Origin: Flavipsychrobacter sp.
GTDB taxonomy: Bacteria; Bacteroidota; Bacteroidia; Chitinophagales; Chitinophagaceae
NCBI GenBank assembly: GCA_031292525.1
Contig: JARLGY010000037.1
Coordinates: 124,001 to 188,000 of the forward strand
Reading direction: 5' to 3'
DNA: 64,000 nucleotides
The notes under the pieces were generated by a model. It worked only from the letters and a program-made list of their open reading frames with translations, did no database searches and was not told the origin of the DNA. Position 1 is the first letter of the stretch. Each line of letters opens with the position of its first letter. Shown piece by piece: positions 1 to 64,000 of this stretch. The translations under genes and the position numbers were made by a program.

Positions 1-366
1 GACCTAGCTTTTAAATCGCATGGTTTCTTTTATATAGGCGGTGAGGTTTATGCAGGCGAAAACTATGGCCATGCCTTTGTCTACACGGACGACTACAACA
101 AATATCATTACATCGCGCACGAGCTAACGCACGAATTTCAGTTTCATGATTTACAAGTATGTAATACATTTTTCGAGCCTTTGTGGCACAACCGCACTAA
201 AACCCGCATTTACAAATTGCTGGACAAATATGTGTATGCAGATTTTAGCTATTTTCTGCTTGCATATAATATAAACTCCCAGTTGAACTATGGCCAGAGC
301 TATTATAGCAATTTTTTTGAATTCGAAGCCGAGCGTTTCGCTTCAAATGCTTATGTGCCCAGATAA
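1..366 (+). CDS. C-terminal part of a zinc-metallopeptidase-like protein (start outside window)
   Basis: The reading frame is open from the first base of the window to TAA at 364-366, giving 121 residues with no start codon inside the window. Residues 40-45 read HELTHE, an HExxH zinc signature, and a downstream FEFEAERFASN segment supplies a plausible third-ligand glutamate (ExxxA pattern). This arrangement is typical of small gluzincin-like domains. No membrane segment is visible in the retained part. The stop codon lies only about 5 bases from the broken end of a response-regulator gene on the other strand, so the C-terminus may have been trimmed or created by a rearrangement. The family could not be named from this fragment; the peptidase role is inferred from the motif alone. 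Confidence 0.6.
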   Translation, partial: DLAFKSHGFFYIGGEVYAGENYGHAFVYTDDYNKYHYIAHELTHEFQFHDLQVCNTFFEPLWHNRTKTRIYKLLDKYVYADFSYFLLAYNINSQLNYGQSYYSNFFEFEAERFASNAYVPR

Positions 367-370
367 AGTT

Positions 371-466
371 AGCCACGTCGGTCGCATATCCCTGTTCCTC
401 CAAGCCCCTTTTAATGAGTTCAGAAAGACGTTGGTCATCTTCAATTATGAGATTTTTTGCTGGCAT
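371..466 (-). pseudogene. Truncated OmpR-type response regulator (N-terminal receiver fragment)
   Basis: Reading leftward from ATG at 466, the product starts MPAKNLIIEDDQRLSEL and continues to GYATDVA. This is the first beta strand, acidic pocket (EDD) and first helix of an OmpR/PhoB receiver domain. After about 30 codons the similarity stops abruptly near base 371; what follows in frame is antisense of the neighbouring metallopeptidase gene. The phosphoacceptor Asp and the DNA-binding domain are gone, so it cannot be functional. A promoter-like box remains upstream. The break is best explained by a deletion or rearrangement that joined two unrelated genes. Confidence 0.7.
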
Positions 467-475
467 AGTAGACGA

Positions 476-484
476 GCAAATCTA
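476..484 (-). promoter_or_regulatory. Bacteroidota -7 promoter box upstream of the broken response regulator
   Basis: On the minus strand the sequence TAGATTTGC matches the TAnnTTTGC -7 consensus exactly. It ends 9 bases before the ATG of the truncated response regulator. No clear TTTG -33 box is seen at the usual 19-21 base distance, so this is suggestive only. Confidence 0.35.
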
Positions 485-551
485 CCAATATTTATTTTTT
501 AGCGTTGATTAGACAATCTGAAAGTATTGATAAGCCTTATTCCCCTTCTCG

Positions 552-596
552 TACTCGTTTATAACGAGTATGCACAGGCGCGGCGTTTGTAACGCC
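552..596. repeat. Two adjacent short perfect palindromes
   Basis: TACTCGTT-TAT-AACGAGTA (552-570) is followed 11 bases later by GGCGTT-TGT-AACGCC (582-596). Both have 6-8 bp arms, three-base centres and an AACG/CGTT core. They could be operator sites or a REP-like doublet; the sequence alone does not decide. Confidence 0.5.
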
Positions 597-800
597 CGTG
601 GAACACCCTAAACCGTGGAACGGTGGGTATCTTCTTTTGGTCACAATTCCGGCCCACGGTAAATTGCAGCCGTATTATAAACCAGTAACCTGCCCTTCCC
701 CATGCACAAAAATACACCGATCAGTACGCTGCTAATCCTCCCGGTCCTGGAATACCGTAATCGTGTTCAACAAAAAAAAAACAGAATTTCCAACGGTTCA

Positions 801-947
801 GAAAATGCCCGGCATCGGGCATAATCGGGCATTCCTCAGGCATTCCTAAAATGTAATGAAATGCAATATCCGCTACCATAGGGCATTTCAGTCATTTATA
901 CTATATAAAATGCCCGGTTTCATTTTTTTATGTCCGTCGGGCATAAC
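801..947. repeat. Cluster of ATGCCCG / CGGGCAT words
   Basis: Within 150 bases the word occurs in both orientations: ATGCCCGGCATCGGGCAT (a hairpin with six-base arms and GCAT loop, 805-822), CGGGCAT (826-832), GGGCAT (about 880), ATGCCCGG (910-917) and CGGGCAT (938-944). Partial copies such as CAGGCAT lie between. The pattern is not a CRISPR array because spacing and orientation are irregular. Confidence 0.5.
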
Positions 948-997
948 ACCCAAAAGGTTGTTTTTGGGTACATCGCACATCAGTGTTAAGAGGCCAA

Positions 998-1435
998 TTA
1001 CAGCACCTTTACACTAAACGTCAGTATTTTATAATATTCAGGATGCTCTTTATCATATAGCTTAAATTTCACTGTACCGGCACCAGGATGCTGTTCTGGC
1101 AACACATGAATGGCAATAAAGCCTTCCTGTCCTGGGTTCAGCCTCTTAAAAACAGAACCTTTGGGGATTCCTATCTGGCATTTTCCGTGCTGGCACATAG
1201 AGCAATCCCAGGCTTGTGGAAAGGTATTGGAGATCGTTTGCCATTCCAGGTAAATGGGTTTATCAGATGTATTAACAACGGTCATCTTCGAATTTTCAAG
1301 GTAGCCGGTATGCTCTACGAGTTCTTTTTTTACGGAATCCCCTTGTACCATAAAGGTGCCCCGGCTTTGCGCATGGGCCGCAGTGCACATAAAAGAAAGG
1401 ATTAAAATAAAATACCTGGTCATCGTGCGTGTCAT
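998..1435 (-). CDS. Small secreted protein of unknown function, cupredoxin-linked
   Basis: 145 residues with a Sec signal peptide (hydrophobic core about 8-18, cleavage near AHAQ). The mature part is rich in beta strands with an Ig-like or DUF1573-like feel (NTSDKPIYLEW), and contains a CSMC motif at about 78-81 followed by HGKC, giving three closely spaced cysteines plus a histidine that could bind metal or form a disulfide. Its ATG overlaps the upstream cupredoxin stop as TAATG, so the two are translationally coupled and probably act together outside the cytoplasm. A second in-frame ATG four codons downstream is possible. I do not recognise the family; a copper-related role is inferred from context. 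Confidence 0.75.
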   Translation of the reverse strand: MTRTMTRYFILILSFMCTAAHAQSRGTFMVQGDSVKKELVEHTGYLENSKMTVVNTSDKPIYLEWQTISNTFPQAWDCSMCQHGKCQIGIPKGSVFKRLNPGQEGFIAIHVLPEQHPGAGTVKFKLYDKEHPEYYKILTFSVKVL

Positions 1436-2382
1436 TATTGAGTTATTAAAACCGGTATTTTTTGAATCTGTATTGGGGTATCCTGGCCTTCATTTTTAAA
1501 AGCGTAACTCACAAAACCGTTCAGCACATTATCTGACGAAACAAGTATTTCATAAGCATCCAGGGGCTTTAAAATTAGTGTATTCACCGCATCATGTGCA
1601 GAAAGTGGCACTGCATTCTTTGTAAGAACGGTGAGCTTCATCTCTTTGGGGAACGTTACAACATGCTGCATCAACCCCGTATTTCCCAGACGAATGAGCA
1701 CCGTTTCGCCAACTTTAGCGCTAAACCTTGCGGGACTTGTCAGTTGACCATTCCTCTTGTCATTTATAAAAAAATATTGGGGGTGGTATTTCAGTTGTTC
1801 TACCATTTTGGATATTTGTTCTTGTTCGGCATCCAGTATCGAATCTGTATGCCAGGCGGTATCCATTTCAAACCCGCACCACAGCAGTTCCTTCGAAATG
1901 TGCTTATGGTAAATTTCATATTCCAGTTTGGGCCTTACTATCAATATCCCAAACATCCCGGCTTGTACATCCAGTGGATAATTAACAGGGCAGTAGTAAA
2001 TATAAGTCCCCGCATGGTTGGCCGTAAAACTGTAGTAGCCATGCTCCATGTGGTGTATGTTATCATCCGTATATATTTCGTGTGGTTCATTTCGTTTTTG
2101 AAGCTGAATGCCCTGTATCCATATATCATGCGGGTTGCCTTGCGATACATTCCAAAAATCTATTTCAAGGCTATCTCCTTCCCGCGCTTCTATCGTGGTG
2201 CCGGGCAAACCAGGCAGTTCATTAAGCTTTGCGGCAAAGCCAAAAGTCCGCACTTGGCTACCATCACTTAGGGTCAGGCTGCTGCTGTTTCTGCCAACGA
2301 TCATGGGTCGTTTTATTTGGCCGTGAGCACAAAACCCAGGTACAAGAAAGCACAATAAGCAGAGAATTCCCCTCATAGTCAT
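1435..2382 (-). CDS. Secreted two-domain cupredoxin / multicopper-oxidase-like protein
   Basis: 315 residues with a signal peptide (about 1-21). Two cupredoxin-like domains are visible: residues about 45-150, with NPHDIWIQG, HHMEHGYYSF and a closing GTYIYYC-containing strand ending in AGMFG; and about 200-300, with GETVLIRLGNTGLMQHVV. The first domain resembles the C-terminal copper-site region of multicopper oxidases and nitrite reductases: H85, C131 and M143 sit where type 1 copper ligands are expected, but the second histidine between Cys and Met is not present (CPVNYPLDVQAGM). It therefore may bind copper atypically or not at all. It is coupled to the small cysteine-containing protein downstream and divergent from the tyrosinase, with about 125 bases between them. 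Confidence 0.7.
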   Translation of the reverse strand: MTMRGILCLLCFLVPGFCAHGQIKRPMIVGRNSSSLTLSDGSQVRTFGFAAKLNELPGLPGTTIEAREGDSLEIDFWNVSQGNPHDIWIQGIQLQKRNEPHEIYTDDNIHHMEHGYYSFTANHAGTYIYYCPVNYPLDVQAGMFGILIVRPKLEYEIYHKHISKELLWCGFEMDTAWHTDSILDAEQEQISKMVEQLKYHPQYFFINDKRNGQLTSPARFSAKVGETVLIRLGNTGLMQHVVTFPKEMKLTVLTKNAVPLSAHDAVNTLILKPLDAYEILVSSDNVLNGFVSYAFKNEGQDTPIQIQKIPVLITQ

Positions 2383-2506
2383 TTTTACATTAATTCTCGC
2401 GTAAAAATAACTTTATAATAGATAAAACTATTTTATCTCACAGAAATAATATTATATTTATGCATTCCAAAAACATCAAATATCAACCTCATTAAACAAC
2501 TATAGT

Positions 2507-3988
2507 ATGCTTATTACAAATAGGTTCACCAAAGGAGTTTTATCTCTTTTTCTTATACTGCTGGTTGCTGGCACTGCAAATAGCCAGGAACTGCTAAAAC
2601 GGAAAAACATTGATTCACTAACCAGCCAGGAACTGGCTGCATACAAGCACGCCATCCAGATACTTCATGACAGAAGCATGGTAAACCCTTACGATGAAGA
2701 GGGTTATGCATGGCAGGCTTGGATACATAATGCCACTTATATTTCAATACCACAAACACCACCAAGGTCTAAAAAGCCTGGCGAGTCTTATGCCGACTAC
2801 TACAATTATATTGCAGGCCTCCGGTTTAGAGATGGCAAAGGCGTTTATCCCGGCATGTGCGAACACCGGAAAGACCTATTCATGCTGTGGCACCGGGCAG
2901 AATTTTATTACTTCGAAAAGGTATTACAAAACGCCGACCCTGCAGGCACCATTAAAGATTCAAAAGGGAATACTGGGCCATCAACTGCAAAAGTGACGGT
3001 TCCATATTGGAACTTTACAAACCCAGCTAGTGGCAAACGCTTTCCAAAAGCATTTGAAGATCCTGCTTCAGTGTTGTATCGTGGCAATAGACGCGTTGGT
3101 AAACCAGATTACCCTTTTACCAAGAAAGCATTGTTACAAGATATTATTGATGGAAAGTGGCTTGTTTTTGGTGGTTTCCCTAATGCTACAAGGGGCCAGA
3201 TAAGTGGTGGCTATGGCCGGTTTGAGGCTGAAATTCATGACGACATGCATGACACATATTGTGGAGGAGACATGAGCAGCCCCAAGACTGCAGCATACGA
3301 TCCTATTTTCTATTCTTTTCACTCCTATGTCGATTTTTATCTTGATGAATGGCTGAGACTTAACCATATGGAACATGGGTATAATTCAAACGACACGATC
3401 ACGTCGTTAGATTTTCCCTTAAGGGGCACCGTACCAGCGAAATATGATCTGCCAGATTATCACAGGAAACCAGGTGTAGATATGGGCATGGGCAGTGGCT
3501 CATTGTACCCCAACCATATACCTCTTGGATATACATACGAAGTCACACCAGAGGATCATTATGCACCTCGCGACCGTGTAAAAGAAGTGCAACCCATTTT
3601 TGGAAAAAACGCAATGAGTCTTAAAACCACATTGACAAAGGGCACATCTTTAGTAGCTAAAAATAAGGAGGGAATAAAACAAACGCAGGGTACATTAAAA
3701 GGAAACACACGCCTTCACAATGGCTTTTTAGACGTGGAATCTAACATTACCACTTCGTATAGAGTTGATGTTTATATTCACCCTAAAATCGTTAACGCTA
3801 CTATTACAGACCAGAAATTCAGAGATAAATACCTGGCAAATTCGGCAAATTATTGGATAATGGGCGATGCCTCCATGGCAGATGCTACCACCCATGTAAA
3901 TATTTATGTAGATCGCGAACTTGAAGACATAAGCAATAACTCCAACCTTAACGACTGGACTGTAACCACCAATATAACTAAACTATAA
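2507..3988 (+). CDS. Secreted tyrosinase / polyphenol oxidase (type 3 copper)
   Basis: 493 residues. A signal peptide (about 1-26, ending TANSQ) sends it out of the cytoplasm. All six copper-binding histidines of the tyrosinase family can be placed: CuA H74, H120 and H129 (CEHRKDLFMLWHRAEFYYFE region), and CuB H244, H248 and H272 (IHDDMHD and DPIFYSFHSYVD). PYWNF at about 167-171 is another family hallmark. The enzyme should oxidise mono- or diphenols to quinones with O2. The C-terminal part (about 340-493) is not part of the catalytic core and may be a beta-rich extension or lid. It is followed after 11 bases by a protein with two heme-less cytochrome-like repeats, probably in one operon. 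No classical MelC1 caddie protein is visible. Confidence 0.9.
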   Translation: MLITNRFTKGVLSLFLILLVAGTANSQELLKRKNIDSLTSQELAAYKHAIQILHDRSMVNPYDEEGYAWQAWIHNATYISIPQTPPRSKKPGESYADYYNYIAGLRFRDGKGVYPGMCEHRKDLFMLWHRAEFYYFEKVLQNADPAGTIKDSKGNTGPSTAKVTVPYWNFTNPASGKRFPKAFEDPASVLYRGNRRVGKPDYPFTKKALLQDIIDGKWLVFGGFPNATRGQISGGYGRFEAEIHDDMHDTYCGGDMSSPKTAAYDPIFYSFHSYVDFYLDEWLRLNHMEHGYNSNDTITSLDFPLRGTVPAKYDLPDYHRKPGVDMGMGSGSLYPNHIPLGYTYEVTPEDHYAPRDRVKEVQPIFGKNAMSLKTTLTKGTSLVAKNKEGIKQTQGTLKGNTRLHNGFLDVESNITTSYRVDVYIHPKIVNATITDQKFRDKYLANSANYWIMGDASMADATTHVNIYVDRELEDISNNSNLNDWTVTTNITKL

Positions 3989-3999
3989 AAAGCGATAGT

Positions 4000-4593
4000 A
4001 TGGCAGACCCAACAATAACATTTGAAGAACACATAAAACCCATGTTTGCAGATTACCAGGCAGTAATGTTGAAACATAACATCGATCTGCTGGACTATGC
4101 TACCGTTACAAGTCGGCATGAGCGCATGACAGTTTTAATGCATGGGCACGAACGTAACGAAGACGGAGAATACATTTCACCCCGTCGCATGCCAACCACC
4201 CATCCCTTCCCTCAAAGGAAATTAGACCTCTGGGCAAAGTGGATAGCAGACGGTATGGTTGAAGGTGAACCTGTTGCAGCAATGCCGGCAGATACTGTTA
4301 TTACATTCGATGATATAAAGCTGGTATTTGAAGATTACAGAGATTCCATGCTGGAAGTTAAAATAGCTACCCCCACTGGGCTGGTTCCACTGGACCTGTG
4401 GGACTACGAATTAGTTAAAAGCCAGAACGAGCACATAAGCAGCGTACTTCATGGCCGGGAAACAGACGAAAATGGTGTTCCCAGATCAAGCCATCCCATG
4501 CCGCCCGCAAATGCACTTGCTCCACAAAATTTAAAAAAGTGGGATAATTGGATAGCAGGAGGAATGATTAAAAACAAAGGTCAAGCTGTGTAA
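4000..4593 (+). CDS. Tandem heme-less cytochrome-c-like protein, tyrosinase partner
   Basis: 197 residues without signal peptide. Two repeats are obvious: about 6-88 and 100-190. Each has ITF-[ED]-[ED]-x-I-K at the start, an aspartate-tyrosine helix (LDYATV / LDLWDYELV), a histidine-rich centre (SRHERMTVLMHGHE / NEHISSVLHGRE), a Met-Pro turn (RRMP / HPMP) and a closing helix (LDLWAKWIADGM / KKWDNWIAGGM). The start, MP turn and final helix follow the pattern of planctomycete-type cytochrome c domains, but no CXXCH is present, so no c-type haem is expected. The many His and Met residues would suit copper handling. The cytosolic prediction contrasts with the exported tyrosinase just upstream, so a pre-export chaperone role is one possibility. 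Function is unknown. Confidence 0.75.
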   Translation: MADPTITFEEHIKPMFADYQAVMLKHNIDLLDYATVTSRHERMTVLMHGHERNEDGEYISPRRMPTTHPFPQRKLDLWAKWIADGMVEGEPVAAMPADTVITFDDIKLVFEDYRDSMLEVKIATPTGLVPLDLWDYELVKSQNEHISSVLHGRETDENGVPRSSHPMPPANALAPQNLKKWDNWIAGGMIKNKGQAV

Positions 4594-4637
4594 TAGGTAC
4601 TACTTCGCGGATTATTAATGTTATTTTGATGCAATGC

Positions 4638-4673
4638 AACAGATCCCCTGGAAATTATTTCAGGGGATCTGTT
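4638..4673 (+). terminator. Hairpin terminator after the tyrosinase operon
   Basis: AACAGATCCCCTG and CAGGGGATCTGTT form a perfect 13-bp stem around a 10-base AT-rich loop, followed by a T-containing tract. It lies 45 bases after the stop of the heme-less repeat protein. Confidence 0.75.
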
Positions 4674-4733
4674 GTGTTATGATGATAGACAGTTAGTCAC
4701 CCAAAATGGCTAAACATCCTTTCAAATAAAAAT

Positions 4734-4764
4734 GGGCAAGTTTGCGTGATCTGCAAACTTGCCC
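4734..4764 (-). terminator. Hairpin terminator for the haem c lipoprotein gene
   Basis: GGGCAAGTTTGC / GCAAACTTGCCC form a perfect 12-bp stem with a 7-base loop. Read on the minus strand it is followed by CATTTTTATTTG and lies 23 bases after the stop of the lipoprotein gene. Confidence 0.8.
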
Positions 4765-4787
4765 ACAAAAAACAAATAATAAGGCAT

Positions 4788-6602
4788 CTATTTTTTCATA
4801 CTTGCCGGTACTTTCGGCAACGGTATTATCGTACTGAAAATATGGCTCAAACCAAATGTACCTGGAGATAGTGTTTTGCCTTTATGACAGCGGAAACAGT
4901 TACCGGTTGAAGTTTGGTCGTATGTTTCCATAGCACTGTTTACTAATAAGTTTGTACCCACAGAAGCGCCTGGCTTTGTATTGGTGGCTGAGTACGGCTT
5001 CCCGGTAGGGTTAGCTCCCGCCTGGGTCCATGTTGCGCCAATTAGCCGGTAATGCTTGCGCACGTCTTTCCCTACTAGCTGGCTAATTACTGAGTTATTT
5101 ATGCTGATGACTTGGCTGTTAGACTCTGCTGCACTTTTATTTTCTGGGTTCGGCACCGATCCCTTTGCAGTGCCAAACGGGTTAATAAGTTGAGTAGGGC
5201 TGGCAGAGATTACATGGCCTTCAGTACTCTCTATGTTCAGGCCATCGTTTATCATATAAGGAACGTTGAAATTGACACCTGAAGTTGAATTGCACAGTAC
5301 CCAGCCTGTGCCTGAATCAGCAGCAACAGAAACCGTTTTCCCTGCTGTATCAATGTAGTCATAGGCTCCGTTTGGTGCGTTGTTTTTATGTTCAAACGTA
5401 GCCCATATCATCTCCGGGTTGCCGGCAACACTGCCCACAACATGTATTCCTATAAGTGCAAGTTTAGTTTTCCTTGTGCCCTTTGCCACCCATTTGTGTT
5501 TATCAGAAGTATCATAGTTTGGCACCATAGCATCGATCGTAACATAGCTATCAGGATCCTTAAGACCAGCTGTCTCCACCAATGCAAGTTTTAACTCCAT
5601 TGCCAGTGCATTTGAATCGGGCAGAACTATGCCTTTTTTCCGGGCATAAGCACAAATGTTATTTCTTGCTGTATCGGTAGTCGGGAAAAAAGAATTACGG
5701 GCAAAGGGCACATTTTCTTTGTAAGCAGTGAGGTAGTAAGCATATACGTCGTTCACCATCATTGCATAATACACAATGGAGTTGTTCTGTGCAGCTATCA
5801 GCACATCTCCTGTAGCCTGGCCCACTGCAATAGTATGCTCATCGCCGGCAGTATCTATAAATACTTTTTTGCCACCTATCTCCAATTCTTCCACTATCGC
5901 ATCCTGGTTCGTAGTATGCTGTAGAATGGCCCTTGGGTGTTCAATAATTGCATTATGTTCATCTCTAAAAATATGGTGTAGCGGGTCAGCACCTTCTTCT
6001 ATTTTGGCAACTTTTTTATTTTGCTTGATGCCATTCGCTGTCTTTGACAAAACAGATCCTGCTGCTTTTTCATTATGTACTTCTACTTCAAGCAATTCAC
6101 CTTTATCATCTACTACTATAGGCAATCCATTAGGACCTGTTTGCTTAATTGCACTAGATACACTGATCAGGGTGCCTGGATTATGACGTGTCATGGTACG
6201 ATTTCCGTCTACCTCTTCCGATACATCATAGAATACTGTATCCTCCATAACTGTATTACCAGGCGCATAGCTTGTACCCTTAGCAGGAGACAGCAGCCAA
6301 AGGAACATCTGTTCTGACCAAAGGTAAAAATCGCAATTGGTCTTATCAGGAAAAGTAACACTGTTGGCTGCCATTACTTTACCATTTTCTATTGCTTTCC
6401 CGCCCGTGAACCAGGAATTGAATATTTCCGGCGAAACAGTACAAGTTCTAGCTGCGTCCTGCGGCAGGCGGTTATCCACCTGCGTTTCCGTTTTAGTTTC
6501 AGTTGTGGTTGTGCTGGTCTTCTGGGTCGTTTCTGACCCGCAACCGCCTAAGACGGAAGCGCCAAAAAGGCCAGCGACCAATATTAAATTACTTTTTGAC
6601 AT
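4788..6602 (-). CDS. Large lipoprotein with one C-terminal haem c site
   Basis: 604 residues. A lipoprotein signal ends LGGC (Cys21), followed by a Ser/Thr/Lys linker, so the protein is anchored in a membrane facing the periplasm or outside. The long middle part (about 50-540) contains many short beta segments and is not recognised. Near the C-terminus there is a canonical haem-binding CFRCH (C569, C572, H573) in a GNCFRCHKG context, making it a mono-haem cytochrome-like protein. A possible axial methionine lies in the last residues (ASMKK) but cannot be assigned. It probably shares a transcript with the 82-residue gene upstream, 151 bases away. The location next to the tyrosinase and heme-less repeat protein suggests a shared extracytoplasmic oxidation pathway; this is inference. 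Confidence 0.75.
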   Translation of the reverse strand: MSKSNLILVAGLFGASVLGGCGSETTQKTSTTTTETKTETQVDNRLPQDAARTCTVSPEIFNSWFTGGKAIENGKVMAANSVTFPDKTNCDFYLWSEQMFLWLLSPAKGTSYAPGNTVMEDTVFYDVSEEVDGNRTMTRHNPGTLISVSSAIKQTGPNGLPIVVDDKGELLEVEVHNEKAAGSVLSKTANGIKQNKKVAKIEEGADPLHHIFRDEHNAIIEHPRAILQHTTNQDAIVEELEIGGKKVFIDTAGDEHTIAVGQATGDVLIAAQNNSIVYYAMMVNDVYAYYLTAYKENVPFARNSFFPTTDTARNNICAYARKKGIVLPDSNALAMELKLALVETAGLKDPDSYVTIDAMVPNYDTSDKHKWVAKGTRKTKLALIGIHVVGSVAGNPEMIWATFEHKNNAPNGAYDYIDTAGKTVSVAADSGTGWVLCNSTSGVNFNVPYMINDGLNIESTEGHVISASPTQLINPFGTAKGSVPNPENKSAAESNSQVISINNSVISQLVGKDVRKHYRLIGATWTQAGANPTGKPYSATNTKPGASVGTNLLVNSAMETYDQTSTGNCFRCHKGKTLSPGTFGLSHIFSTIIPLPKVPASMKK

Positions 6603-6753
6603 ATTATTTAGTGTGTGTGATGAATTGAAATATTGTTGAGATAAAAAATACCGATCTAAAAAATAACGTTATCATCATTTCCAAGACCGGTAATTTTGAG
6701 CAGTTTACCTACCGCATAGTATTGATGAGCACATCAATTTTTTGTTCAATTAC

Positions 6754-7002
6754 CTAAGCGCAGGGATTAGGCGTTTCCATCCATGCTTTAAAATTTGCAC
6801 ACATTTCTGGTGTCCATCTGGTACCACCTTTAGGCATGTTGCCGCTTATAACCCGGTCGTAAATGTCACTTGCATTTTCTAATACGCTGGTACATTGGTC
6901 AAGGGCAAGTCCATATCTCGCCATACAACTAATATCTTTTGGCGTAAAATACTTGCTGATGCAGGCCCATGTAGGGTCTAAGCAAATTCCATTTTGTTCC
7001 AT
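6754..7002 (-). CDS. Short heme-less cytochrome-c-like protein with six cysteines
   Basis: 82 residues, no signal peptide or membrane segment. The layout, a DPTW..I..YFT start, a DIYDRVISGNMP turn and a WTPEMCANFKAWM closing helix, matches one repeat of the 197-residue protein beside the tyrosinase and the general cytochrome c pattern of this window, yet the CXXCH haem motif is absent. Six cysteines (C7, C14, C26, C37, C68, C81) are striking for so small a protein and could bind metal. ATG lies in a GTTCCATG context without a Shine-Dalgarno. It is upstream of and in the same direction as the haem c lipoprotein. The family name is not known to me. Confidence 0.65.
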   Translation of the reverse strand: MEQNGICLDPTWACISKYFTPKDISCMARYGLALDQCTSVLENASDIYDRVISGNMPKGGTRWTPEMCANFKAWMETPNPCA

Positions 7003-7700
7003 GTTTCTATTGTTTTAAATATTTTATCCCTACTCTTTTCGGGCTTTTCGGAGACGCCCCCGTATTTTAATTCCTGTTTCGGCCAGGCTTATTGTTATCG
7101 TTCAAAAGTGCTTGAGAATTGAAATTTCCAACGGCAATTGGATCATTGTCACTTTACCTTTTGCTAATAACCTTTAGCCTCCTTGTCGTTTTCCCTTTAT
7201 GTGTGATGCGCGTCTTCATTGCAGCCACTTATCGAAAAGATATTTTTTATTTCAGACCAATAACCATCCAAATAATCAGAATATTAAAAGCAAAATGAAC
7301 ACAGAAACCTTATACATTAACTTAAGAGCTTCTTGATGTTTAAGGGTATTTTCTATAAAAAATTACAAATCAAAATTATAATTCATGCCAAATTAATAAG
7401 GTATTTTCACCTATGCAAGTGTTTTTGAATTTATTTTATGAAAATTTTCAGTATGAATATATAATTACAATTCGGGGGCTGCTGATTCATTTATTTTTGA
7501 TCCCGTAATCGCACACGTTTTCACAAGTCATAGTATATTTCATGAGACAAAAAGACAACTTAAAACAGATCTTGATGGTATAAAAAGAATTGATAATTGT
7601 AAGTTAACGCCACTTAAACAAGATGTTAACCATAGCCCCACATTACGAATATTACATTCTAATGAAGTACTTTTGTATCATCAATCATAATAGCATTAAA
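7003..7700. other. Long non-coding gap upstream of the exosortase locus
   Basis: About 700 bases without a supported gene. It must carry the promoter of the leftward 82-residue gene and of the rightward exosortase substrate. One exact TAnnTTTG box (TATTTTTG) lies at 7492-7499, about 200 bases before the substrate start, implying a long leader if used. The right half is very AT-rich. No strong hairpin or repeat was found. Confidence 0.4.
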
Positions 7701-7988
7701 ATGCAAACAAGTAAGACATTAAATCTAACAAAATTAAAAGTAGTTGCATTAAGCCTATTCTTAGCAATGCCATTCGCCGGCAGAGCTGATGATACCAATC
7801 CTAATGGCAATAATGGTAATCACGCCGATGGTGGTAATAACGGGAATGGAAAAGGAAACGAAGGAGACAGCCCTTCAACTCCTGTAAATACCAATTTGGT
7901 AATTCTGGCTTTGGCTGGTGGTACGCTTGTTACTACTGCAGGATTTTTATACAAGAAAAACAATTCAACAAAGAGCATATCTTTATAA
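7701..7988 (+). CDS. Exosortase substrate with PID-CTERM-like sorting signal
   Basis: 95 residues from the ATG at 7701; a longer frame begins at 7623 but its extra residues are not signal-peptide-like. Order: N-terminal signal peptide (about 10-29, ending GRAD), a low-complexity Asn/Gly/Asp linker (about 32-58), then a C-terminal tripartite signal: PVNTN at about 61-65, a hydrophobic helix of about 17 residues, and a basic YKKNN tail. This is the arrangement of the PID-CTERM / PEP-CTERM class. The protein is essentially two targeting signals joined by a flexible, probably glycosylated spacer. It sits 4 bases before the exosortase gene, which strongly suggests it is that enzyme's dedicated substrate. 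Confidence 0.8.
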   Translation: MQTSKTLNLTKLKVVALSLFLAMPFAGRADDTNPNGNNGNHADGGNNGNGKGNEGDSPSTPVNTNLVILALAGGTLVTTAGFLYKKNNSTKSISL

Positions 7989-7992
7989 AGAT

Positions 7993-8568
7993 ATGAGCTC
8001 ACCAGTAGAACGGCTGAAGGCTGCATACTTGCATCTGCCAGTATTTCTAAGAATATTCTTTATAAGAAGCCTCCTGATATTTATTATCTGGAAAGCACTA
8101 TATCTACTTGTTCTTGCTCCCACCAGAGTACCTGATAAGTATATAACCAAAGCTACTGCGCACAGTACAAGTTTTGTATTAGGGATAATAGACCATAAAT
8201 TGGCACCATCGGTTTACTATGATGGGTATGAGAATATTACGGTTGAAGTAAACAACAAACGCATTAGGTCTATAAGAATAGCAGACGAATGCAATGCGCT
8301 GGAGTTGGCGGTCTTGTTTGTTGGTTTTTTATTTTCACTTCCATATACATTTAAGAAACAGCTTCTTTACTCAGTTTTAGGACTAGTGCTCATCTACCTG
8401 GCTAATATTATCAGGTGTAGCTTGTTGGCTTTGATATACATATCCAAACCCGACTTTTTCTTTTTCGCACATCACTACCTGTTTATTTTCATAATTTACC
8501 TTATCATATTCTCTATCTGGTACAAATACACAATTAGTTTTATCCGTTATCTGAATGCCAATAAGTAG
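7993..8568 (+). CDS. Exosortase-family transpeptidase (Bacteroidota small type)
   Basis: 191 residues, several transmembrane helices (about 22-42, 105-118, 123-150, 162-180). The exosortase catalytic triad is in place: Cys100 in ADECNALE, Arg141 in NIIRCS and His160/His161 in FFAHHY. The enzyme should cleave the sorting signal of its substrate at the membrane and hand it to an acceptor. Size and motif spacing fit the compact, single-substrate exosortases of Bacteroidota (XrtF/XrtX-like); the exact subtype cannot be fixed from the sequence alone. The chosen ATG is 4 bases after the stop of the substrate gene, and its end overlaps the next gene by 14 bases, so the three form an operon. Confidence 0.85.
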   Translation: MSSPVERLKAAYLHLPVFLRIFFIRSLLIFIIWKALYLLVLAPTRVPDKYITKATAHSTSFVLGIIDHKLAPSVYYDGYENITVEVNNKRIRSIRIADECNALELAVLFVGFLFSLPYTFKKQLLYSVLGLVLIYLANIIRCSLLALIYISKPDFFFFAHHYLFIFIIYLIIFSIWYKYTISFIRYLNANK

Positions 8569-8950
8569 ATTAGCTATACTTATCATACTGATTATTGTTG
8601 TTTCAGCTGTTCCATTTGTCTTCATTTATCCAAATGGTTATGGTAGTACAACAGTACCAGCCAGTATTAAATATTTAACAGACGCGCTTACCATTATCAC
8701 TATCTTCTCGCTTGGCTATTATATTTTCCGCAAGATATCTGTCTTTTTCATCCGCTTTATCTGGGTCGGTATTTATTTACTTTCCTTTTTGTTTATAGCC
8801 GGTATATCCTTGTACCTAAAAGTACAAACACACTGGGATGCCTCCACCTATAATACTATGATGGCTATTTTTACAATGGTAGCTAGTCCTGTACCATTCA
8901 TCATATTGTTATTGATCAATACGATCATCAGGAAAACAATTAAAAAATAA
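8555..8950 (+). CDS. Exosortase-associated integral membrane protein
   Basis: 131 residues with four predicted transmembrane helices (about 5-24, 38-57, 64-86, 103-122). No catalytic motif is visible. It overlaps the exosortase gene by 14 bases and is followed by a strong bidirectional terminator, so it completes a three-gene unit. Bacteroidota exosortases are often followed by a small membrane partner of this size (the XrtX-associated type is one such annotation); its role, perhaps acceptor supply or complex stability, is not known. The assignment rests mainly on context and topology. Confidence 0.65.
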   Translation: MPISRLAILIILIIVVSAVPFVFIYPNGYGSTTVPASIKYLTDALTIITIFSLGYYIFRKISVFFIRFIWVGIYLLSFLFIAGISLYLKVQTHWDASTYNTMMAIFTMVASPVPFIILLLINTIIRKTIKK

Positions 8951-9011
8951 TGTTATTCCAACTGTAAACGTTAGCGTATAGTTCAAAATGCTATTTATTT
9001 TAAATGGATTT

Positions 9012-9053
9012 CCTAAAAGGACAGCCTCACAATTGTGAGGCTGTCCTTTTAGG
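9012..9053. terminator. Bidirectional terminator, 42-base perfect palindrome
   Basis: The two 21-base halves are exact reverse complements (CCTAAAAGGACAGCC... / ...GGCTGTCCTTTTAGG), centred on CAATTG. It lies between the convergent exosortase operon and pgm, with A- and T-runs in the arms that serve either direction. Confidence 0.85.
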
Positions 9054-9081
9054 TTAAGCTTTACCAAAGTCTTTATTAAGC

Positions 9082-10740
9082 TTACTTTACTGCTTGTGGG
9101 GCTGCAAGTGCAGTGTTAACTATTTCCTGGGCCTCTTTCAATATCTTATCCAGGTGGTCTCTGCCCAGGAAGCTCTCACCATAGATCTTGTATATCTCCT
9201 CTGTACCCGAAGGGCGGGCTGCAAACCAACCATTTTTTGTGGCTACTTTCAGGCCGCCGATAGCAGCATTATTTCCTGGCGCTGTGGTAAGAATATTTTC
9301 TATCTTCTCCCCTGCCATTTCTGTTATATGCACCTGCTGTGGCGATAGCGCACTTAACAGTTTCTTCTGGGCAGTGGTTGCTGACGCTTCAATACGATCA
9401 TAAACAGGCGCCCCAAACTCACTGGTAATGTCTTTATAAATTTCCCCGGGATCTTTGCCCATTGCAGCCGTTATCTCTGCCGAAAGTAAAGAAGGTATGA
9501 ATGCATCTTTATCTGTTGTCCAAACACTCCCATCCAGCCGATTAAAAGCAGCACCCGCACTTTCTTCGCCAACAAACGCAAGCGAACCGTCCATCAGGCC
9601 ATCTACAAACCATTTAAACCCAACTGGTACTTCGTATAGCTTGCGTCCCCGTTTCGCGGTAATCCGGTCTATGATCTGGCTGCTTACTACCGTCTTCCCT
9701 ACCGCCGCACTCTTACTCCATCCCGGCCGGTGTTGAAAAAGATAAGAAATACATACTGCCAGGTAATGATTGGGTGGCAGCAGACCTACACTTTTAGTAA
9801 CAATGCCGTGCCGGTCATGATCTGTATCGCAGGCAAAAGAAATATCGTACTTATCTTTTAACCCAATAAGGCTCTGCATAGCGTACGATGAGGAAGGATC
9901 CATTCGTATCTGGCCATCCCAGTCAACCGTCATAAAGCGGAAAGTAGGGTCAACATATTTATTGAGCACCGTCATATCCAGCTTATAGTGGTCTGCAATA
10001 GGCTGCCAGTAATGAACACCTGCACCACCTAGTGGATCTACACCAATGCGTATGTTCTCATTGCGTATCACATCCATGTCGATCACATTGCCCAGGTCTG
10101 CAATGTAGGTATTAAGGTAGTCGTGCTGGTGGGTTGTAGATGCTTTTAGTGCCTTTGCCAGGGTAGTTCTTTTTATACTACGCAGCCCTTCTTCCAGCAG
10201 TTCATTCGCTTTTGCTTCTATCCAGCTGGTAACGGCAGTACCGGCTGGCCCTCCATTAGGCGGGTTGTATTTAAATCCTCCATCTGTAGGTGGGTTATGA
10301 GACGGGGTTATTACAATACCATCTGCCAGGCCTGTTGTACGGCCTTTGTTATAAGTAAGTATAGCATGAGAAATAACCGGAGTAGGCGTATATTCTTCCA
10401 TACCGGCTGTCATTACTTCCACATCATTGGCTGCCAATATCTCAAGTGCACTGGCAAGTGCAGGTACAGACAGCGCATGGGTATCCATACCAATAAACAA
10501 CGGCCCATCTATCTTATTCTGTTTTCTGTATAAGCAAATACTTTGGGTAATAGCCAGTATATGCCATTCATTAAAAGACAGGTTGAATGATGATCCTCTA
10601 TGGCCCGATGTGCCGAAAGAAACTCTTTGCGCAGCGATCTTTGCATCGGGAACCTCGCTATAGTATGCAGCAACCAGCCTGGGTATATTTGTCAATACTT
10701 CTGGTGGTGCAGGTTTTCCCGCAAGCGGACTAATTTTCAT
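9082..10740 (-). CDS. pgm: Phosphoglucomutase (alpha-D-glucose phosphate-specific)
   Basis: 552 residues, the usual length for the bacterial Pgm branch of the alpha-D-phosphohexomutase family. It interconverts glucose-1-phosphate and glucose-6-phosphate in the cytosol. Visible hallmarks in order: SFGTSGHRG (about 41-49), the phosphoserine loop ITPSHNPP with catalytic Ser147, the metal loop CDTDHDRHG (D305, D307, D309), the sugar-binding GEESAGA loop, and the phosphate-binding RPSGTEEIYKIYGESF near the C-terminus. All key residues are present. It is a single gene with its own terminator; the next gene upstream is a histidine kinase on the same strand, 43 bases away. Confidence 0.95.
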   Translation of the reverse strand: MKISPLAGKPAPPEVLTNIPRLVAAYYSEVPDAKIAAQRVSFGTSGHRGSSFNLSFNEWHILAITQSICLYRKQNKIDGPLFIGMDTHALSVPALASALEILAANDVEVMTAGMEEYTPTPVISHAILTYNKGRTTGLADGIVITPSHNPPTDGGFKYNPPNGGPAGTAVTSWIEAKANELLEEGLRSIKRTTLAKALKASTTHQHDYLNTYIADLGNVIDMDVIRNENIRIGVDPLGGAGVHYWQPIADHYKLDMTVLNKYVDPTFRFMTVDWDGQIRMDPSSSYAMQSLIGLKDKYDISFACDTDHDRHGIVTKSVGLLPPNHYLAVCISYLFQHRPGWSKSAAVGKTVVSSQIIDRITAKRGRKLYEVPVGFKWFVDGLMDGSLAFVGEESAGAAFNRLDGSVWTTDKDAFIPSLLSAEITAAMGKDPGEIYKDITSEFGAPVYDRIEASATTAQKKLLSALSPQQVHITEMAGEKIENILTTAPGNNAAIGGLKVATKNGWFAARPSGTEEIYKIYGESFLGRDHLDKILKEAQEIVNTALAAPQAVK

Positions 10741-10783
10741 GATCTTTTATATTGTGTTAAGGTAAACAAATTCATTAAAGCAC

Positions 10784-12058
10784 TTATACTTTGCCGGGGG
10801 CAAATAATATTTGAAAAGTATGCAGCGAACTTATAAAAGAATACGATACCTCCCAATTATAAACGTTACAAATGCTCTTAACAATAGCTAAACCTAAGCC
10901 TGCGCCTTCTGAGTTTTTTCCTTTCAGGAAACGTTCAAATAGTTCCTCCTCATTTAAAGGATGTAAGCTCCCGGTATTTTGAATCAAAAAACCTTCATCA
11001 GTCAGGCTAATGTTTATTACTCCGCTATCAATATTGTGCCTGATGGCATTACTGAATAGGTTGTTGAAAAGAATATCCAGTAATTGTCCACTTGCTGTTA
11101 CAGTTTTCTGCGCTATCGCTGTAGTTACGGTGATATGTTTTGAAGTGATCAGTTCCTGAAATTGTTCACTCTTTTCAAGAACAAGCTGATCTAATTCCAG
11201 AAGCTCAGTTTCCCCAATCAGGTTATTTTCTATTTTAACTAATAAAAGGAGAGATTGGTTAAGTCTTGAAAGTTTATTTGTTGCCCCGTAAATATCCTGA
11301 AGTTGTTTATAATGTTCAGGGTTCAGTGAATCATCTTGTATCAGTATGTCTAGCTTAGAAGTGATGACCGACAATGGTGTCATCATTTCATGAGAAGCAT
11401 TCTCAGTAAATTGTTTTAAAGTCCTGTAATCTTTCCTCACTCTAGATGACATAAGGAGTACCGCAGCTTCCAGTTCATTAAACTCATCTACATTGGTCTT
11501 GCTATACGAGAAGTTGGTATGGTCTGAAACACTGAAGGCTTTCAATTGCTGTAATAAATAAAAAAAGGGCTTCCAGAGATCATGAGATACATATCTATTG
11601 GTTAGTAAAAGTACAAGGAACAATCCTACCATTAGTATCAATGTTATCGTTGCAATCACCTGTACCAGGTATTCAGTACTCTCCCGGGATATAACTATTG
11701 TCATCAAGTAGCTTTTTCCATTTACATGCACCAATGTTTCTACAGCTCTGCCGTTATTATCATCATCACTATCTTTTTTTATGCTTTTCCTAAACGGTGC
11801 ATTAAAATATACCGTCTTAAAATTACTCTGGTTGGTTTCATTAAATGACACATCTTCTTGATCAATATCAAGTTGTACCGGAAATTTGTGACGCGATCCT
11901 ATATAAGAAACAATCTCTTCCATCTCTTCAGTCAAATCTCTGTCTAGTTGCCTTTGGATAATGTAATTGATAGCAAAATAATATATCACAGCCCCAACAA
12001 GGAGTACCGATACAGTTATTATGATGTTTGATCTATTGTAGTGGGCAGATAGTTTCAT
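10784..12058 (-). CDS. Sensor histidine kinase (HisKA type), pair 1
   Basis: 424 residues. Two transmembrane helices (about 12-32 and 132-153) flank a periplasmic sensor loop of roughly 100 residues. A dimerisation domain carries the phosphoacceptor His223 in ENASHEMMTPL, followed by an ATPase domain with an N-box (FSNAIRHN) and a G-box (GAGLGLAIV). Its ATG overlaps the upstream response-regulator gene by 4 bases (ATGA), so the two are co-translated. It is a clear paralogue of the kinase at 35.6-36.8 kb: both start MKL-x-A-x-YNR and share the same length and topology. The signal is unknown. The pair diverges from the cytochrome lipoprotein operon starting at 12914, a likely target. Confidence 0.9.
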   Translation of the reverse strand: MKLSAHYNRSNIIITVSVLLVGAVIYYFAINYIIQRQLDRDLTEEMEEIVSYIGSRHKFPVQLDIDQEDVSFNETNQSNFKTVYFNAPFRKSIKKDSDDDNNGRAVETLVHVNGKSYLMTIVISRESTEYLVQVIATITLILMVGLFLVLLLTNRYVSHDLWKPFFYLLQQLKAFSVSDHTNFSYSKTNVDEFNELEAAVLLMSSRVRKDYRTLKQFTENASHEMMTPLSVITSKLDILIQDDSLNPEHYKQLQDIYGATNKLSRLNQSLLLLVKIENNLIGETELLELDQLVLEKSEQFQELITSKHITVTTAIAQKTVTASGQLLDILFNNLFSNAIRHNIDSGVINISLTDEGFLIQNTGSLHPLNEEELFERFLKGKNSEGAGLGLAIVKSICNVYNWEVSYSFISSLHTFQILFAPGKV

Positions 12059-12732
12059 TCAGAAAGAAATTTATACCCTATTCCATAAATAGATTTCAAA
12101 TAATCGGTGCAGTCAGCATCGAGCATTTTTTTTCTTAAGTTTTTTATATGTGTGTAGAGGAAGTAAAAATTATCGTTCATATCCATTTCATCACCCCATA
12201 AATGCGTTGCAATAGCATTCTTCGATATAACCTTACCCTTATTAGCAATAAAGTATAACAACATATCATACTCCTTTCTTGTTAGTATTATGGGGTTCCC
12301 ATTGATCTCTACTGTTCTGCCTTGTAGGTTAATGGTTATCTCATTAAAAACAAGGTTATTATTGCTATTAGCTGCCTTGCGTCTGAACACCGCCTCTATA
12401 CGGGCCTTCAGCTCTGCTAAATGGAATGGCTTTATCAGGTAGTCATCAGCGCCTGTATTTAATCCTTTAATTTTATCTTCAAGACCATTTTTCGCAGAAA
12501 TGATAAGCACCGCTTCATCTCTCCTCTGTTCTTTCAAGAAATTCAAAACCTTAAATCCCTCTCCATCGGGCAGACCCAGATCTAATAGAACGCAGTCATA
12601 AGCGTAATCCTCCAGTTTTTCAATTGCATTTCCCAGATCTGCAGAACTTTCACAAACATTGCCATCACTATTTAGGTAAGTAGTAATATTCTCACGCAGG
12701 TTCTGCTCATCTTCTACTATCAGGATTTTCAC
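12055..12732 (-). CDS. OmpR/PhoB-family response regulator, pair 1
   Basis: 225 residues. Receiver domain (1-115) with acidic pocket E7/D8, phosphoacceptor Asp51 (VLLDLGLPDGEG) and the conserved Lys in LIKPFH; winged-helix DNA-binding domain (about 125-225) with LTRKEYDMLLYF and YGIGYKFLSE. The start is GTG, since no ATG is in frame near MKILIVED; the paralogue at 37.5 kb uses GTG in the same place. It forms a two-gene operon with its kinase and is transcribed away from the cytochrome operon. Confidence 0.9.
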   Translation of the reverse strand: MKILIVEDEQNLRENITTYLNSDGNVCESSADLGNAIEKLEDYAYDCVLLDLGLPDGEGFKVLNFLKEQRRDEAVLIISAKNGLEDKIKGLNTGADDYLIKPFHLAELKARIEAVFRRKAANSNNNLVFNEITINLQGRTVEINGNPIILTRKEYDMLLYFIANKGKVISKNAIATHLWGDEMDMNDNFYFLYTHIKNLRKKMLDADCTDYLKSIYGIGYKFLSE

Positions 12733-12913
12733 AATACTTTATTTACTACAAGGTAATAAAATGACGAAACTGACGTTCACATTTATAATATTAAAATAAC
12801 GGAAATGCCGACTCAAAATATCTTCAAAATTGCACTCTAAATTTGATATTCGGCCATAAAACTAATTCAATATCAATATAATACACAATTACAATAAATA
12901 AGTTTCTTATATA

Positions 12914-13609
12914 ATGAGAATTTCAAAACGATCTAAAATATCTGTCTGTTTAATAACCATAATGCTAAGTGTTATTTTAATTAACTCCTGTACTCATGCC
13001 CCCTACGTCTTGCCTGTAAATCTACGCACCGGCGATCCAACAATTTGTTTCGAAAGGGATATACTGCCCATTTTCCAATCTAATTGTGCAAAAGGTGGAT
13101 GTCACGATGCAAGTAGTGGACGCAGTGGCTATGTACTAGATAACTACAAAGATGTCATAAAGAAAGGTATAGTTCCCGGTAACCCGGCTGCAAGTAAAAT
13201 ATGGCAATCCATAAGCATGAAGATCTTCAATGTGGAGGTTATGCCTCAAGACGGCCCTTCTTTATCTGCTACAGATCTTGACCTTATAAAGCGCTGGATA
13301 GCAACCGGGGCTATTGATAGCGGCGCGTGCAGCACCAACAATTGCGATACTACAAGCTTCACCTACAGCGGCACAATAGCGCCGTTGATGCAAAAATACT
13401 GCATCGGCTGCCATAATTCCCCTTCTGTCGCTGGGGGTAGTCTTGCAGATTATACAAGTGTAAAAGATGCCGCAGTTAATGGAAGGTTGCTCGGCGATAT
13501 AGAACATCTGCCGGGATATAATGCTATGCCACTAGGTGGTAATATGCTGGAAGATTGTCAGATAACTCAGGTAAAAAAATGGGTAGCTGCAGGTGCTCCA
13601 AATAATTAA
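12914..13609 (+). CDS. Lipoprotein with two cytochrome-c-like domains (CX4CH and CXXCH)
   Basis: 231 residues, lipoprotein signal with INSC (Cys26). Domain 1 (about 41-133) starts TICFERDILPIFQSN and holds a non-canonical haem motif C58-AKGG-C63-H64; it ends DLIKRWIATGA. Domain 2 (about 148-230) holds a canonical CIGCH (C163, C166, H167) and ends KKWVAAGAP. MP turns (EVMPQDG, NAMPLGG) offer axial methionines. The pattern fits periplasm-facing planctomycete-type cytochromes. It opens a run of five or six rightward genes with short gaps, all exported, suggesting a membrane-bound redox unit. Whether the CX4CH site is really haem-loaded is uncertain. Confidence 0.85.
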   Translation: MRISKRSKISVCLITIMLSVILINSCTHAPYVLPVNLRTGDPTICFERDILPIFQSNCAKGGCHDASSGRSGYVLDNYKDVIKKGIVPGNPAASKIWQSISMKIFNVEVMPQDGPSLSATDLDLIKRWIATGAIDSGACSTNNCDTTSFTYSGTIAPLMQKYCIGCHNSPSVAGGSLADYTSVKDAAVNGRLLGDIEHLPGYNAMPLGGNMLEDCQITQVKKWVAAGAPNN

Positions 13610-13650
13610 TACTCAATAAACAATTTTTCAATCTACAATAACAAAGTACA

Positions 13651-14058
13651 GTGATCAAACGGATAATAATTATAGTAGTCATCCTGGTAGTAGCGGGGCT
13701 TGCTGTTGCTACTTATCAATGGTACAAGCCACATCACAAAGTTGAAAATGCAAAAGGCATTGTGGTGACGGCAGCAAACCTTTCTAAAGAATATACTGAA
13801 GACGAGAAGAAAGCAGATGCTAAGTATTTAAATAAAGCAGTAGAAGTTTCTGGCATCGTTGAAGAATCTGATAAAAATCAGGATGGCGGAATAATGCTGA
13901 TACTCCAAACTGCAGATCCTGTTGCAGGTATTCAATGTACTATGCGCGATAAAGGAATAGTTGTAAGTAAAGGACAGAATACTGTTATTAAAGGCTTTTG
14001 TTCGGGTACAGGTATAACAGGTGTATCCTTAACTGATTGTGTAATAGAAAAAAATTAA
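13651..14058 (+). CDS. Membrane-anchored OB-fold (tRNA_anti-like) protein
   Basis: 135 residues, start GTG at 13651. An uncleaved N-terminal helix (about 3-22) anchors a domain of about 100 residues that follows the tRNA_anti-like OB-fold pattern: AKYLNKAVEVSGIVEE, an acidic KNQDGG turn, and ending GFCSGTGITGVSLTDCVIEKN. C-terminal cysteines may form a disulfide. Such proteins occur next to cytochrome and YceI genes in Bacteroidota, but their role is not established. It lies 41 bases after the two-domain cytochrome and 19 before the next. Confidence 0.75.
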   Translation: MIKRIIIIVVILVVAGLAVATYQWYKPHHKVENAKGIVVTAANLSKEYTEDEKKADAKYLNKAVEVSGIVEESDKNQDGGIMLILQTADPVAGIQCTMRDKGIVVSKGQNTVIKGFCSGTGITGVSLTDCVIEKN

Positions 14059-14077
14059 CCGAAGAATATTTAAAAAC

Positions 14078-14467
14078 ATGAAAAATAAATTGCTGGCACT
14101 AAGTGCACTTCTTTTACTAAGTACGCTAGGTTGTTATAACGATAAAGGTGATCAGCTATATGTTCCACCTCTTACTGTTACTTGCGATACCACAAATGTA
14201 TCCTATGCAAAAGTCATTGCACCAATATTCGCCACCAGTTGCAACATATCAGGTGGCTGTCACGACGCCGCCGGTCAATCAACAAGCGGCTATAATTTCA
14301 CCACTTATAGCGGCATCCAGCCTATAGCAACAACTGCTGTTTTGGTGTACGACATAAATGGTAACCCTTCACAGCTACATGCCATGCCTAAAAATTTGCC
14401 CCAGCTTTCCGCCTGCGATATAAATAAAATTACAGCCTGGGTAAACCAAGGTGCACTCAACAATTAA
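14078..14467 (+). CDS. Small cytochrome-c-like lipoprotein with CX5CH motif
   Basis: 129 residues; lipoprotein signal ending STLGC (Cys19). The single domain begins VSYAKVIAPIFATS and carries C55-NISGG-C61-H62, five residues between the cysteines, then HAMPKN (possible axial Met) and a closing KITAWVNQGAL helix. The overall layout matches domain 1 of the neighbouring 231-residue lipoprotein, so it is a member of the same family with a further-expanded haem loop. Either an unusual haem attachment or a degenerate site is possible. Confidence 0.8.
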   Translation: MKNKLLALSALLLLSTLGCYNDKGDQLYVPPLTVTCDTTNVSYAKVIAPIFATSCNISGGCHDAAGQSTSGYNFTTYSGIQPIATTAVLVYDINGNPSQLHAMPKNLPQLSACDINKITAWVNQGALNN

Positions 14468-14479
14468 TAAAACAGCAAA

Positions 14480-15034
14480 ATGAAAAACACACTAATTGCA
14501 TTTTTGATCCTATTACTCTGCCCCACTGCATCCTTTGCGCAAAAATATTTAACCCGCACAGGCAAAATATATTTTAACGCAACCACCAAAAGTTCACCAG
14601 AAAAAATAGAAGGTGTAAACAATGAAGTGGCAAGCATTCTGGACATCAAAACCGGGGACGTGATTTTCCAGGTCCCTGTCAAAAGTTTCAAATTTGAAAG
14701 AGAACTGATGCAGGAGCACTTCAATGAGAACTACATGGAGAGTGATAAATTTCCTAAGGCCGAATTTAGGGGTGCAATAAAAAATATTGGCGAAATAAAT
14801 GTTACAAAAGACGGCACTTACGATGTCAAAGTTGCAGGCAAGCTAACTATCCATGGGGTAACTAATGAGGTCACAGTTCCCGGTACTATTGCAGTTAATG
14901 GGAAGACAGTAAAGTTAAAAGCAAAATTTGCAGTTATATTACTAGACTACAAAGTAAAGGTCCCTAACCTGGTTGCTGATAAGGTGACCAAAGAAGCCAT
15001 CATTACTATTGAAAGTGATCTAGCTCAAAAATAA
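14480..15034 (+). CDS. YceI-family periplasmic protein
   Basis: 184 residues with a signal peptide (about 1-20, ending SFAQ). The body matches YceI: GKIYFNATT, VSFKFERELMQEHFNENYMESDKFPKA split over the middle, GKLTIHGVTNEVTVPGT and a C-terminal ITIESDL. YceI folds as an extended lipocalin-like barrel that binds isoprenoid chains, often quinones. In this operon it lies between cytochrome lipoproteins and a DUF5777 barrel, which fits a quinone- or electron-related role. The gene follows 12 bases after its neighbour. Confidence 0.9.
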   Translation: MKNTLIAFLILLLCPTASFAQKYLTRTGKIYFNATTKSSPEKIEGVNNEVASILDIKTGDVIFQVPVKSFKFERELMQEHFNENYMESDKFPKAEFRGAIKNIGEINVTKDGTYDVKVAGKLTIHGVTNEVTVPGTIAVNGKTVKLKAKFAVILLDYKVKVPNLVADKVTKEAIITIESDLAQK

Positions 15035-15062
15035 TTTACATCTATATCAACAGCATTAAAGC

Positions 15063-15971
15063 ATGTATAAAAATCTATTAGCACTCATCCTGTTTTGTGG
15101 GGTGTCTGCAACCTCTTTCGCGCAAACCGATAGCTTAATGGACATGCTAAATAACGGAGCACCAATCAAAAAAGAATCCGTTATTGCAACCTTTAAGGCA
15201 ACACGCATCATAGATGGCAGCAGTGTTGAGAACTTAGGATACGGCATACTTGATTTCCGGATCGATCATAGGTTTGGACAACTAAATCAGGGTTCGCAAA
15301 ACTTTTTTGGCATAGACGATGCTACAACCAAACTTGCTTTAGATTATGGGATTACAAAATGGTTGATGGTGGGTATAGGCCACAGTGTTTTAAACAAAGA
15401 AGACGATGGCTTTGCCAAAATAAAATTATGGAGCCAAAAAACAATTGGCATGCCTGTTACTATCAGTTATGTAGGTGCTATGTCTGTGCAAACCACGCCT
15501 GCACCTACCGTACCCGCTGGCGATAAGTGGAATGCTAGCAACAGGCTTTATTTTACCAACCAGGTCTTAATAGCACGCAAATTCAGCGACAGGATATCGT
15601 TACAACTGATGCCTACTATAGTACATTATAACCTGGTCGATAGCACTAAATTTTCAAACAACACTATAGCACTGGGCATAGGCGGAAGAATAAAAGTGAG
15701 TAAACGTATTGCTATTACTGGTGAATACTATTGCAGACTTACAGATGCCAACCTGCTGTACAATGGTCAGCAAACTTACAATGCATTGTCTGTAGGAATA
15801 GACATTGAAACCGGGGGGCATGTATTCCAACTGGTACTCACCAACTCTCAAGGGCTAACAGAACGTACATTTATCGGCCAGACAACCGATAGCTGGAGTA
15901 AAGGAGCCCTACACTTTGGGTTCAACATTTCAAGGGTATTCACGATCATAAAGCCTAAAGAATTTAAGTAG
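15063..15971 (+). CDS. DUF5777-family outer-membrane beta-barrel protein
   Basis: 302 residues with a signal peptide (about 1-20, TSFAQ). The rest is a series of amphipathic strands typical of an outer-membrane barrel: DFRIDHRFGQLNQG (a DUF5777 hallmark), FFGIDDATTKLALDYGITKWLMVG, ISLQLMPTIVHYN, and a C-terminal HFGFNISRVFTI. Such proteins are regularly next to YceI and cytochrome genes in Bacteroidota. It is 28 bases after yceI in the same direction. The substrate or partner is unknown. Confidence 0.8.
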   Translation: MYKNLLALILFCGVSATSFAQTDSLMDMLNNGAPIKKESVIATFKATRIIDGSSVENLGYGILDFRIDHRFGQLNQGSQNFFGIDDATTKLALDYGITKWLMVGIGHSVLNKEDDGFAKIKLWSQKTIGMPVTISYVGAMSVQTTPAPTVPAGDKWNASNRLYFTNQVLIARKFSDRISLQLMPTIVHYNLVDSTKFSNNTIALGIGGRIKVSKRIAITGEYYCRLTDANLLYNGQQTYNALSVGIDIETGGHVFQLVLTNSQGLTERTFIGQTTDSWSKGALHFGFNISRVFTIIKPKEFK

Positions 15972-16085
15972 ATAAGTAGATAACAAATCATCAGAATGCT
16001 AACTGCAACCCGATCGTCGTGAAATCAATTATCGATTTAAAAACTCACTTTAATTTTTCGGAACAATCAGTTAAAAACAAAATCT

Positions 16086-16940
16086 ATGATCAAAAAAATT
16101 TTACTTTTTTCCTTTACTTCAGTTATTGGATACTTTGCCTTGAGTAGCTATACCAGCGGGCCTGCCCGTAATGGACTGAACCGAACAGGCTGCAAGGGCA
16201 ATACCAATACTAGTTGTGGCGGCGGCGGGTGCCATGGCGGCACTTCGGCTAATACAACAGTCAGCATTATTGTAGATAGCGCTGGTGGTGTTGCAGTAAC
16301 CAATTATAAACCCGGGATTACCTATACGGTGGTCATACAAGGCAGTAATACATCCAGCCTGCCAAAATTTGGTTTTCAATTTGCATCAGTATCTGGTACT
16401 GGTGCGGCACAGGTACAGGCAGGTACAAGCACAGCCCCTGTTCATTGCCGCATATCGCTATTAAGCGGTATTAATTTTGTAGAGCAAAGCACCCAGATCG
16501 CTGCAGTATCTGGTCTATATACAGTGTCCATTCCTTGGACTGCACCTGCAACTGGCACCGGTACTGTAACCATGTATTGCACGTTAAATGCAGTAGATGG
16601 CACAGGCAATCAAAACAGTACAGATGTATCCAACTTCACTTCCACAACGCTTAGCGAATTAACAACAGGAGTCGCAGAACTAACACAAGATATTGCTACA
16701 AAGGTTTATCCTAATCCTGCTACAAGCCAGTTTACTATCAAAATGGACAATGCCGGTACAGGCATCTACAACGTAAATATATATGACATTAGTGGTCGTA
16801 TCATTGCTACACAAAATATACGTACTAACGGAACAACTGTCGAAACTGTTATCAATTGCAGTAACTGGCCCAAAGGTTACTATGGTGTGCAGATCGCTCA
16901 AAATGGTGCACAACGGGTATTACCTGTAGTCAAACTTTAA
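16086..16940 (+). CDS. Choice-of-anchor V protein with T9SS sorting domain
   Basis: 284 residues. A signal peptide or anchor (about 1-22) precedes a cysteine-rich segment with C44-GGGG-C49-H50, a CX4CH haem-like motif. A beta-sandwich of the choice-of-anchor V type follows (about 55-190), then a type IX secretion sorting domain (about 205-284: VYPNPATSQFTIKM, NIYDISGRIIA, GYYGVQIAQNGAQRVLPVVKL). The protein is expected on the cell surface or released. It closes the cytochrome-related gene run, 114 bases after the barrel gene, and is followed by a terminator. Confidence 0.85.
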   Translation: MIKKILLFSFTSVIGYFALSSYTSGPARNGLNRTGCKGNTNTSCGGGGCHGGTSANTTVSIIVDSAGGVAVTNYKPGITYTVVIQGSNTSSLPKFGFQFASVSGTGAAQVQAGTSTAPVHCRISLLSGINFVEQSTQIAAVSGLYTVSIPWTAPATGTGTVTMYCTLNAVDGTGNQNSTDVSNFTSTTLSELTTGVAELTQDIATKVYPNPATSQFTIKMDNAGTGIYNVNIYDISGRIIATQNIRTNGTTVETVINCSNWPKGYYGVQIAQNGAQRVLPVVKL

Positions 16941-16960
16941 TTACCATTATATTCATAAGT

Positions 16961-16995
16961 AACCGGCTGCCTCATACCAGGTAGCCGGTTTTCTT
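16961..16995 (+). terminator. Terminator of the cytochrome / YceI gene run
   Basis: AACCGGCTGCCT pairs with AGGTAGCCGGTT (one G-T wobble) around a short loop, followed directly by TTCTTTTA. It lies 21 bases after the choice-of-anchor V stop. Confidence 0.85.
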
Positions 16996-17094
16996 TTATA
17001 CTTACTTATATCAACAAGCCGTTTTAATGATCTTAATCTACCTCATCACTTAATGTTAACAAGCCAACCAATACATATATAAGCCATGTTTTAT

Positions 17095-17102
17095 TAATTT
17101 TG
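17095..17102 (+). promoter_or_regulatory. Bacteroidota -7 box upstream of the AsmA gene
   Basis: TAATTTTG matches TAnnTTTG. It would place the transcript start near 17108, downstream of the first possible ATG (17103 region) and upstream of the ATG at 17148, supporting the later start. A -33 TTTG is not evident. Confidence 0.35.
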
Positions 17103-17147
17103 ATGCCGAATGCTTCCTCTACCTGTTGCAGTCAACAATTTCACAAT

Positions 17148-20100
17148 ATGGCATTATCGTTTAAAAAGATAATTTTCAAGACACTAAAGATCGGCAGCAT
17201 AATACTGGGTTGTATATTGCTAATAATGATCCTGGTACCTTACTTGTTCCCAAACACAGTAACACAAAAAATAAAAGGCTGGGCAAATAGCAATATTAAT
17301 GGCAACATTTCTTTCACTGGCACTAATCTGTCCTTCTTCAAAAAATTCCCATCATTAACGCTCACCCTGCAAAATGTAACGCTTAAAGGAAGCGCTCCTT
17401 TTGAAAACGACACGCTAATTGCAGCTAAAGAGCTATCGCTGGGTATCGACTTATCTTCCATGTTCAAAAGCCGTCTGAACATTGATAAGATCAGCTTGAG
17501 CAATGCATTCATCAACATACAGGTCGATACTCTGGGGCATGCCAATTACAATATTTATAAATCTGCACAACAAAAAACCAGTGCACCTGCTGATACAAGT
17601 AGTGCATCTTTAGGCATACGGCAGATACTGGTTGAGAACAGCAGGTTAGTTTATTACGACCGGTCGTTACCTATGCAGATTGTTGCCCGTGGATTCAATT
17701 ATTCGGGTAGTGGCGATCTGAGCCAGGATGTCTTTGATCTATATACACATACCGATATACAGTCGCTTGATTTCTCTTATAATAATCAGCAATACATCAT
17801 TTCTAAAAAGATAAACGCAGATCTCGTTACCAGCATCAATACCAAATCACTGGCATTTATTTTTTCAAAGAATGATTTGAACATTAACCAGCTGCCTGTG
17901 CAGTTCAATGGCCGATTTGCTTTCATTAAGGATGGCTATGATATGGATTTTCAGATAGATTCACACGAAAAAGATTTGGGTGATATCATCAGTGCGCTAC
18001 CCGCAGCCTATCAAAAACCGTTAGACCAAACAGAGATGGATGGGACAGCAAACATACACATAGCACTTACCGGGCAATACATTGCAAAAGACAGTACCAT
18101 GCCCGATCTTAGTATGAGCGTTAAAATACGGAATGGCTATATAGACAATCAGAAATCGCCGTATCCAGTAAGCAACTTATACATGAATATGGAGGCAACT
18201 CTCCCCGGCCTCGATCCCGACAGCTTATATGTAAATATGGACACCCTATACTTCAATGTAGGCAAGGGATATTTCAGCTCTGTATTGCGGATAAAGGGCG
18301 TAAACGAACCTGATATTTACGCGAAGGTAAATACAGAGATAGATCTTGAAAAATGGAACAAGGCGCTAGGCGTAAAACCTGTTGACATTAAAGGCCTCTA
18401 TTCGTTGTCTTTATTAGCCGAAGGTCGATATGCCAAAGGCGTTGTGTACACTGGTCTTAGGAAACATGCTGACACTGTAATTACCAGCATTCCAAAGTTC
18501 ACATTGCGGTCATCTTTTAGAGAGGGATATTTCAAATACGCTTCACTTCCTGAAGCAGTAAAAGATATTCGCTTCAACTTGCGCGCAGATTGTCCGGACA
18601 ATAATGTCAAGCATATAAACGTAGCTTTAGATAGCCTGAATGCTACTGCATTGGGCAATTACATAAAAGGCTACTTCAGGCTGGGCAACACTACCAATTT
18701 TCCGGTTGATGCCAGGCTACAGGCTAAATTCTATATGGCCGATCTTAAACAATTTTATCCTGCCGACAGTATAGATATAAAAGGCGACCTGGATGCTGAC
18801 ATACAAGCTAAAGGGAACTACCTGCCTGCACAAAAAAAATACCCTGTGACAACAGCTAATATCAACCTGAAAGATGGGTCTATACTTACTAAATATTATC
18901 CCCACCCCATAAGTAAGATACAGGTGAGCACTAGCATTGCAAATCACACCGGCACTTTAAAAGGAATGAACATTTCTATAAAGCCTATATCTTTTGAGTT
19001 TGAGGGAAAGCCATTTATAATTAAAGCCGAGCTGCACGATTTTACTAACTTGAAGTATGCTATATCATCAATAGGAACTATTGATGTGGGCAAGATATAC
19101 CAGGTGTTTGCTCAAAAAGGTTATAATGTAAATGGCACCATTGCGGCTAATCTATCACTTAAGGGAAAACAGAGTGATATAACCGCAAAACGTTACGACA
19201 AATTGCAAAACAGCGGCACACTAAAAGTGAACAATATTGTGCTCACAAGCGATCTGTTTCCCAAACCTTTTACAATTAGCAAAGGCGTTTTCAGCTTTAA
19301 TCAAGACAAAATGCATTTTGATTCATTCACCGCTACATATGGCAACTCCACTATTGTTTTAAATGGTGCATTATCTAATGTACTTGACTATGCCCTGCAT
19401 CCAGGTGCTACCTTAAAAGGTGAATTCACAATGAAAAGTGATCTACTAGTTGTAGATGACTTCATGGTATATTCAGGAAATAAGCCAACTACTGCAACTA
19501 CAAAAACTTCCAGCACGCCAAGCGGGGTGGTTATGGTGCCTAAATGTCTCGACCTTACTTTCGATGCCGATGTAAAAAAAGTAAAATATAGCGGATTGGT
19601 CATTAAAGACGCTAAGGGGCATATGACTTTAAGTAAGGACAGTATTATACTCAAAGAAACTGGCTTTAGCCTTATAGGTGCCCCCATCACTATGAATGCC
19701 ACATATACCAGCATCAGCCCTCTTTCTGCATTCTTTGATTACCGCATTAGCGCTAAAGACTTTGATATCAATAAAGCCTATAAAAAAATAAAATTGTTCC
19801 ACGATATGGTTACCAGCGCAAAGAATACTGAAGGGCTCATTTCTCTGGACTACCATCTTAGCGGCAAGCTGAACAGTAATATGTACCCAGTGTATCCATC
19901 CCTGGTTGGCGGGGGTGTACTATCTGCAAAGGCATTAAAAATGCACCAGTTTAAACTGTTTAATGCCGTGGGAAAAACAACAGGCCGCGATAGTGTAGGT
20001 GGCAATCCAGACGTATCGAAAGTAGAAATAAAAACCACTATTGCACATAACATTATTACAATAGAGCGAACCAAAATGCGCATGGCTGGCTTCAGGGCTA

Positions 20101-20276
20101 AGATACAAGGCCAGGTAAGCCTGGATCAGGCTATAGACCTTAAATTCAGATTAGGGTTACCCCCCTTAGGACTTATAGGAATACCTATGACTATTACCGG
20201 AACCGAAGACAAACCGATAGTAAAATTGGGTAAAGGAAAACAAGAAGATGAATTGAAAGAAGTCGAAGATGATTGA
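17148..20276 (+). CDS. AsmA-family (AsmA/TamB-like) membrane-anchored protein
   Basis: About 1042 residues from ATG at 17148 (MALSFKKIIF); the longer frame from 17100 adds 16 residues unlike an AsmA N-terminus. One transmembrane helix (about 17-36) is followed by a very long series of beta strands facing the periplasm. N-terminal ISFTGTNLSFFKKFPSLTLTLQNV is a classic AsmA signature, and the C-terminal FRAKIQGQVSLDQAIDLKFRL, GIPMTITGTEDKPIVKL belongs to the AsmA-like C-terminal domain. Members bridge the periplasm and are linked to lipid transport between membranes. It is a single gene, with a weak hairpin after its stop. Confidence 0.88.
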   Translation: MALSFKKIIFKTLKIGSIILGCILLIMILVPYLFPNTVTQKIKGWANSNINGNISFTGTNLSFFKKFPSLTLTLQNVTLKGSAPFENDTLIAAKELSLGIDLSSMFKSRLNIDKISLSNAFINIQVDTLGHANYNIYKSAQQKTSAPADTSSASLGIRQILVENSRLVYYDRSLPMQIVARGFNYSGSGDLSQDVFDLYTHTDIQSLDFSYNNQQYIISKKINADLVTSINTKSLAFIFSKNDLNINQLPVQFNGRFAFIKDGYDMDFQIDSHEKDLGDIISALPAAYQKPLDQTEMDGTANIHIALTGQYIAKDSTMPDLSMSVKIRNGYIDNQKSPYPVSNLYMNMEATLPGLDPDSLYVNMDTLYFNVGKGYFSSVLRIKGVNEPDIYAKVNTEIDLEKWNKALGVKPVDIKGLYSLSLLAEGRYAKGVVYTGLRKHADTVITSIPKFTLRSSFREGYFKYASLPEAVKDIRFNLRADCPDNNVKHINVALDSLNATALGNYIKGYFRLGNTTNFPVDARLQAKFYMADLKQFYPADSIDIKGDLDADIQAKGNYLPAQKKYPVTTANINLKDGSILTKYYPHPISKIQVSTSIANHTGTLKGMNISIKPISFEFEGKPFIIKAELHDFTNLKYAISSIGTIDVGKIYQVFAQKGYNVNGTIAANLSLKGKQSDITAKRYDKLQNSGTLKVNNIVLTSDLFPKPFTISKGVFSFNQDKMHFDSFTATYGNSTIVLNGALSNVLDYALHPGATLKGEFTMKSDLLVVDDFMVYSGNKPTTATTKTSSTPSGVVMVPKCLDLTFDADVKKVKYSGLVIKDAKGHMTLSKDSIILKETGFSLIGAPITMNATYTSISPLSAFFDYRISAKDFDINKAYKKIKLFHDMVTSAKNTEGLISLDYHLSGKLNSNMYPVYPSLVGGGVLSAKALKMHQFKLFNAVGKTTGRDSVGGNPDVSKVEIKTTIAHNIITIERTKMRMAGFRAKIQGQVSLDQAIDLKFRLGLPPLGLIGIPMTITGTEDKPIVKLGKGKQEDELKEVEDD

Positions 20277-20284
20277 TCAGGGGC

Positions 20285-20323
20285 TAACGCAGCAAGCATA
20301 GACCTATGATCATGGCTGTGTTA
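20285..20323. terminator. Weak hairpin between convergent AsmA and SDR genes
   Basis: TAACGCAGC and GCTGTGTTA pair with one wobble, with an inner CATAG/CTATG helix. It is followed by AATTCTTT. Position between two convergent stops fits a weak terminator. Confidence 0.4.
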
Positions 20324-20342
20324 AATTCTTTATTCATCATGA

Positions 20343-21032
20343 TTACAATCTTATAGCCCCTATTCCTCCATCAACTCCTAATATTTGACCGGTTATCCAG
20401 GCCGATTTATCTGATAGCAAAAAGCATATAGCTTCTGCTACATCTTCTGCCGTGCCAATCTTTTTCAACGGATGGCGCTTTTGTGCAGCATCCAACTTAT
20501 CTGTTGTATTTACAAACCGCTCACCAAGTGGGGTGTGGGTAAGAGACGGGGCCACTGCATTCACCCGTATACCCGGTACAAGCTCTGCCGCCAATGTCCT
20601 TGTCAACCCTTCTAATGCCGCTTTCGCCATAGATATAGAACTATGGAATGGCATGCCGGTTTGCGCAGCAACCGAGCTAATAAAAACTATAGACGCTACA
20701 GCGCTTTGTTTTAGCTTAGGTAGATAATTTTGTGCAAAAGTTGCCGCACCTAATACATTCACTTCATAATCAGCTATAAATTCCTGCACATTATACCGGG
20801 CAAAGGGCTTTAGGTTTATAGTACCGGGAAAATATACCAGCCCATCAAGTGACTCCTCTATAACAGGATATTGTCCAGGTTCATATTTCGGTATAGTATA
20901 ATAATGATCATACCCTTCCACAGTCTCCTTTGTGGTTAATCCCAATACACGATGTCCCTGTTGCTTTAGCAAAGCTGCTGTGCGCTTGGCCATCAGGCTG
21001 GATGCTCCCGCCAGCAAGTAGGTATAGCTCAT
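20343..21032 (-). CDS. Short-chain dehydrogenase/reductase-like protein lacking the catalytic Tyr
   Basis: 229 residues with a Rossmann fold: nucleotide loop AGASSLMAK (8-16), active-site strand IVFISSVAA (Ser119/120) and C-terminal ITGQILGVDGGIGAIRL, all typical of classical SDRs. The catalytic YxxxK motif is altered: the lysine (K137 in MAKAALEG) is present, but the position four residues before it is Ile133 instead of Tyr. The standard SDR acid-base chemistry would be impaired, so it may bind without catalysing or use another residue. It stands alone, convergent with the AsmA gene and next to a decayed transporter gene. Confidence 0.8.
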   Translation of the reverse strand: MSYTYLLAGASSLMAKRTAALLKQQGHRVLGLTTKETVEGYDHYYTIPKYEPGQYPVIEESLDGLVYFPGTINLKPFARYNVQEFIADYEVNVLGAATFAQNYLPKLKQSAVASIVFISSVAAQTGMPFHSSISMAKAALEGLTRTLAAELVPGIRVNAVAPSLTHTPLGERFVNTTDKLDAAQKRHPLKKIGTAEDVAEAICFLLSDKSAWITGQILGVDGGIGAIRL

Positions 21033-21173
21033 TTTCTTTTTGATATTTTGTTGTTAGAGATAGTTCAGATGTATGGATCAGTTCATTGAGAGGAACTGTA
21101 TTATACCATAACGAAATTTTCAGCTCAAGGTTTGGTATTTGATAAATTTCTTGAAACAATATGTCCAGACTGC

Positions 21174-21564
21174 CTACCATCCTAAAAACACCATTCCACC
21201 TCCACATACCAGTAACGTTATACCACCTATTAAATGCATATATCGCTCTACCCAGCCGGCTTTACAATAGGATATACCGTGCAGGTCGAATACTACCATT
21301 GGTTATCATAGTAGCTACCGTGCACAAAATGTATACAATTATTAAGCAACAATACCTAATAATGAATTTTTAGCTGCATGATAAGACAGTAGCGGTAGCA
21401 TGGGCTCGCTCGGCCCCATTGCAAAAATGAAGAACAGCCCCCACTGTGTCACTGCATATTTATCCGTCGATAATATTATCTGTCCATGATGAGGCTGAAA
21501 GACCTGCGTGGAAAAGAGTCCTATTAACCTTTTCCAAGATTCTTTACTGGATATCACATAACCA
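21174..21564 (-). pseudogene. Decayed membrane transporter (TauE/SafE-like C-terminal half)
   Basis: Read on the minus strand, three frames in turn give pieces of one polytopic protein: first WGLFFIFAMGPSEPMLPLLSYHAAKNS (about 21350-21440, ending in a stop at 21342), then VATMITNG in a shifted frame, and last RYMHLIGGITLLVCGGGMVFLGW with a stop at 21174-21176. The order and the GPxEPxxPLL and final-helix patterns resemble small TauE/SafE-type or urease-accessory-like membrane proteins of Bacteroidota. At least two frameshifts and internal stops are needed, and the N-terminal half is missing or beyond recognition, so it is dead. It fills an otherwise empty 530-base gap. Confidence 0.6.
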
Positions 21565-22308
21565 TTACTCCCACTTTTTATTAAAATCCCCCCTACTAAA
21601 ATATTTTTCAATAAGGCAATACATAACAATGAAAAAATACCGACTGCCCATCTCCCTTATCTTTAGGTTAGATTTACCATGTTTACGGTTGCGCCAGCTA
21701 TTAGGTATCACGGTAAACGAATAACCTCTTACAACAGCTTTTAAAGGAAGCTCTACTGTCAGGTTAAAGTGTGGCGCAAGAAAAGGCTTAATACCTTCTA
21801 TAGTTGCTCGCGAATACAATTTGAAGGCATTTGTACAATCCGTATATCTCAACTTAAATGCAAAGCTGATCATATTATTCACCATACGGTTCAGGTATAG
21901 CTTCTCCTTGGGATAGTCGAATACCTGCCCCCCTTTCATAAATCGGTTACCAAATACACAATCTACTTTTTGGGTAACCATTGCATTGTAAAACTTAACC
22001 AGGTCTTTCGGGTCATCGCTTAGGTCAGCCATTACTACGGCCACACAGTCGCCTTTAAAATCTTCCAGACCACGACGCACAGCATATCCGAAACCATTCT
22101 TAGGCGGTTCATTGAAAATAGTTCTCAAAGTAGGCATACGTTGCTGTAGTTGCGCTATCACTGCTACTGTATTATCCTTACTATTATCATTTACTACTAA
22201 CAATTCATGATCAATTCCAACACTTATTAGTTCATCATAAAATGCATTTAAGGTGTCTGGCAGATTTAAGGCTTCATTATAAGCAGGTATTACAACACTC
22301 AATTTCAT
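21565..22308 (-). CDS. Family 2 glycosyltransferase (dolichyl/polyprenyl-phosphate sugar synthase-like)
   Basis: About 247 residues from ATG at 22308; an upstream in-frame GTG (22320) would add four residues. The GT-A fold starts MKLSVVIPAYNEA, with VVNDNSKDNT and the metal-binding region ADLSDDPKD. No clear C-terminal membrane helices are seen, so it is of the soluble DPM1-like type that loads sugars onto a lipid phosphate. It lies 68 bases after a multi-spanning GT-C-like membrane protein on the same strand; together they may add a sugar from a lipid carrier to a cell-envelope acceptor. The sugar is unknown. Confidence 0.85.
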   Translation of the reverse strand: MKLSVVIPAYNEALNLPDTLNAFYDELISVGIDHELLVVNDNSKDNTVAVIAQLQQRMPTLRTIFNEPPKNGFGYAVRRGLEDFKGDCVAVVMADLSDDPKDLVKFYNAMVTQKVDCVFGNRFMKGGQVFDYPKEKLYLNRMVNNMISFAFKLRYTDCTNAFKLYSRATIEGIKPFLAPHFNLTVELPLKAVVRGYSFTVIPNSWRNRKHGKSNLKIREMGSRYFFIVMYCLIEKYFSRGDFNKKWE

Positions 22309-22376
22309 ACGCGGCGACACGTTCTTATTACTATTATATAAAACTGCATTGGGCTGGTTATCCCGTATGCAGCAAA

Positions 22377-23678
22377 CTATCTTTCATTTTGGATGCAATA
22401 TATACCCAATTGACATGATTTATTGGCAATATCCCTTGCCTCACCCACTCTTTCTGCCGGGAAATAGTATTCCTGGTTCTGTGTCCTATACTGATACCTT
22501 GCAAAACCAGCTTCACCATATGTATAATTCTGGGAGTAAGCATACAGGAACAATAGCGATACACCTATTGTCACTGGCCATTTAAATTTATTACCATCAA
22601 TCTTTATCATAATTAGCACACAAGCAATCGCCGCTAGCATATTTGGATAAATAAGATAACGACTAGAATAAGAATCTAGCATTTTTACGTTACTACGGAA
22701 AACTGAGACTACGCCGTTAGAAATTAAAATAAATGCTAGGATGCTTAAAAAGGGAAGTGCATTTTCCTTAACCCGTAATTTTTTGCTTACGGGCAATGTT
22801 AACGCCAGCACAATAAGTATAAGTGCTCCCGCAACTACACCTATCTCATAACCAAAATGCCCGCCTGCCAGGTGCAAATAAAAAGGAACTATTTTAGACA
22901 GGTCGTTAGAATACGTACTCTGGTCTGCAGCTCTGGTATAGTGTACAAAATACAAAGGTGTAAATATAAGGAAGGTCACAACACTGCTTATTATTCTCTT
23001 TTTATCTCTGGTAAATACAGTAAATAATACCAAAATAAAAGCTGCTATCATACCATTGCCACTAGAGTAAATGCATATAATCTGGCATAGTATCGCAGGA
23101 ATAATGTACTTTTTGTTATCGTATGAATAGAAAAGCAAACTGAGCATAAACAGCATGATAACCCCATAATTCTGCATGCCACACATTGCAAAGTCAGCGT
23201 TATCATAGTTATTCATATCAAAGAGACAAAATCCAACAATAAGTGCTGTAATATTCCAGTATTTAGGCATCGCCTTTTTAATGAATAAGATGGCAGTAAT
23301 AAAAATAATCACTAGCTGTAAGTTGGCAATAAAAATCAGGTTGATAAAATTAATATCACCTGCAATAGTGTCATACAATAAAAAAATAAGCCTTGAGGAT
23401 AATATTCTATGCTCATTATGCTGTTGCAAAAGCAAACCGAACTTATCTTGGAAAGAAGCCGTTTTAAAATTATTCAAGAATTGCAATACAGCATTGTAGT
23501 CATCACCTATAGGCAAGTTGAGCGCATACTGGTTCACCATTTTAAAATAAACAAGCACGGGGATAAATATCCAGGAGTTGATCAACCATTCATAGTACTT
23601 AGAATGACCAGCTCCTTTACTTTCAGTTTGGGGTATAACAGGTGCAGGTTTTGCTTTTACAGCAGCAGCCTTCGACAT
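22377..23678 (-). CDS. Multi-spanning membrane protein, GT-C glycosyltransferase-like
   Basis: 433 residues from ATG at 23678; a TTG 11 codons upstream is less likely. About ten transmembrane helices follow a Lys/Pro-rich cytosolic N-terminus. The first outer loop contains NLPIGDDYNAVLQF, with an acidic DDY pair like that of GT-C enzymes, and QQHNEHRILSS after it. No defined family was recognised. It sits directly upstream of a dolichyl-phosphate-sugar-synthase-like gene, which would supply the lipid-linked donor for a GT-C enzyme; this partnership is inferred from order and spacing. Confidence 0.65.
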   Translation of the reverse strand: MSKAAAVKAKPAPVIPQTESKGAGHSKYYEWLINSWIFIPVLVYFKMVNQYALNLPIGDDYNAVLQFLNNFKTASFQDKFGLLLQQHNEHRILSSRLIFLLYDTIAGDINFINLIFIANLQLVIIFITAILFIKKAMPKYWNITALIVGFCLFDMNNYDNADFAMCGMQNYGVIMLFMLSLLFYSYDNKKYIIPAILCQIICIYSSGNGMIAAFILVLFTVFTRDKKRIISSVVTFLIFTPLYFVHYTRAADQSTYSNDLSKIVPFYLHLAGGHFGYEIGVVAGALILIVLALTLPVSKKLRVKENALPFLSILAFILISNGVVSVFRSNVKMLDSYSSRYLIYPNMLAAIACVLIMIKIDGNKFKWPVTIGVSLLFLYAYSQNYTYGEAGFARYQYRTQNQEYYFPAERVGEARDIANKSCQLGIYCIQNER

Positions 23679-23778
23679 AAATATAAATAGGTTATTGTTA
23701 AGTGCTTTCAAAAATACTTATTTCGAAAGTAATATTCAAAAGTGATTAACCATAGGCATGGAAACCTATCAGAAAAAC

Positions 23779-23805
23779 AAAAGCCCCGGAATATCCGAGG
23801 CTTTT
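23779..23805 (-). terminator. Hairpin terminator of the OmpA-family gene
   Basis: AAAAGCC-CGG / CCG-GGCTTTT arms (one mismatch) flank AATAT. Read on the minus strand the stem is followed by a T-run (GTTTTTCTG), 21 bases after the OmpA stop. Confidence 0.8.
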
Positions 23806-23826
23806 GATATAAAGACTTAGTTATTA

Positions 23827-25581
23827 TTATTTGTCGCTTGTCTTCAGGTTAGGGAATGGAGGTGGTACGTTAGTAGGACCTTCTTCACCAACATTTGCTG
23901 AGCGATACATAACTACATTCGCATCACCAGACTGTCCGTACTGGAATATGAAGCGGTTGCGGTTGATACCATTCTTTTCACTCATGTACTGGATCACTGA
24001 GTTTACACGATCCCATGAGCGTTGCTGCTGCAGTTTGTTACCGTTTCCAGCACCAGTTATTACAACATGGCAATCAGGATTAGCCTGCATTTGTGCAGCA
24101 AGGGTAGCAAGTTGAGACTGCATTGCAGAACTGATCTTAGCAGATGTAGTTGGGAATATGATGCTACCTGCACCTATATTACCGCACTGGCTGCCTTTAT
24201 TACCTGTACCGCAACCTTCTGGACAAGGGCATTTACCAACACCATCAGCATCAACTGGTTGGCATTCTGTTGGAGTGATCAATTGCTTGTCACGGAAGTC
24301 AGGAACACCGTCACCATCTGTATCCATAGGGCAACCATGAGAGTCAACAGAAACACCTGCAGGAGTACCTGGGCATTTGTCAAATTGATCTGTGATACCA
24401 TCACCGTCAGCATCTGGCAATACCGGATCTGGCAGCAACATATGGCGTGGGTAGTTAAGTTCGTTGTAGCTAAAGTCAAGTGGGTTAAGCCAGTACAATG
24501 GTTCTACCCTCTTCTTGTTGTTACCCAGGTTAAAGTTCAGACCAACTGAAGTATAACTCAACAGGTCAGAAGCACGTGTTGGTACAGCAGAATTACCAGT
24601 ACCTGCAACGGGTTGCTGAGGCAGGTAGTTGATACCGCTCATGTAACCATCACCATTAGGATAAGTTAAGCGCTCTTCCAATTGCAGGTTTACACGTTTG
24701 CTTAAACGGAACTGAGCACCGGCACCTATACTTGGAGCGAAATCCAACGTTTTATTATCAAAAATGGTTGTTCTAGATGTACCACGAGTGTTTGCTGGTT
24801 CATCATAAGAATTATCCATACCACTTTGAAGTGCTTTACGGATCTTATTTTTATTAGATGACTCGATAGTTGTAGTACCAATTATACTTGCAAAATCGTA
24901 CGCCGCACCATTGTTAGTAGTGTTGATACGTGTTTTGTAAGCTACAGCACCTAAACCGAGATAACCGAAGAATGAAACTGAAGTACGAGCCTTATTAAAT
25001 TTAATGTTGTTGGTATTCAACATGAAATCTATATTCAGCTGGTGTGCTTCCATCCTATAGTTATTATAGATAGTTGCAGGTGTTGGTGATGTAGGATACA
25101 CACCATATGCCTGCCATGGACCGCCATCACCCTGTGTGATAGGAGTACCACGATAATCCAATCCCTTAGCAATCATATAAATATACTGTATCCTTGTAGA
25201 GAACATATATCCCCATGCTTTGCGTACATTCAGGTTAAAGCCACCATCGCCGCCTTTCGCATTGTAAAACAACAACCCTGGGATAGAACCAATAACATCT
25301 GGTTGTCCAATACCAAAACCTACTTCCCACATATTGCGTGGACGAGCAGGATACGCATATTGATGGTTTAAAAATTTCTTGTGCTGAGCCATGCTCCTCT
25401 TCGGAACATATGCTGTATCCAGCACATCGTAGTTTTGACCTCTGTAGGTCATATCTCTTGCAGACCACTGTGCGCTGGTAGCGGGTGTGGTAGTTGATGA
25501 TTGGCTTTCCTGTGCAAACACCGGTTGAGCGCCCAGTGCCGAACACAAACCTACCAATAGTAGGTGTTTCTTGTTGACCAT
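23827..25581 (-). CDS. OmpA-family outer-membrane protein with thrombospondin type-3 repeats
   Basis: 584 residues. A signal peptide (about 1-24, PVFAQ) leads to a beta-barrel-like N-terminal region with many aromatic strands (about 60-370). Calcium-binding type-3 repeats follow (DADGDGITDQFDKCPGTP, DTDGDGVPDFRD), then a Cys-rich patch (KCPCPEGCGTGNKGSQCG) and a C-terminal OmpA-like domain (about 475-560). The peptidoglycan-binding motif is divergent: NGNKLQQQRSWDRVNSVIQYM replaces the usual NxxLSxxRAxxV pattern. The protein likely links outer membrane and cell wall. It is expressed from a well-matched promoter at 25656-25687 and has its own terminator. Confidence 0.88.
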   Translation of the reverse strand: MVNKKHLLLVGLCSALGAQPVFAQESQSSTTTPATSAQWSARDMTYRGQNYDVLDTAYVPKRSMAQHKKFLNHQYAYPARPRNMWEVGFGIGQPDVIGSIPGLLFYNAKGGDGGFNLNVRKAWGYMFSTRIQYIYMIAKGLDYRGTPITQGDGGPWQAYGVYPTSPTPATIYNNYRMEAHQLNIDFMLNTNNIKFNKARTSVSFFGYLGLGAVAYKTRINTTNNGAAYDFASIIGTTTIESSNKNKIRKALQSGMDNSYDEPANTRGTSRTTIFDNKTLDFAPSIGAGAQFRLSKRVNLQLEERLTYPNGDGYMSGINYLPQQPVAGTGNSAVPTRASDLLSYTSVGLNFNLGNNKKRVEPLYWLNPLDFSYNELNYPRHMLLPDPVLPDADGDGITDQFDKCPGTPAGVSVDSHGCPMDTDGDGVPDFRDKQLITPTECQPVDADGVGKCPCPEGCGTGNKGSQCGNIGAGSIIFPTTSAKISSAMQSQLATLAAQMQANPDCHVVITGAGNGNKLQQQRSWDRVNSVIQYMSEKNGINRNRFIFQYGQSGDANVVMYRSANVGEEGPTNVPPPFPNLKTSDK

Positions 25582-25655
25582 AACAGTTTGTTTATGTGAT
25601 TTTTAGTTTAACGGTTTTAAAAATTTTCTCAATATTAAATATTATTCAAAGTGTT

Positions 25656-25687
25656 GCAAAGTTAAAACACAAAGGTTTAAAAGCAAA
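25656..25687 (-). promoter_or_regulatory. Bacteroidota promoter (TTTG-N19-TAACTTTGC) of the OmpA-family gene
   Basis: On the minus strand, TTTG (complement of 25684-25687) is followed after exactly 19 bases by TAACTTTGC (complement of 25656-25664). This is a full match to the Bacteroidota -33/-7 consensus. The transcript would start near 25649, giving a leader of about 70 bases. It is the best promoter seen in the window. Confidence 0.75.
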
Positions 25688-25834
25688 AACAGTATTTTCT
25701 ATTAATTTACAAAACTACGACAAACACTACTTCTCGACAAGCTTATTCAACTATTATGCCAAAAATACTTTCTCGAAAGTAAATCAGCATTATCTGCATT
25801 TACATTTTCATTGTTTTGTACTTTTAGTTCGCAA

Positions 25835-26797
25835 ATGGAACAAGTAAATAAAGTGATAGGCAGGGAACTGTCATTATTTGAAAAAAAATTTTCAGACAGC
25901 GTTAAAAGCTCTAATCCTTTATTAGACCGCATTATGCGGTTTATTATAAAGCGCAAAGGCAAGCAAATGCGACCTATGTTTGTTTTTTTGTCAGCTCTTA
26001 TAGCCGCAGAGATCAATGATGCTACCTACCGTGCTGCAGCCCTTATTGAATTATTGCATACTGCTACACTTGTACATGATGACGTTGTTGACAACTCAAT
26101 GATTCGTAGAAATTTTTTCTCAATAAACGCATTATGGAAAAATAAAATAGCCGTTTTAGTGGGCGATTACCTGCTCTCAAAAGGGTTGTTGCTATCTATT
26201 GATAATGGCGACTATAAGATATTACAGATCACATCCAGGGCAGTAAAAGAGATGAGCGAGGGTGAACTACTTCAAATGGAGAAGGCCCGCAAACTTGATA
26301 TCCAGGAAGACATCTACTTCGAGATCATACGTGCTAAAACCGCATCCCTCTTATCTGCAGCTTGTGCAGCAGGGGCATATTCCGCAACAAATAATATAGA
26401 AATCTCAGATAAATTCCGGCTATTTGGCGAAAAAGTGGGAATCGCATTTCAGATCAAAGATGATCTCTTCGATTATGGGCAAGATAACATTGGTAAACCA
26501 ACCGGTATTGATATTAAGGAAAAGAAGATGACCCTACCTTTAATATATACCCTCCAAAATGCCGATAAAGAGGTAAAAAGGAAAATTATATACATTGTAA
26601 AAAATCAAAATACTGACCGTAAAAAGGTAAATGAAGTAATAGAGTTTGTGAAAGCGTCAGGTGGCATAGAATACGCTGCAAAAAAAATGAAGGAGTATCT
26701 GGCTGACGCAAAAGAAATTTTAATGACATTCCCACAATCACCTGCACGTAATGCTATGGAAGAATTGGTCGACTACGCCATAGACAGAAAGAGTTAA
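25835..26797 (+). CDS. Polyprenyl (octaprenyl-type) diphosphate synthase
   Basis: 320 residues from ATG at 25835 (MEQVNKVIG); eight extra upstream codons are not conserved-looking. The trans-prenyltransferase family signatures are present: KGKQMRPMFVFLSAL, first Asp-rich motif HDDVVDNSMIRR, second Asp-rich motif QIKDDLFDYGQDNIGKPTG and the KMTLPLIYTL segment. The enzyme condenses IPP units onto an allylic diphosphate to make the long polyprenyl chain used for quinones. Chain length cannot be read from sequence with certainty. It is cytosolic and monocistronic, divergent from the OmpA-family gene. Confidence 0.92.
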   Translation: MEQVNKVIGRELSLFEKKFSDSVKSSNPLLDRIMRFIIKRKGKQMRPMFVFLSALIAAEINDATYRAAALIELLHTATLVHDDVVDNSMIRRNFFSINALWKNKIAVLVGDYLLSKGLLLSIDNGDYKILQITSRAVKEMSEGELLQMEKARKLDIQEDIYFEIIRAKTASLLSAACAAGAYSATNNIEISDKFRLFGEKVGIAFQIKDDLFDYGQDNIGKPTGIDIKEKKMTLPLIYTLQNADKEVKRKIIYIVKNQNTDRKKVNEVIEFVKASGGIEYAAKKMKEYLADAKEILMTFPQSPARNAMEELVDYAIDRKS

Positions 26798-26959
26798 TAT
26801 ATACTTTATACTATCCACTATACGTCATTTCCATCTGCTTAGAAATTAACCTTTACTTCAATATAATTATAGGCGAATAAATGGCAGAATGTATTTTTTT
26901 GCCGAACTTTCCATTCGTTTTACATATGATTGAATAACAGATCAGTAGCAGAGATATCT

Positions 26960-29830
26960 ATGGCAAAAGAGAGAGTAACGAAAGTAACAGACACGAAAGC
27001 AGTTAGGAAAAAGGACGCAGACACCAACCCCGAGGAATCAATAGTAGTAGCAGAACATATACAAGGTATGGACGATGACCACATCTTCATAAAAGGAGCG
27101 CGCATGCACAACCTGAAGAATGTAGATGTAGCAATACCCCGCAACAAACTGGTTGTAGTAACAGGAGTAAGTGGTTCCGGAAAGTCTTCCCTTACAATGG
27201 ACACCCTTTTTGCAGAAGGTCAGCGCCGCTACGCAGAAAGCCTCAGTGCGTATGCACGACAGTTCCTCATGCGTATGGATAAGCCCGATGTAGATTACAT
27301 ACATGGCATATGCCCTGCAATAGCAATAGAACAAAAAGTAACCACACGCACACCACGTAGCACAGTGGGTAGCATGACAGAAATATATGACTACCTGCGG
27401 TTATTGTTTGCAAGGGCAGGCCATACCTATTCACCAATTAGCGGCAATGAAGTAAAGAAGGATACTGTAACTGATGTTGTTGAGTATATAAAGACACTCG
27501 ATAAAGGAGTACGAATTCAGTTCATTGTGCCGCTCATCACCCGTTATGGACGCTCCATTCAGGAAGAGCTCAACATACTGATGCAAAAGGGCTTTTCTCG
27601 CGTGTATGCAAAAGAAGGCGATAGCAAACCTATACGCATTGAAGACCTGCAGGATGGTACAATACAGCTGCCAACCACACAGATATACTTGCTCATAGAT
27701 CGTATTGTAGTCAAGGATTTTGACGAGGATGATTTGCACCGCATGGCAGATAGCATACAAACTGCTTTTTACGAAAGCGAAGGCGACTGCTTACTGGAAA
27801 TAGACGGGGATAAAATGGTCAACTTCAATAACCGGTTCGAAGCCGATGGAATGAAGTTTGAAGAACCTACACCTAACTTATTCTCGTTCAACAATCCCTA
27901 TGGTGCCTGCCCTACTTGCGAAGGCTTTGGGCAAACCCTGGGTATAGATGAAGACCTGGTAATACCCGACAAGCGACTAAGTGTTTACGAAAGCGCGGTA
28001 GCTTGCTGGCGTGGAGAGAAAATGAGCGAATGGAAAGATGGATTTATAAGAAGCGCATCAAAGTATAATTTCCCTATACACAAACCTGTAGCAGATCTTA
28101 CCGAAAAGGAATTTGATTTGCTGTGGGAGGGTAACGATAAAGTAAGCGGCATCCGCGACTTTTTCACAATGGTAGAGCAGAACCTGTACAAGGTACAGTA
28201 CAGGGTAATGCAGGCACGTTATCGCGGTCGCACGGTTTGCCCCACATGCAAAGGTTCCAGGCTTAGGCCCGATGCTCTATATGTAAAAGTGGGCAGCGCC
28301 ACCATTGCAAACCTCATGTTCATTCCTACTACTGAACTATACGAATGGTTCAGGAATCTGGAACTCAGTGAATATGACCAATCTGTTGCCAAGCGAATTT
28401 TACTGGAAATTGATCAGCGTATAAAAACTTTGCTGGACGTCGGGTTGGGATATTTGTCGCTAGGACGGTTAGCTAATACCCTCTCTGGTGGAGAAAGCCA
28501 AAGGATACAGCTTACCAAATTCCTCGGCAGTAATCTTACAGACTCATTATATATTTTGGATGAGCCAAGTATAGGCCTGCACGCACGCGATACTGCACGA
28601 CTTATAGATGTACTTAAAAACCTGCGCGACCTGGGTAATACCGTTGTGGTTGTAGAGCACGATGAAATGATGATGCGCGAGGCCGACTATATTATAGATA
28701 TGGGGCCGCTTGCCAGTCACTTGGGTGGCGAGGTTATAGCAGCCGGCAACTACAGCCAAATCATAAAGAACCCTAAAAGCCTTACCGGCCAATATCTTTC
28801 CGGTAAAATGCACATAGATGTGCCACCTGTAAAACGCAAACCCAATGGCAATATACGCATAGAGGGCTGCCGGCAGCACAATCTGAAGAATGTTGATGTC
28901 AGCTTCCCCCTCAACTTGCTCTGTGTAGTAACCGGGGTAAGTGGCTCGGGCAAAACAACTTTGGTAAAACAAACTTTATATCCTGCGTTACAGAAACACT
29001 ATGGCGAGGGCACAGAAAAACCTGGCTTATATAAATCACTGACCGGCGACCTTGCCAATATAAATCATGTGGAAATGGTCGATCAGAATCCTATTGGCAA
29101 GTCGTCAAGGAGCAACCCGGTCACTTACATAAAGGCGTACGATGAGATACGCAAACTATACACTAAGCAGCCGCTGGCAAAAATGCGTGGCTTTGCAGAA
29201 AAACACTTTTCTTTCAATACCGATGGTGGCCGTTGCGATACCTGTAAAGGGGAAGGTGAAGTTGTGGTAGAAATGCAATTCCTTGCAGATATACATTTGC
29301 TGTGCGAGGTGTGTAAAGGCAAACGTTTTAAGGAAGAGGTGCTTGAAGTAACCTACAGGACAAAAAACATTTTCGACATACTGGAGATGAGTGTAGATGA
29401 AGCTATAGCTTTCTTTGCAGATGAGAAAAAACTGGCTGCAGCACTGCAGCCGCTTAGCGATGTAGGATTAGGATATATAAAGCTGGGCCAAAGCAGTGAC
29501 ACACTCAGTGGTGGCGAAGCTCAAAGGGTAAAGCTGGCATCGTTCCTGGGTAAAAATAGTTCAAAGGATAAAATACTGTTCATATTTGATGAGCCCACAA
29601 CAGGGCTGCATATGCACGATATAAAAAAGCTCCTCGGCTCATTTAATGCACTTATAGAACAGGGCCATTCCATAATAGTGATAGAGCATAATACTGATGT
29701 TATTAAGTGCGCCGACTATGTAATAGATCTTGGCCCTGAAGGTGGTATGGGCGGTGGCTACCTGCTATACGAAGGTAAACCCGAAGGATTGAAGAAAGTG
29801 AAAGAAAGTTATACGGGCCAATACATGTAA
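26960..29830 (+). CDS. uvrA: Excinuclease ABC subunit A
   Basis: 956 residues from ATG at 26960 (MAKERVTK); ten upstream codons begin with TTG and are unlikely. Two ABC ATPase modules are complete: Walker [11 protein letters not shown] and [10 protein letters not shown], signature LSGGESQR and LSGGEAQR, and Walker B LYILDEPS and LFIFDEPT. Zinc-binding [16 protein letters not shown] and [16 protein letters not shown] pairs are intact. UvrA scans DNA for bulky lesions with UvrB. The N-terminal 40 residues are a charged extension. The stop codon abuts, with no space, the stop of the convergent EamA gene. Confidence 0.97.
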
Positions 29831-30244
29831 TTACAATATCAACACAAACGTACCACCTATAATAAGGGCCGCTCCTATAGCGGTCTTTATTGTAAGTGTT
29901 TCACCCAGGAAGAGTACGGCCATACCTATAGCCAGTGCCACGCTCAGCTTATCAATAGGCGCAACTTTCGATACATCACCAATTTTCAGGGCGTGAAAAT
30001 AAAACACCCACGACAATCCTGTAGCCACTCCGCTTAACACAAGAAAGAGCCAGTTCTGCTGTGTAAGACTATGAATGCCAGGCACCTTGCCCCTGCTAAA
30101 TGCTATACCCCACGCTACAAAAAGTATAACGATGGTGCGTATCGCTGTAGCCAGGTCTGAATCCACACCTTTCATACCCACCTTTGCCAGTATGGCTACC
30201 AGCGAAGCAAAGAAAGCAGAGAGCAATGCATAAATCCACCACAT
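29831..30244 (-). CDS. Half-size EamA (DMT) transporter
   Basis: 137 residues with about five hydrophobic segments (4-22, 34-50, 64-84, 100-116, 119-136), one EamA repeat: WIYALLSAFFASLVAILAKVGM at the start and a GVATGLSWVFYFHAL plus FLGETLTIKTAIGAALIIGG end. Most drug/metabolite transporters have two such repeats; single-repeat members act as dimers. It is 43 bases after the RND gene on the same strand and may be the last gene of that operon. Its stop codon directly abuts that of uvrA (TAATTA). Confidence 0.85.
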   Translation of the reverse strand: MWWIYALLSAFFASLVAILAKVGMKGVDSDLATAIRTIVILFVAWGIAFSRGKVPGIHSLTQQNWLFLVLSGVATGLSWVFYFHALKIGDVSKVAPIDKLSVALAIGMAVLFLGETLTIKTAIGAALIIGGTFVLIL

Positions 30245-30287
30245 AAGCTATTGTTTAATGATCAGCATTGTAAAAATAGTGCCTTTA

Positions 30288-33200
30288 TTAATCTTTCTCA
30301 TCCTTATACAATACCCCAAGCAAACTTGGAAGTACCACTAACAATAAAGGCAGGGCTATAACGAATCCCCCAATTACGGCAATTGCCAATGGCTGGTGCA
30401 GTTGCGCACCGGTACCAATACCTAATGCTAATGGTAACAATGCTATTATTGCTCCCAACGCTGTCATCAATTTGGGGCGCAGTCTGGTAGATATTGCAAA
30501 TACTATCGCATCCTTAACCGTTTTATCCCGTATCGCATCCTTGAATTGCAGGAAAGTAAAGATGGCATTCTCACCTATTATCCCCACTATCATAATAAGG
30601 CCGGTATAGCTACCCACATTCAGTGGCGTGCGGGTTATGTATAGCGCAAGATAGCTGCCTGCTATTCCACATATAGCAACCCCAACTATCAGAAGAGCTA
30701 CTCTAAACTCTTTAAACAAAAATAAGATCACTCCAAACACCAGTAAACTACTGGCCACCAATATCATCAGCAGTTCGCTGAAAGAGCGTTGCTGTTCAGC
30801 ATAAGATCCTCCATATTCTATATGGTATCCTTGCGGCAGGTTAACATTCTTTTTGATCTGATTTTGTATATCACCCATCACCCCACCCAGGCTGCGTTTT
30901 TCCAGTCGTGCAGTTACTACACTCATGCTTTGCAGATTCTCACGCTGTATTTCTGCATCACCGCTGTTCACTACAATAGTGGCTAATTCGCCTATTGGCT
31001 TCAACTTTCCATTGGGTAAAAATATCTGCATGTTGCGCACCTGTTCCACACTTAGCTTACGGCCTCCAGGATACACAATGCGTATATTAGCTACTTGCTC
31101 TTTTTCCAGTACTGTGCCCACTATATTCCCTTCAAGTGCTGTTTGTAATTGGTATTGCAGGTTGGCAGGTGTAAGTCCATATTGGGCCAGCTTTGTAAAA
31201 TCAGGCATCACACTTACAGAAGGTCCGGCTACAACTATACCATTAAATATATCAGCTGCTCCTTCCACCTTACTGATCACATCTGCTACGTTTGTCGCAA
31301 GTTGTTGTAGGGTCTGCTGGTTATCTCCAAATATTTTAATCTCTATAGGCTGCACACTGGTCATCAGGTCGCCCAGCATATCTGTTATAACTTGTCCAAA
31401 ATCTATACGCAACGCAGGCTGCGACTGTTCTATTTTATGTCGCAGTTCTTTTATTACATCTTCGGTAGTTCTGCTTCTATCTTTTTTCAGCTGTATCAGG
31501 TAATCCCCCCTATTAGGCTCTGTAATGAAAAAACCCATCTGCGTACCTGTCCGTCTGCTATAGGCCTGCACTTCAGGCGTAGCAGTCACAATCTTTTCTA
31601 CCTCACGCAGCATACGGTCTGTTTCGTCTAGCGATGTACCGGGTGGAGAACTATAATCCAGTACAATACTACCCTCATCCATCTCTGGCAAAAAACCTGT
31701 TTCCAGGTGCGGCACAACAAACACTATAGATGCTATCAAAAACGCAATGAATACAAAGCTCAAGTAAGGGCGTGCTATAAAATATCCTACCCATTTCCTG
31801 TTCTTTACCGGGTGCGCTTTTATAGTTTCATTACTCTTGTTATTGCCCAATAGCAAGTACACCACAGGCAATCCTATCCATGTAACAAAGAAAGAACACG
31901 CCAATGTAATGATCATCGTATTGGTCAGCACTTTAAAGTAAGCGCCGGCTACTCCCGTCATCAGCACAAACGGTACAAATATCACAATTGTACTTATAGA
32001 CGAACCCACCATTGCAGGAAACAGGTAGTTGATAGACTTCTGGATCAATGCGGTTGCAGGTTCATCAGGATGTTCTTCGCGGGTACGGTGTATCTGTTCT
32101 ACAACTACTATCGCATCATCTATAATCAAGCCTATAGAAGCAGCTATGGCCCCCAGGGTCATAATATTGAATGTATAGCCAACCCCGTATATGATGATCA
32201 GTGTAAGGCACAGTGTTATCGGGATGGTTATAAGAATAGTAAGACTTGCACGCAGTGAACGTAGAAATATAATAGCTACGATTATAGCTAGGGCGAGTCC
32301 CACCCACAAACTATCTGTAACACTTTTAACCGAATCATTTACAAAATCAGATTGTATATAATAAGGCTTTAAGCTCACATCCTTAGGCAGTATATCCTTC
32401 AGCTTTTCTATGCGCCTTTTTACCTCTTCCGATAGCGGAACAAGGTTAGCATTGGGTTGCTTGATCACAGCAAGCAATATAGCATCGCGCCCGTTGGCAT
32501 TGATGCGGGTATATTCCACAGCTTCCTTAACTCCTACGTCTGCAATATCACTCAGCAATACAATACGCTTCCCGTCATTACGTACTACTATGTGCTGTAT
32601 ATCATCTACACTATGTACCGTTGCATCAGTTATGGTAAGGTACAAGTACCGGTAGTCTGACAAGTAACCATTCGACCTGATAAATCCTGTTTGCGACAAT
32701 GCATTATTAATAGAGTCGGGAGTTATACCCAACGTACTCATTACCTGTTGCTTCAATGTCAGCCAGTATTCTTTCTGCCTTCCTCCTATCACTCTTACTT
32801 CAGCCACTCCCGCTACTTGCGATAGATAGGGCTTAATGGTATAGTTAGCTAGTTGCTTTAACTCTATGGGCGATTTACTGTTGCTTTCAAGGGTATAACC
32901 CATCACGGGCAGTATAGATGGATTCATCTTTTCTACCGTTATGTGCACATCCGGCGGCAGCACATTTTTTATTTCATTGATGCGCGATTCTATTCTCTGT
33001 TGGCTCAGGTCTATATTAGCATCCCAATCCATAAATGTTGATATTTCGCAACTACCCCTGCTCGTTGTACTCCTCACATCCTGCAATCCGGGTACTTGTT
33101 TTATAGCAGCTTCAAGGGGTTTGGTAACAGTAACCATCATTTTGTTTACTGGCTGTTCCCCTGCATCTGCTATAACTTTTATCTTAGGGAATGTAATTTC

Positions 33201-33308
33201 AGGAAACAATGAGGTTTGCAGCTTGCTATATGCCAGCACACCACCTAAAAGCAATACAGCCAATAAAACAGTTAGTGGATTCTTGTATGAGACAAAGAAG
33301 TTCTTCAT
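30288..33308 (-). CDS. RND efflux permease (AcrB/CusA superfamily)
   Basis: 1006 residues. N-terminal MKNFFVSYKNPLTVLLAVLLLGG is helix 1; two large periplasmic loops (about 40-320 and 545-845) and twelve helices follow the RND plan. The proton-relay helix reads AASIGLIIDDAIVVVEQI with the conserved Asp pair, and repeats such as GEQPVNKMMVTVTKPLEAAI mark the porter domain. The protein pumps substrates out with TolC and membrane-fusion partners encoded just upstream (6-base gap). Specific substrate, metal or organic, is not evident: the CusA methionine triad was not identified. The local two-component pair is the probable regulator. Confidence 0.93.
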   Translation of the reverse strand: MKNFFVSYKNPLTVLLAVLLLGGVLAYSKLQTSLFPEITFPKIKVIADAGEQPVNKMMVTVTKPLEAAIKQVPGLQDVRSTTSRGSCEISTFMDWDANIDLSQQRIESRINEIKNVLPPDVHITVEKMNPSILPVMGYTLESNSKSPIELKQLANYTIKPYLSQVAGVAEVRVIGGRQKEYWLTLKQQVMSTLGITPDSINNALSQTGFIRSNGYLSDYRYLYLTITDATVHSVDDIQHIVVRNDGKRIVLLSDIADVGVKEAVEYTRINANGRDAILLAVIKQPNANLVPLSEEVKRRIEKLKDILPKDVSLKPYYIQSDFVNDSVKSVTDSLWVGLALAIIVAIIFLRSLRASLTILITIPITLCLTLIIIYGVGYTFNIMTLGAIAASIGLIIDDAIVVVEQIHRTREEHPDEPATALIQKSINYLFPAMVGSSISTIVIFVPFVLMTGVAGAYFKVLTNTMIITLACSFFVTWIGLPVVYLLLGNNKSNETIKAHPVKNRKWVGYFIARPYLSFVFIAFLIASIVFVVPHLETGFLPEMDEGSIVLDYSSPPGTSLDETDRMLREVEKIVTATPEVQAYSRRTGTQMGFFITEPNRGDYLIQLKKDRSRTTEDVIKELRHKIEQSQPALRIDFGQVITDMLGDLMTSVQPIEIKIFGDNQQTLQQLATNVADVISKVEGAADIFNGIVVAGPSVSVMPDFTKLAQYGLTPANLQYQLQTALEGNIVGTVLEKEQVANIRIVYPGGRKLSVEQVRNMQIFLPNGKLKPIGELATIVVNSGDAEIQRENLQSMSVVTARLEKRSLGGVMGDIQNQIKKNVNLPQGYHIEYGGSYAEQQRSFSELLMILVASSLLVFGVILFLFKEFRVALLIVGVAICGIAGSYLALYITRTPLNVGSYTGLIMIVGIIGENAIFTFLQFKDAIRDKTVKDAIVFAISTRLRPKLMTALGAIIALLPLALGIGTGAQLHQPLAIAVIGGFVIALPLLLVVLPSLLGVLYKDEKD

Positions 33309-33314
33309 GAGCCG

Positions 33315-34244
33315 TTATTGTACTATTTTAACCTTTGCCGTATCTCCCAATCCGTAATTCCCACCTGTCAATATTCTATCACTTGCTCTAAATACTGGCG
33401 ATAATATTTCTACTCTATCCTTGGTTTCTATTCCTTTCTGTACAGGTACTTTTACAGCAGTAACAGAATCCATCATTTTCATTACCCAAAATTCGCTTTG
33501 TATATCATTGCTTAGTATTGAGGTCTTAGGTAAAGAAGCTGTATGGGTTTGATTTTTTACTATCCTTACTTTAGCGATCAGGTTTTCAGGCAGGTGATTG
33601 GCTTGTGGTACTTTAATAACCATACTCTGCGTTTGTGATGTCGGATCCACCGTTGGCATTGCCGCTGCTACCCAACCATCAAGATGTGTGCTGTCAGGCA
33701 ATATCACTTCCACGTGCTTATTGAGCGGTACATACTTCTTAAGTTCATAAGGCAGTTCCAATACAAAAGCAAAACTGTTCTCATCGCTTATTACGGCTAG
33801 TTGCTCTCCATCTTGTACATAGTCACCCACCTGGTGGTTCAGTTGAGTGATGAAACCGTTACTGCCGGCACGTATATTATTTACCCCGGTAAACTTAAAA
33901 GCAGGATCCAGTTTGTTTATGGTATTGCCAATGCTTTCTGCCTCTTTGGTTTTTAGAGTAAACAATACCTGCCCTGCGTTAACATATTTACCGGGCGTAG
34001 CATTCATGGATTTAATATATCCACCCGCATTTGCCTTAGCATAGCTCTTTTGCATGTATGCCGATGTTGCATTCAACTCCAGGTATTCCGTAAGCGGATT
34101 ATTATCAATGCTAGTCACAGTAACAGGTGTTTGCGCTGCTTCTGGTGCTGCTTCTTCGCCTTTCCCTTTTTCAACCTTGCTGCTGCAAGAGCAGAGCATC
34201 GCTATGGCGCAGAATAATATGAATATTTTGGAATGCTGCATCAT
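33315..34244 (-). CDS. Periplasmic adaptor (membrane-fusion) lipoprotein of the RND pump
   Basis: 309 residues with a lipoprotein signal (MLCSC, Cys18 or Cys20). Barrel-sandwich half motifs are visible: YAKANAGGYIKSMNATPGKYVNAGQ (about 70-95) and GSNGFITQLNHQVGDYVQDGEQLAVIS (about 130-155). The coiled-coil hairpin between them is very short. A beta-barrel domain (about 160-230) and a membrane-proximal end (GIETKDRVEILSPVFRASDRILTGGNYGL) follow. It links the RND permease to the TolC protein; genes on both sides are 6-7 bases away, so the three are co-translated. Confidence 0.92.
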   Translation of the reverse strand: MMQHSKIFILFCAIAMLCSCSSKVEKGKGEEAAPEAAQTPVTVTSIDNNPLTEYLELNATSAYMQKSYAKANAGGYIKSMNATPGKYVNAGQVLFTLKTKEAESIGNTINKLDPAFKFTGVNNIRAGSNGFITQLNHQVGDYVQDGEQLAVISDENSFAFVLELPYELKKYVPLNKHVEVILPDSTHLDGWVAAAMPTVDPTSQTQSMVIKVPQANHLPENLIAKVRIVKNQTHTASLPKTSILSNDIQSEFWVMKMMDSVTAVKVPVQKGIETKDRVEILSPVFRASDRILTGGNYGLGDTAKVKIVQ

Positions 34245-34251
34245 AAATAAT

Positions 34252-35502
34252 TTACTTGTTCCAATAGTTGATCTGGTTAATGATCTGCAACCTGCTTACA
34301 CTGTTCTGTACCAGCAGGTTTTTTGCTGTTAAATAATTATTGATAGCTATAACGTAATCTGCAATTTTAGTATCTCCTGTTTCCATTTGCCTCACATCCA
34401 CATCTATAAGGGTTTCCGTGTAGTGTACCTGGTCGTTTATCTCGGCAAGCAGGCTTTCTGTAGCGCTAAGCTGTTGCATTTGTTGTGCTACCTGCTGGTT
34501 GTATTGCTTAAAAAAGAAGTCACGATATCCCTGCCGGGTGTCTTCCTGCAACTGTATTTTCTGGTATTGCAATTTCTTTTGGTGGCCATCGTATATGGGC
34601 AAAGTCAGGTTTAGCCCTGCACTGCCACCAAAGTTCTTATAAGCGTCATAGGTAAGCGATGAGTAGTATCCGCCATTCACATATGCAGACACTTTAGGCC
34701 GGTAACTAAAGTTCAGCAATGCTACGCCGTTCTTCAAAAGCATGCTGTCTATCACATATTTCTGAAAAAACACCGAAGCTCTTGCGTCAGGCAGATGTTG
34801 TAACTCTATTTTGGGTTGGTCCAGTACCACGGCAGCAGTATCATAGATGCCGCATAGGTAATTAAGCCCCGCTATATCTGTTCTATACTGTATGGCAAAC
34901 TGCTTCAACTGCAGCTTTTGTTGCCTGTGTGTCACTAGGAAGGTAAGGTAATCAGTCTGCCTGTATATATTGCTCTGCACCAGTTTTCGCAACAGGCTAT
35001 CTTCCCTATCCAGTAATGCATTGATCTCTATGCTAAAGTTATATTGTTGCAGGTCGCCATAGGCGGTTATGTACTGCGCTACAATGGCACGTCTCAGCTC
35101 CTGCCCGGTTATGTCGCGCGCATTCAGCAGTGAGTCGCGCACTAGCAGTGCGGCGCCCACTTGTATATCCAGGCTTTTTTTACTTACAAAGTTCTGATTT
35201 ACGTTCACCAGTGCATTCACAGTTGCTGTGTTGGTTACTATTTGGTCATACCCATAGCCATTTACCACAGGCGCGTAAAAGTTATTGCTGGTTGCTGTTA
35301 CCTGGGGTTTATAAACGGCACGCACCCTTTGGCTGTCTATCAGTGCAGCACGTGCCTGGTTAGTATGGTCTCTCAGCAGGGGGCTATTATCTAACCCTTG
35401 TTGCAGGTAATACTCCATATCCCGTGTCTGCGCAGCACAATCAATTGCCGCAAACAACGCGATCAACATAAAAATCCTCATATAGCGCTTAATGCTCACC
35501 AT
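34252..35502 (-). CDS. TolC-family outer-membrane efflux protein
   Basis: 416 residues with a signal peptide (about 1-24, CAAQ). Two TolC repeats with long helices are visible: LQQGLDNSPLLRDHTNQARAAL at the start, and LPIYDGHQKKLQYQKIQLQEDTRQGYRDF (about 295-325) in the second. The sequence YVNGGYYSSLT suits a barrel strand. It should form a trimeric outer-membrane channel for the RND pump encoded immediately downstream. The gene starts 54 bases after the histidine kinase stop, within the same operon. Confidence 0.9.
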   Translation of the reverse strand: MVSIKRYMRIFMLIALFAAIDCAAQTRDMEYYLQQGLDNSPLLRDHTNQARAALIDSQRVRAVYKPQVTATSNNFYAPVVNGYGYDQIVTNTATVNALVNVNQNFVSKKSLDIQVGAALLVRDSLLNARDITGQELRRAIVAQYITAYGDLQQYNFSIEINALLDREDSLLRKLVQSNIYRQTDYLTFLVTHRQQKLQLKQFAIQYRTDIAGLNYLCGIYDTAAVVLDQPKIELQHLPDARASVFFQKYVIDSMLLKNGVALLNFSYRPKVSAYVNGGYYSSLTYDAYKNFGGSAGLNLTLPIYDGHQKKLQYQKIQLQEDTRQGYRDFFFKQYNQQVAQQMQQLSATESLLAEINDQVHYTETLIDVDVRQMETGDTKIADYVIAINNYLTAKNLLVQNSVSRLQIINQINYWNK

Positions 35503-35556
35503 TTGTTATATGCTTGCACAAAGGAATAAACAAAACCTGTAGAAATTTTGCACTTG

Positions 35557-36825
35557 CTATCCGCCAATTGTAGTAGATGCGTTAAAATTTACGCAGAATA
35601 TATGCATGTCATTTACATAAGTATAGTTGACTGTAAACCCGGCAAAATCGCATATTTGCTTCACTATCGACAAGCCCAATCCATTTCCTTCAGCTTTCAC
35701 ATCGCTATGCCTGTAAAATCTTTGAAAAACCTGTTCTTGCTCTAACGCCGGCAGGTTTGACGTATTGGCTATGGTCAACAAACCATTATCAAGAGTTATT
35801 ACAATTGCGCCACCTTGTTTATTATACCTCATTGCATTGTTTACCAGGTTGCCGGTCAAAATTTCTGCAAGCTGCCTATGGAAACGCACCGAAAAGGGGG
35901 TTACGGATAAGGATAGGCTAATCTTTCTTTCCAGCATCATTTCAGTAAATTCAGCACACTTGTTTTCCACTACCTCTTCTATCTGCACTTCCTCATTTAA
36001 TGCAAACTGCCTGTTCTCAACCTTAGTAAGTAACAGCAGCGATTGATTGAGCCTCGAAAGCCGCTGCACTGCCTGTTCTATTTCCGCAATACCAGGTCCA
36101 TATTCGTTTAGCAGGTTTTCCTGCTGCATCAGCATATCCATCCGTGTACGTATCACCGCAAGGGGTGTCTGCATTTCATGGGCTGCATGACCGGTAAACT
36201 TTTTAAGCGCCTGGTAATCCTGCTGCACACTATCCATCATAGCAGCTATGCTGTCATTCAGCAATGCAAATTCCTCTATATCTGTTTTTTGCAGCGTTAC
36301 TGCATCTGGTGCCGAAAGGTTATACTGTTTCACTTGTCCTACTGTATCATAAAAGGGTCGCCATATATTGTTCAGTATTCGTCTGTTTATCAATAATCCG
36401 GTCACCAATATCAATGCTATCATCGCCAGTGTCACAAGTATGATCAGGTTCAGTAAAAGCTGTGTGCTCCGTAGTGGTTTACTTACTATTACTCCATATT
36501 TTTCACCCTCCACGGCAATATTAAACCTGACGTCCCTATACAATTCGTCGCGTCCGTCGCCTTGGTAGTTCACTGTCGCATAGCCTTGCTGCACAGGTAC
36601 GCCCTTGCTAAACACTTCATGCTGATCTTTTGTATTGAGTATCTCCGGGAGAACTCCGTGTATCTTCACATATTGATATATCTCCTGCTGTTCCGATTGC
36701 AGAGTACTATCTACCTGTTGCACCAATATATAATGCAGCAACAGATAAAAGGTGAAACCGCCTACCATAAAGACTATTACAGTAGCCATTATGTTAAGGC
36801 GGTTATAGCGGGCAAACAACTTCAT
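35557..36825 (-). CDS. Sensor histidine kinase, pair 2 (efflux operon)
   Basis: 422 residues. Helices at about 12-33 and 122-145 bracket a periplasmic loop of about 85 residues. Phosphoacceptor His216 lies in HAAHEMQTPLAV; N-box VNNAMRYN and G-box GNGLGLSIVKQI are intact. The protein is paralogous to the kinase at 10.8-12.1 kb over the full length, while the sensor loop differs most, so the signals differ. Its start overlaps the response regulator gene by 4 bases. It leads into the TolC/adaptor/RND genes and probably reports envelope stress or the pump's substrate. Confidence 0.9.
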   Translation of the reverse strand: MKLFARYNRLNIMATVIVFMVGGFTFYLLLHYILVQQVDSTLQSEQQEIYQYVKIHGVLPEILNTKDQHEVFSKGVPVQQGYATVNYQGDGRDELYRDVRFNIAVEGEKYGVIVSKPLRSTQLLLNLIILVTLAMIALILVTGLLINRRILNNIWRPFYDTVGQVKQYNLSAPDAVTLQKTDIEEFALLNDSIAAMMDSVQQDYQALKKFTGHAAHEMQTPLAVIRTRMDMLMQQENLLNEYGPGIAEIEQAVQRLSRLNQSLLLLTKVENRQFALNEEVQIEEVVENKCAEFTEMMLERKISLSLSVTPFSVRFHRQLAEILTGNLVNNAMRYNKQGGAIVITLDNGLLTIANTSNLPALEQEQVFQRFYRHSDVKAEGNGLGLSIVKQICDFAGFTVNYTYVNDMHIFCVNFNASTTIGG

Positions 36826-37499
36826 TTTACAGCCAGTTTATACCCCATGCCATATACACTGCGTATATAATCTCCGGCGCCTGCTGCCAGCAATTTCTTT
36901 CTAAGGTTTTTAATATGCGCGTATATAAAATCATAGTTATCCGCCACATCCATATCGTCGCCCCATAAGTGTCCGGCTATTGCATTCTTAGATACTACCC
37001 TATTGCGGTTCACAATAAAGTAAACTAATAGGTCATATTCCTTACGCGTCAATATTACTTCTGCCTGTTGCACATGCACTGTTTTAGCAGATATATCTAG
37101 AGTTATTTCTTCAAAAGCAAGAGTATTACTTCCCTGCATATTTTTCCGTCTTATAATGGCGGCAATACGTACGCTCAATTCTGGCAAGTGAAAGGGCTTT
37201 GCAAGGTAGTCGTCTGCGCCTATCTGCAAACCGGTTATCCTGTCTTCCAGTTCATTTCTGGCCGATATAATGATCACACCATCCATACGGTTTGCCTTTT
37301 TCAGAGCTTTAAGCAGATCCAATCCATTACCGCCTGGTAGCATCAAGTCTAGTACTATACAATCATACTGGTACAGCTCTATCTTTTCAAGCGCACTGCT
37401 ATAATTAGTTACGCACTCGCAAAGGTATTGCTGTGATGATAGGTAATCTACCATACTCCTGTTCAGTCCAGGCTCATCTTCTATTATTAGTATTTTCAC
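36822..37499 (-). CDS. OmpR/PhoB-family response regulator, pair 2 (efflux operon)
   Basis: 225 residues, start GTG as in its paralogue. Receiver with E7/D8 and phosphoacceptor Asp51 (IVLDLMLPGGNG), the conserved KPFH loop, and a winged-helix domain (LTRKEYDLLVYF, YGMGYKLAVK). Identity to the regulator at 12.1-12.7 kb is high throughout, including the AIAGHLWGDDMDVADNYDFIY-like segment, so the two systems are recent duplicates and could cross-talk at phosphorylation or DNA level. Likely controls the efflux genes downstream and its own operon. Confidence 0.92.
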   Translation of the reverse strand: MKILIIEDEPGLNRSMVDYLSSQQYLCECVTNYSSALEKIELYQYDCIVLDLMLPGGNGLDLLKALKKANRMDGVIIISARNELEDRITGLQIGADDYLAKPFHLPELSVRIAAIIRRKNMQGSNTLAFEEITLDISAKTVHVQQAEVILTRKEYDLLVYFIVNRNRVVSKNAIAGHLWGDDMDVADNYDFIYAHIKNLRKKLLAAGAGDYIRSVYGMGYKLAVK

Positions 37500-37543
37500 T
37501 TATAAGTCATGTAAGTTATGGTGAAATACGTTGCTTCATTATT

Positions 37544-38548
37544 TTATTGCCGACCTATCTCCAGCACCCTAAAAGTACCCGGTTTTGCATTTGGCCGTCC
37601 TGTTCCAACCTCAGCAGGCGCCAGGTCTGCAGTTGAAAGATACACTACATGCGCTTCCTTATCAAGTGTCATTGTTCTGGCGCCTTTTTGTGTGGTCAGT
37701 TTTTGCAGGCTTTTGTATTTATCCGGGGTTAGTTCTTTTATTATATCCAAGGTACCATCACCATTAGATGAGAACACAATTCTTTCAGAAGCATCAAATT
37801 CCACACCATCGCAACCATCACCTATAGGCACTGTCGCTACCACCTTACCATTCTCTGCATTCATTACTACAAGTATGTTATCACATCCAGCATATAGCCT
37901 CTTTGTTATCTTATCCATTGCCAGTCCAGACGGGCCAGTTGCGCCCTTACCTAGTGGCCAGCGTGCAGTCACTGTCAGCTTGTTTGTATTCAGTCGTACA
38001 ATTTCGTTCCTGTCCTCAATGTTTATATAGATGTTTCCATTGTCATCGCTAACAGCCGTCTCTGGCTTTCCCCCAAGCGCTATGGTAGTTACAACCATAT
38101 TATTCGTAGGATCTATTACGGTTAGGTCTTTACTCTTGCCATTGCAGACAAATACTTTCTTAGAGTACTCATCATACATAATTGCGTCTGGGTTATCTCC
38201 GGTTTTAATCTCGCCCTTTACTTCGTTAGTATTTATATCAAATACAGTTACAGTATTCAGCTTTCCATTACTGATGAAACCTTTCTGTACACCCGGCGCA
38301 AATGCTATTCCATGCACACCGGTGGTATTGGGTATTACTGCCACCGCAGCCCCACTCAGTTTATCTATCACATTTACCTGTGTACCGTGCGATACATATA
38401 GGTAATCATTAACAGGGCTTACCGCAAGGTAGTCCCACCTGCCTTCGCCTGCTACCGGAAATGTTTTCAGTATTCGGTAGCTGTCTGCACCTTGTCCAAA
38501 TGCGGTCGATCCTCCTAATAATAAAGCTGCTGCCAATAGTTTTTTCAT
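37544..38548 (-). CDS. Secreted YncE/YVTN-type beta-propeller protein
   Basis: 334 residues from ATG at 38548 (MKKLLAAALLLGG); the frame extends upstream to a TTG that is unlikely. A signal peptide (about 1-18) is followed by about seven repeats of the 40-residue YVTN type, such as YLYVSHGTQVNVIDKLSGAAVAVI, KVFVCNGKSKDLTVIDPTNN and RLYAGCDNILVVMNAENGKVVATV. Such propellers are extracytoplasmic binding platforms, some for metals or redox partners. It is 44 bases upstream of the regulator gene of the efflux operon, and probably its first gene. Its place suggests a sensor or accessory role, not proved. Confidence 0.85.
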   Translation of the reverse strand: MKKLLAAALLLGGSTAFGQGADSYRILKTFPVAGEGRWDYLAVSPVNDYLYVSHGTQVNVIDKLSGAAVAVIPNTTGVHGIAFAPGVQKGFISNGKLNTVTVFDINTNEVKGEIKTGDNPDAIMYDEYSKKVFVCNGKSKDLTVIDPTNNMVVTTIALGGKPETAVSDDNGNIYINIEDRNEIVRLNTNKLTVTARWPLGKGATGPSGLAMDKITKRLYAGCDNILVVMNAENGKVVATVPIGDGCDGVEFDASERIVFSSNGDGTLDIIKELTPDKYKSLQKLTTQKGARTMTLDKEAHVVYLSTADLAPAEVGTGRPNAKPGTFRVLEIGRQ

Positions 38549-38967
38549 GAGTAGTTGTTTGTAGCGCAAAGTTTAGCGTTAATCCTGAAGAAAAATTGTA
38601 TTTATTTATGTATTTTAATGGAAGGCCTACCACAGATCGATCTGTACATTTTCATTAACCCCGATATCACATCCGATCATTTTTTGCACACCCAATAGTG
38701 GCACATTATCGATACAGTTATTGCCACTGTTATCAATATAATAAATAACACTTTTTCCTCTGTTTTTCGCTGAGTAGCGTAAGCGTTATTTTCCTAATAA
38801 TCATAAGATTGCATCAGTTCTTATACATATCTCAGCTACCGCACTAACCAACGCAACTTTTTCACCGACTATATTGCCACTTTTACCGACATTACTCTAT
38901 CCATTGCCTAAAAGCAATAAGTGATATGCATTCTGCTATTTACTTTTACATCATAAAACAAAATAAA
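38549..38967. other. Intergenic region between divergent efflux and LiaF operons
   Basis: About 420 bases holding promoters in both directions. No ORF of interest, no strong hairpin and no exact -33/-7 pair was found. The central part is unremarkable, moderately AT-rich sequence. Confidence 0.4.
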
Positions 38968-39726
38968 ATGTCTCGTCACGAATATTATCGCGGAAAAAAA
39001 TTTGGGCATCGTCATCACAATCCAAGGGATAAGTCCATATTCGGTATCCTGCTTGCCCTCATCGGCGTGGCTCTTCTGTGCAAAACATTTGGACTATTAT
39101 ACTTTAGCTATATTACTACCTGGCCTATTATTCTCATAGTTATTGGGGTGCTCATAGGCTTTAAAAGCTCGTTCCGTTCGCCTTTTGGTTGGATATTGCT
39201 TGTTATAGGCGCAGCAAATCTAACCCCTCAGTTCTACATATTCGGACATCCGTCCTCAGCGCTGGTATGGCCTGCATTGTTTATTGGTGCCGGCATCTTC
39301 ATCGCAGTTCGCTCACGCCGTGTGCCGCCATATTGCATGCCAAATAAAGACGGAGTAGTTATGGATACGGTCACCACTGCAGAGAACACAATAAATATTG
39401 ATGTCACATTTGGTGGTCGCAAAGAGTTCGTTACCTCAAAAGATTTTAAGGGTGGTTCTATTTTTGCCACATTTGGCGGTTGCGAGGTCAATCTTATGCA
39501 GGCCGACACTACCGAAAAGGTAATGGTCATAGATGTCAAGATTTCCTTTGGCGGTGTAGAACTCATAGTCCCATCAAACTGGCAGATTCAAAATGAAATA
39601 AGCCCATCCTTTGGTAGTGTAGAAGACGAACGCATGATACAGCCTTCGCAAACTACAGGCGATCAGAAAATCTTACTCCTTAAAGGCAGCTGCTCATTCG
39701 GCAGTATAGAAATAAAATCTTTCTAA
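38968..39726 (+). CDS. LiaF-like membrane protein (DUF5668 + C-terminal LiaF domain)
   Basis: 252 residues from ATG at 38968 (MSRHEYYRG); an earlier ATG at 38926 would add 14 residues. A His/Arg-rich cytosolic start is followed by four transmembrane helices (about 28-110) with repeating WPIILIVIGVLIG and LVWPALFIGAGIF motifs typical of LiaF N-terminal domains. The C-terminal part (about 140-252) has repeated FGG motifs (VTFGGRKE, ATFGGCEV, ISFGGVEL) forming a beta-helix-like LiaF domain. LiaF proteins hold envelope-stress sensors in check; the LytS/LytTR pair just downstream could be the partner. Confidence 0.85.
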   Translation: MSRHEYYRGKKFGHRHHNPRDKSIFGILLALIGVALLCKTFGLLYFSYITTWPIILIVIGVLIGFKSSFRSPFGWILLVIGAANLTPQFYIFGHPSSALVWPALFIGAGIFIAVRSRRVPPYCMPNKDGVVMDTVTTAENTINIDVTFGGRKEFVTSKDFKGGSIFATFGGCEVNLMQADTTEKVMVIDVKISFGGVELIVPSNWQIQNEISPSFGSVEDERMIQPSQTTGDQKILLLKGSCSFGSIEIKSF

Positions 39727-39758
39727 ACCCATATTCAATAACTCCACAAATTGTTTTT

Positions 39759-40055
39759 ATGAAAACATACACTGCACAGATTGTATATTGTATTGAATGC
39801 GAAGGAAGACCTACTGATCAGTATGAGGAACAATGGAGACTGGTCTTTGCCGAAGATGAACGCTTGGCTCTAGATGAAGCGCGCGCTATTGCTAAAAATG
39901 AAGAACAGACCATCATAGATAGGCATGGCCGCGATATACGCTGGCAGCTGGTAGCAGTAAAGGATATACAGGAAGTAACGCTCACAAATGGCAGTCTTCT
40001 GTTCTCAGTAGTAAAGGAAGCAGAACCAATAGCTGCTCCTGTTTGGAGCATATAA
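39759..40055 (+). CDS. DUF4288-family protein
   Basis: 98 residues, soluble, no signal peptide. It begins MKTYTAQIVYCIECEGRPTD, with an acidic patch (QYEEQWRLVFAEDERLALDEA) and the WQLVAVKDIQEV segment typical of DUF4288 proteins. The family has no known biochemical role. It sits between the LiaF-like gene (32-base gap) and the sensor kinase (10-base gap), so all four genes to the LytTR regulator are probably one operon. Confidence 0.8.
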   Translation: MKTYTAQIVYCIECEGRPTDQYEEQWRLVFAEDERLALDEARAIAKNEEQTIIDRHGRDIRWQLVAVKDIQEVTLTNGSLLFSVVKEAEPIAAPVWSI

Positions 40056-40065
40056 AAACATACAA

Positions 40066-41124
40066 TTGCCTTTGTCTATTATTTCTAAAAACATAAGTTG
40101 GATATGGCCCGTGCACATCTTATTTGCATTGGCTATATACGCGTTAGTACTCACCAATGTGTGCCAGCTCGATAATGCTGTTGCCATAAAAGATAGCATC
40201 ATAAGCATCAGTATTCTATCGCTGTGCGTATGGGGTATATATCTGGTCATGCGCTCATACCCCACCACTGTTGCCATCTTTTTTTATGCCATCATCACTA
40301 CTGCTTTTTTCTGCTTCGCTGGCAGCATCACAAACTGGCAAATATTAAAAAATTGGGTGGGCCATACCAACAGGCCCTATTGCCTCTGGCTCACCAATAC
40401 CCTACCATTGCGTATCATTATCAATTTCCTGGTATTGGGTTGGGTAGCTACCTATACCGGACTAAGCAAGAAAACCGATACCCTTGAGGATAAATTTCAG
40501 CAGCAGGCTGATGCTTCCATTCTCCTCCGCGAGGCAGAATTATTCAAACTGAGGCAGCAATTGCAACCCCATTTCTTATACAATAGCCTCAACTCTATCA
40601 ATGCACTTATCTTAATTGAGCCCGATATGGCTCAGGAAATGGTGGGCAAACTATCCGACTTCTTGCGCAACTCAGTAAAACGAGAGGCACAAGACAAGAT
40701 ACCGATTGAAGAGGAACTCGCTTATATTCAAACATACCTCGATATAGAGGCTATTCGTTTTGGCGATCGGCTTAGCGTCGTTTATCAAAAAGAATATACC
40801 GACGATGCTACTATACCCCCCTTCCTGCTGCAACCCATTATTGAGAATGCCATTAAATTTGGGTTGTACGGTACTGTAGGCATTGTAACCATCTCTATCC
40901 ATATATGGCTGTCGCCCGATTTCCTGGAGATATCCGTTTCCAACCCGTACAATAGTTCAGACAACCCATCACGTGGCACGGGCTTTGGCCTCGCAGGCAT
41001 CAGGCGACGACTATTTCTGCTCTATGCGCGCCTCGATCTCTTAGATATTCAAAAAACAGACGAAATATTTACGACACTTATAAAAATACCCCGCCATTAT
41101 GTACAAAGTGATATTAATAGATGA
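40066..41124 (+). CDS. LytS-type sensor histidine kinase (His_kinase family)
   Basis: 352 residues, predicted start TTG at 40066 as no in-frame ATG lies near. Four helices at about 10-130 form the membrane part, then a cytosolic kinase domain with LRQQLQPHFLYNSLNSINALI (phosphoacceptor His in QPHF) and an HATPase domain with LQPIIENAIKFGL and GTGFGLAGIRRRL. It is of the LytS/YehU class. Its 3' end overlaps the LytTR regulator gene by 26 bases. Being next to a LiaF-like gene suggests an envelope-stress sensor. Confidence 0.85.
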   Translation: MPLSIISKNISWIWPVHILFALAIYALVLTNVCQLDNAVAIKDSIISISILSLCVWGIYLVMRSYPTTVAIFFYAIITTAFFCFAGSITNWQILKNWVGHTNRPYCLWLTNTLPLRIIINFLVLGWVATYTGLSKKTDTLEDKFQQQADASILLREAELFKLRQQLQPHFLYNSLNSINALILIEPDMAQEMVGKLSDFLRNSVKREAQDKIPIEEELAYIQTYLDIEAIRFGDRLSVVYQKEYTDDATIPPFLLQPIIENAIKFGLYGTVGIVTISIHIWLSPDFLEISVSNPYNSSDNPSRGTGFGLAGIRRRLFLLYARLDLLDIQKTDEIFTTLIKIPRHYVQSDINR

Positions 41125-41839
41125 TGAGCCTCTGGCACGCCAGCTGATCAGGGCATTTTTAAAACCTTATACACAAGTCGAGGTTATTGCAGAATGTAGC
41201 GACGGTTTTGAAGGCTTTAAAGCGATACAGGAACTAGAACCCGACCTTATATTTCTTGATGTGCAGATGCCAAGACTCAATGGCATGGAAATGCTTGAAT
41301 TGATAGAAACTCCGCCGTCTGTTATATTCACTACAGCCTTTGATGAATATGCAATGAAGGCCTTTGAACTCAATGCCGCCGACTATTTGCTGAAACCCAT
41401 AACACGCGAACGGTTCGATAAAGCCATGCAAAAATGGCTCAGCATTACGGCTACTGCACAAAAACAGCCCGACAATGAAAAGCTGTTTGCAACGCCCGTT
41501 GTTGAGGGTTACCAAAACCGAATAGTTGTAAAAGACAACGGCATGATTCGCATCATACCCGAGCACGATATACAATACGTAGAAGCAAGCGATGACTATA
41601 TAAAAATAGTAACAGCTTCAGGCACCTACCTTAAGAAAAGCACATTATCACATTTAGAGCAAATGCTCGATCCACAGAAGTTTGTCCGGGTACACCGGTC
41701 ATATGTATTACCCGTTGCACAGCTAGCGCGTATAGAACCTTACGAGAAAGATGGCCACATAGCCTTACTTCAAAATGGTTCTAAAATAGCAGTAAGCAAG
41801 ACCGGAATGGCTAAGCTAAAAGCACTCCTGGGTTGGTAA
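41099..41839 (+). CDS. LytTR-family response regulator
   Basis: 246 residues. Receiver (1-120): VILIDDEPLARQLI, phosphoacceptor Asp in LIFLDVQMPRLNG, and LLKPITRERF; LytTR DNA-binding domain (about 145-240): VEASDDYIKIVTASGTYLKKSTLSHLE and FVRVHRSYVL. Works with the kinase just upstream. The 26-base overlap implies translational coupling. Targets are likely to include its own operon. Confidence 0.92.
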   Translation: MYKVILIDDEPLARQLIRAFLKPYTQVEVIAECSDGFEGFKAIQELEPDLIFLDVQMPRLNGMEMLELIETPPSVIFTTAFDEYAMKAFELNAADYLLKPITRERFDKAMQKWLSITATAQKQPDNEKLFATPVVEGYQNRIVVKDNGMIRIIPEHDIQYVEASDDYIKIVTASGTYLKKSTLSHLEQMLDPQKFVRVHRSYVLPVAQLARIEPYEKDGHIALLQNGSKIAVSKTGMAKLKALLGW

Positions 41840-41843
41840 AACC

Positions 41844-41869
41844 ATGAGGGGTTTAGACTACCCCCTCAT
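41844..41869. terminator. Bidirectional terminator between LytTR and membrane-protein genes
   Basis: ATGAGGGG / CCCCTCAT pair over 8 bp around a 10-base loop, followed by TATCTTTT. It overlaps the last codons of the convergent 127-residue gene. Confidence 0.7.
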
Positions 41870-42236
41870 TATCTTTTGGAATATTTATAGTAGGCATTCT
41901 TTCCAAAATATATCTTACCAGTAAGTAACCACCCAGGCCAAAGGCTTGCACAGTTATATAGTGTATCGGGTTTGCACCCATCACTTGCATCAGCCTTTCA
42001 CTTAGTGCATTACGTGCTGCTATATCCTGCGCATTTTGAATGGAGGTCAGGTCTATCTGGCCGGTATTCATCAAAATAATGAGCACAGCTAAAACACCCA
42101 ATATATAGAAGAATAAGTAAGAAGCAATGGTAATAAGAACCCAAACGATCGGGCTTTTCCCTTTAAGCTTTGCAATCAGCCCATTCCTGTATCCCAGGTA
42201 AATGATAAGAAAAAATATAAGGAGTGAACCCTCCAT
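41853..42236 (-). CDS. Small membrane protein of unknown function
   Basis: 127 residues with three hydrophobic helices (about 3-15, 28-54, 90-107). Start MEGSLLIFFLIIYLGYRNG, a possible re-entrant N-terminus, and NPIHYITVQAFGLGGYLLVRYIL near the end. No family recognised. It begins 2 bases after the stop of the DegT-family gene, so they are one operon. Function is unknown; the pairing suggests a role in the same pathway. Confidence 0.65.
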   Translation of the reverse strand: MEGSLLIFFLIIYLGYRNGLIAKLKGKSPIVWVLITIASYLFFYILGVLAVLIILMNTGQIDLTSIQNAQDIAARNALSERLMQVMGANPIHYITVQAFGLGGYLLVRYILERMPTINIPKDNEGVV

Positions 42237-42238
42237 TT

Positions 42239-43444
42239 TTATCGTGTTTTTATAAATTCTGTGACACTCTCTATTATGTGATTGATCTGCGCATCATTCA
42301 AGCCGTGATGACAGGCCAGCAACATGCCGCCTCTCATTACTTTATCAGCTTCCGGGTATCCGTTTGCTGATGCACGATGCGGCTGGTTTTTAAACCCTGG
42401 CTGCCTCAATATATTGCCTGTGAATACGGTACGGGTCTGTATGTTCCTCTTTTCAAGGAATATCTGCAGATCGCGGCGTATAAACGGTGCTGTTGCACGT
42501 ATAGTTACCGGGAAAGCTAACCAGCCAGTACGTGAATCAGCCAATTGCTTAGGCAATATAAATAGGTCTTCGTAATGGCTGAAGAATTTCAGCATACGAT
42601 TGTAGTTCGCAGTGCGGGTATCTATGTTCTTAGCCAATTTTCCCAACTGTACCAGGCCAAATGCAGCGCCCATTTCACTTGGCTCTATATTATAACCCGG
42701 CTCTTCAAATACAAACTTGGCATCGTACGGTATCCCCTCTATCTCTACGTTAAACCTGTTCTCAATCTTTTCAGACTCTACAAACAATGATGAGCTACGG
42801 CCCCAGCTGCGCAACAAACGGCCACGGTTATAATGTGCTTCACTGTTTACACAAAGCATCCCACCATTACCGCCGCAGTTAATAATGTGCGAACCATAAA
42901 AGCTGGTAGTACTCATATCTGTGTAACGGCCCGATGATTTTCCCTTTATTTCAGCACCAATTGTGTCAGCGCTGTCTTCAAGCACAAACAGGTTGTGCTT
43001 ATCCGCTATTTCACGTAGTATCTTCCAGTCTGGCAAGTTACCCATCAGGTTAGGTATGATCATCGCCTTTGTTTTAGGCGTTATCATTTCTTCTACCTTA
43101 TTTACGTCAATATTGTAGGTCGCTTCCTCCACGTCCACAAAGGCTGGTACCCAGCCTTTTTTTAATTGTGGTGCTACAGTTGTAGAAAATGTAAGGGCAG
43201 GTGTTATGATCTCACTGCCAGGCGCATAGTCCATCAGGTCTGCAGCAAGGTATAGCGCAGACGATCCGCTATTCACACCAATACCATATTTCTTATCATA
43301 CAGCACAGCTACTTTTTCCTCCATTTCGCGCACATTCTGGCCCATCTGGGTGCTTGTACGCAATACATTCACCACCGCCTCTACTTCTTCTTCGCCATGC
43401 ACCGTTCTCCCATAGGGTACGTGGATATAGTCTGTTTGTAACAT
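42239..43444 (-). CDS. DegT/DnrJ/EryC1-fold PLP enzyme with His for the catalytic Lys (sugar 3-dehydrase-like)
   Basis: 401 residues from ATG at 43444 (MLQTDYIHVPYG); 13 further in-frame codons upstream are not conserved-looking. The fold matches sugar aminotransferases: GVNSGSSALYLA (56-67), ITPALTFSTT (80-89), EDSADTIGA with Asp157 for the PLP ring nitrogen. The position of the PLP-binding lysine is His186 (SFYGSHIINCGGNGG). His here is the hallmark of the 3-dehydrase branch (RfbH/E1, ColD), which removes a hydroxyl instead of transferring an amino group. The four cysteines of the E1 iron-sulfur cluster are absent: the aligned RSWGRSSSLFVESEKIENRF segment has none. So the chemistry may be ColD-like. 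No sugar-nucleotide genes are nearby. Confidence 0.8.
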   Translation of the reverse strand: MLQTDYIHVPYGRTVHGEEEVEAVVNVLRTSTQMGQNVREMEEKVAVLYDKKYGIGVNSGSSALYLAADLMDYAPGSEIITPALTFSTTVAPQLKKGWVPAFVDVEEATYNIDVNKVEEMITPKTKAMIIPNLMGNLPDWKILREIADKHNLFVLEDSADTIGAEIKGKSSGRYTDMSTTSFYGSHIINCGGNGGMLCVNSEAHYNRGRLLRSWGRSSSLFVESEKIENRFNVEIEGIPYDAKFVFEEPGYNIEPSEMGAAFGLVQLGKLAKNIDTRTANYNRMLKFFSHYEDLFILPKQLADSRTGWLAFPVTIRATAPFIRRDLQIFLEKRNIQTRTVFTGNILRQPGFKNQPHRASANGYPEADKVMRGGMLLACHHGLNDAQINHIIESVTEFIKTR

Positions 43445-43539
43445 GTAACGTATTAGAATGCGAATGTACTGGATAACACGCACATTTATTAGTTAAGAGT
43501 ATTAAAAACTTACTCTTATATATGTAGAACCAATGAGCA

Positions 43540-44853
43540 TCAGGCTATATGCTCACGCGTACCCGCCTTCTCAGCCTCATAATGGTCCTCAGCCATTACA
43601 GTCTCTTTAGGGGTCGGTAAAAGCATCAATCTCAGAGTAGTATCATTTGTAAAATAGCTAATGGCCCAGTTGATAAATATCGTGAGTTTGTTCTTCACAC
43701 TCAATATCAGCATCAGGTGCAGAAACATCCAGGCAAGCCATGCCAGCCTACCCTGGAAGCTAATAAAAGGGAGATCTACCACAGCCTTACGTTTACCCAC
43801 GGTAGCCATGGTACCCGGGTTCTTATACTTAAATTCCAACAATTTCTCGTTCCGTGCCATCCGCTTGAAGTTATCTGCCAGGTTTTTAGCCTGGTTGATA
43901 GCTACATTGGCCAATTGTGGATGCCCTTTGGGCCAGTCAGGCGTTTCCATATAGGCAATATCGCCTATTGCAAATGCATTTGTCAGTCCCTGTATCTTGT
44001 TAAAGGCATCTACTTTTATCCTGTTACCGCGAACCAGCATTTCTTTAGGTATTCCCTCCGGCACATTACCCATTACCCCGGCGGTCCATATCATCGTATG
44101 TGTCTTAATGGTTGTACCGTCCTTAAACTTTACTATTTGCCCGTCATAGTCCTCTACAATTGTATTGAACAGCAACCTTACACCCAGTGCCTCCAAATAC
44201 TCACGCGATTTTTGTTGCGAGGCCTGGCTCATATTCATTAACGTGCCCGCAGATCCCTCAACAAGATATATATTAAGCCCCGTGAAGTCCATATCAGGAT
44301 AATCCTTCGGTAATACGTTCTTTTTCATCTCAGCAAGCGCACCTGCCATCTCCACCCCGGTAGGCCCGCCGCCAGTAACTACTATATTCATAATACCTTC
44401 CTTTTCCTCCGGCGTAGCAACCAGTGCATCTTCAAAATTCAGCAATATCCTGTTCCTGATAGTCACCGCATCAGGGGTCGATTTCATCGAAAAGGCATAC
44501 TTCTCTATGTTCTTATTCCCAAAGTAATTCGTAATACATCCGGTGGCTATCACCAGGTAGTCATACCTGTATACCCCTTTATCGGTAACCACATTTTGGT
44601 ATTGGGTATCTACATTTTCTACTTTGGCTATACGCACATGTATGTTCTCCCTGTTTTGGAAAACCTTTCTTAACGGGAAGGAGATAGCACTCGGCTCTAG
44701 CCTGGCTGTAGCTACCTGGTAAAATAATGGCTGGAACTGGTGAAAATTATACTGGTCAATGACTGTGATCTCGTAATCATCACTTTTCATTCTTCGTGCA
44801 AGTTGCAAACCTGCAAATCCTGCACCCAAAATAACGATCTGTTTCACAGCCAT
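43540..44853 (-). CDS. Type II NADH dehydrogenase (NDH-2)-like FAD oxidoreductase
   Basis: 437 residues. Two nucleotide folds: FAD loop IVILGAGFAGLQLAR (6-20) and NAD loop IVVTGGGPTGVEMAGAL (about 157-173). Quinone-site and FAD-end motifs AFAIGDIAY and HPQLANVAINQAKNLADN are present. The C-terminal FLHLMLILSVKNKLTIFINWAISYF helix with a further tail anchors it to the membrane. It oxidises NADH to reduce quinone without pumping protons. Monocistronic; the rightward gene pair upstream starts beyond a terminator. Confidence 0.9.
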   Translation of the reverse strand: MAVKQIVILGAGFAGLQLARRMKSDDYEITVIDQYNFHQFQPLFYQVATARLEPSAISFPLRKVFQNRENIHVRIAKVENVDTQYQNVVTDKGVYRYDYLVIATGCITNYFGNKNIEKYAFSMKSTPDAVTIRNRILLNFEDALVATPEEKEGIMNIVVTGGGPTGVEMAGALAEMKKNVLPKDYPDMDFTGLNIYLVEGSAGTLMNMSQASQQKSREYLEALGVRLLFNTIVEDYDGQIVKFKDGTTIKTHTMIWTAGVMGNVPEGIPKEMLVRGNRIKVDAFNKIQGLTNAFAIGDIAYMETPDWPKGHPQLANVAINQAKNLADNFKRMARNEKLLEFKYKNPGTMATVGKRKAVVDLPFISFQGRLAWLAWMFLHLMLILSVKNKLTIFINWAISYFTNDTTLRLMLLPTPKETVMAEDHYEAEKAGTREHIA

Positions 44854-44926
44854 GATATTTTTTTATAAAGTTACCACACGGGTATTCTTACATCCATATT
44901 AAAAAGCTATGCCATTATATACAAAA

Positions 44927-44955
44927 ACGGCTACCAGTTTGTGTCTGGTAGCCGT
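44927..44955 (-). terminator. Terminator of RNase Y gene
   Basis: ACGGCTACCAG / CTGGTAGCCGT form a perfect 11-bp stem with a 7-base loop; on the minus strand it is followed by TTTTGTATATAA. It lies 33 bases after the rny stop. Confidence 0.85.
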
Positions 44956-44988
44956 CTCATGCATCTTTTATGTATTCTGATGTATATA

Positions 44989-46605
44989 CTATCGGGCAAT
45001 ATTCACCGCTCTCAGCTCCCTGATCACAGTTACTTTTATCTGCCCGGGGTATTGCATTTCCTTCTGTATCTTATCTGCTATTTCAAAAGACAAACGGTCG
45101 CTATCAGCATCGCTTACTTTATCAGCTTCTACTATCACGCGCAGCTCACGTCCCGCCTGTATAGCATACGCTTTTTCAACACCCGGATAGGCCATTGCTA
45201 ACCCTTCCAGATCCTTAATGCGTTGCAGGTAGCTCTGCATCATTTCGCGACGTGCGCCCGGCCTTGCACCGCTAATAGCGTCACAAGCCTGTACAATTGG
45301 CGATATGATGTAGGTCATTTCCATTTCATCATGGTGCGCACCTATCGCGTTCACAATTGAGGCATGTTCTCCGCACCTTTCCGCAACTTTTGCGCCAAGC
45401 AATGCGTGGCTCAGTTCTGTTTCTTCATCAGGTACCTTACCTATATCGTGTAGCAAACCGGCACGTTTTGCCAATTTTATCACCTTCTGTCCCAATCCCA
45501 GTTCAGCAGCCATTATACCGCAAAGGTTTGCAGTTTCTTTACTGTGCATCAGCAGGTTCTGTCCATAAGACGAGCGGAAGCGCATTTTACCCACCAAACG
45601 TACCAGGTCTTTATGCAACCCGTGTACACCCAGCTCTATTATGGTGCGCTCACCAATTTCCATTATTTGCTCTTCCAGTTGCTTCTTGGTCTTTTCCACC
45701 ACTTCTTCAATACGTGCCGGGTGTATGCGGCCATCCTGTACCAGGCGCTGCAAAGACAGGCGTGCTATTTCGCGGCGTAGTGGGTCAAAACAACTTAATA
45801 CTATTGCTTCAGGGGTATCGTCAATGATCAGGTCCACACCGGTCGCTGCTTCCAGCGCACGTATGTTACGCCCTTCACGTCCTATTATCTGGCCCTTTAT
45901 TTCATCGCTCTCCAGGTTAAACACCGTGATCGCATTCTCAATAGCCTGCTCAGAACCCAGGCGCTGTATAGATTGAATGATTATTTTCTTAGCTTCTTTG
46001 GATGCGTTGATCTTCGCTTCCTCCATTATTTCCTTCACATGTGCCATAGCACGTGTGCGGGCTTCTTCTTTTACCAGCTCTATCAGTTCGCTCTTAGCTT
46101 GCTCAGCAGAAAGACCAGATACTTTTTCAAGTCTCTTTATATGCTCTTCCTGGTGTTTTTCAAGTTCAGTACGTTTTATGTTTACTACTTCTATCTGTTT
46201 GTCCAGGCTTTCTTTTAGCTGGTCATACTCACTTATCTGTTTTTGTAGGGCATTATTCTTATCAAGGGTACTCTGTTGCTGTTGCTTTATGCGTGCTTCA
46301 CTTTCCTTTATACGTGCTTCATTTTCTACTAGTTTCTGGTTCCTGTTCAGTACATCTTTTTCATGTTCGCTCTTCAGCTGTAAAAAGTGCTCCTTCGCTT
46401 CCAGTATTTTCTTTTCTTTTAATGTTTCCGCACCAGATTTCAGTGCTTCTACGTGTGCTTTCGCATCGTCAATTATTTTTTTGGCCTGCTGCTCCGCTTC
46501 GTCAACCTGCTGCTTAGTGTTCCTGGCAAATATTAATTTTCCTAAAAATATACCTATTAATACTGCCACTACCGCTATTATCGCGGAAATGATGGTCGAT
46601 TCCAT
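44989..46605 (-). CDS. rny: Ribonuclease Y
   Basis: 538 residues. A membrane anchor (about 4-26) leads to a long charged coiled coil (about 30-220, with repeated Glu/Lys/Gln heptads). Then a KH domain ([25 protein letters not shown]) and an HD domain with [12 protein letters not shown] and [11 protein letters not shown] (HD metal residues). RNase Y is the membrane-linked endonuclease that starts mRNA turnover in many bacteria. Length and domain order match family norms. It stands alone with its own terminator. Confidence 0.96.
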
Positions 46606-46824
46606 AAATGTTGTCTATAACTTTTATCTTATTTTGATGATTAATAATATCCGCATTTAACCATATATAAAGCATGGGTTTTGCAGAATTTAGCATGCTA
46701 AGTTAGTAAAAGATTTCTAGACTCTTATTTGACTGGAATATATAAATGTCCATATCTGAGCATCATTAGTTGCAGGTTTTTCCATCAAAGCGTAATATTG
46801 TTCTTGTATTCCAGCACGCTCCCA

Positions 46825-47610
46825 ATGGTCTTAGCATTTTCCTTTTGTAACGTTTCCGTACTACCGGTAAGAAGAGAACCCTCCCATACTGCAGAGCAGG
46901 TAAACCAGCTCCTGTATGGCGAGCGTTGCGAAGTGCTGGAGATCAACCACAAAGAATGGGCTAAAATAAGGAGCGAGTGGGATAGCTACGAGGGCTGGTG
47001 CAAGGCCTCCCAGCTCAACTTTATACAACGTAAAGAATACAGGAAGGGTCCCAAATATATCACCTCTGGCCCCAACGATAAGTTTATACTTCCCGATGCC
47101 GGCATATGGCTCCCATTGGGTAGCGACCTGATGCGGTGCAAAGGCATCAAAACCCAAATAGATGGCAAAAATGCAGTCTATAAAGGCAAAAGAACAAGTG
47201 TTACTAAATTAGCTGTCAACGCAGAAAACTTGAGAAAAGCAGCCATGCATTACCTGCATTCCCCATATATGTGGGGCGGTCGCAGTGTTGCCGGCATAGA
47301 TTGTTCAGGTCTTACCCAAATGGCGTACAAACTTTGTGGTTTTCCCATTCCCCGCGATGCATCGCAGCAAGCAAACGAGGGTAAACTGGTCGATTTCCTG
47401 CAGCATGCCCAATGTGGCGACCTCGCTTTTTTCGACAATGCTGATGGTAAAATAGTGCATGTGGGCATCCTCCTCGACGAACAGTCCATCATTCACGCCA
47501 CCGAAACCAGTGGCCATGTAGTTATAGATCGTATAGATCAAGGGGGTATAATCAGTACAACGTTAAAACGCCGTACCCACAACTTAAGATTGGTAAAAAG
47601 ATATTTCTAG
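46825..47610 (+). CDS. NlpC/P60 (C40) peptidoglycan endopeptidase with SH3b-like domain
   Basis: 261 residues from ATG at 46825 (MVLAFSFCNVSVLPVR); an earlier frame start at 46729 would add 32 unlike residues. N-terminal SH3-like region (about 10-70: VSVLPVRREPSHTAEQVNQLLYGE, WAKIRSEWDSYEGWC). C-terminal NlpC/P60 domain: catalytic Cys160 (VAGIDCSGLTQ), His212 (KIVHVGILL) and third residue His224 (IIHATETSG). It cuts cell-wall stem peptides. No signal peptide is seen, as is common in this Bacteroidota family. Single gene, divergent from rny. Confidence 0.9.
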   Translation: MVLAFSFCNVSVLPVRREPSHTAEQVNQLLYGERCEVLEINHKEWAKIRSEWDSYEGWCKASQLNFIQRKEYRKGPKYITSGPNDKFILPDAGIWLPLGSDLMRCKGIKTQIDGKNAVYKGKRTSVTKLAVNAENLRKAAMHYLHSPYMWGGRSVAGIDCSGLTQMAYKLCGFPIPRDASQQANEGKLVDFLQHAQCGDLAFFDNADGKIVHVGILLDEQSIIHATETSGHVVIDRIDQGGIISTTLKRRTHNLRLVKRYF

Positions 47611-47616
47611 TAAAGA

Positions 47617-48699
47617 TCAGTACTCCATCCCCTTATAAAAAACCTTAAACACACTCTGCCCTATCTGGTACTGCAGTACATCATAGTTCAGTTGCCAGCT
47701 TTGCAGGTCGGCATTGGTTACATCGTACACCTCTCCCTCGCTAAACAAACGCAGGGTGCTATTGGTGCTTACATATGCCAGTGAATTGTACTGTACAGTG
47801 AAGCTGGTAGGATAATAGTTATCAATATTTACGATCTGCCCCTTATAGAATACATTAAAGAAACCAGAAGGATCTTTATAAGCTATAATGTTATCGGCAA
47901 CCTTGTATGTAGGATTAAAATAGCCAATGGCATGTACACTATCTTCATAAAAGACCTTAAAATACCCATCGTTCGATACATAGGCTACCATATTATCTCC
48001 AGCGGAGTATGAAATGGGCGGATAGTCATCTATCACGAATGTTTGCCCGTTATGAAATATTTTAAACTGCCTATTGGCATCTACATAGGCTACAGTATTA
48101 CGGCCTGCATCAAATGAGGATACAGTAAAATCCTCCTGTGCAATGATCTGTCCGCGATAAAATATACGGAATTGGTTGGCGAAGTTATCATATGCAATTA
48201 TGTTATCAGAAACCTTAACCGCCGATAAAATACTATCCGGCAAAAAACTTTCCAGAGTATATATCTGCCCCCCGTAATAAGCATTGTAAGAGTTTTTAAG
48301 ACCATCTACATACAAAACTACGCTGTCACCTATATTATAAGAATTACAGATCCCTGTCAGGTTCTTGGTTACACCTTTATCAAATACATTCAGCGATTTT
48401 TGGTTCAGGTAAACTACAAGGTTATCTGTTGCAAAAAAAGAATTGGTAAAGCCGGCATTTATTGTCTTCACGCCACCTCCATAGTATATTTTAAATGAGC
48501 GCGAGTTGTCCAGGTACGGTATAGCTATCCGCCCTATCTTCATGTCCACTGGCGGTAGGTAATCTATTTTGCGTATAAATCCCCTGTCCCAGACCATCAC
48601 TTCATTCTGAATATCGGTAAAAGCTGACAAGGGCTGAGACAACACATCGGCGCTGCACGCTATTATAAGCAAAAGGGAATAAGCCAATATTCTTATCAT
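47617..48699 (-). CDS. Secreted repeat protein, probable beta-propeller with circular closure
   Basis: 360 residues from ATG at 48699 (MIRILAYSLLLIIAC); 13 upstream codons unlikely. Signal peptide or lipoprotein-like start (about 1-22), then about nine repeats of roughly 35 residues with consensus N-xx-VAY-x-D-x4-FK-I/V-FY-x-G-Q-x4-I-D-x-Y-P-x-S-x-x-AG. Examples are RNTVAYVDANRQFKIFHNG and DNIIAYKDPSGFFNVFYKG. The first unit is a second half (EVMVWDRGFIRKIDYLPPV) and the last is a first half (VLQYQIGQSVFKVFYKGMEY), so the ends could complete one blade: the Velcro closure typical of propellers. No family was recognised. Function unknown; exported binding scaffold is likely. Confidence 0.75.
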   Translation of the reverse strand: MIRILAYSLLLIIACSADVLSQPLSAFTDIQNEVMVWDRGFIRKIDYLPPVDMKIGRIAIPYLDNSRSFKIYYGGGVKTINAGFTNSFFATDNLVVYLNQKSLNVFDKGVTKNLTGICNSYNIGDSVVLYVDGLKNSYNAYYGGQIYTLESFLPDSILSAVKVSDNIIAYDNFANQFRIFYRGQIIAQEDFTVSSFDAGRNTVAYVDANRQFKIFHNGQTFVIDDYPPISYSAGDNMVAYVSNDGYFKVFYEDSVHAIGYFNPTYKVADNIIAYKDPSGFFNVFYKGQIVNIDNYYPTSFTVQYNSLAYVSTNSTLRLFSEGEVYDVTNADLQSWQLNYDVLQYQIGQSVFKVFYKGMEY

Positions 48700-49030
48700 G
48701 GGGAAGGCATTTGGGTGTAAATTAAAAAAATAAAACAAAAAAGGTGCCCGTAGCGCGCTGCAAATGGCTACAAACCTTATTTCACCAACGGGTAAAAAGC
48801 AGTGTACTCAGAAGATTAAAGAAAGACGAGAAGCTGTAACTGGCTTTGGAGGCTCACCTCAGTTGCTAAAAATAAAAAAGCCAGCGTGAGAACACGCCAG
48901 CCCCTATAAACCCTATCACCATGAAAACATGTTAAAGATACTAACGAAATCTGAAATACAAAATCCCAAACTTTATTATTACATAAATATTACAAAACCA
49001 TTGCTTCTTTGTTAACAACTATGTGGATAT
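48700..49030. other. Intergenic region with one minus-strand terminator
   Basis: It carries the terminator of the luciferase-like gene (48880-48901) and should carry the promoter of the repeat-protein gene. The left part is A-rich (48720-48745). No other feature is evident. Confidence 0.5.
48880..48901 (-). terminator. Terminator of the luciferase-like oxidoreductase gene
   Basis: On the minus strand GCTGGCGTG-TTCT-CACGCTGGC folds into a 9-bp stem with two G-U pairs, followed directly by TTTTTTATTTTT. The plus strand cannot form it because the wobble pairs become A-C mismatches, so it acts leftward only. Confidence 0.8.
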
Positions 49031-50038
49031 CTATTTTAATCCAAATACCGCTGCAAGCAACTCAAACGACTTTTTAGTTTCGTTAAAATCCTCCGAAAAC
49101 GTTGCCAGCATTACCTCATCTGTTTTATAGGCATCGGCTAACAACGTCAATTTCTGTTTCATTTCAGCAGGTGTTCCTGCCACCATGCGGCCCAGGTTAT
49201 ATTTAATACGCATTTGCTGTTCGGGGGTAAATTTGGTGGCTCGTATTTCTTCATACGATGGCAAACTGCCATCCATCCCCATTTCTATCCGCAACATGCG
49301 GTAGCTAAATTCTGTTTTCCACCGTTCCACAGCTTCCTCATCTTCAGAGCAGAAACCAAATATGCTAAAGTTCACCTTAGGTGCAGCCAGGCTTTGCGAT
49401 GGTTTAAATAACCTCCGGTAATCATCAGCCGCATCTGGCCCACCATTGGGGTTAATAAAATGGGCAAAAGAGAATGCCATCCCCAGCTTCGCCGCTATTC
49501 GCCCGCTTCCCCCGCTCGATGTCAGCATCCATTGCTCTGGCATGGTTTCCACCACCGGCGATGCCAATACCTTTTCATGCACTGTACCAAGTTCTTTACT
49601 ATTTGTAAAATAGCCTTCCAGCTCTGCCAGCTGCATCAAAAAATCCTGCTCGCTAAACTGGTTCGATGGATTCAGCAAATATGCCGCCAGCCTGTCCCCA
49701 CCCGGCGCACGGCCTATTCCCAGGTCAATTCTCCCCGGGAACAAAGCCTCCAGCATTTTAAAATTCTCCGCCACTTTCAGGGCACTATGGTTGGGTAGCA
49801 TGATCCCGCCCGACCCTATCCGTATCCTTTTCGATTCACCACCCAAGTGAGCCAGCAGCACTTCCGGGGTAGATCCCGCCACTACCCGCATGTTATGGTG
49901 TTCAGATATCCAGAACCGGGTATAGCCCAGTTCATCGGCAAGTTTCACCATGGTTGCTGTATTCTGTATAGCCTGAGTCGGGGTAATACTGCGCCCCACT
50001 ATCGACTGATCTAATATACTTAATTTCATTTTCGACAT
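49031..50038 (-). CDS. Luciferase-like (LLM class) flavin-dependent oxidoreductase
   Basis: 335 residues, TIM-barrel type. Typical segments: KLSILDQSIVG, LGYTRFWISEHHNM (about 37-50), IRIGSGGIMLPNHSALKVAE and LEALFPGRIDLGIGRAPGGD. Members use reduced FMN or F420; the substrate here is unknown. Two starts are possible, ATG at 50038 or ATG three codons later (MKLSI). An exact TAATTTTGC box lies 33 bases upstream. Single gene; terminator at 48880. Confidence 0.92.
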   Translation of the reverse strand: MSKMKLSILDQSIVGRSITPTQAIQNTATMVKLADELGYTRFWISEHHNMRVVAGSTPEVLLAHLGGESKRIRIGSGGIMLPNHSALKVAENFKMLEALFPGRIDLGIGRAPGGDRLAAYLLNPSNQFSEQDFLMQLAELEGYFTNSKELGTVHEKVLASPVVETMPEQWMLTSSGGSGRIAAKLGMAFSFAHFINPNGGPDAADDYRRLFKPSQSLAAPKVNFSIFGFCSEDEEAVERWKTEFSYRMLRIEMGMDGSLPSYEEIRATKFTPEQQMRIKYNLGRMVAGTPAEMKQKLTLLADAYKTDEVMLATFSEDFNETKKSFELLAAVFGLK

Positions 50039-50071
50039 GTATCACCAGGCCTATATATCACCTGTTCCGCC

Positions 50072-50080
50072 GCAAAATTA
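50072..50080 (-). promoter_or_regulatory. Bacteroidota -7 box of the luciferase-like gene
   Basis: Minus strand TAATTTTGC matches TAnnTTTGC and lies 33 bases upstream of the ATG. No TTTG -33 element was found at normal spacing. Confidence 0.4.
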
Positions 50081-50086
50081 CCCATA

Positions 50087-50476
50087 CCCCCACTCTCCAC
50101 CCCCAACTTATTATTTATCCGCTTATTGATAAAAACGTGTAGTCAACACGAAAACCACAAATAGATGTTACAAGAAAAGCCCAGCCCATATTCAGCCACC
50201 TTTTTGCAGCGCCCCTCATCGGACAAAAACCAGTGTTCTACAAGCACCGAACACATATCATTTCATCGGCAGGTCCTCGGAGGTAGATTTCCTTCAGCCT
50301 GGTACAACAGTAGTACTGCTGCCTGCACAAAGCTGCGTTGGCAGCAGCGGTAATCGCTGCCGACTGCCTTTTTTTGTTTCTTTTTTTGGCATCAAAAAAA
50401 GAAAGGAAATGAAGGGCAGACCTCTTCTGAGCGACTAATTAGTGATGGCAGCCGCATTTTTCCACCATACAAGTAT
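50087..50476. other. Intergenic region with one repeat-related hairpin
   Basis: About 400 bases with no gene. The sequence at 50357-50404 (CGCTGCCGACTGCC then a T-rich/A-rich hairpin) resembles the core of the 230-bp tandem repeats downstream of folD. The rest shows nothing notable. Confidence 0.45.
50377..50404. repeat. Single diverged copy of the T-rich hairpin
   Basis: TTTCTTTTTTTG-GCAT-CAAAAAAAGAAA is a perfect 12-bp inverted repeat with 4-base loop. It follows GACTGCC, as the tandem-repeat hairpins follow GGCTGCC, and has the same GCAT-type centre, so it looks like a degenerate relative. Confidence 0.5.
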
Positions 50477-50485
50477 TATCTTTGC
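50477..50485 (+). promoter_or_regulatory. Bacteroidota -7 box directly before folD
   Basis: TATCTTTGC matches TAnnTTTGC exactly and ends only 2 bases before the ATG of folD. If active, the transcript would be leaderless or start within the first codons; otherwise it is a chance match. Confidence 0.4.
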
Positions 50486-50487
50486 AC

Positions 50488-51375
50488 ATGCAAATTTTAG
50501 ACGGCACAGCAGTTGCAGCACATATAAAAGAGCAACTAAAGCATGAAGCTGAATCCTTGAAAGCAAGGGGCTTAAATGCCCCGCATCTCGCAGCTATACT
50601 AGTGGGCAACAACCCTGCAAGCGAAGCCTACGTAGGCAGCAAAGTGCGCACCTGCGCAGAACTGGGGTTCGACAGCACCCTGCTCCGGTTCGATGTCAGC
50701 ATCTCAGAAAAAGAACTCATACACCACATTCAGCAACTCAACGACGATAGTGCGGTGAACGGCATATTGGTTCAGCTACCCCTTCCGCCGCATATTTCGC
50801 CCGATGCTATTATCAATAGCATTAGTCCCAATAAAGATGTAGATGGCTTCCATCCTACATCACAGGGTAAGATGTTGCTGGGCCAGCAAACATTTCTGCC
50901 CGCTACACCCTACGGCATACTCATGATGCTGGAGCACTATAAGATAGACATCGCCGGTATGCATTGCGTGGTCATCGGCCGCAGCAATATTGTAGGCACC
51001 CCAATGTCAGTACTCCTTAGCCGCAATGGCAACCCCGGCAATGCCACGGTTACCCTTTGCCACTCCCGCACCAAAAACCTTAAAGATTTCACCCTCAATG
51101 CCGATATTATTGTAGCTGCCATAGGCCGTCCGCGGTTTGTAACAGCCGATATGGTGCGCCCCGGCGCGGTAATAATAGATGTGGGTATTAATCGCATCGA
51201 TGATGCCACGCGCAAAAGCGGCAGCCGCCTCGTAGGCGATGTCGATTTTGATAACGTTGCACCATTATGTAGTTATATAACACCGGTACCTAAAGGTGTG
51301 GGCCCCATGACCATTTGCGGCCTCATGAAAAACACCCTTGCCGCATCGAAGCTGCAGGCCGGTATGGTTGATTAA
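50488..51375 (+). CDS. folD: Bifunctional methylenetetrahydrofolate dehydrogenase / cyclohydrolase
   Basis: 295 residues from ATG at 50488 (MQILDGTAVAA). Family marks: NNPASEAYVGSK with the catalytic Lys, VNGILVQLPLPPH, NPxKDVDGF-like SPNKDVDGFHP, the VIGRSNIVGTPMS NADP loop and C-terminal PVPKGVGPMT. The PCTPxG segment reads PATPYG, with Ala for the usual Cys, a tolerated change. The cytosolic enzyme interconverts methylene- and formyl-tetrahydrofolate. A -7 box sits directly before the ATG. The stop codon overlaps the first copy of the 230-bp tandem repeat. Confidence 0.95.
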   Translation: MQILDGTAVAAHIKEQLKHEAESLKARGLNAPHLAAILVGNNPASEAYVGSKVRTCAELGFDSTLLRFDVSISEKELIHHIQQLNDDSAVNGILVQLPLPPHISPDAIINSISPNKDVDGFHPTSQGKMLLGQQTFLPATPYGILMMLEHYKIDIAGMHCVVIGRSNIVGTPMSVLLSRNGNPGNATVTLCHSRTKNLKDFTLNADIIVAAIGRPRFVTADMVRPGAVIIDVGINRIDDATRKSGSRLVGDVDFDNVAPLCSYITPVPKGVGPMTICGLMKNTLAASKLQAGMVD

Positions 51376-52036
51376 AATGTTTAAAACTTGAGCACATTTG
51401 CTGATCAGGTTAATAAGAGGTAGCATTCCGTAGCTTGGCACTATAGTAGCACCTCAGCCCGATCAAGGCTACCGCCGAAAAAACGTAGTGATTTTTTTCG
51501 GCTGCCTTTTTCTTTGCTACTTTCTTTTGGGCATGCAAAAGAAAGTAGAACCACGGGAGCAGGTTTTGAGTAAGAACTAAGCTCCTGGCACTATTAAGTG
51601 ATTAAAATGTTTAAAATTTGAGCCCGTTTTGCTGGACAGGTTAATAGGAGGTAGAATTCGTTAGCTTGGCACTACAGTAGCACCTCAGCCCTATCAAGGC
51701 TACCGCCGAAAAAACGCAGTGATTTTTTTCGGCTGCCTTTTTCTTTGCTACTTTCTTTTGGGCATGCAAAAGAAAGTAGAACCACATGAGCAGGTTTTGA
51801 GTAAGAACTAAGCTTCTGGCACTATAAGTGATTAAAATGTTTAAAACTTGAGCACATTTGTTGATCAGGTTAATAAGAGGTAGCATTCCGTAGCTTGGCA
51901 CTACAGTAGCATCTCAGCCCTATCAAGGCTACCGCCGAAAAAACGTAGTGATTTTTTTCGGCTGCCTTTTTCTTTGCTACTTTCTTTTGGGCATGCAAAA
52001 GAAAGTAGGACCACATGAGCAGGTTTTGAGTAAGAA
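51370..52036. repeat. Tandem array of three ~230-bp repeats
   Basis: Copies start at 51370, 51600 and 51830 with GATTAAAATGTTTAAAA, and are about 90% alike; the third ends near 52036. Each copy holds two hairpins: GCCGAAAAAA...TTTTTTCGGC and CTACTTTCTTTTG-GGCATG-CAAAAGAAAGTAG (51517-51548, 51748-51779, 51977-52008). The first copy begins inside the last two codons of folD. No ORF is conserved across copies. It is not a CRISPR: unit and spacing are too long and no spacers exist. Confidence 0.85.
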
Positions 52037-52094
52037 ACAGGCTCTGCTACTTAAAACGGACTGGTATACCGTGTAACAATACCAGATTTTGACG

Positions 52095-52727
52095 ATGACT
52101 GAACCAATTACAGAAACTACAATTACCGCCCATGCCTACCCGGTCATGGAGCATTTCTATACCCTGCAGGGCGAGGGCCTGTACACGGGCCAGGCTGCCT
52201 ACTTCATCCGCCTCGGTGGTTGCGATGTAGGCTGCGTATGGTGCGATGTTAAGGACAGTTGGGATGCCTCAAAACACCCGCTCATGTCCGTTACTGATAT
52301 TGTTGCGGTAGCATCAGCACATCCAGGCAGGATAGCCGTAATCACAGGCGGCGAACCAGCCATGCACGATCTTACCTATCTTACTGACGCCCTGCACGCA
52401 GCTGGCTTTAAAACCCATATCGAAACATCAGGAGCCCATCCCCTTACTGGCAGCCTCGATTGGATAACCCTAAGCCCCAAGAAATTCAAAAATCCGCTCA
52501 TGGAAAGTCTCGAGCAGGCACACGAGCTTAAGGTGGTGATTTTTAATAAGTCCGACTTTGAGTGGGCCGAACATCATGCTGCATTAGTTGGCCGAGATTG
52601 CAAATTGTACCTGCAACCCGAGTGGAGCAAACACCAACAAATTAATCCACTGATAATAAATTATATACAGCAAAACCCAAAGTGGCAATTATCTTTACAA
52701 ACACACAAATACATCAACATCCCATAA
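52095..52727 (+). CDS. queE: 7-carboxy-7-deazaguanine synthase
   Basis: 210 residues from ATG at 52095. The radical-SAM motif is the compact QueE type: GGCDVGCVWCDVK (Cys-x3-Cys-x2-Cys), after TLQGEGLYTGQAAYFIRLGG. ITGGEPAMHDL and IETSGAHPL are also typical. It converts carboxytetrahydropterin to 7-carboxy-7-deazaguanine on the queuosine path. Other queuosine genes are not in the window. It is followed after 3 bases by uppP, so the two are co-transcribed though unrelated in function. Confidence 0.93.
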   Translation: MTEPITETTITAHAYPVMEHFYTLQGEGLYTGQAAYFIRLGGCDVGCVWCDVKDSWDASKHPLMSVTDIVAVASAHPGRIAVITGGEPAMHDLTYLTDALHAAGFKTHIETSGAHPLTGSLDWITLSPKKFKNPLMESLEQAHELKVVIFNKSDFEWAEHHAALVGRDCKLYLQPEWSKHQQINPLIINYIQQNPKWQLSLQTHKYINIP

Positions 52728-52730
52728 CGC

Positions 52731-53540
52731 ATGACTTGGTTACAAACAATAGTATTGAGCATTGTAGAAGGCATCACAGAGTTTCTACCTATTTCTTCTA
52801 CCGGCCACATGATCATTGCTAGCTCTCTTATGGGCATTGCCAAAGATGATTTTACCAAGTTGTTTGAAGTCTGCGTGCAGCTCGGCGCCATATTATCAGT
52901 TGTAGTGCTGTACTGGCGTAAGTTTCTCGATTTCAGCAAGTGGCAGTTTTATGTAAAGCTTATTGTAGCCTTTATCCCTGCCGCCATTATGGGCCTGTTG
53001 TTTGCCAAAAAGATAGATGCCCTCCTCGAAAGTAGTATGGTTGTAGGAACCACCCTGTTTATAGGCGGTATTGTACTCTTGTTTATCGACAGGGTGTTTA
53101 AAAACAACACTATAGATAAAGTAGAGCAGGTCGGCTACCCCAAAGCCTTCATCATAGGTTGTTTCCAGGTGCTGGCAATGATACCCGGCACATCTCGTAG
53201 TGCGGCAACTATACTGGGCGGTCTGCAACAGAAACTTACCCGCAAGCTGGCAGCCGAGTTCTCCTTTTACCTGGCTGTGCCCACCATGTTTGCAGCCACA
53301 GCAAAAAAACTGCTCGATGCTTATAAAGAACATAAACTCGCCGGCACGCCGATGTTCCAACCCGGCCAGTTAAACATGCTGCTGGTAGGCAATGTTATCG
53401 CATTTATAGTTGCGCTTATCGCCATCCGCACCTTTATACAATACGTACAAAAACACACCTTTGTAGCTTTCGGTATCTACCGCATCATAGCTGGCCTGGC
53501 TATTTTCGGGTTGATATTTATGGGGATCATTGAAGGGTAA
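52731..53540 (+). CDS. uppP: Undecaprenyl-diphosphate phosphatase (BacA type)
   Basis: 269 residues, about eight transmembrane helices. The two signatures are complete: [14 protein letters not shown] (about 13-26) and [14 protein letters not shown] (about 145-158). The enzyme recycles the lipid carrier used for peptidoglycan and O-antigen synthesis by removing a phosphate on the periplasmic side. Starts 3 bases after the queE stop. Ends before a strong terminator. Confidence 0.96.
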
Positions 53541-53561
53541 GAAAATATTGAAGTTTTCAGG

Positions 53562-53595
53562 AATGTCCGTTGTCTTACATAAGATGACGGACATT
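53562..53595 (+). terminator. Terminator after uppP
   Basis: AATGTCCGT / ACGGACATT plus inner TCTT/AAGA pairs around ACAT form a long hairpin, followed by TTTGTTTTG. It also contains the TGTCCG word repeated in the following region. Confidence 0.8.
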
Positions 53596-53684
53596 TTTGT
53601 TTTGTCTTGAACACGATTACTGGATTGCAGGATAGACACGATGTACGAGTAATTACGATTTGTATTTCGCATGCCCTCTTCCCT

Positions 53685-53802
53685 GTGTCTTTGCGAGGCA
53701 CGAAGCAACCTTTCGTTATTCGGGTACACGATATGTGGATGTTTCAAAACTCATTGTGTAAAAATGTGTTGCGAAAGGTTGCTTCATCCTTCGCAATGAC
53801 AC
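53685..53802. repeat. MITE-like element with ~31-bp imperfect terminal inverted repeats
   Basis: Left end GTGTCTTTGCGAGGCACGAAG... and right end ...CCTTCGCAATGACAC are reverse complements with few mismatches; the inner arms GCAACCTTTCG / CGAAAGGTTGC match exactly. The word GTCATTGCGA..GAAGCAA is common as a dispersed repeat in many bacterial genomes. No coding capacity lies between the arms. Confidence 0.6.
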
Positions 53803-54007
53803 GTGTTTTTGTGAGCTGTCCGGTCCGGTTTTTAATTGCAAATCGGACAGGCGGAGTGTACTTTTCGTCTATAACGCCTTGTGGGAGCTGATATGCATTT
53901 TATTACAACTGTCTTGTCCTGTCCGGTGCTGTCCGGTTTGAATTAGGAAATATAGCTCCCTTCATTTTCAAGATTTTACGAGTGTAACCACCCCGGCCTG
54001 CGGCCAC

Positions 54008-54029
54008 CCCTCCTTGAAAAAAAGGAGGG
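54008..54029. repeat. GC-rich CCCTCCTT hairpin of a dispersed repeat
   Basis: CCCTCCTT-GAAAAA-AAGGAGGG is preceded by CCCCGGCCTGCGGCCACC. This combination has the look of a dispersed Bacteroidota intergenic repeat. It may also work as a terminator but no gene ends nearby. Confidence 0.45.
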
Positions 54030-54150
54030 AAACTTATAAAATGTCTGTCGTAAAAAACAATTGCCAAACGGACATTTTGGGTTATTTTGAACCTGAGATA
54101 TGCTGTGGTGGCTTATATAATATTTTAGTTGCACACCTCAAAATGTCTTA

Positions 54151-54172
54151 AAATGTCCGTTGGAGGACATTT
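54151..54172. repeat. TGTCC hairpin of the TGTCCG word cluster
   Basis: AAATGTCC-GTTGGA-GGACATTT is a perfect 8-bp inverted repeat. The same word occurs in the uppP terminator (53562), and in variants near 53816, 53845, 53925 and 54053. Confidence 0.5.
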
Positions 54173-54470
54173 AATGGGTTAGCGATTTTTAAGAACTCAA
54201 CTCATATTTTATACTGCGCCCTTGTAACAAGAGGGTTTACAGGTTATATATGCGAGTGCAAGGTAGTATTGGTGGGCGGTATTTCTGTGAAGAAGTTATG
54301 CACTGTTCCACGTTACGATATGTTCCACTGGGTTTGTGATATAAGTCAAAAAGACTTGCTGCCTAAGTAGCACAAGTGGAAAACACTTGCGCCAGATGTG
54401 ATTATCAATTTATAAAACATTTAATAAAATTTATTCAAAGACCTTAATATCCCTAAAATATTAATTTTCT

Positions 54471-54511
54471 GATTATTGTTTTTAAAATGAATAATTTTAA
54501 AAACAATAATC
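54471..54511. repeat. 18-bp perfect AT-rich inverted repeat before the surface-protein gene
   Basis: GATTATTGTTTTTAAAAT and ATTTTAAAAACAATAATC flank GAATA. It ends 29 bases before the start codon at 54541. It could be a protein-binding operator, a transcript-stabilising stem or a terminator for upstream transcription; the sequence does not tell. Confidence 0.6.
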
Positions 54512-54540
54512 ACATTATATAACCTAAAAACACAAAAAAA

Positions 54541-57056
54541 ATGAAGCACCGATTTAAATTACCCCCAAAATCCAGATCAGTTAGCCTGGTAGTAGCAGCA
54601 CTATTCAGTTTAGCTGCTAAAAACAGTATGGCTACTACTATTTCCTCTACTACTACCTGACTTCAACTCAATCATTTACAGATGACCTAATTATTGCGAC
54701 TGGCGCTACATTAACTATTCAAGGCTACACACAAAATATCTATTCAAATGTTATTGTACAACCAGGGGCAACATTGATAGTTAATAATGCAAATATAGAA
54801 ATGCTGAACCAGTCAGGCCCTCTCGATTCACATGGACATTATCCTGATGGGGCCATAGTGGTAGAGGCAGACCACAATCCTGAAACCTATAGCCCCGGAG
54901 GAAGGTTGTATGTGAAAAATAACTCTACGATTACCGGTAATTTTACTACTGCTGCTACTTATGATGGATTTCCAGGGTGGTTAGGTATTTTTGTTGAGGG
55001 GTTGCCTCCCAGTATCTGGGGCCAGGCAATGTCCTCAAGTTTTCACAAAGCTGTTGCAACTTTACAAAATTCGACTATAAAATGTTCAACCTTCGGTGTG
55101 GCAAATTTTAATTACCAAAACGAAACAGGGCTCAACGGATCTTTTACTAATTCTAAAAACTCTAATGGGGGTACAATAGTTGCCACGAATGTAACATTCC
55201 TGGATAACGTTACGGCCGTTACAATGATGAATTATGAATCTTATCCTACCTACCTGCGAGACAATAGCACTTTTACCCTATGTACCTTTAATAATTACTC
55301 TCTAAGCCTATACCAAGCGGCTGGTTTTACTAATCCCGGTCCAGGATTTTATTCTCCAGTATATTTGCAAAATATAATAGGTCCAAAATTTCTCGGGTGT
55401 ACGTTTAATTATGATGTTCTTAATTCACTGGCTAAATATGCTATTAATGCCAATAGCGCGGGCTTCACTGTAGATCAGTTTTGTCCTACTTCAACAGTAT
55501 ATAATCTCTTTAATACATGCTCTGGCACTCCAACTCATACAGCTTTTACAGGCGGTTATGCAAAGGCAGCTATTAATGTGGAGAATAGCGGCACCTATAA
55601 CCCCGTAAGCATTCAGAACAGCACTTTCAGTCAACTCAACGGCTATTATATAACACTTGATGGTTGTCGTAGCCCTTTGATCGCTAGTAATACTTTCAAT
55701 CTAAATCCAATTCACAGTAGTGGTTATCCTAATTGTGTCGCTTTAGGTCTCAACCATTGTTCCGGTTACACAGTGCAGAGTAACACTGTAACCGGCAGTA
55801 CCAGCACTCATCCATTGTTTGGTATTACAATAGCCAATTCAGGCCCAAGTTATAACCTGGTAAATAACAATACCTGCTCCAGCCTTAATTACTCTTTGCA
55901 AGCCATTGGGGACAATAAGAATACATATTCCGATTATCGTGCTACCGGACTTAACTTGAATTGTAACCTCCTTTCAAGCAATACCCTGAGCACCGCAATT
56001 GATATGAGCATTGTTTTGGCAAGCGGCACATCTGCAACCACTACGTCGGGCATAGCCATATCGCAAGGCAGCTCAAATATTGCAGCGGGCAATACGTTTG
56101 CCAGCACAAGTACATGGAGTATAGATAACACACTCTCATCAAGTCCGTTATCCTACTACTATGGTACAGGCATTTACCAGCACCCTGTAAGTGTTACGGG
56201 GGCTTCAATAGCTCACGCAGCTTTAAACAGAACTTGCCCATCAAACATAGGCACGCTTGTATGGAATATTGCGGAACCAAGGATCTTCCCCCTACTTGGT
56301 GGCGGCGGCGCCCTGCCGGGTGCAGAGCCAATGATGACTACAGTAGGCAATTTAATAGATTCTGCCATGTACCAGCAATTGTATGCTGATACCATGTATG
56401 TTCACTTAGACACCGTTGAAACTATACTGGATACGCTTAACTATTCTTATCTCTATGACTACAAGGTACAACTGGCAGGTCTGATGGTGCAAGAATACAG
56501 GTTTGATGACGCTTTACATTTGCTGACTGCACTACCCACTGCCGACACCCTGGACAGCATGGCAACGGTAAAAGTAAACAATTTAGTGCGTGCTTATGGT
56601 GTATGTTATGACTTGTACAAGGTTAACAACCATTGGGACTCTCTGAGCACTACTGACATTAATATCGTATATAATATAGACAGTACCGACTTCAGCTATG
56701 CACAGGCAGTTACACACCGGTTGCTGCACCAATATGTTGCCGATGTGTTTTACCCTTCTTTGGCAGTGCCTATAACTACAGGAGAAAGGCCAGCCCCATC
56801 TACCGTGAGCAATATACAGCAAATGAAGATAGCTATCTATCCTAACCCTGTTACGGATGATGTGTATATTAATACCTACAACAATACAGGTATCGGTATG
56901 CAGCTCACAGACATCAGCGGCAGGACACTGGCTGTAGTAACATTGCAGGCAGGTGTAAATACAGTGGATATGCGCCAGTATGCGCCGGGCATTTACATAG
57001 CCAAACTGTACAATAACGGGCAACTGCTGCAAACAGAAAAGATAGCCAGGTATTAA
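54541..57056 (+). pseudogene. Frameshifted T9SS-sorted parallel beta-helix surface protein
   Basis: Translation from ATG at 54541 gives a signal peptide (SVSLVVAALFSLAAKNSMA) then TTISSTTT and a TGA at 54658-54660. The frame one base earlier, open from 54621, continues YLTSTQSFTDDLIIATGATLTIQGY and runs to 57056. Together they make a coherent product of about 830 residues: right-handed beta-helix repeats with many SNTF/NNT turns (about 50-520), a linker, and a type IX sorting domain (IAIYPNPVTDDVY to EKIARY). So a single-base change within 54621-54657 has broken the gene, or sequencing error or recoding hides it. A longer downstream frame starts with TTG at 54774 but would lack the signal peptide. 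Confidence 0.75.
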
Positions 57057-57057
57057 T
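56829..57057 (+). repeat. T9SS C-terminal cassette, copy 1 (229 bp)
   Basis: DNA from ATAGCTATCTATCCTAACCC to the stop codon is shared with copy 2 at 58485-58713; long blocks, including the last 90 bases, are identical, and differences cluster in the middle. Recent duplication or gene conversion is likely. Confidence 0.85.
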
Positions 57058-57115
57058 CATTGAATAGAATTTATGCGAGGCAGTTACTCTAAGCCCCGCA
57101 TAAGTTCTTTCAGCA

Positions 57116-57123
57116 TAAATTTG
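57116..57123 (+). promoter_or_regulatory. -7-like box directly before the second T9SS gene
   Basis: TAAATTTG matches TAnnTTTG and ends 2 bases before the ATG at 57126. As with folD, such closeness implies a leaderless transcript or a chance match. No -33 box found. Confidence 0.25.
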
Positions 57124-57125
57124 TA

Positions 57126-58712
57126 ATGATGAAGCGACTGTTTGTGACCGTGTTTCTATTTATAGGTACCATGTCTTACGGGCAGGGATTGAATATGCTG
57201 TATAATTTTTCTAATACGCCCAACTGGTTCAACAGCGATATAACTTCGGCCGTCACAGACACCAATTACTTCCTGGTAACAGGTGCCACGTCTGACTCCT
57301 TTGCATTGAATTACTGCTATGTAGCGCGGTTTAATTATTCGGGCCGGCTGGAGTGGGAAGACAGTATTAAAAACTACCAATACAGCAATGCAGGAGGCTA
57401 TGAATGCATGGCGCGCATGGGCAATGGCGGCTACGTAATGGCCGGGGAGGGCTGGGACAGTGGTATCAATAACAAGATCATTATTAATGAGCCGTTCTTA
57501 TATTTTTTTGACGGACAAGACAGTAACCGACGTTTTGTTACCTATCTGGATTCCAACATATCCCGTACCATAAATGCGCTAGCAGTGGATAAGGGTGATA
57601 ATATTATAGGGGCGGGAAATATTACATCGGGCAGTGTGTTTTTAAGTACAGACAGTAATTATTATTTTGATTCAATAGCAGTAGGATTGTTCAAGTACGA
57701 CTACAACGGCCATCTGCTTTGGCAAAAAAAGTACTTTAACCAGCAGAATGCAGGCATTAGCGCCTATGTTAATGTAAACAAAATAGTTGTTTCAAACGAC
57801 GGACTATATTATGTGCTGGCTGGTATGAAAAACGATTTAACAACCAATACAACCCAGAGTTTCTATATTAAGACAGATACCGCAGGCAATGTGATCTGGT
57901 CTAAAATATTACCCCATGTTACCTATATGGGGGATGGTAGTCAGGGCTATAATGTTGATATAGTACCTGCATATTCCAGTGGATACTATTTTGTTGGGAA
58001 TAATGAGATATTTGTTGACAGCACGTACCAGGCATATATTTATTTTGGGCGGTTTGATGAGAATGGTGTGATAGAATGGTCAAAAAATTATGCTTATCGC
58101 CCTCCACCACGGGCTGCATATGAGGGAACCAACATTGCCTTAGATAAGGATGGCAACCTATTGCTGCAAGGATTTGAAGGCTATCAGATATATGACCCTG
58201 TATTGCTTAAAACAGACAGCGTGGGTAATGTGATCTGGTACCGGGAGCATTTTTATGTGAACCAATTTTCACCCACACAGCAATTATATACATTAGCTAC
58301 TACACCCGATGGCAGGATACTTACGGCCGGTATTTTTTCGAACCCTTCCCCAGAGCCGTATTGTGATACTGTAGGTGCACTAAGCTGGATAGTACTCAGC
58401 GACAGCCTGGGTATGAGATACCCCGGCGATACACTGATAGTGCCCTTTGTATCGGCAGCCTCTGTACCATCGCCTGCAAAACACATAGCTATCTATCCTA
58501 ACCCTGTTACGGATGATGTGTATATTAATACCTACAACAATACAGATATCAGTATGCAGCTCACAGACATCAGCGGCAGGGCACTCATTACGATACTATT
58601 GCAGCCGGGTGTGAATGCGGTGGATATGCGCCAGTATGCGCCGGGCATTTACATAGCCAAACTGTACAATAACGGGCAACTGCTGCAAACAGAAAAGATA
58701 GCCAGGTATTAA
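57126..58712 (+). CDS. T9SS-sorted secreted protein with NHL/propeller-like repeats
   Basis: 528 residues with a signal peptide (about 1-20, SYGQ). The middle has repeated units such as ARFNYSGRLEWEDSI, GLFKYDYNGHLLWQKKYF, IKTDTAGNVIWSKIL, GRFDENGVIEWSKNY and LKTDSVGNVIWYREHF. These follow the pattern of beta-propeller proteins with a Trp-ending blade. The C-terminal 75 residues are a type IX sorting domain (IAIYPNPVTDDVY to EKIARY), almost identical in DNA to that of the gene upstream. It is exported and placed at the cell surface. It is 69 bases after its neighbour; the ATG is doubled (MMK). Confidence 0.85.
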   Translation: MMKRLFVTVFLFIGTMSYGQGLNMLYNFSNTPNWFNSDITSAVTDTNYFLVTGATSDSFALNYCYVARFNYSGRLEWEDSIKNYQYSNAGGYECMARMGNGGYVMAGEGWDSGINNKIIINEPFLYFFDGQDSNRRFVTYLDSNISRTINALAVDKGDNIIGAGNITSGSVFLSTDSNYYFDSIAVGLFKYDYNGHLLWQKKYFNQQNAGISAYVNVNKIVVSNDGLYYVLAGMKNDLTTNTTQSFYIKTDTAGNVIWSKILPHVTYMGDGSQGYNVDIVPAYSSGYYFVGNNEIFVDSTYQAYIYFGRFDENGVIEWSKNYAYRPPPRAAYEGTNIALDKDGNLLLQGFEGYQIYDPVLLKTDSVGNVIWYREHFYVNQFSPTQQLYTLATTPDGRILTAGIFSNPSPEPYCDTVGALSWIVLSDSLGMRYPGDTLIVPFVSAASVPSPAKHIAIYPNPVTDDVYINTYNNTDISMQLTDISGRALITILLQPGVNAVDMRQYAPGIYIAKLYNNGQLLQTEKIARY

Positions 58713-58713
58713 T
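58485..58713 (+). repeat. T9SS C-terminal cassette, copy 2 (229 bp)
   Basis: Same length and ends as copy 1. It encodes the sorting domain of the second surface protein. The change pattern (short middle block different, both sides identical) points to gene conversion. Confidence 0.85.
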
Positions 58714-58731
58714 AAAAGGCTGAATAGTAAG

Positions 58732-58767
58732 GGGGCTATCCTAGAGTATATATTGCAATTGGTTTAA
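58732..58767 (+). pseudogene. Remnant of a chromate-transporter gene 3' end
   Basis: The codons read GAILEYILQLV then TAA; the intact chrA at 61123 ends GAILGYLLQLV then TGA. Similarity continues for about 35 bases past both stops (CGCTCA..GCACCAGTA.CAC). Only the last dozen codons remain, starting 19 bases after the preceding gene. It is a scar of a former chrA copy. Confidence 0.7.
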
Positions 58768-58802
58768 TACTCAACCGCTCATCGCACCAGTATCACATCC
58801 CA
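58732..58802 (+). repeat. Direct repeat A flanking the cytochrome/DoxX/ChrA cluster
   Basis: About 75% alike to repeat B at 61090-61157, in the same orientation. The repeated unit is the end of chrA plus about 35 bases of downstream sequence. Confidence 0.65.
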
Positions 58803-59120
58803 TGCTCGGCTTAGTCTTCAGACTAAGTCGAAAGCGGCAGGCAATCTCAGATTGCAGTCAATATGTTATTCCCACTGGTTCAAGTGTCTGCATGGTCCCA
58901 AAAACTAGAAACGTCAGCTCAGTAGCAACTGATGTTGTCACCCATTGTTCCACGCCGTCTGAAAAGCAGCCACCACAAAGCGTTTCAGCCACTAAGTCAA
59001 TCAAAATGTCCTTTCCCATTTCCATTAATACAACAGACATTTCTAATGCTGCCAACACTAAACAGGTCATTCTTTTTTGTAGCTTTAAAACAACTTCCTG
59101 ATCTTATATAGTTACCCCAC
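58768..59120. other. Intergenic region upstream of the cytochrome/DoxX/ChrA cluster
   Basis: About 350 bases. It begins with the post-stop part of direct repeat A, then a palindrome doublet (58810-58855). A 70-codon leftward frame at 58858-59070 and a rightward frame on the other strand overlap here; neither has a recognisable product. The promoter of the cluster must lie within. Confidence 0.4.
58810..58855. repeat. REP-like palindrome doublet
   Basis: CTTAGTCT-TC-AGACTAAG (58810-58827) and GCAATCT-C-AGATTGC (58841-58855) are perfect, 13 bases apart. Doublets of short hairpins are a REP pattern. No RAYT transposase is in the window. Confidence 0.5.
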
Positions 59121-59603
59121 ATGAAATGGACTATTTTATTTGTCTTGCTCGTAATAGTTATTTCCTGCGGGCAGCAGAATAACACCCAGCACTTACAAAC
59201 GCAAATTGATAGCTTGCAAAATAAGCTCACCAAAACATACAAACCTGGATTTGGTGAGTTTATGTCCAGCATCCAGGTACATCACGAAAAATTATGGTTT
59301 GCCGGGCAGGCACAAAACTGGAAGCTGGCCGATTTTGAAATGGGCGAAATAAAAGAAGCGCTCGATGACATCAAAGAGTATAACACAGACCGACCAGAAG
59401 CAGTGTCACTGCCTATGATCGATCCCGCTATCGATAGCCTGAATAGTGCAATAGCGCAGAAAAATCCACAGCTATTCAAAAGCAGTTTTGTGTTGTTAAC
59501 CAACACCTGCAATAATTGCCATCATGCAACCAAACATGAGTTTAATGTCATAAAGATCCCTGACACCCCACCATTTTCAAACCAGGTTTTTAAAATGCAA
59601 TGA
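59121..59603 (+). CDS. Cytochrome-like lipoprotein with C-terminal CXXCH
   Basis: 160 residues. Lipoprotein signal with VISC (Cys16). A short coiled coil (LQTQIDSLQNKL, about 25-37) is followed by helices rich in Trp/His (IQVHHEKLWFAGQAQNWKLADFEM, about 51-74), and a single haem motif CNNCH (C130, C133, H134). The helical build with the motif near the end recalls cytochrome c-prime-like four-helix bundles. It is 1 base before doxX in an operon that ends with a chromate transporter; an envelope redox role is inferred. Confidence 0.8.
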   Translation: MKWTILFVLLVIVISCGQQNNTQHLQTQIDSLQNKLTKTYKPGFGEFMSSIQVHHEKLWFAGQAQNWKLADFEMGEIKEALDDIKEYNTDRPEAVSLPMIDPAIDSLNSAIAQKNPQLFKSSFVLLTNTCNNCHHATKHEFNVIKIPDTPPFSNQVFKMQ

Positions 59604-59604
59604 C

Positions 59605-60033
59605 ATGAAAAATCTATTACGCACAACCGCCATTCCTACACTTGGCCTTAGGTTGATAGTAGCGATTATTTTTCTATCAGAAGGGATACAGAAATTTTTA
59701 TTCCCTGAATTACTGGGGGCAGGTCGTTTTGCCAAAATAGGTTTTCACGATCCCGCGTTCTGGGCAAACTTCACTGCCAGTTCCGAAATAATTTGCAGTT
59801 TGTTCATATTGCCCGGTTTACTCACAAGAATAGCATCAATACCTTTGCTCATAATAATGGGTACAGCATTTGTCACTACCAAGTGGCCCTTGCTCATTGA
59901 AAAAGGTTTCTGGCCAATGATGCATGAATACAGGACCGATTTTGCATTGACCATGCTCCTGTTCTACCTGCTCATTTATGGCGGTGGCAGATGGTCTTTC
60001 GACTTAAAGCTCTATGGCAAAACAGAACAATAA
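59605..60033 (+). CDS. DoxX-family membrane protein
   Basis: 142 residues, four helices (about 13-30, 52-72, 75-92, 112-130). LRLIVAIIFLSEGIQKFLFPELLGAGRF near the start is a DoxX signature, as is FTASSEIICSLFILPGLLTRIASIPLLIIM. DoxX proteins are linked to redox or stress functions in many contexts, usually with partners in the same operon. It overlaps chrA by 20 bases. Confidence 0.88.
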   Translation: MKNLLRTTAIPTLGLRLIVAIIFLSEGIQKFLFPELLGAGRFAKIGFHDPAFWANFTASSEIICSLFILPGLLTRIASIPLLIIMGTAFVTTKWPLLIEKGFWPMMHEYRTDFALTMLLFYLLIYGGGRWSFDLKLYGKTEQ

Positions 60034-61123
60034 TTTAAGGGAAGTAGCAGAGGTCTTTTTAAAATTGGGTTGCATAGGCTTTGGTGGCCCCGCCGTCCAT
60101 ATCGCCATGATGCAGGACGAGGTGGTCACAAAACGTAAATGGCTTTCTCACGATCACTTTCTCGATCTTATAGGTGCCACTAACCTCATACCAGGCCCCA
60201 ATTCTACCGAAATGACCATGCATTGCGGCCACGAAAGAGCAGGCTGGAAAGGGCTGGTTGTTGCCGGGGTTTGTTTTATTGTCCCTGCAGTTATCATCAC
60301 AGCTATATTTGCATGGGCCTATAAGCAATATGGCAGCCTGCCTGCTGTTGCCCCGTTCCTCTATGGTATCAAACCCGCAATTTTAGCGGTCATCGTTTCC
60401 GCAATGATAACGCTGGGCAAGAAAGCCTTCAAAACTATTGAGCTGACCATTATTGGCGTTACCTGTGCCGTCGCAAGCCTTGCTGGTATGAATGAGATCA
60501 TCGTTCTATTTGGCGCTGGCGGACTCGGTATATTATACCACCTGCTTAAAACTTCACGCACCAATAAACTAAACAGTATTTTACCGCTGGCAATACTACA
60601 GCCCGAGCATTTAAAAATATTCTGGATATTCCTGAAGGTGGGCTCCATCCTGTACGGCAGCGGCTATGTCCTGTTTGCCTTCCTGGATAGCGAACTGGTT
60701 AAAACAGGTATTATTTCGCACAAAGAATTAATTGATGCTATTGCTGTGGGTCAGTTTACCCCCGGCCCCGTCTTTTCTGCCGCAACATTTATTGGCTGGC
60801 AAGTAGCAGGGCTACCCGGCGCCATAGCAGCAACGGTTGGCATCTTCCTGCCTTCATTTTTATTCGTTGCTTTGCTCAACCCTTACATTCCCAAACTCAG
60901 AAGATCAGCAATAATGTCGGCCTTTCTGGATACCGTGAATGTGGCATCAGTAGCCATTATATTGGCCGTATGTATTGAGCTGGGTAAAGATTCCATCCGG
61001 GACTGGCGGGGAATAACTATTGCAATTGCGGGTTTTGTTGTCGCCGTATTTTTCAAGAAACTAAACACAGCTTTCATTGTGTTTGGCGGTGCTATCCTGG
61101 GGTATTTGTTGCAGTTGGTTTGA
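60014..61123 (+). CDS. chrA: Chromate transporter (CHR family, long bidomain type)
   Basis: 369 residues, about ten helices, two homologous halves: first KLGCIGFGGPAVHIAMMQDEVV and NLIPGPNSTEMTMHCGHERAGW; second LKVGSILYGSGYVLFAFLDSELV and AVGQFTPGPVFSAATFIGWQVAG. These GFGGP and PGP motifs are CHR family signs. It may export chromate, though many members transport other anions. It overlaps doxX by 20 bases. Its 3' end is repeated at 58732, in front of the cluster. Confidence 0.92.
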   Translation: MAKQNNNLREVAEVFLKLGCIGFGGPAVHIAMMQDEVVTKRKWLSHDHFLDLIGATNLIPGPNSTEMTMHCGHERAGWKGLVVAGVCFIVPAVIITAIFAWAYKQYGSLPAVAPFLYGIKPAILAVIVSAMITLGKKAFKTIELTIIGVTCAVASLAGMNEIIVLFGAGGLGILYHLLKTSRTNKLNSILPLAILQPEHLKIFWIFLKVGSILYGSGYVLFAFLDSELVKTGIISHKELIDAIAVGQFTPGPVFSAATFIGWQVAGLPGAIAATVGIFLPSFLFVALLNPYIPKLRRSAIMSAFLDTVNVASVAIILAVCIELGKDSIRDWRGITIAIAGFVVAVFFKKLNTAFIVFGGAILGYLLQLV

Positions 61124-61157
61124 TGGGCAGCGCTCACTGCACCAGTACCACCCCCCT
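61090..61157 (+). repeat. Direct repeat B (chrA 3' end and downstream)
   Basis: Matches repeat A in the same order. The pair encloses about 2.3 kb with the lipoprotein, doxX and chrA genes. Confidence 0.65.
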
Positions 61158-61197
61158 TTTTGGTGGAGTGTGGTGTCTTAATTTGTTCCTAAAATAT

Positions 61198-61536
61198 TTA
61201 CTGCGCTATTTTTTCTACAGTCACAGCAGTACCATATGCCAATACTTCTGTAATGCCTTCCATTACCTCGTTAGCGTCGTAGCGCATAGCTATAATGGCA
61301 TTAGCACCTGCCTGGCTGGCATGGTCTATCATAAGTTCGTAGGCTTCGTGCCGCGTTTTCTCGCAAAGCTCTACATAGGCGCTCAGCTGTCCGCCTACAA
61401 GGCTTTGCAAGCCACCCAGTATATTTCCAAATACACTCCGCGAGCGTACTGTTACCCCACGTATAACACCCAGGTGTTTAGTTATGCGGTATCCTTCTAA
61501 AGAATTAGCTGTAGTAACCAGGTTGTGGTCTATCAT
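61198..61536 (-). CDS. YbjQ-family (UPF0145) putative heavy-metal-binding protein
   Basis: 112 residues, soluble. GYRITKHLGVIRGVTVRSRSVFGNILGGLQSLVGGQ and ELMIDHASQAGANAIIAMRYDA are the family hallmarks. YbjQ proteins form pentamers; their function is poorly known. It is convergent with chrA, though no direct link is shown. Confidence 0.93.
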   Translation of the reverse strand: MIDHNLVTTANSLEGYRITKHLGVIRGVTVRSRSVFGNILGGLQSLVGGQLSAYVELCEKTRHEAYELMIDHASQAGANAIIAMRYDANEVMEGITEVLAYGTAVTVEKIAQ

Positions 61537-61613
61537 GATGATTGTTTGTCAGATACTAAATTACGCGATTAACCGATAATTTCCCTCACTAACTAACCAA
61601 GTACAATTAACAT

Positions 61614-62216
61614 CTAAGGAGTCATCTTTGCGATTACAGGTATTAACGGAATTAGATATTGAGGTAATTCACCTTTTGTGACAACTACACCATCTTCAAT
61701 TGAAAGGAGGTATTTAGGATCACCAATATAGGTTGACGTGTCATACACATCCACAAAATCAAAATAATGAAAATGAGCGTTCAAGTTTGTAAACCCTTCA
61801 AAATATCTTTTTGTTATCTCGTTTTCAGGTACAAAATGGCCACCATTTTGTACCCGGATATTTACCCTCCGTTTTGCCTCTTCAATAGAATCAAGACAAA
61901 AGTAAATGAGGTGAAGTTTATACCCTTTTTCTTTAAAACGTTGTGGCCAGAACAACGGAGTAGAATTAAAATTTGTCTCATAACAAAAATCATTTCTGTT
62001 TTGTATTGCCATACTAACTTGACATTCTAGTTCGGAGAACGCCATGTTATGAGCCATAGTCTCTCTGATATCCGAATCGAATAGCGATGTATAAAATTTC
62101 AGAAAATAGAAGTCGTAATCAAATGGCGCAAGAGAACTTGGCACTAGGGATCTGGAATAAGAGGACTTACCAGAGCCGTTGCAGCCCGCGATAATCAAAA
62201 GGACAGGCTCAGACAT
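61614..62216 (-). CDS. Zeta-toxin-family P-loop kinase
   Basis: 200 residues. Walker A GCNGSGKSSY (11-20), then an ANFNST-like YETNFNSTPL substrate loop (about 80-90) and KGYKLHLIYFCLDSIEEAKRRVNIRVQNGGHFVP, all features of zeta/PezT-type kinases that phosphorylate UDP-N-acetylglucosamine. Bacteroidota copies of this fold exist with unclear target. The start codon lies inside the last codons of the preceding short ORF, 8-base overlap, suggesting a coupled antitoxin-toxin pair. Confidence 0.85.
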   Translation of the reverse strand: MSEPVLLIIAGCNGSGKSSYSRSLVPSSLAPFDYDFYFLKFYTSLFDSDIRETMAHNMAFSELECQVSMAIQNRNDFCYETNFNSTPLFWPQRFKEKGYKLHLIYFCLDSIEEAKRRVNIRVQNGGHFVPENEITKRYFEGFTNLNAHFHYFDFVDVYDTSTYIGDPKYLLSIEDGVVVTKGELPQYLIPLIPVIAKMTP

Positions 62217-62373
62217 TTCTGAATTGTGGAGCTACTTTTGGCGATTTGATCTGAGTACCAGATTTGACACTTTTTTCATAAACTTCAACCTGGCGTTTTA
62301 TCTCCGGCATAGCCTTACGCATCTGTTCCAAAGTATGTGCTACACGTTGTTCCGTCTTTGATACCTTCTTCAT
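62209..62373 (-). CDS. Short ORF upstream of the zeta toxin, likely antitoxin
   Basis: 54 residues from ATG at 62373 to TGA at 62209-62211. It begins MKKVSKTEQRVAHTLEQM and is basic and helical with many Lys/Glu/Gln residues, as in small antitoxins. It overlaps the toxin gene by 8 bases: AATGTCTGA holds both the toxin ATG and this stop. Its length (about 165 bp) puts it under common gene-calling limits. I know no family for it. Pairing is inferred from the overlap and position; the epsilon antitoxin of zeta is longer. Confidence 0.65.
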   Translation of the reverse strand: MKKVSKTEQRVAHTLEQMRKAMPEIKRQVEVYEKSVKSGTQIKSPKVAPQFRNV

Positions 62374-62478
62374 AACACAAATTTACAAAAAATGATCGAT
62401 GTGGCTTTATACTGGTCTGTGATTGAGGCAACTCTTCATTCCATCACATTCCTCTCTACGTTGTCGCACTACTTTATT

Positions 62479-62811
62479 TTATTTCAATTTTTCGTTGGCT
62501 TTGTGTCGTTCCGCATCACGGTTTGTCTTTTTTTCTACATTCTTCCTCAACGCCTCAGTCAGGTCCACACCTGTTTGGTTGGCAAGGCACAGCAACACCC
62601 AAAGCACATCGGCCATTTCATCAGCCAGATCAGCTTTTTTGTCGCTTTCTTTAAACGATTGCTCCCCGTACTTTCGTACCATAATGCGGGCCAGCTCACC
62701 CGTTTCTTCCATCAATATGCCCAAGTTGGTAAGCTCGCTATAGTAGCGTACACCTATGGTTTTTATCCATTCATCTACCTGTTGTTGCGCTTCGCGTATG
62801 GTTACATCCAC
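62479..62811 (-). CDS. MazG-like nucleotide pyrophosphohydrolase
   Basis: About 110 residues from the GTG at 62811 (VDVTIREAQQQ); the frame reaches a TTG at 62841, and no ATG is near, so the start is uncertain. The MazG metal-binding pattern is present: EETGE (about 35-39) and DEMADVL (about 63-69), forming the EExxE...ExxD set. Such proteins hydrolyse nucleoside triphosphates to monophosphates as house-cleaning enzymes. The C-terminus is basic (TNRDAERHKANEKLK). It is divergent from the moxR-type gene. Confidence 0.85.
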   Translation of the reverse strand: MDVTIREAQQQVDEWIKTIGVRYYSELTNLGILMEETGELARIMVRKYGEQSFKESDKKADLADEMADVLWVLLCLANQTGVDLTEALRKNVEKKTNRDAERHKANEKLK

Positions 62812-62882
62812 CTTGTAAGTTGTATTTGTTTGTTTACACAAAATAATGGAACTTCCACAATTAAATTATAGAAAGAAACCCG

Positions 62883-63848
62883 ATGGAGGCTTACAAAACG
62901 GATATAGAAGCGGCTGGTGCATTAAAGAATACCTATGATACCATTCGCACGTCGATAGGGAAGGTAATAGTAGGTCAGGACGATGTTGTGAGTAAGCTCA
63001 TCATAAGCATATTATGTAATGGGCATAGTTTGCTGGTTGGTGTTCCCGGCCTTGCAAAAACATTGCTGGTAAAAACCGTGGCCGATGTGCTTGACCTATC
63101 TTTCAAGCGCATACAGTTCACACCAGACTTGATGCCGAGCGATATAACCGGTGCAGAAATACTGGACGAGCAAAGGGCTTTCCGTTTCCTGAAAGGCCCC
63201 ATATTTGCAAATATTATCCTGGCCGATGAAATAAACCGTACGCCGCCTAAAACACAGGCTGCCCTGCTGGAAGCCATGCAGGAGCGCAATGTAACCGCGG
63301 CTGGTACTATATATAAACTGCCTGCACCGTTCTTTGTACTGGCAACACAGAACCCTATAGAGCAAGAAGGTACATACCCATTACCGGAAGCTCAGTTGGA
63401 TCGTTTTATGTTCCAGATCATGCTCGACTATCCATCTTTTGCTGAGGAAGTGACCATTGTGCGAAATACTACAGGCGCAAATAATGTATCGCTAACTAAG
63501 GTACTCAACGCTGAGGCTATACTTGCTTTCCAGGATCTTGTACGTAGAGTACCAGTGCCCGATAATGTGCTGGAATATGCTGTAGGGCTTGTGCATAAAA
63601 CAAGACCTGGGTCTGCCAAGGCACATGCTGCCGCTACGCAATATATATCGTATGGTGCCGGACCACGTGCTTCACAATACCTGGTGCTGGGGGCCAAATG
63701 CCATGCACTGCTGCAGGGCAAGTACTCACCCGATATCGAAGATGTACGCGAAATGGCATTGCCTGTCCTCCGCCACAGGGTGCTGCGCAACTACAAGGCC
63801 GAAGCTGAAGGCATTACCCAGGAATCATTGATAAAACAGCTTTTATAA
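62883..63848 (+). CDS. MoxR-family AAA ATPase
   Basis: 321 residues. Walker A GVPGLAKTLLV (53-63), Walker B IILADEINRTPPKTQAAL, sensor 1 FVLATQNPIEQEGTYPLPEAQLDRF and the lid GPRASQYLVLGAKCHAL are all typical of MoxR. These ATPases usually serve as chaperones for a von Willebrand-type or DUF58 partner encoded downstream. Here the next gene is a DUF1569-like protein instead, and the window ends soon after. Its stop overlaps the next start (TAATG). Confidence 0.92.
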   Translation: MEAYKTDIEAAGALKNTYDTIRTSIGKVIVGQDDVVSKLIISILCNGHSLLVGVPGLAKTLLVKTVADVLDLSFKRIQFTPDLMPSDITGAEILDEQRAFRFLKGPIFANIILADEINRTPPKTQAALLEAMQERNVTAAGTIYKLPAPFFVLATQNPIEQEGTYPLPEAQLDRFMFQIMLDYPSFAEEVTIVRNTTGANNVSLTKVLNAEAILAFQDLVRRVPVPDNVLEYAVGLVHKTRPGSAKAHAAATQYISYGAGPRASQYLVLGAKCHALLQGKYSPDIEDVREMALPVLRHRVLRNYKAEAEGITQESLIKQLL

Positions 63849-64000
63849 TGTTAACAGTAGCAGAAAAAGCCAATTTTCTTAAAACTGAATTTGCAAAACG
63901 CCTGGCAGCCATAGACCCGGCCACTGCACCCTTATGGGGCAAGATGAATGTGCAACAGATGATAGAGCACATGAGTGGGGCCATGCGGCAGGCAAGTGGT
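63848..64000 (+). CDS. DUF1569 / DinB-like protein, N-terminal part (cut by window end)
   Basis: ATG shares one base with the MoxR stop (TAATG). The 51 visible residues, MLTVAEKANFLKTEFAKRL then PLWGKMNVQQMIEHMSGAM, fit the start of the DUF1569/DinB-like four-helix family, where a histidine of the MNVQQMIEHM segment is a metal ligand. The rest lies outside the window. Confidence 0.6.
   Translation, partial: MLTVAEKANFLKTEFAKRLAAIDPATAPLWGKMNVQQMIEHMSGAMRQASG

Follow-up and report, generated by a model that had tools for sequence, protein, structure and literature searches.

We have analyzed a 64,000-nucleotide stretch of DNA from Flavipsychrobacter sp., referred to here as the window, which contains a cluster of six genes around a predicted tyrosinase. 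An ORF and sequence check of the window confirmed all six ORFs, which lie between positions 998 and 7002 and are arranged as follows.

998..1435, minus strand: CxxC protein, predicted to be exported, 145 aa (signal peptide and motif from sequence)
1435..2382, minus strand: two-domain cupredoxin-like protein, predicted to be exported, 315 aa (Pfam Cu-oxidase_3 and Cu-oxidase)
2507..3988, plus strand: predicted type-3 copper tyrosinase, exported, 493 aa (PF00264)
4000..4593, plus strand: two-repeat haem-less protein, cytochrome-derived by profile match, 197 aa
4015..4260 (approximate), plus strand: haem-less domain repeat 1, with D-Y-Q-A-V-M in place of CXXCH and distal M64-P65 (alignment)
4300..4569 (approximate), plus strand: haem-less domain repeat 2, with D-Y-R-D-S-M in place of CXXCH and distal M167-P168 (alignment)
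4788..6602, minus strand: haem c lipoprotein, 604 aa (lipobox LGGC, one C-F-R-C-H)
6754..7002, minus strand: six-Cys single-domain haem-less protein, 82 aa, with D23-I-S-C26-M27 and M56-P57 (profile match)

The first-pass annotation had treated these genes as a single tyrosinase-centred neighbourhood, and the comparison agrees with it: their order and sequence (77-94%) are kept in the sister genome, which is the only other genome of the genus compared. A search of genome contigs for related loci with the tyrosinase as query returned the sister genome only, and nothing was found in the viral contigs searched. Neither LodA nor LodB is among the six genes, and blastp gave no match to them in the window. 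The survey base comprised 395 Bacteroidota genomes and a plasmid collection.

The window tyrosinase matches PF00264 above the Pfam cut-off (E 3e-22), and all six copper ligands are present in the alignment (H74, H120, H129, H244, H248 and H272). It also carries a C118-x-H120 motif and a C-terminal extension, and a Sec-type signal peptide is recognizable from the sequence. Its closest distinct relative is the tyrosinase of Mesorhizobium AR10 (34%, clade support 100/98). Judged by its sequence, the protein is a bacterial type-3 copper tyrosinase.

MelC1 is required for copper loading of the Streptomyces tyrosinase. The island resembles the Streptomyces MelC1/MelC2 pair in having a small dedicated protein beside a bacterial tyrosinase, but neither the CxxC protein nor the haem-less proteins can be related to MelC1 by sequence (no Pfam match). 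As had been supposed, no MelC1-type caddie was found: PF06236 has no match in the organism's own genome at E values up to 1. In Marinomonas, copper is brought to the tyrosinase by an operon partner (PpoB1/PpoB2; COG5486, PF09948; PMC2855505). PpoB2 is a membrane protein, unlike the helper candidates of the island. PF09948 likewise has no match in the own genome, although its absence is not proven by this, as the control genomes gave no match either.

Within the island, the CxxC protein is the best candidate for a copper chaperone or caddie analogue, ahead of the haem-less proteins, because it is predicted to be exported like the tyrosinase. It has no match in Pfam or NCBIfam. Its orthologues in Flavobacterium (57-62% identity) are encoded directly beside tyrosinase, and its motif WDCSMCQHGxCQIGIP is invariant. 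A tyrosinase gene adjoins the CxxC gene in all seven Flavobacterium genomes that have the latter, with less than 300 bp between the two, and is found in none of the 20 genomes that lack it (Fisher p about 1e-6). The neighbouring protein had been described as a two-domain cupredoxin. Its Pfam matches support that description (Cu-oxidase_3, 8.9e-10; Cu-oxidase, 1.9e-4), but the type-1 Cys is kept in this genus only and is replaced by Ser in four Flavobacterium orthologues. In four Flavobacterium genomes, orthologues 36-38% identical to it are encoded next to tyrosinase and the CxxC gene, and the motifs HHMEH and NYP..QAGM are conserved in the protein and its orthologues. A working multicopper oxidase was ruled out, as the type 1 and type 2/3 ligands are not conserved; the protein is probably a copper scaffold and no oxidase.

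The two-repeat and six-Cys proteins belong to one domain family of about 74 amino acids, for which there is no Pfam or NCBIfam model. The family emerged only once the repeats were merged into a profile; single-sequence searches with the two-repeat protein yielded nothing outside the genus. One profile finds all three window copies in the own genome (six-Cys, E 1.7e-28; two-repeat, E 4.9e-23 and 2.9e-19), these copies being themselves rows of the 16-row profile that gives their E values. The next tier below the true members consists of CXXCH cytochromes (E 1.3e-8, 4.6e-8 and 1.8e-7 per genome, among the 395 Bacteroidota genomes), whose matches cover about positions 1-72 of the 74-position profile. 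Weaker matches (E above about 1e-9) turned out, in the cases inspected, to be ordinary cytochromes and were left out of the membership.

Both haem-less proteins had been interpreted as a cytochrome domain minus its haem motif, which is borne out by the lack of CXXCH together with the profile homology to cytochromes that possess it. With class-I cytochrome c (the small CXXCH cytochromes of Bacteroidota; PSCyt1/Cytochrome_CBB3) the domain shares full-length profile homology, the MP turn and the closing Trp helix, but it differs in the loss of CXXCH, in the change of the proximal His to Met and in having no export signal. In the alignment of 16 distinct haem-less domains, CXXCH is absent from every one and D-x-x-[H/C]-M stands in its place: the proximal His is Met in all 16, the second Cys of the old motif is H or C in 13, and the distal Met of the MP turn is retained in 15, with Ile in P. 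denitrificans. By profile homology, the domain is shown to descend from class-I cytochrome c via loss of CXXCH. The [H/C] position is occupied by V or S in the window two-repeat protein, and several members have insertions near the former haem motif. Richness in His, Met and Cys had been taken to mark the proteins as copper carriers; this richness is not conserved, conservation being confined to the [H/C]-M and MP positions. Cys or His richness was also rejected as a hallmark of the family, the six Cys being no family feature. AlphaFold models were of low confidence (pLDDT 47 and 38), with alignments of two rows only. Neither window haem-less protein has a signal peptide.

The genomic context of the domain was compared at 12 loci, including the window, which span Bacteroidota, Alphaproteobacteria and Actinomycetota. 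Homologues are commonly found near tyrosinases, in keeping with the first-pass proposal: a tyrosinase is fused to the domain or lies within 7 kb at nine of the 12 loci, a haem c relative is present at eight, and each locus has at least one of the two. Of the eight loci (window excluded) to which the domain or a haem c protein, and not a tyrosinase, first led as query, five have a tyrosinase; the chance of a tyrosinase at any one locus is about 2e-4, as estimated from PF00264 density. The two-repeat gene lies 11 bp downstream of the window tyrosinase gene, and the order tyrosinase then domain gene recurs in Mesorhizobium AR10 (10 bp gap) and Embleya. The six-Cys gene is 151 bp upstream of the haem c gene. 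In four genomes the domain is fused N-terminally to tyrosinase (G032, with E 3e-20; S. sojae; P. denitrificans; and R. leguminosarum 9B). Chance as the source of the domain matches is ruled out by the G032 value and by the several fusions. No signal peptide was found in the fused tyrosinases; therefore enzyme and domain occupy one compartment there.

The profile also matches the C-terminal residues 659-742 of the fungal enzyme AsqI (PDB 5YY2 and 5YY3; E 3.2e-13 with 5YY2), which show D-R-A-C-M and an MP turn; the six-Cys protein by itself gives a phmmer E value of 0.03. AsqI is unlike the island enzyme in being a fungal zinc cyclopenase with a haemocyanin-type main domain. Its zinc structure contains one ion only, in the main active site (PMC6053404), so no metal is reported for the haem-less-type domain, and a text search of that paper found no discussion of the domain. 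We found no description of the haem-less domain in the literature searched. Its position next to tyrosinases, or within the same polypeptide, in three bacterial phyla and its presence in a fungal enzyme resembling haemocyanin suggest a partner domain of type-3-copper-fold proteins, derived from a cytochrome and so far undescribed, with putative copper binding.

The haem c lipoprotein has a single C-F-R-C-H close to its C-terminus and no match in Pfam or NCBIfam. Relatives (35% and lower) adjoin haem-less domain genes, tyrosinases and LodA/LodB genes, and we regard it as a putative electron-transfer partner. The first-pass annotation knew of no described system of this composition. That stands for the haem-less domain but not for the whole, as operons with tyrosinase, multicopper oxidase and LodA were partly described in 2015 (PMC4417212). 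These Group ID lodA operons hold a tyrosinase, a multicopper oxidase, LodA/LodB and a small gene of 138-142 aa. They resemble the island in that genes for a tyrosinase and a multicopper oxidase lie together, and differ from it in having lodA and lodB, neither of which the island contains. Flavobacterium G277 and G476 have, like the Group ID operons, LodA/LodB and a small gene of similar size, and haem c genes too. Cytochromes are not mentioned in the text of PMC4417212, nor was the haem-less domain found there.

Our preferred reading, for which the balance of probability is about even, is that the island specifies a tyrosinase for secretion together with its own accessory proteins: CxxC and cupredoxin loaders, a haem-less partner domain and a haem c electron partner. 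In the periplasm, the CxxC protein and the adjoining HHMEH cupredoxin-like protein would load or protect the tyrosinase copper, as MelC1 and PpoB2 do; this role is suggested by the close linkage of the genes, by the export of their products as of the enzyme, and by the invariant Cys/Met/His motif. The haem-less domain, linked and fused as it is, would have become a binding partner of type-3-copper-fold proteins, most likely docking on the tyrosinase/haemocyanin-fold domain to assist its folding or the loading of metal. More speculatively, the residues at the former haem-ligand positions, [His/Cys]-Met together with the distal Met, may hold Cu(I). The haem c lipoprotein, whose relatives accompany LodA-type quinone oxidases, would pass electrons for these oxidases, as its linkage suggests. 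Several points tell against this reading: the two haem-less proteins of the window lack the signal peptide that the tyrosinase has, the positions of the supposed copper site vary (V/S in the window repeats, Ile in P. denitrificans), no metal is reported for the domain in AsqI, and three loci have a haem c partner with no tyrosinase close by. A more far-reaching version, in which the domain was recruited in bacteria and fungi with its haem swapped for a Cu(I) site (proximal Met after His/Cys, plus distal Met) that loads the dinuclear copper centre, appears doubtful to us.

Four other roles for the haem-less domain were weighed. It may itself be the tyrosinase copper caddie, with Cu(I) bound where the haem used to sit, a possible but unlikely role. 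The near-constant Met pair, the frequent His/Cys before the proximal Met, and the fusion or adjacency to tyrosinases speak for it, particularly where fused enzyme and domain share a compartment. However, the window tyrosinase carries a Sec signal, whereas the haem-less proteins of the window carry none and may therefore never encounter the enzyme in folded form; the lack of a signal peptide weakens the copper-delivery idea, and their proposed service as a MelC1-like caddie of the exported tyrosinase is not upheld. The copper site is, moreover, not strictly conserved, given V/S in the window repeats and Ile in P. denitrificans, and AsqI uses zinc, with no metal reported in its domain. Of equally low probability is a cofactor-free structural or dimerisation leftover of a cytochrome-tyrosinase fusion, for which the lack of a reported metal in the AsqI domain and the variable placement of the domain (C-terminal in AsqI, N-terminal in bacterial tyrosinases) can be cited; the invariant Met at the old proximal-ligand position argues instead for selection there, and free-standing copies are retained beside tyrosinase or haem c genes.

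Improbable, in our judgement, is a main role in maturation or assembly of the haem c protein, with tyrosinase as a frequent bystander. The domain does occur with haem c and no tyrosinase nearby at three loci (G291, B. elkanii and P. zhejiangensis), and the six-Cys gene of the window neighbours the haem c gene, while its relative in G291 directly adjoins one. However, the fusions are with tyrosinase and none was seen with a haem c protein, and in AR10, Embleya, G032 and R. leguminosarum 9B the surroundings of domain and tyrosinase yielded no haem c relative. It is very improbable that the domain is a bis-Met b-type haem protein, in which haem would sit non-covalently between the new Met and the old distal one and electrons would pass between the haem c partner and tyrosinase: Met at both axial positions in almost all members, frequent haem c linkage and the fact that covalent haem outside the cytoplasm cannot reach proteins without a signal peptide are consistent with it, but the crystallised AsqI chain includes the domain with no mention of haem, and several members have the insertions noted above.

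Copper supply is poorly known for bacterial tyrosinases without a MelC1 caddie. The island offers two uncharacterised candidate helper families, the CxxC proteins and the haem-less cytochrome domain, both small and soluble. The former show close linkage to their subtype of tyrosinase; the latter occurs also in a fungal enzyme whose structure has been solved. The haem-less domain would clearly exemplify a cytochrome fold that has lost its cofactor while selection persists on both axial positions.

All six genes that the first-pass annotation placed around the tyrosinase were found in the window, where it had put them:

998-1435: CxxC gene, abutting the cupredoxin-like gene; divergent from the tyrosinase/two-repeat pair
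1435-2382: cupredoxin-like gene, abutting the CxxC gene; also divergent from that pair
2507-3988: tyrosinase gene, co-directional with the two-repeat gene across an 11 bp gap
4000-4593: two-repeat haem-less gene, co-directional with the tyrosinase gene
4788-6602: haem c lipoprotein gene (604 aa)
6754-7002: six-Cys haem-less gene, 151 bp upstream of the haem c lipoprotein gene

Of the six proteins, the tyrosinase and the cupredoxin-like one alone have Pfam or NCBIfam matches. The whole set is kept at 77-94% identity in G063 (a JABDEZ metagenome-assembled genome), the sole other genome of the genus compared. The window also encodes a genuine two-domain CXXCH cytochrome lipoprotein (PSCyt1/Cytochrome_CBB3, 12914-13609) that is related to the haem-less domain and binds haem. 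The stretch at 7623-8950, also kept in the sister genome (L011 8318-9567), encodes three proteins: a small Gly/Asn-rich one with a membrane segment at its C-terminus, a member of the exosortase/archaeosortase family (above the TIGR04178 cut-off, with XrtX nearest) and a small membrane protein.

Single-sequence searches with the haem-less proteins gave no match outside the genus. A profile of the repeat detected a small protein in genome G291, whose gene directly adjoins that of a 607-aa haem c protein; with the proteins of this locus and of the window as queries, members on alphaproteobacterial plasmids were reached, giving a 16-row profile of the domain (A3). Pfam and NCBIfam yielded no meaningful match to this domain in any member tested. 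Against 395 Bacteroidota genomes, A3 ranked its own rows first (G291 and the window's genome, G000), then a fusion protein in G032 (E 3.0e-20), then a second tier (E 1.3e-8, 4.6e-8, 1.8e-7 and so on, per genome), the best of which contain CXXCH within a match spanning nearly the whole profile. In a joint alignment, CXXCH aligns with D-x-x-[H/C]-M of the haem-less domains. The proximal His is replaced by Met in all 16 distinct domains, the position of the second Cys holds either His or Cys in 13, and 15 retain the distal Met in the MP turn. The second-tier matches and this alignment support homology of the haem-less domain to CXXCH cytochromes at the sequence level, and the profile search suggested in the first-pass annotation recovers a single family. 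AlphaFold models from two-row alignments had mean pLDDT of 47 and 38.

Far from being rare near homologues of the repeat proteins, a tyrosinase is adjacent, near or fused at 9 of 12 domain loci, near-identical replicons being taken once. It adjoins the domain gene in the window genus, is fused to the domain in G032, R. leguminosarum 9B, S. sojae and P. denitrificans, and lies about 5-6 kb away in R. ruizarguesonis and R. leguminosarum A1. In Mesorhizobium AR10 the domain gene lies 10 bp downstream of the tyrosinase gene, with a second copy nearby; B. septentrionale and Embleya (a shortened remnant) complete the list. A tyrosinase query was what first led to AR10, S. sojae and B. septentrionale; without these three and the window, 5 of the 8 remaining loci have a tyrosinase. 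PF00264, the tyrosinase family, is present in 17 of the 395 Bacteroidota genomes, so that by our own rough estimate the expectation for a randomly chosen gene to have a tyrosinase within 7 kb is ~2e-4. A haem c relative is nearby at 8 domain loci (window, G291, B. elkanii, R. ruizarguesonis, P. zhejiangensis, B. septentrionale, S. sojae, P. denitrificans).

In the tyrosinase tree, where deep branches are long and some forks open, the window and AR10 tyrosinases form one group (support 100/98), the G032 and R. leguminosarum 9B fusions another that spans phyla (100/99), and the fusions of P. denitrificans and S. sojae a third (100/100). The G032 fusion (L089 5992-9352) has a metal-efflux setting, between a CusB/HlyD-type membrane fusion protein and a weak MerC-like membrane protein. 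On the Embleya plasmid (L106 7656-7880) the tyrosinase remnant is immediately followed by an intact domain gene. A 577-583 aa protein of unknown family (L016 8336-10087 and L027 5035-6768, mutual identity 63%) is encoded between the haem c gene and the gene for the domain-tyrosinase fusion.

A3 also matches residues 659-742 of AsqI of Aspergillus nidulans (PDB 5YY2/5YY3; E 3.2e-13), and the six-Cys protein by itself gives a weak match there (E 0.03). AsqI is a zinc-dependent cyclopenase that resembles haemocyanin (PMC6053404); a text search of that paper found no mention of "domain", "C-terminal" or "cytochrome". The haem-less domain is thus joined to a second type-3-copper-fold protein, and in AsqI it is C-terminal, opposite to its place in the bacterial fusions.

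An N-terminal hydrophobic segment is missing from every free-standing haem-less protein, and in the window copies the frame opens just 4-6 codons before the ATG. Signal peptides are likewise absent from the fused tyrosinases of S. sojae, P. denitrificans and R. leguminosarum, but present on the window and AR10 tyrosinases. Since covalent haem attachment occurs outside the cytoplasm, a cytoplasmic location would explain the loss of CXXCH; in the window, the haem-less proteins and the mature tyrosinase would then probably share no compartment.

Bacterial tyrosinases have two known copper-transfer partners, MelC1 and PpoB2 (PMC2855505). As first noted, no MelC1-type caddie was found (PF06236 has no match in the genome); PpoB2 (PF09948) gave no match either, but its control was also silent and absence is unproven. 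For the caddie role that was first suggested for a haem-less protein, the CxxC protein is the better candidate: signal-like N-terminal segments common to the CxxC, cupredoxin-like and tyrosinase proteins make it the most likely caddie analogue. Flavobacterium loci L101-L104 have the order cupredoxin-CxxC-tyrosinase in a compact operon. There, CxxC orthologues are 57-62% identical with WDCSMCQHGxCQIGIP invariant, and cupredoxin orthologues 36-38%; the latter retain HHMEH and NYP..QAGM without the type-1 Cys. CxxC is present in 7 of 109 Flavobacterium genomes, and all seven have a tyrosinase within 300 bp of it; among 20 genomes from that draw which lack CxxC, none has any tyrosinase (Fisher p about 1e-6). 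As these tyrosinases are only ~25% identical to that of the window and are placed elsewhere in the tree, the CxxC/cupredoxin pair acts like a module that can be transferred.

The 604-aa lipoprotein is one of a wide and divergent set of haem c proteins (identity at most 35%) whose members adjoin domain genes, tyrosinases and LodA/LodB genes, LodA being confirmed by Pfam. From this linkage we infer electron transfer between the haem c protein and these oxidases. In two Flavobacterium genomes (G277, L098 3134-10799; G476, L099 8409-16104), the order tyrosinase (764-775 aa)-LodA-small gene-LodB-haem c ties quinone oxidases to tyrosinase and to the haem c family. Upstream of the AR10 tyrosinase operon (L017 596-4233), genes for a LodA_C-like protein (below cut-off), a radical SAM protein and an FAD-dependent monooxygenase recall those for maturation of peptide-derived quinone cofactors. 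Group ID lodA operons that include tyrosinase, multicopper oxidase and a small gene of 138-142 aa have been described (PMC4417212). A small-gene family of similar size (the AR10 133-aa protein) recurs in the loci compared and is presumably the same family.

No description of a haem-less cytochrome domain with tyrosinase or haemocyanin was found in the open-access library searched. Copper handling by the domain is speculation. The reading of the neighbourhood as a system is supported, more strongly than the first-pass annotation could show, and the haem-less domain, derived from a cytochrome, is an undescribed partner of type-3-copper-fold proteins.
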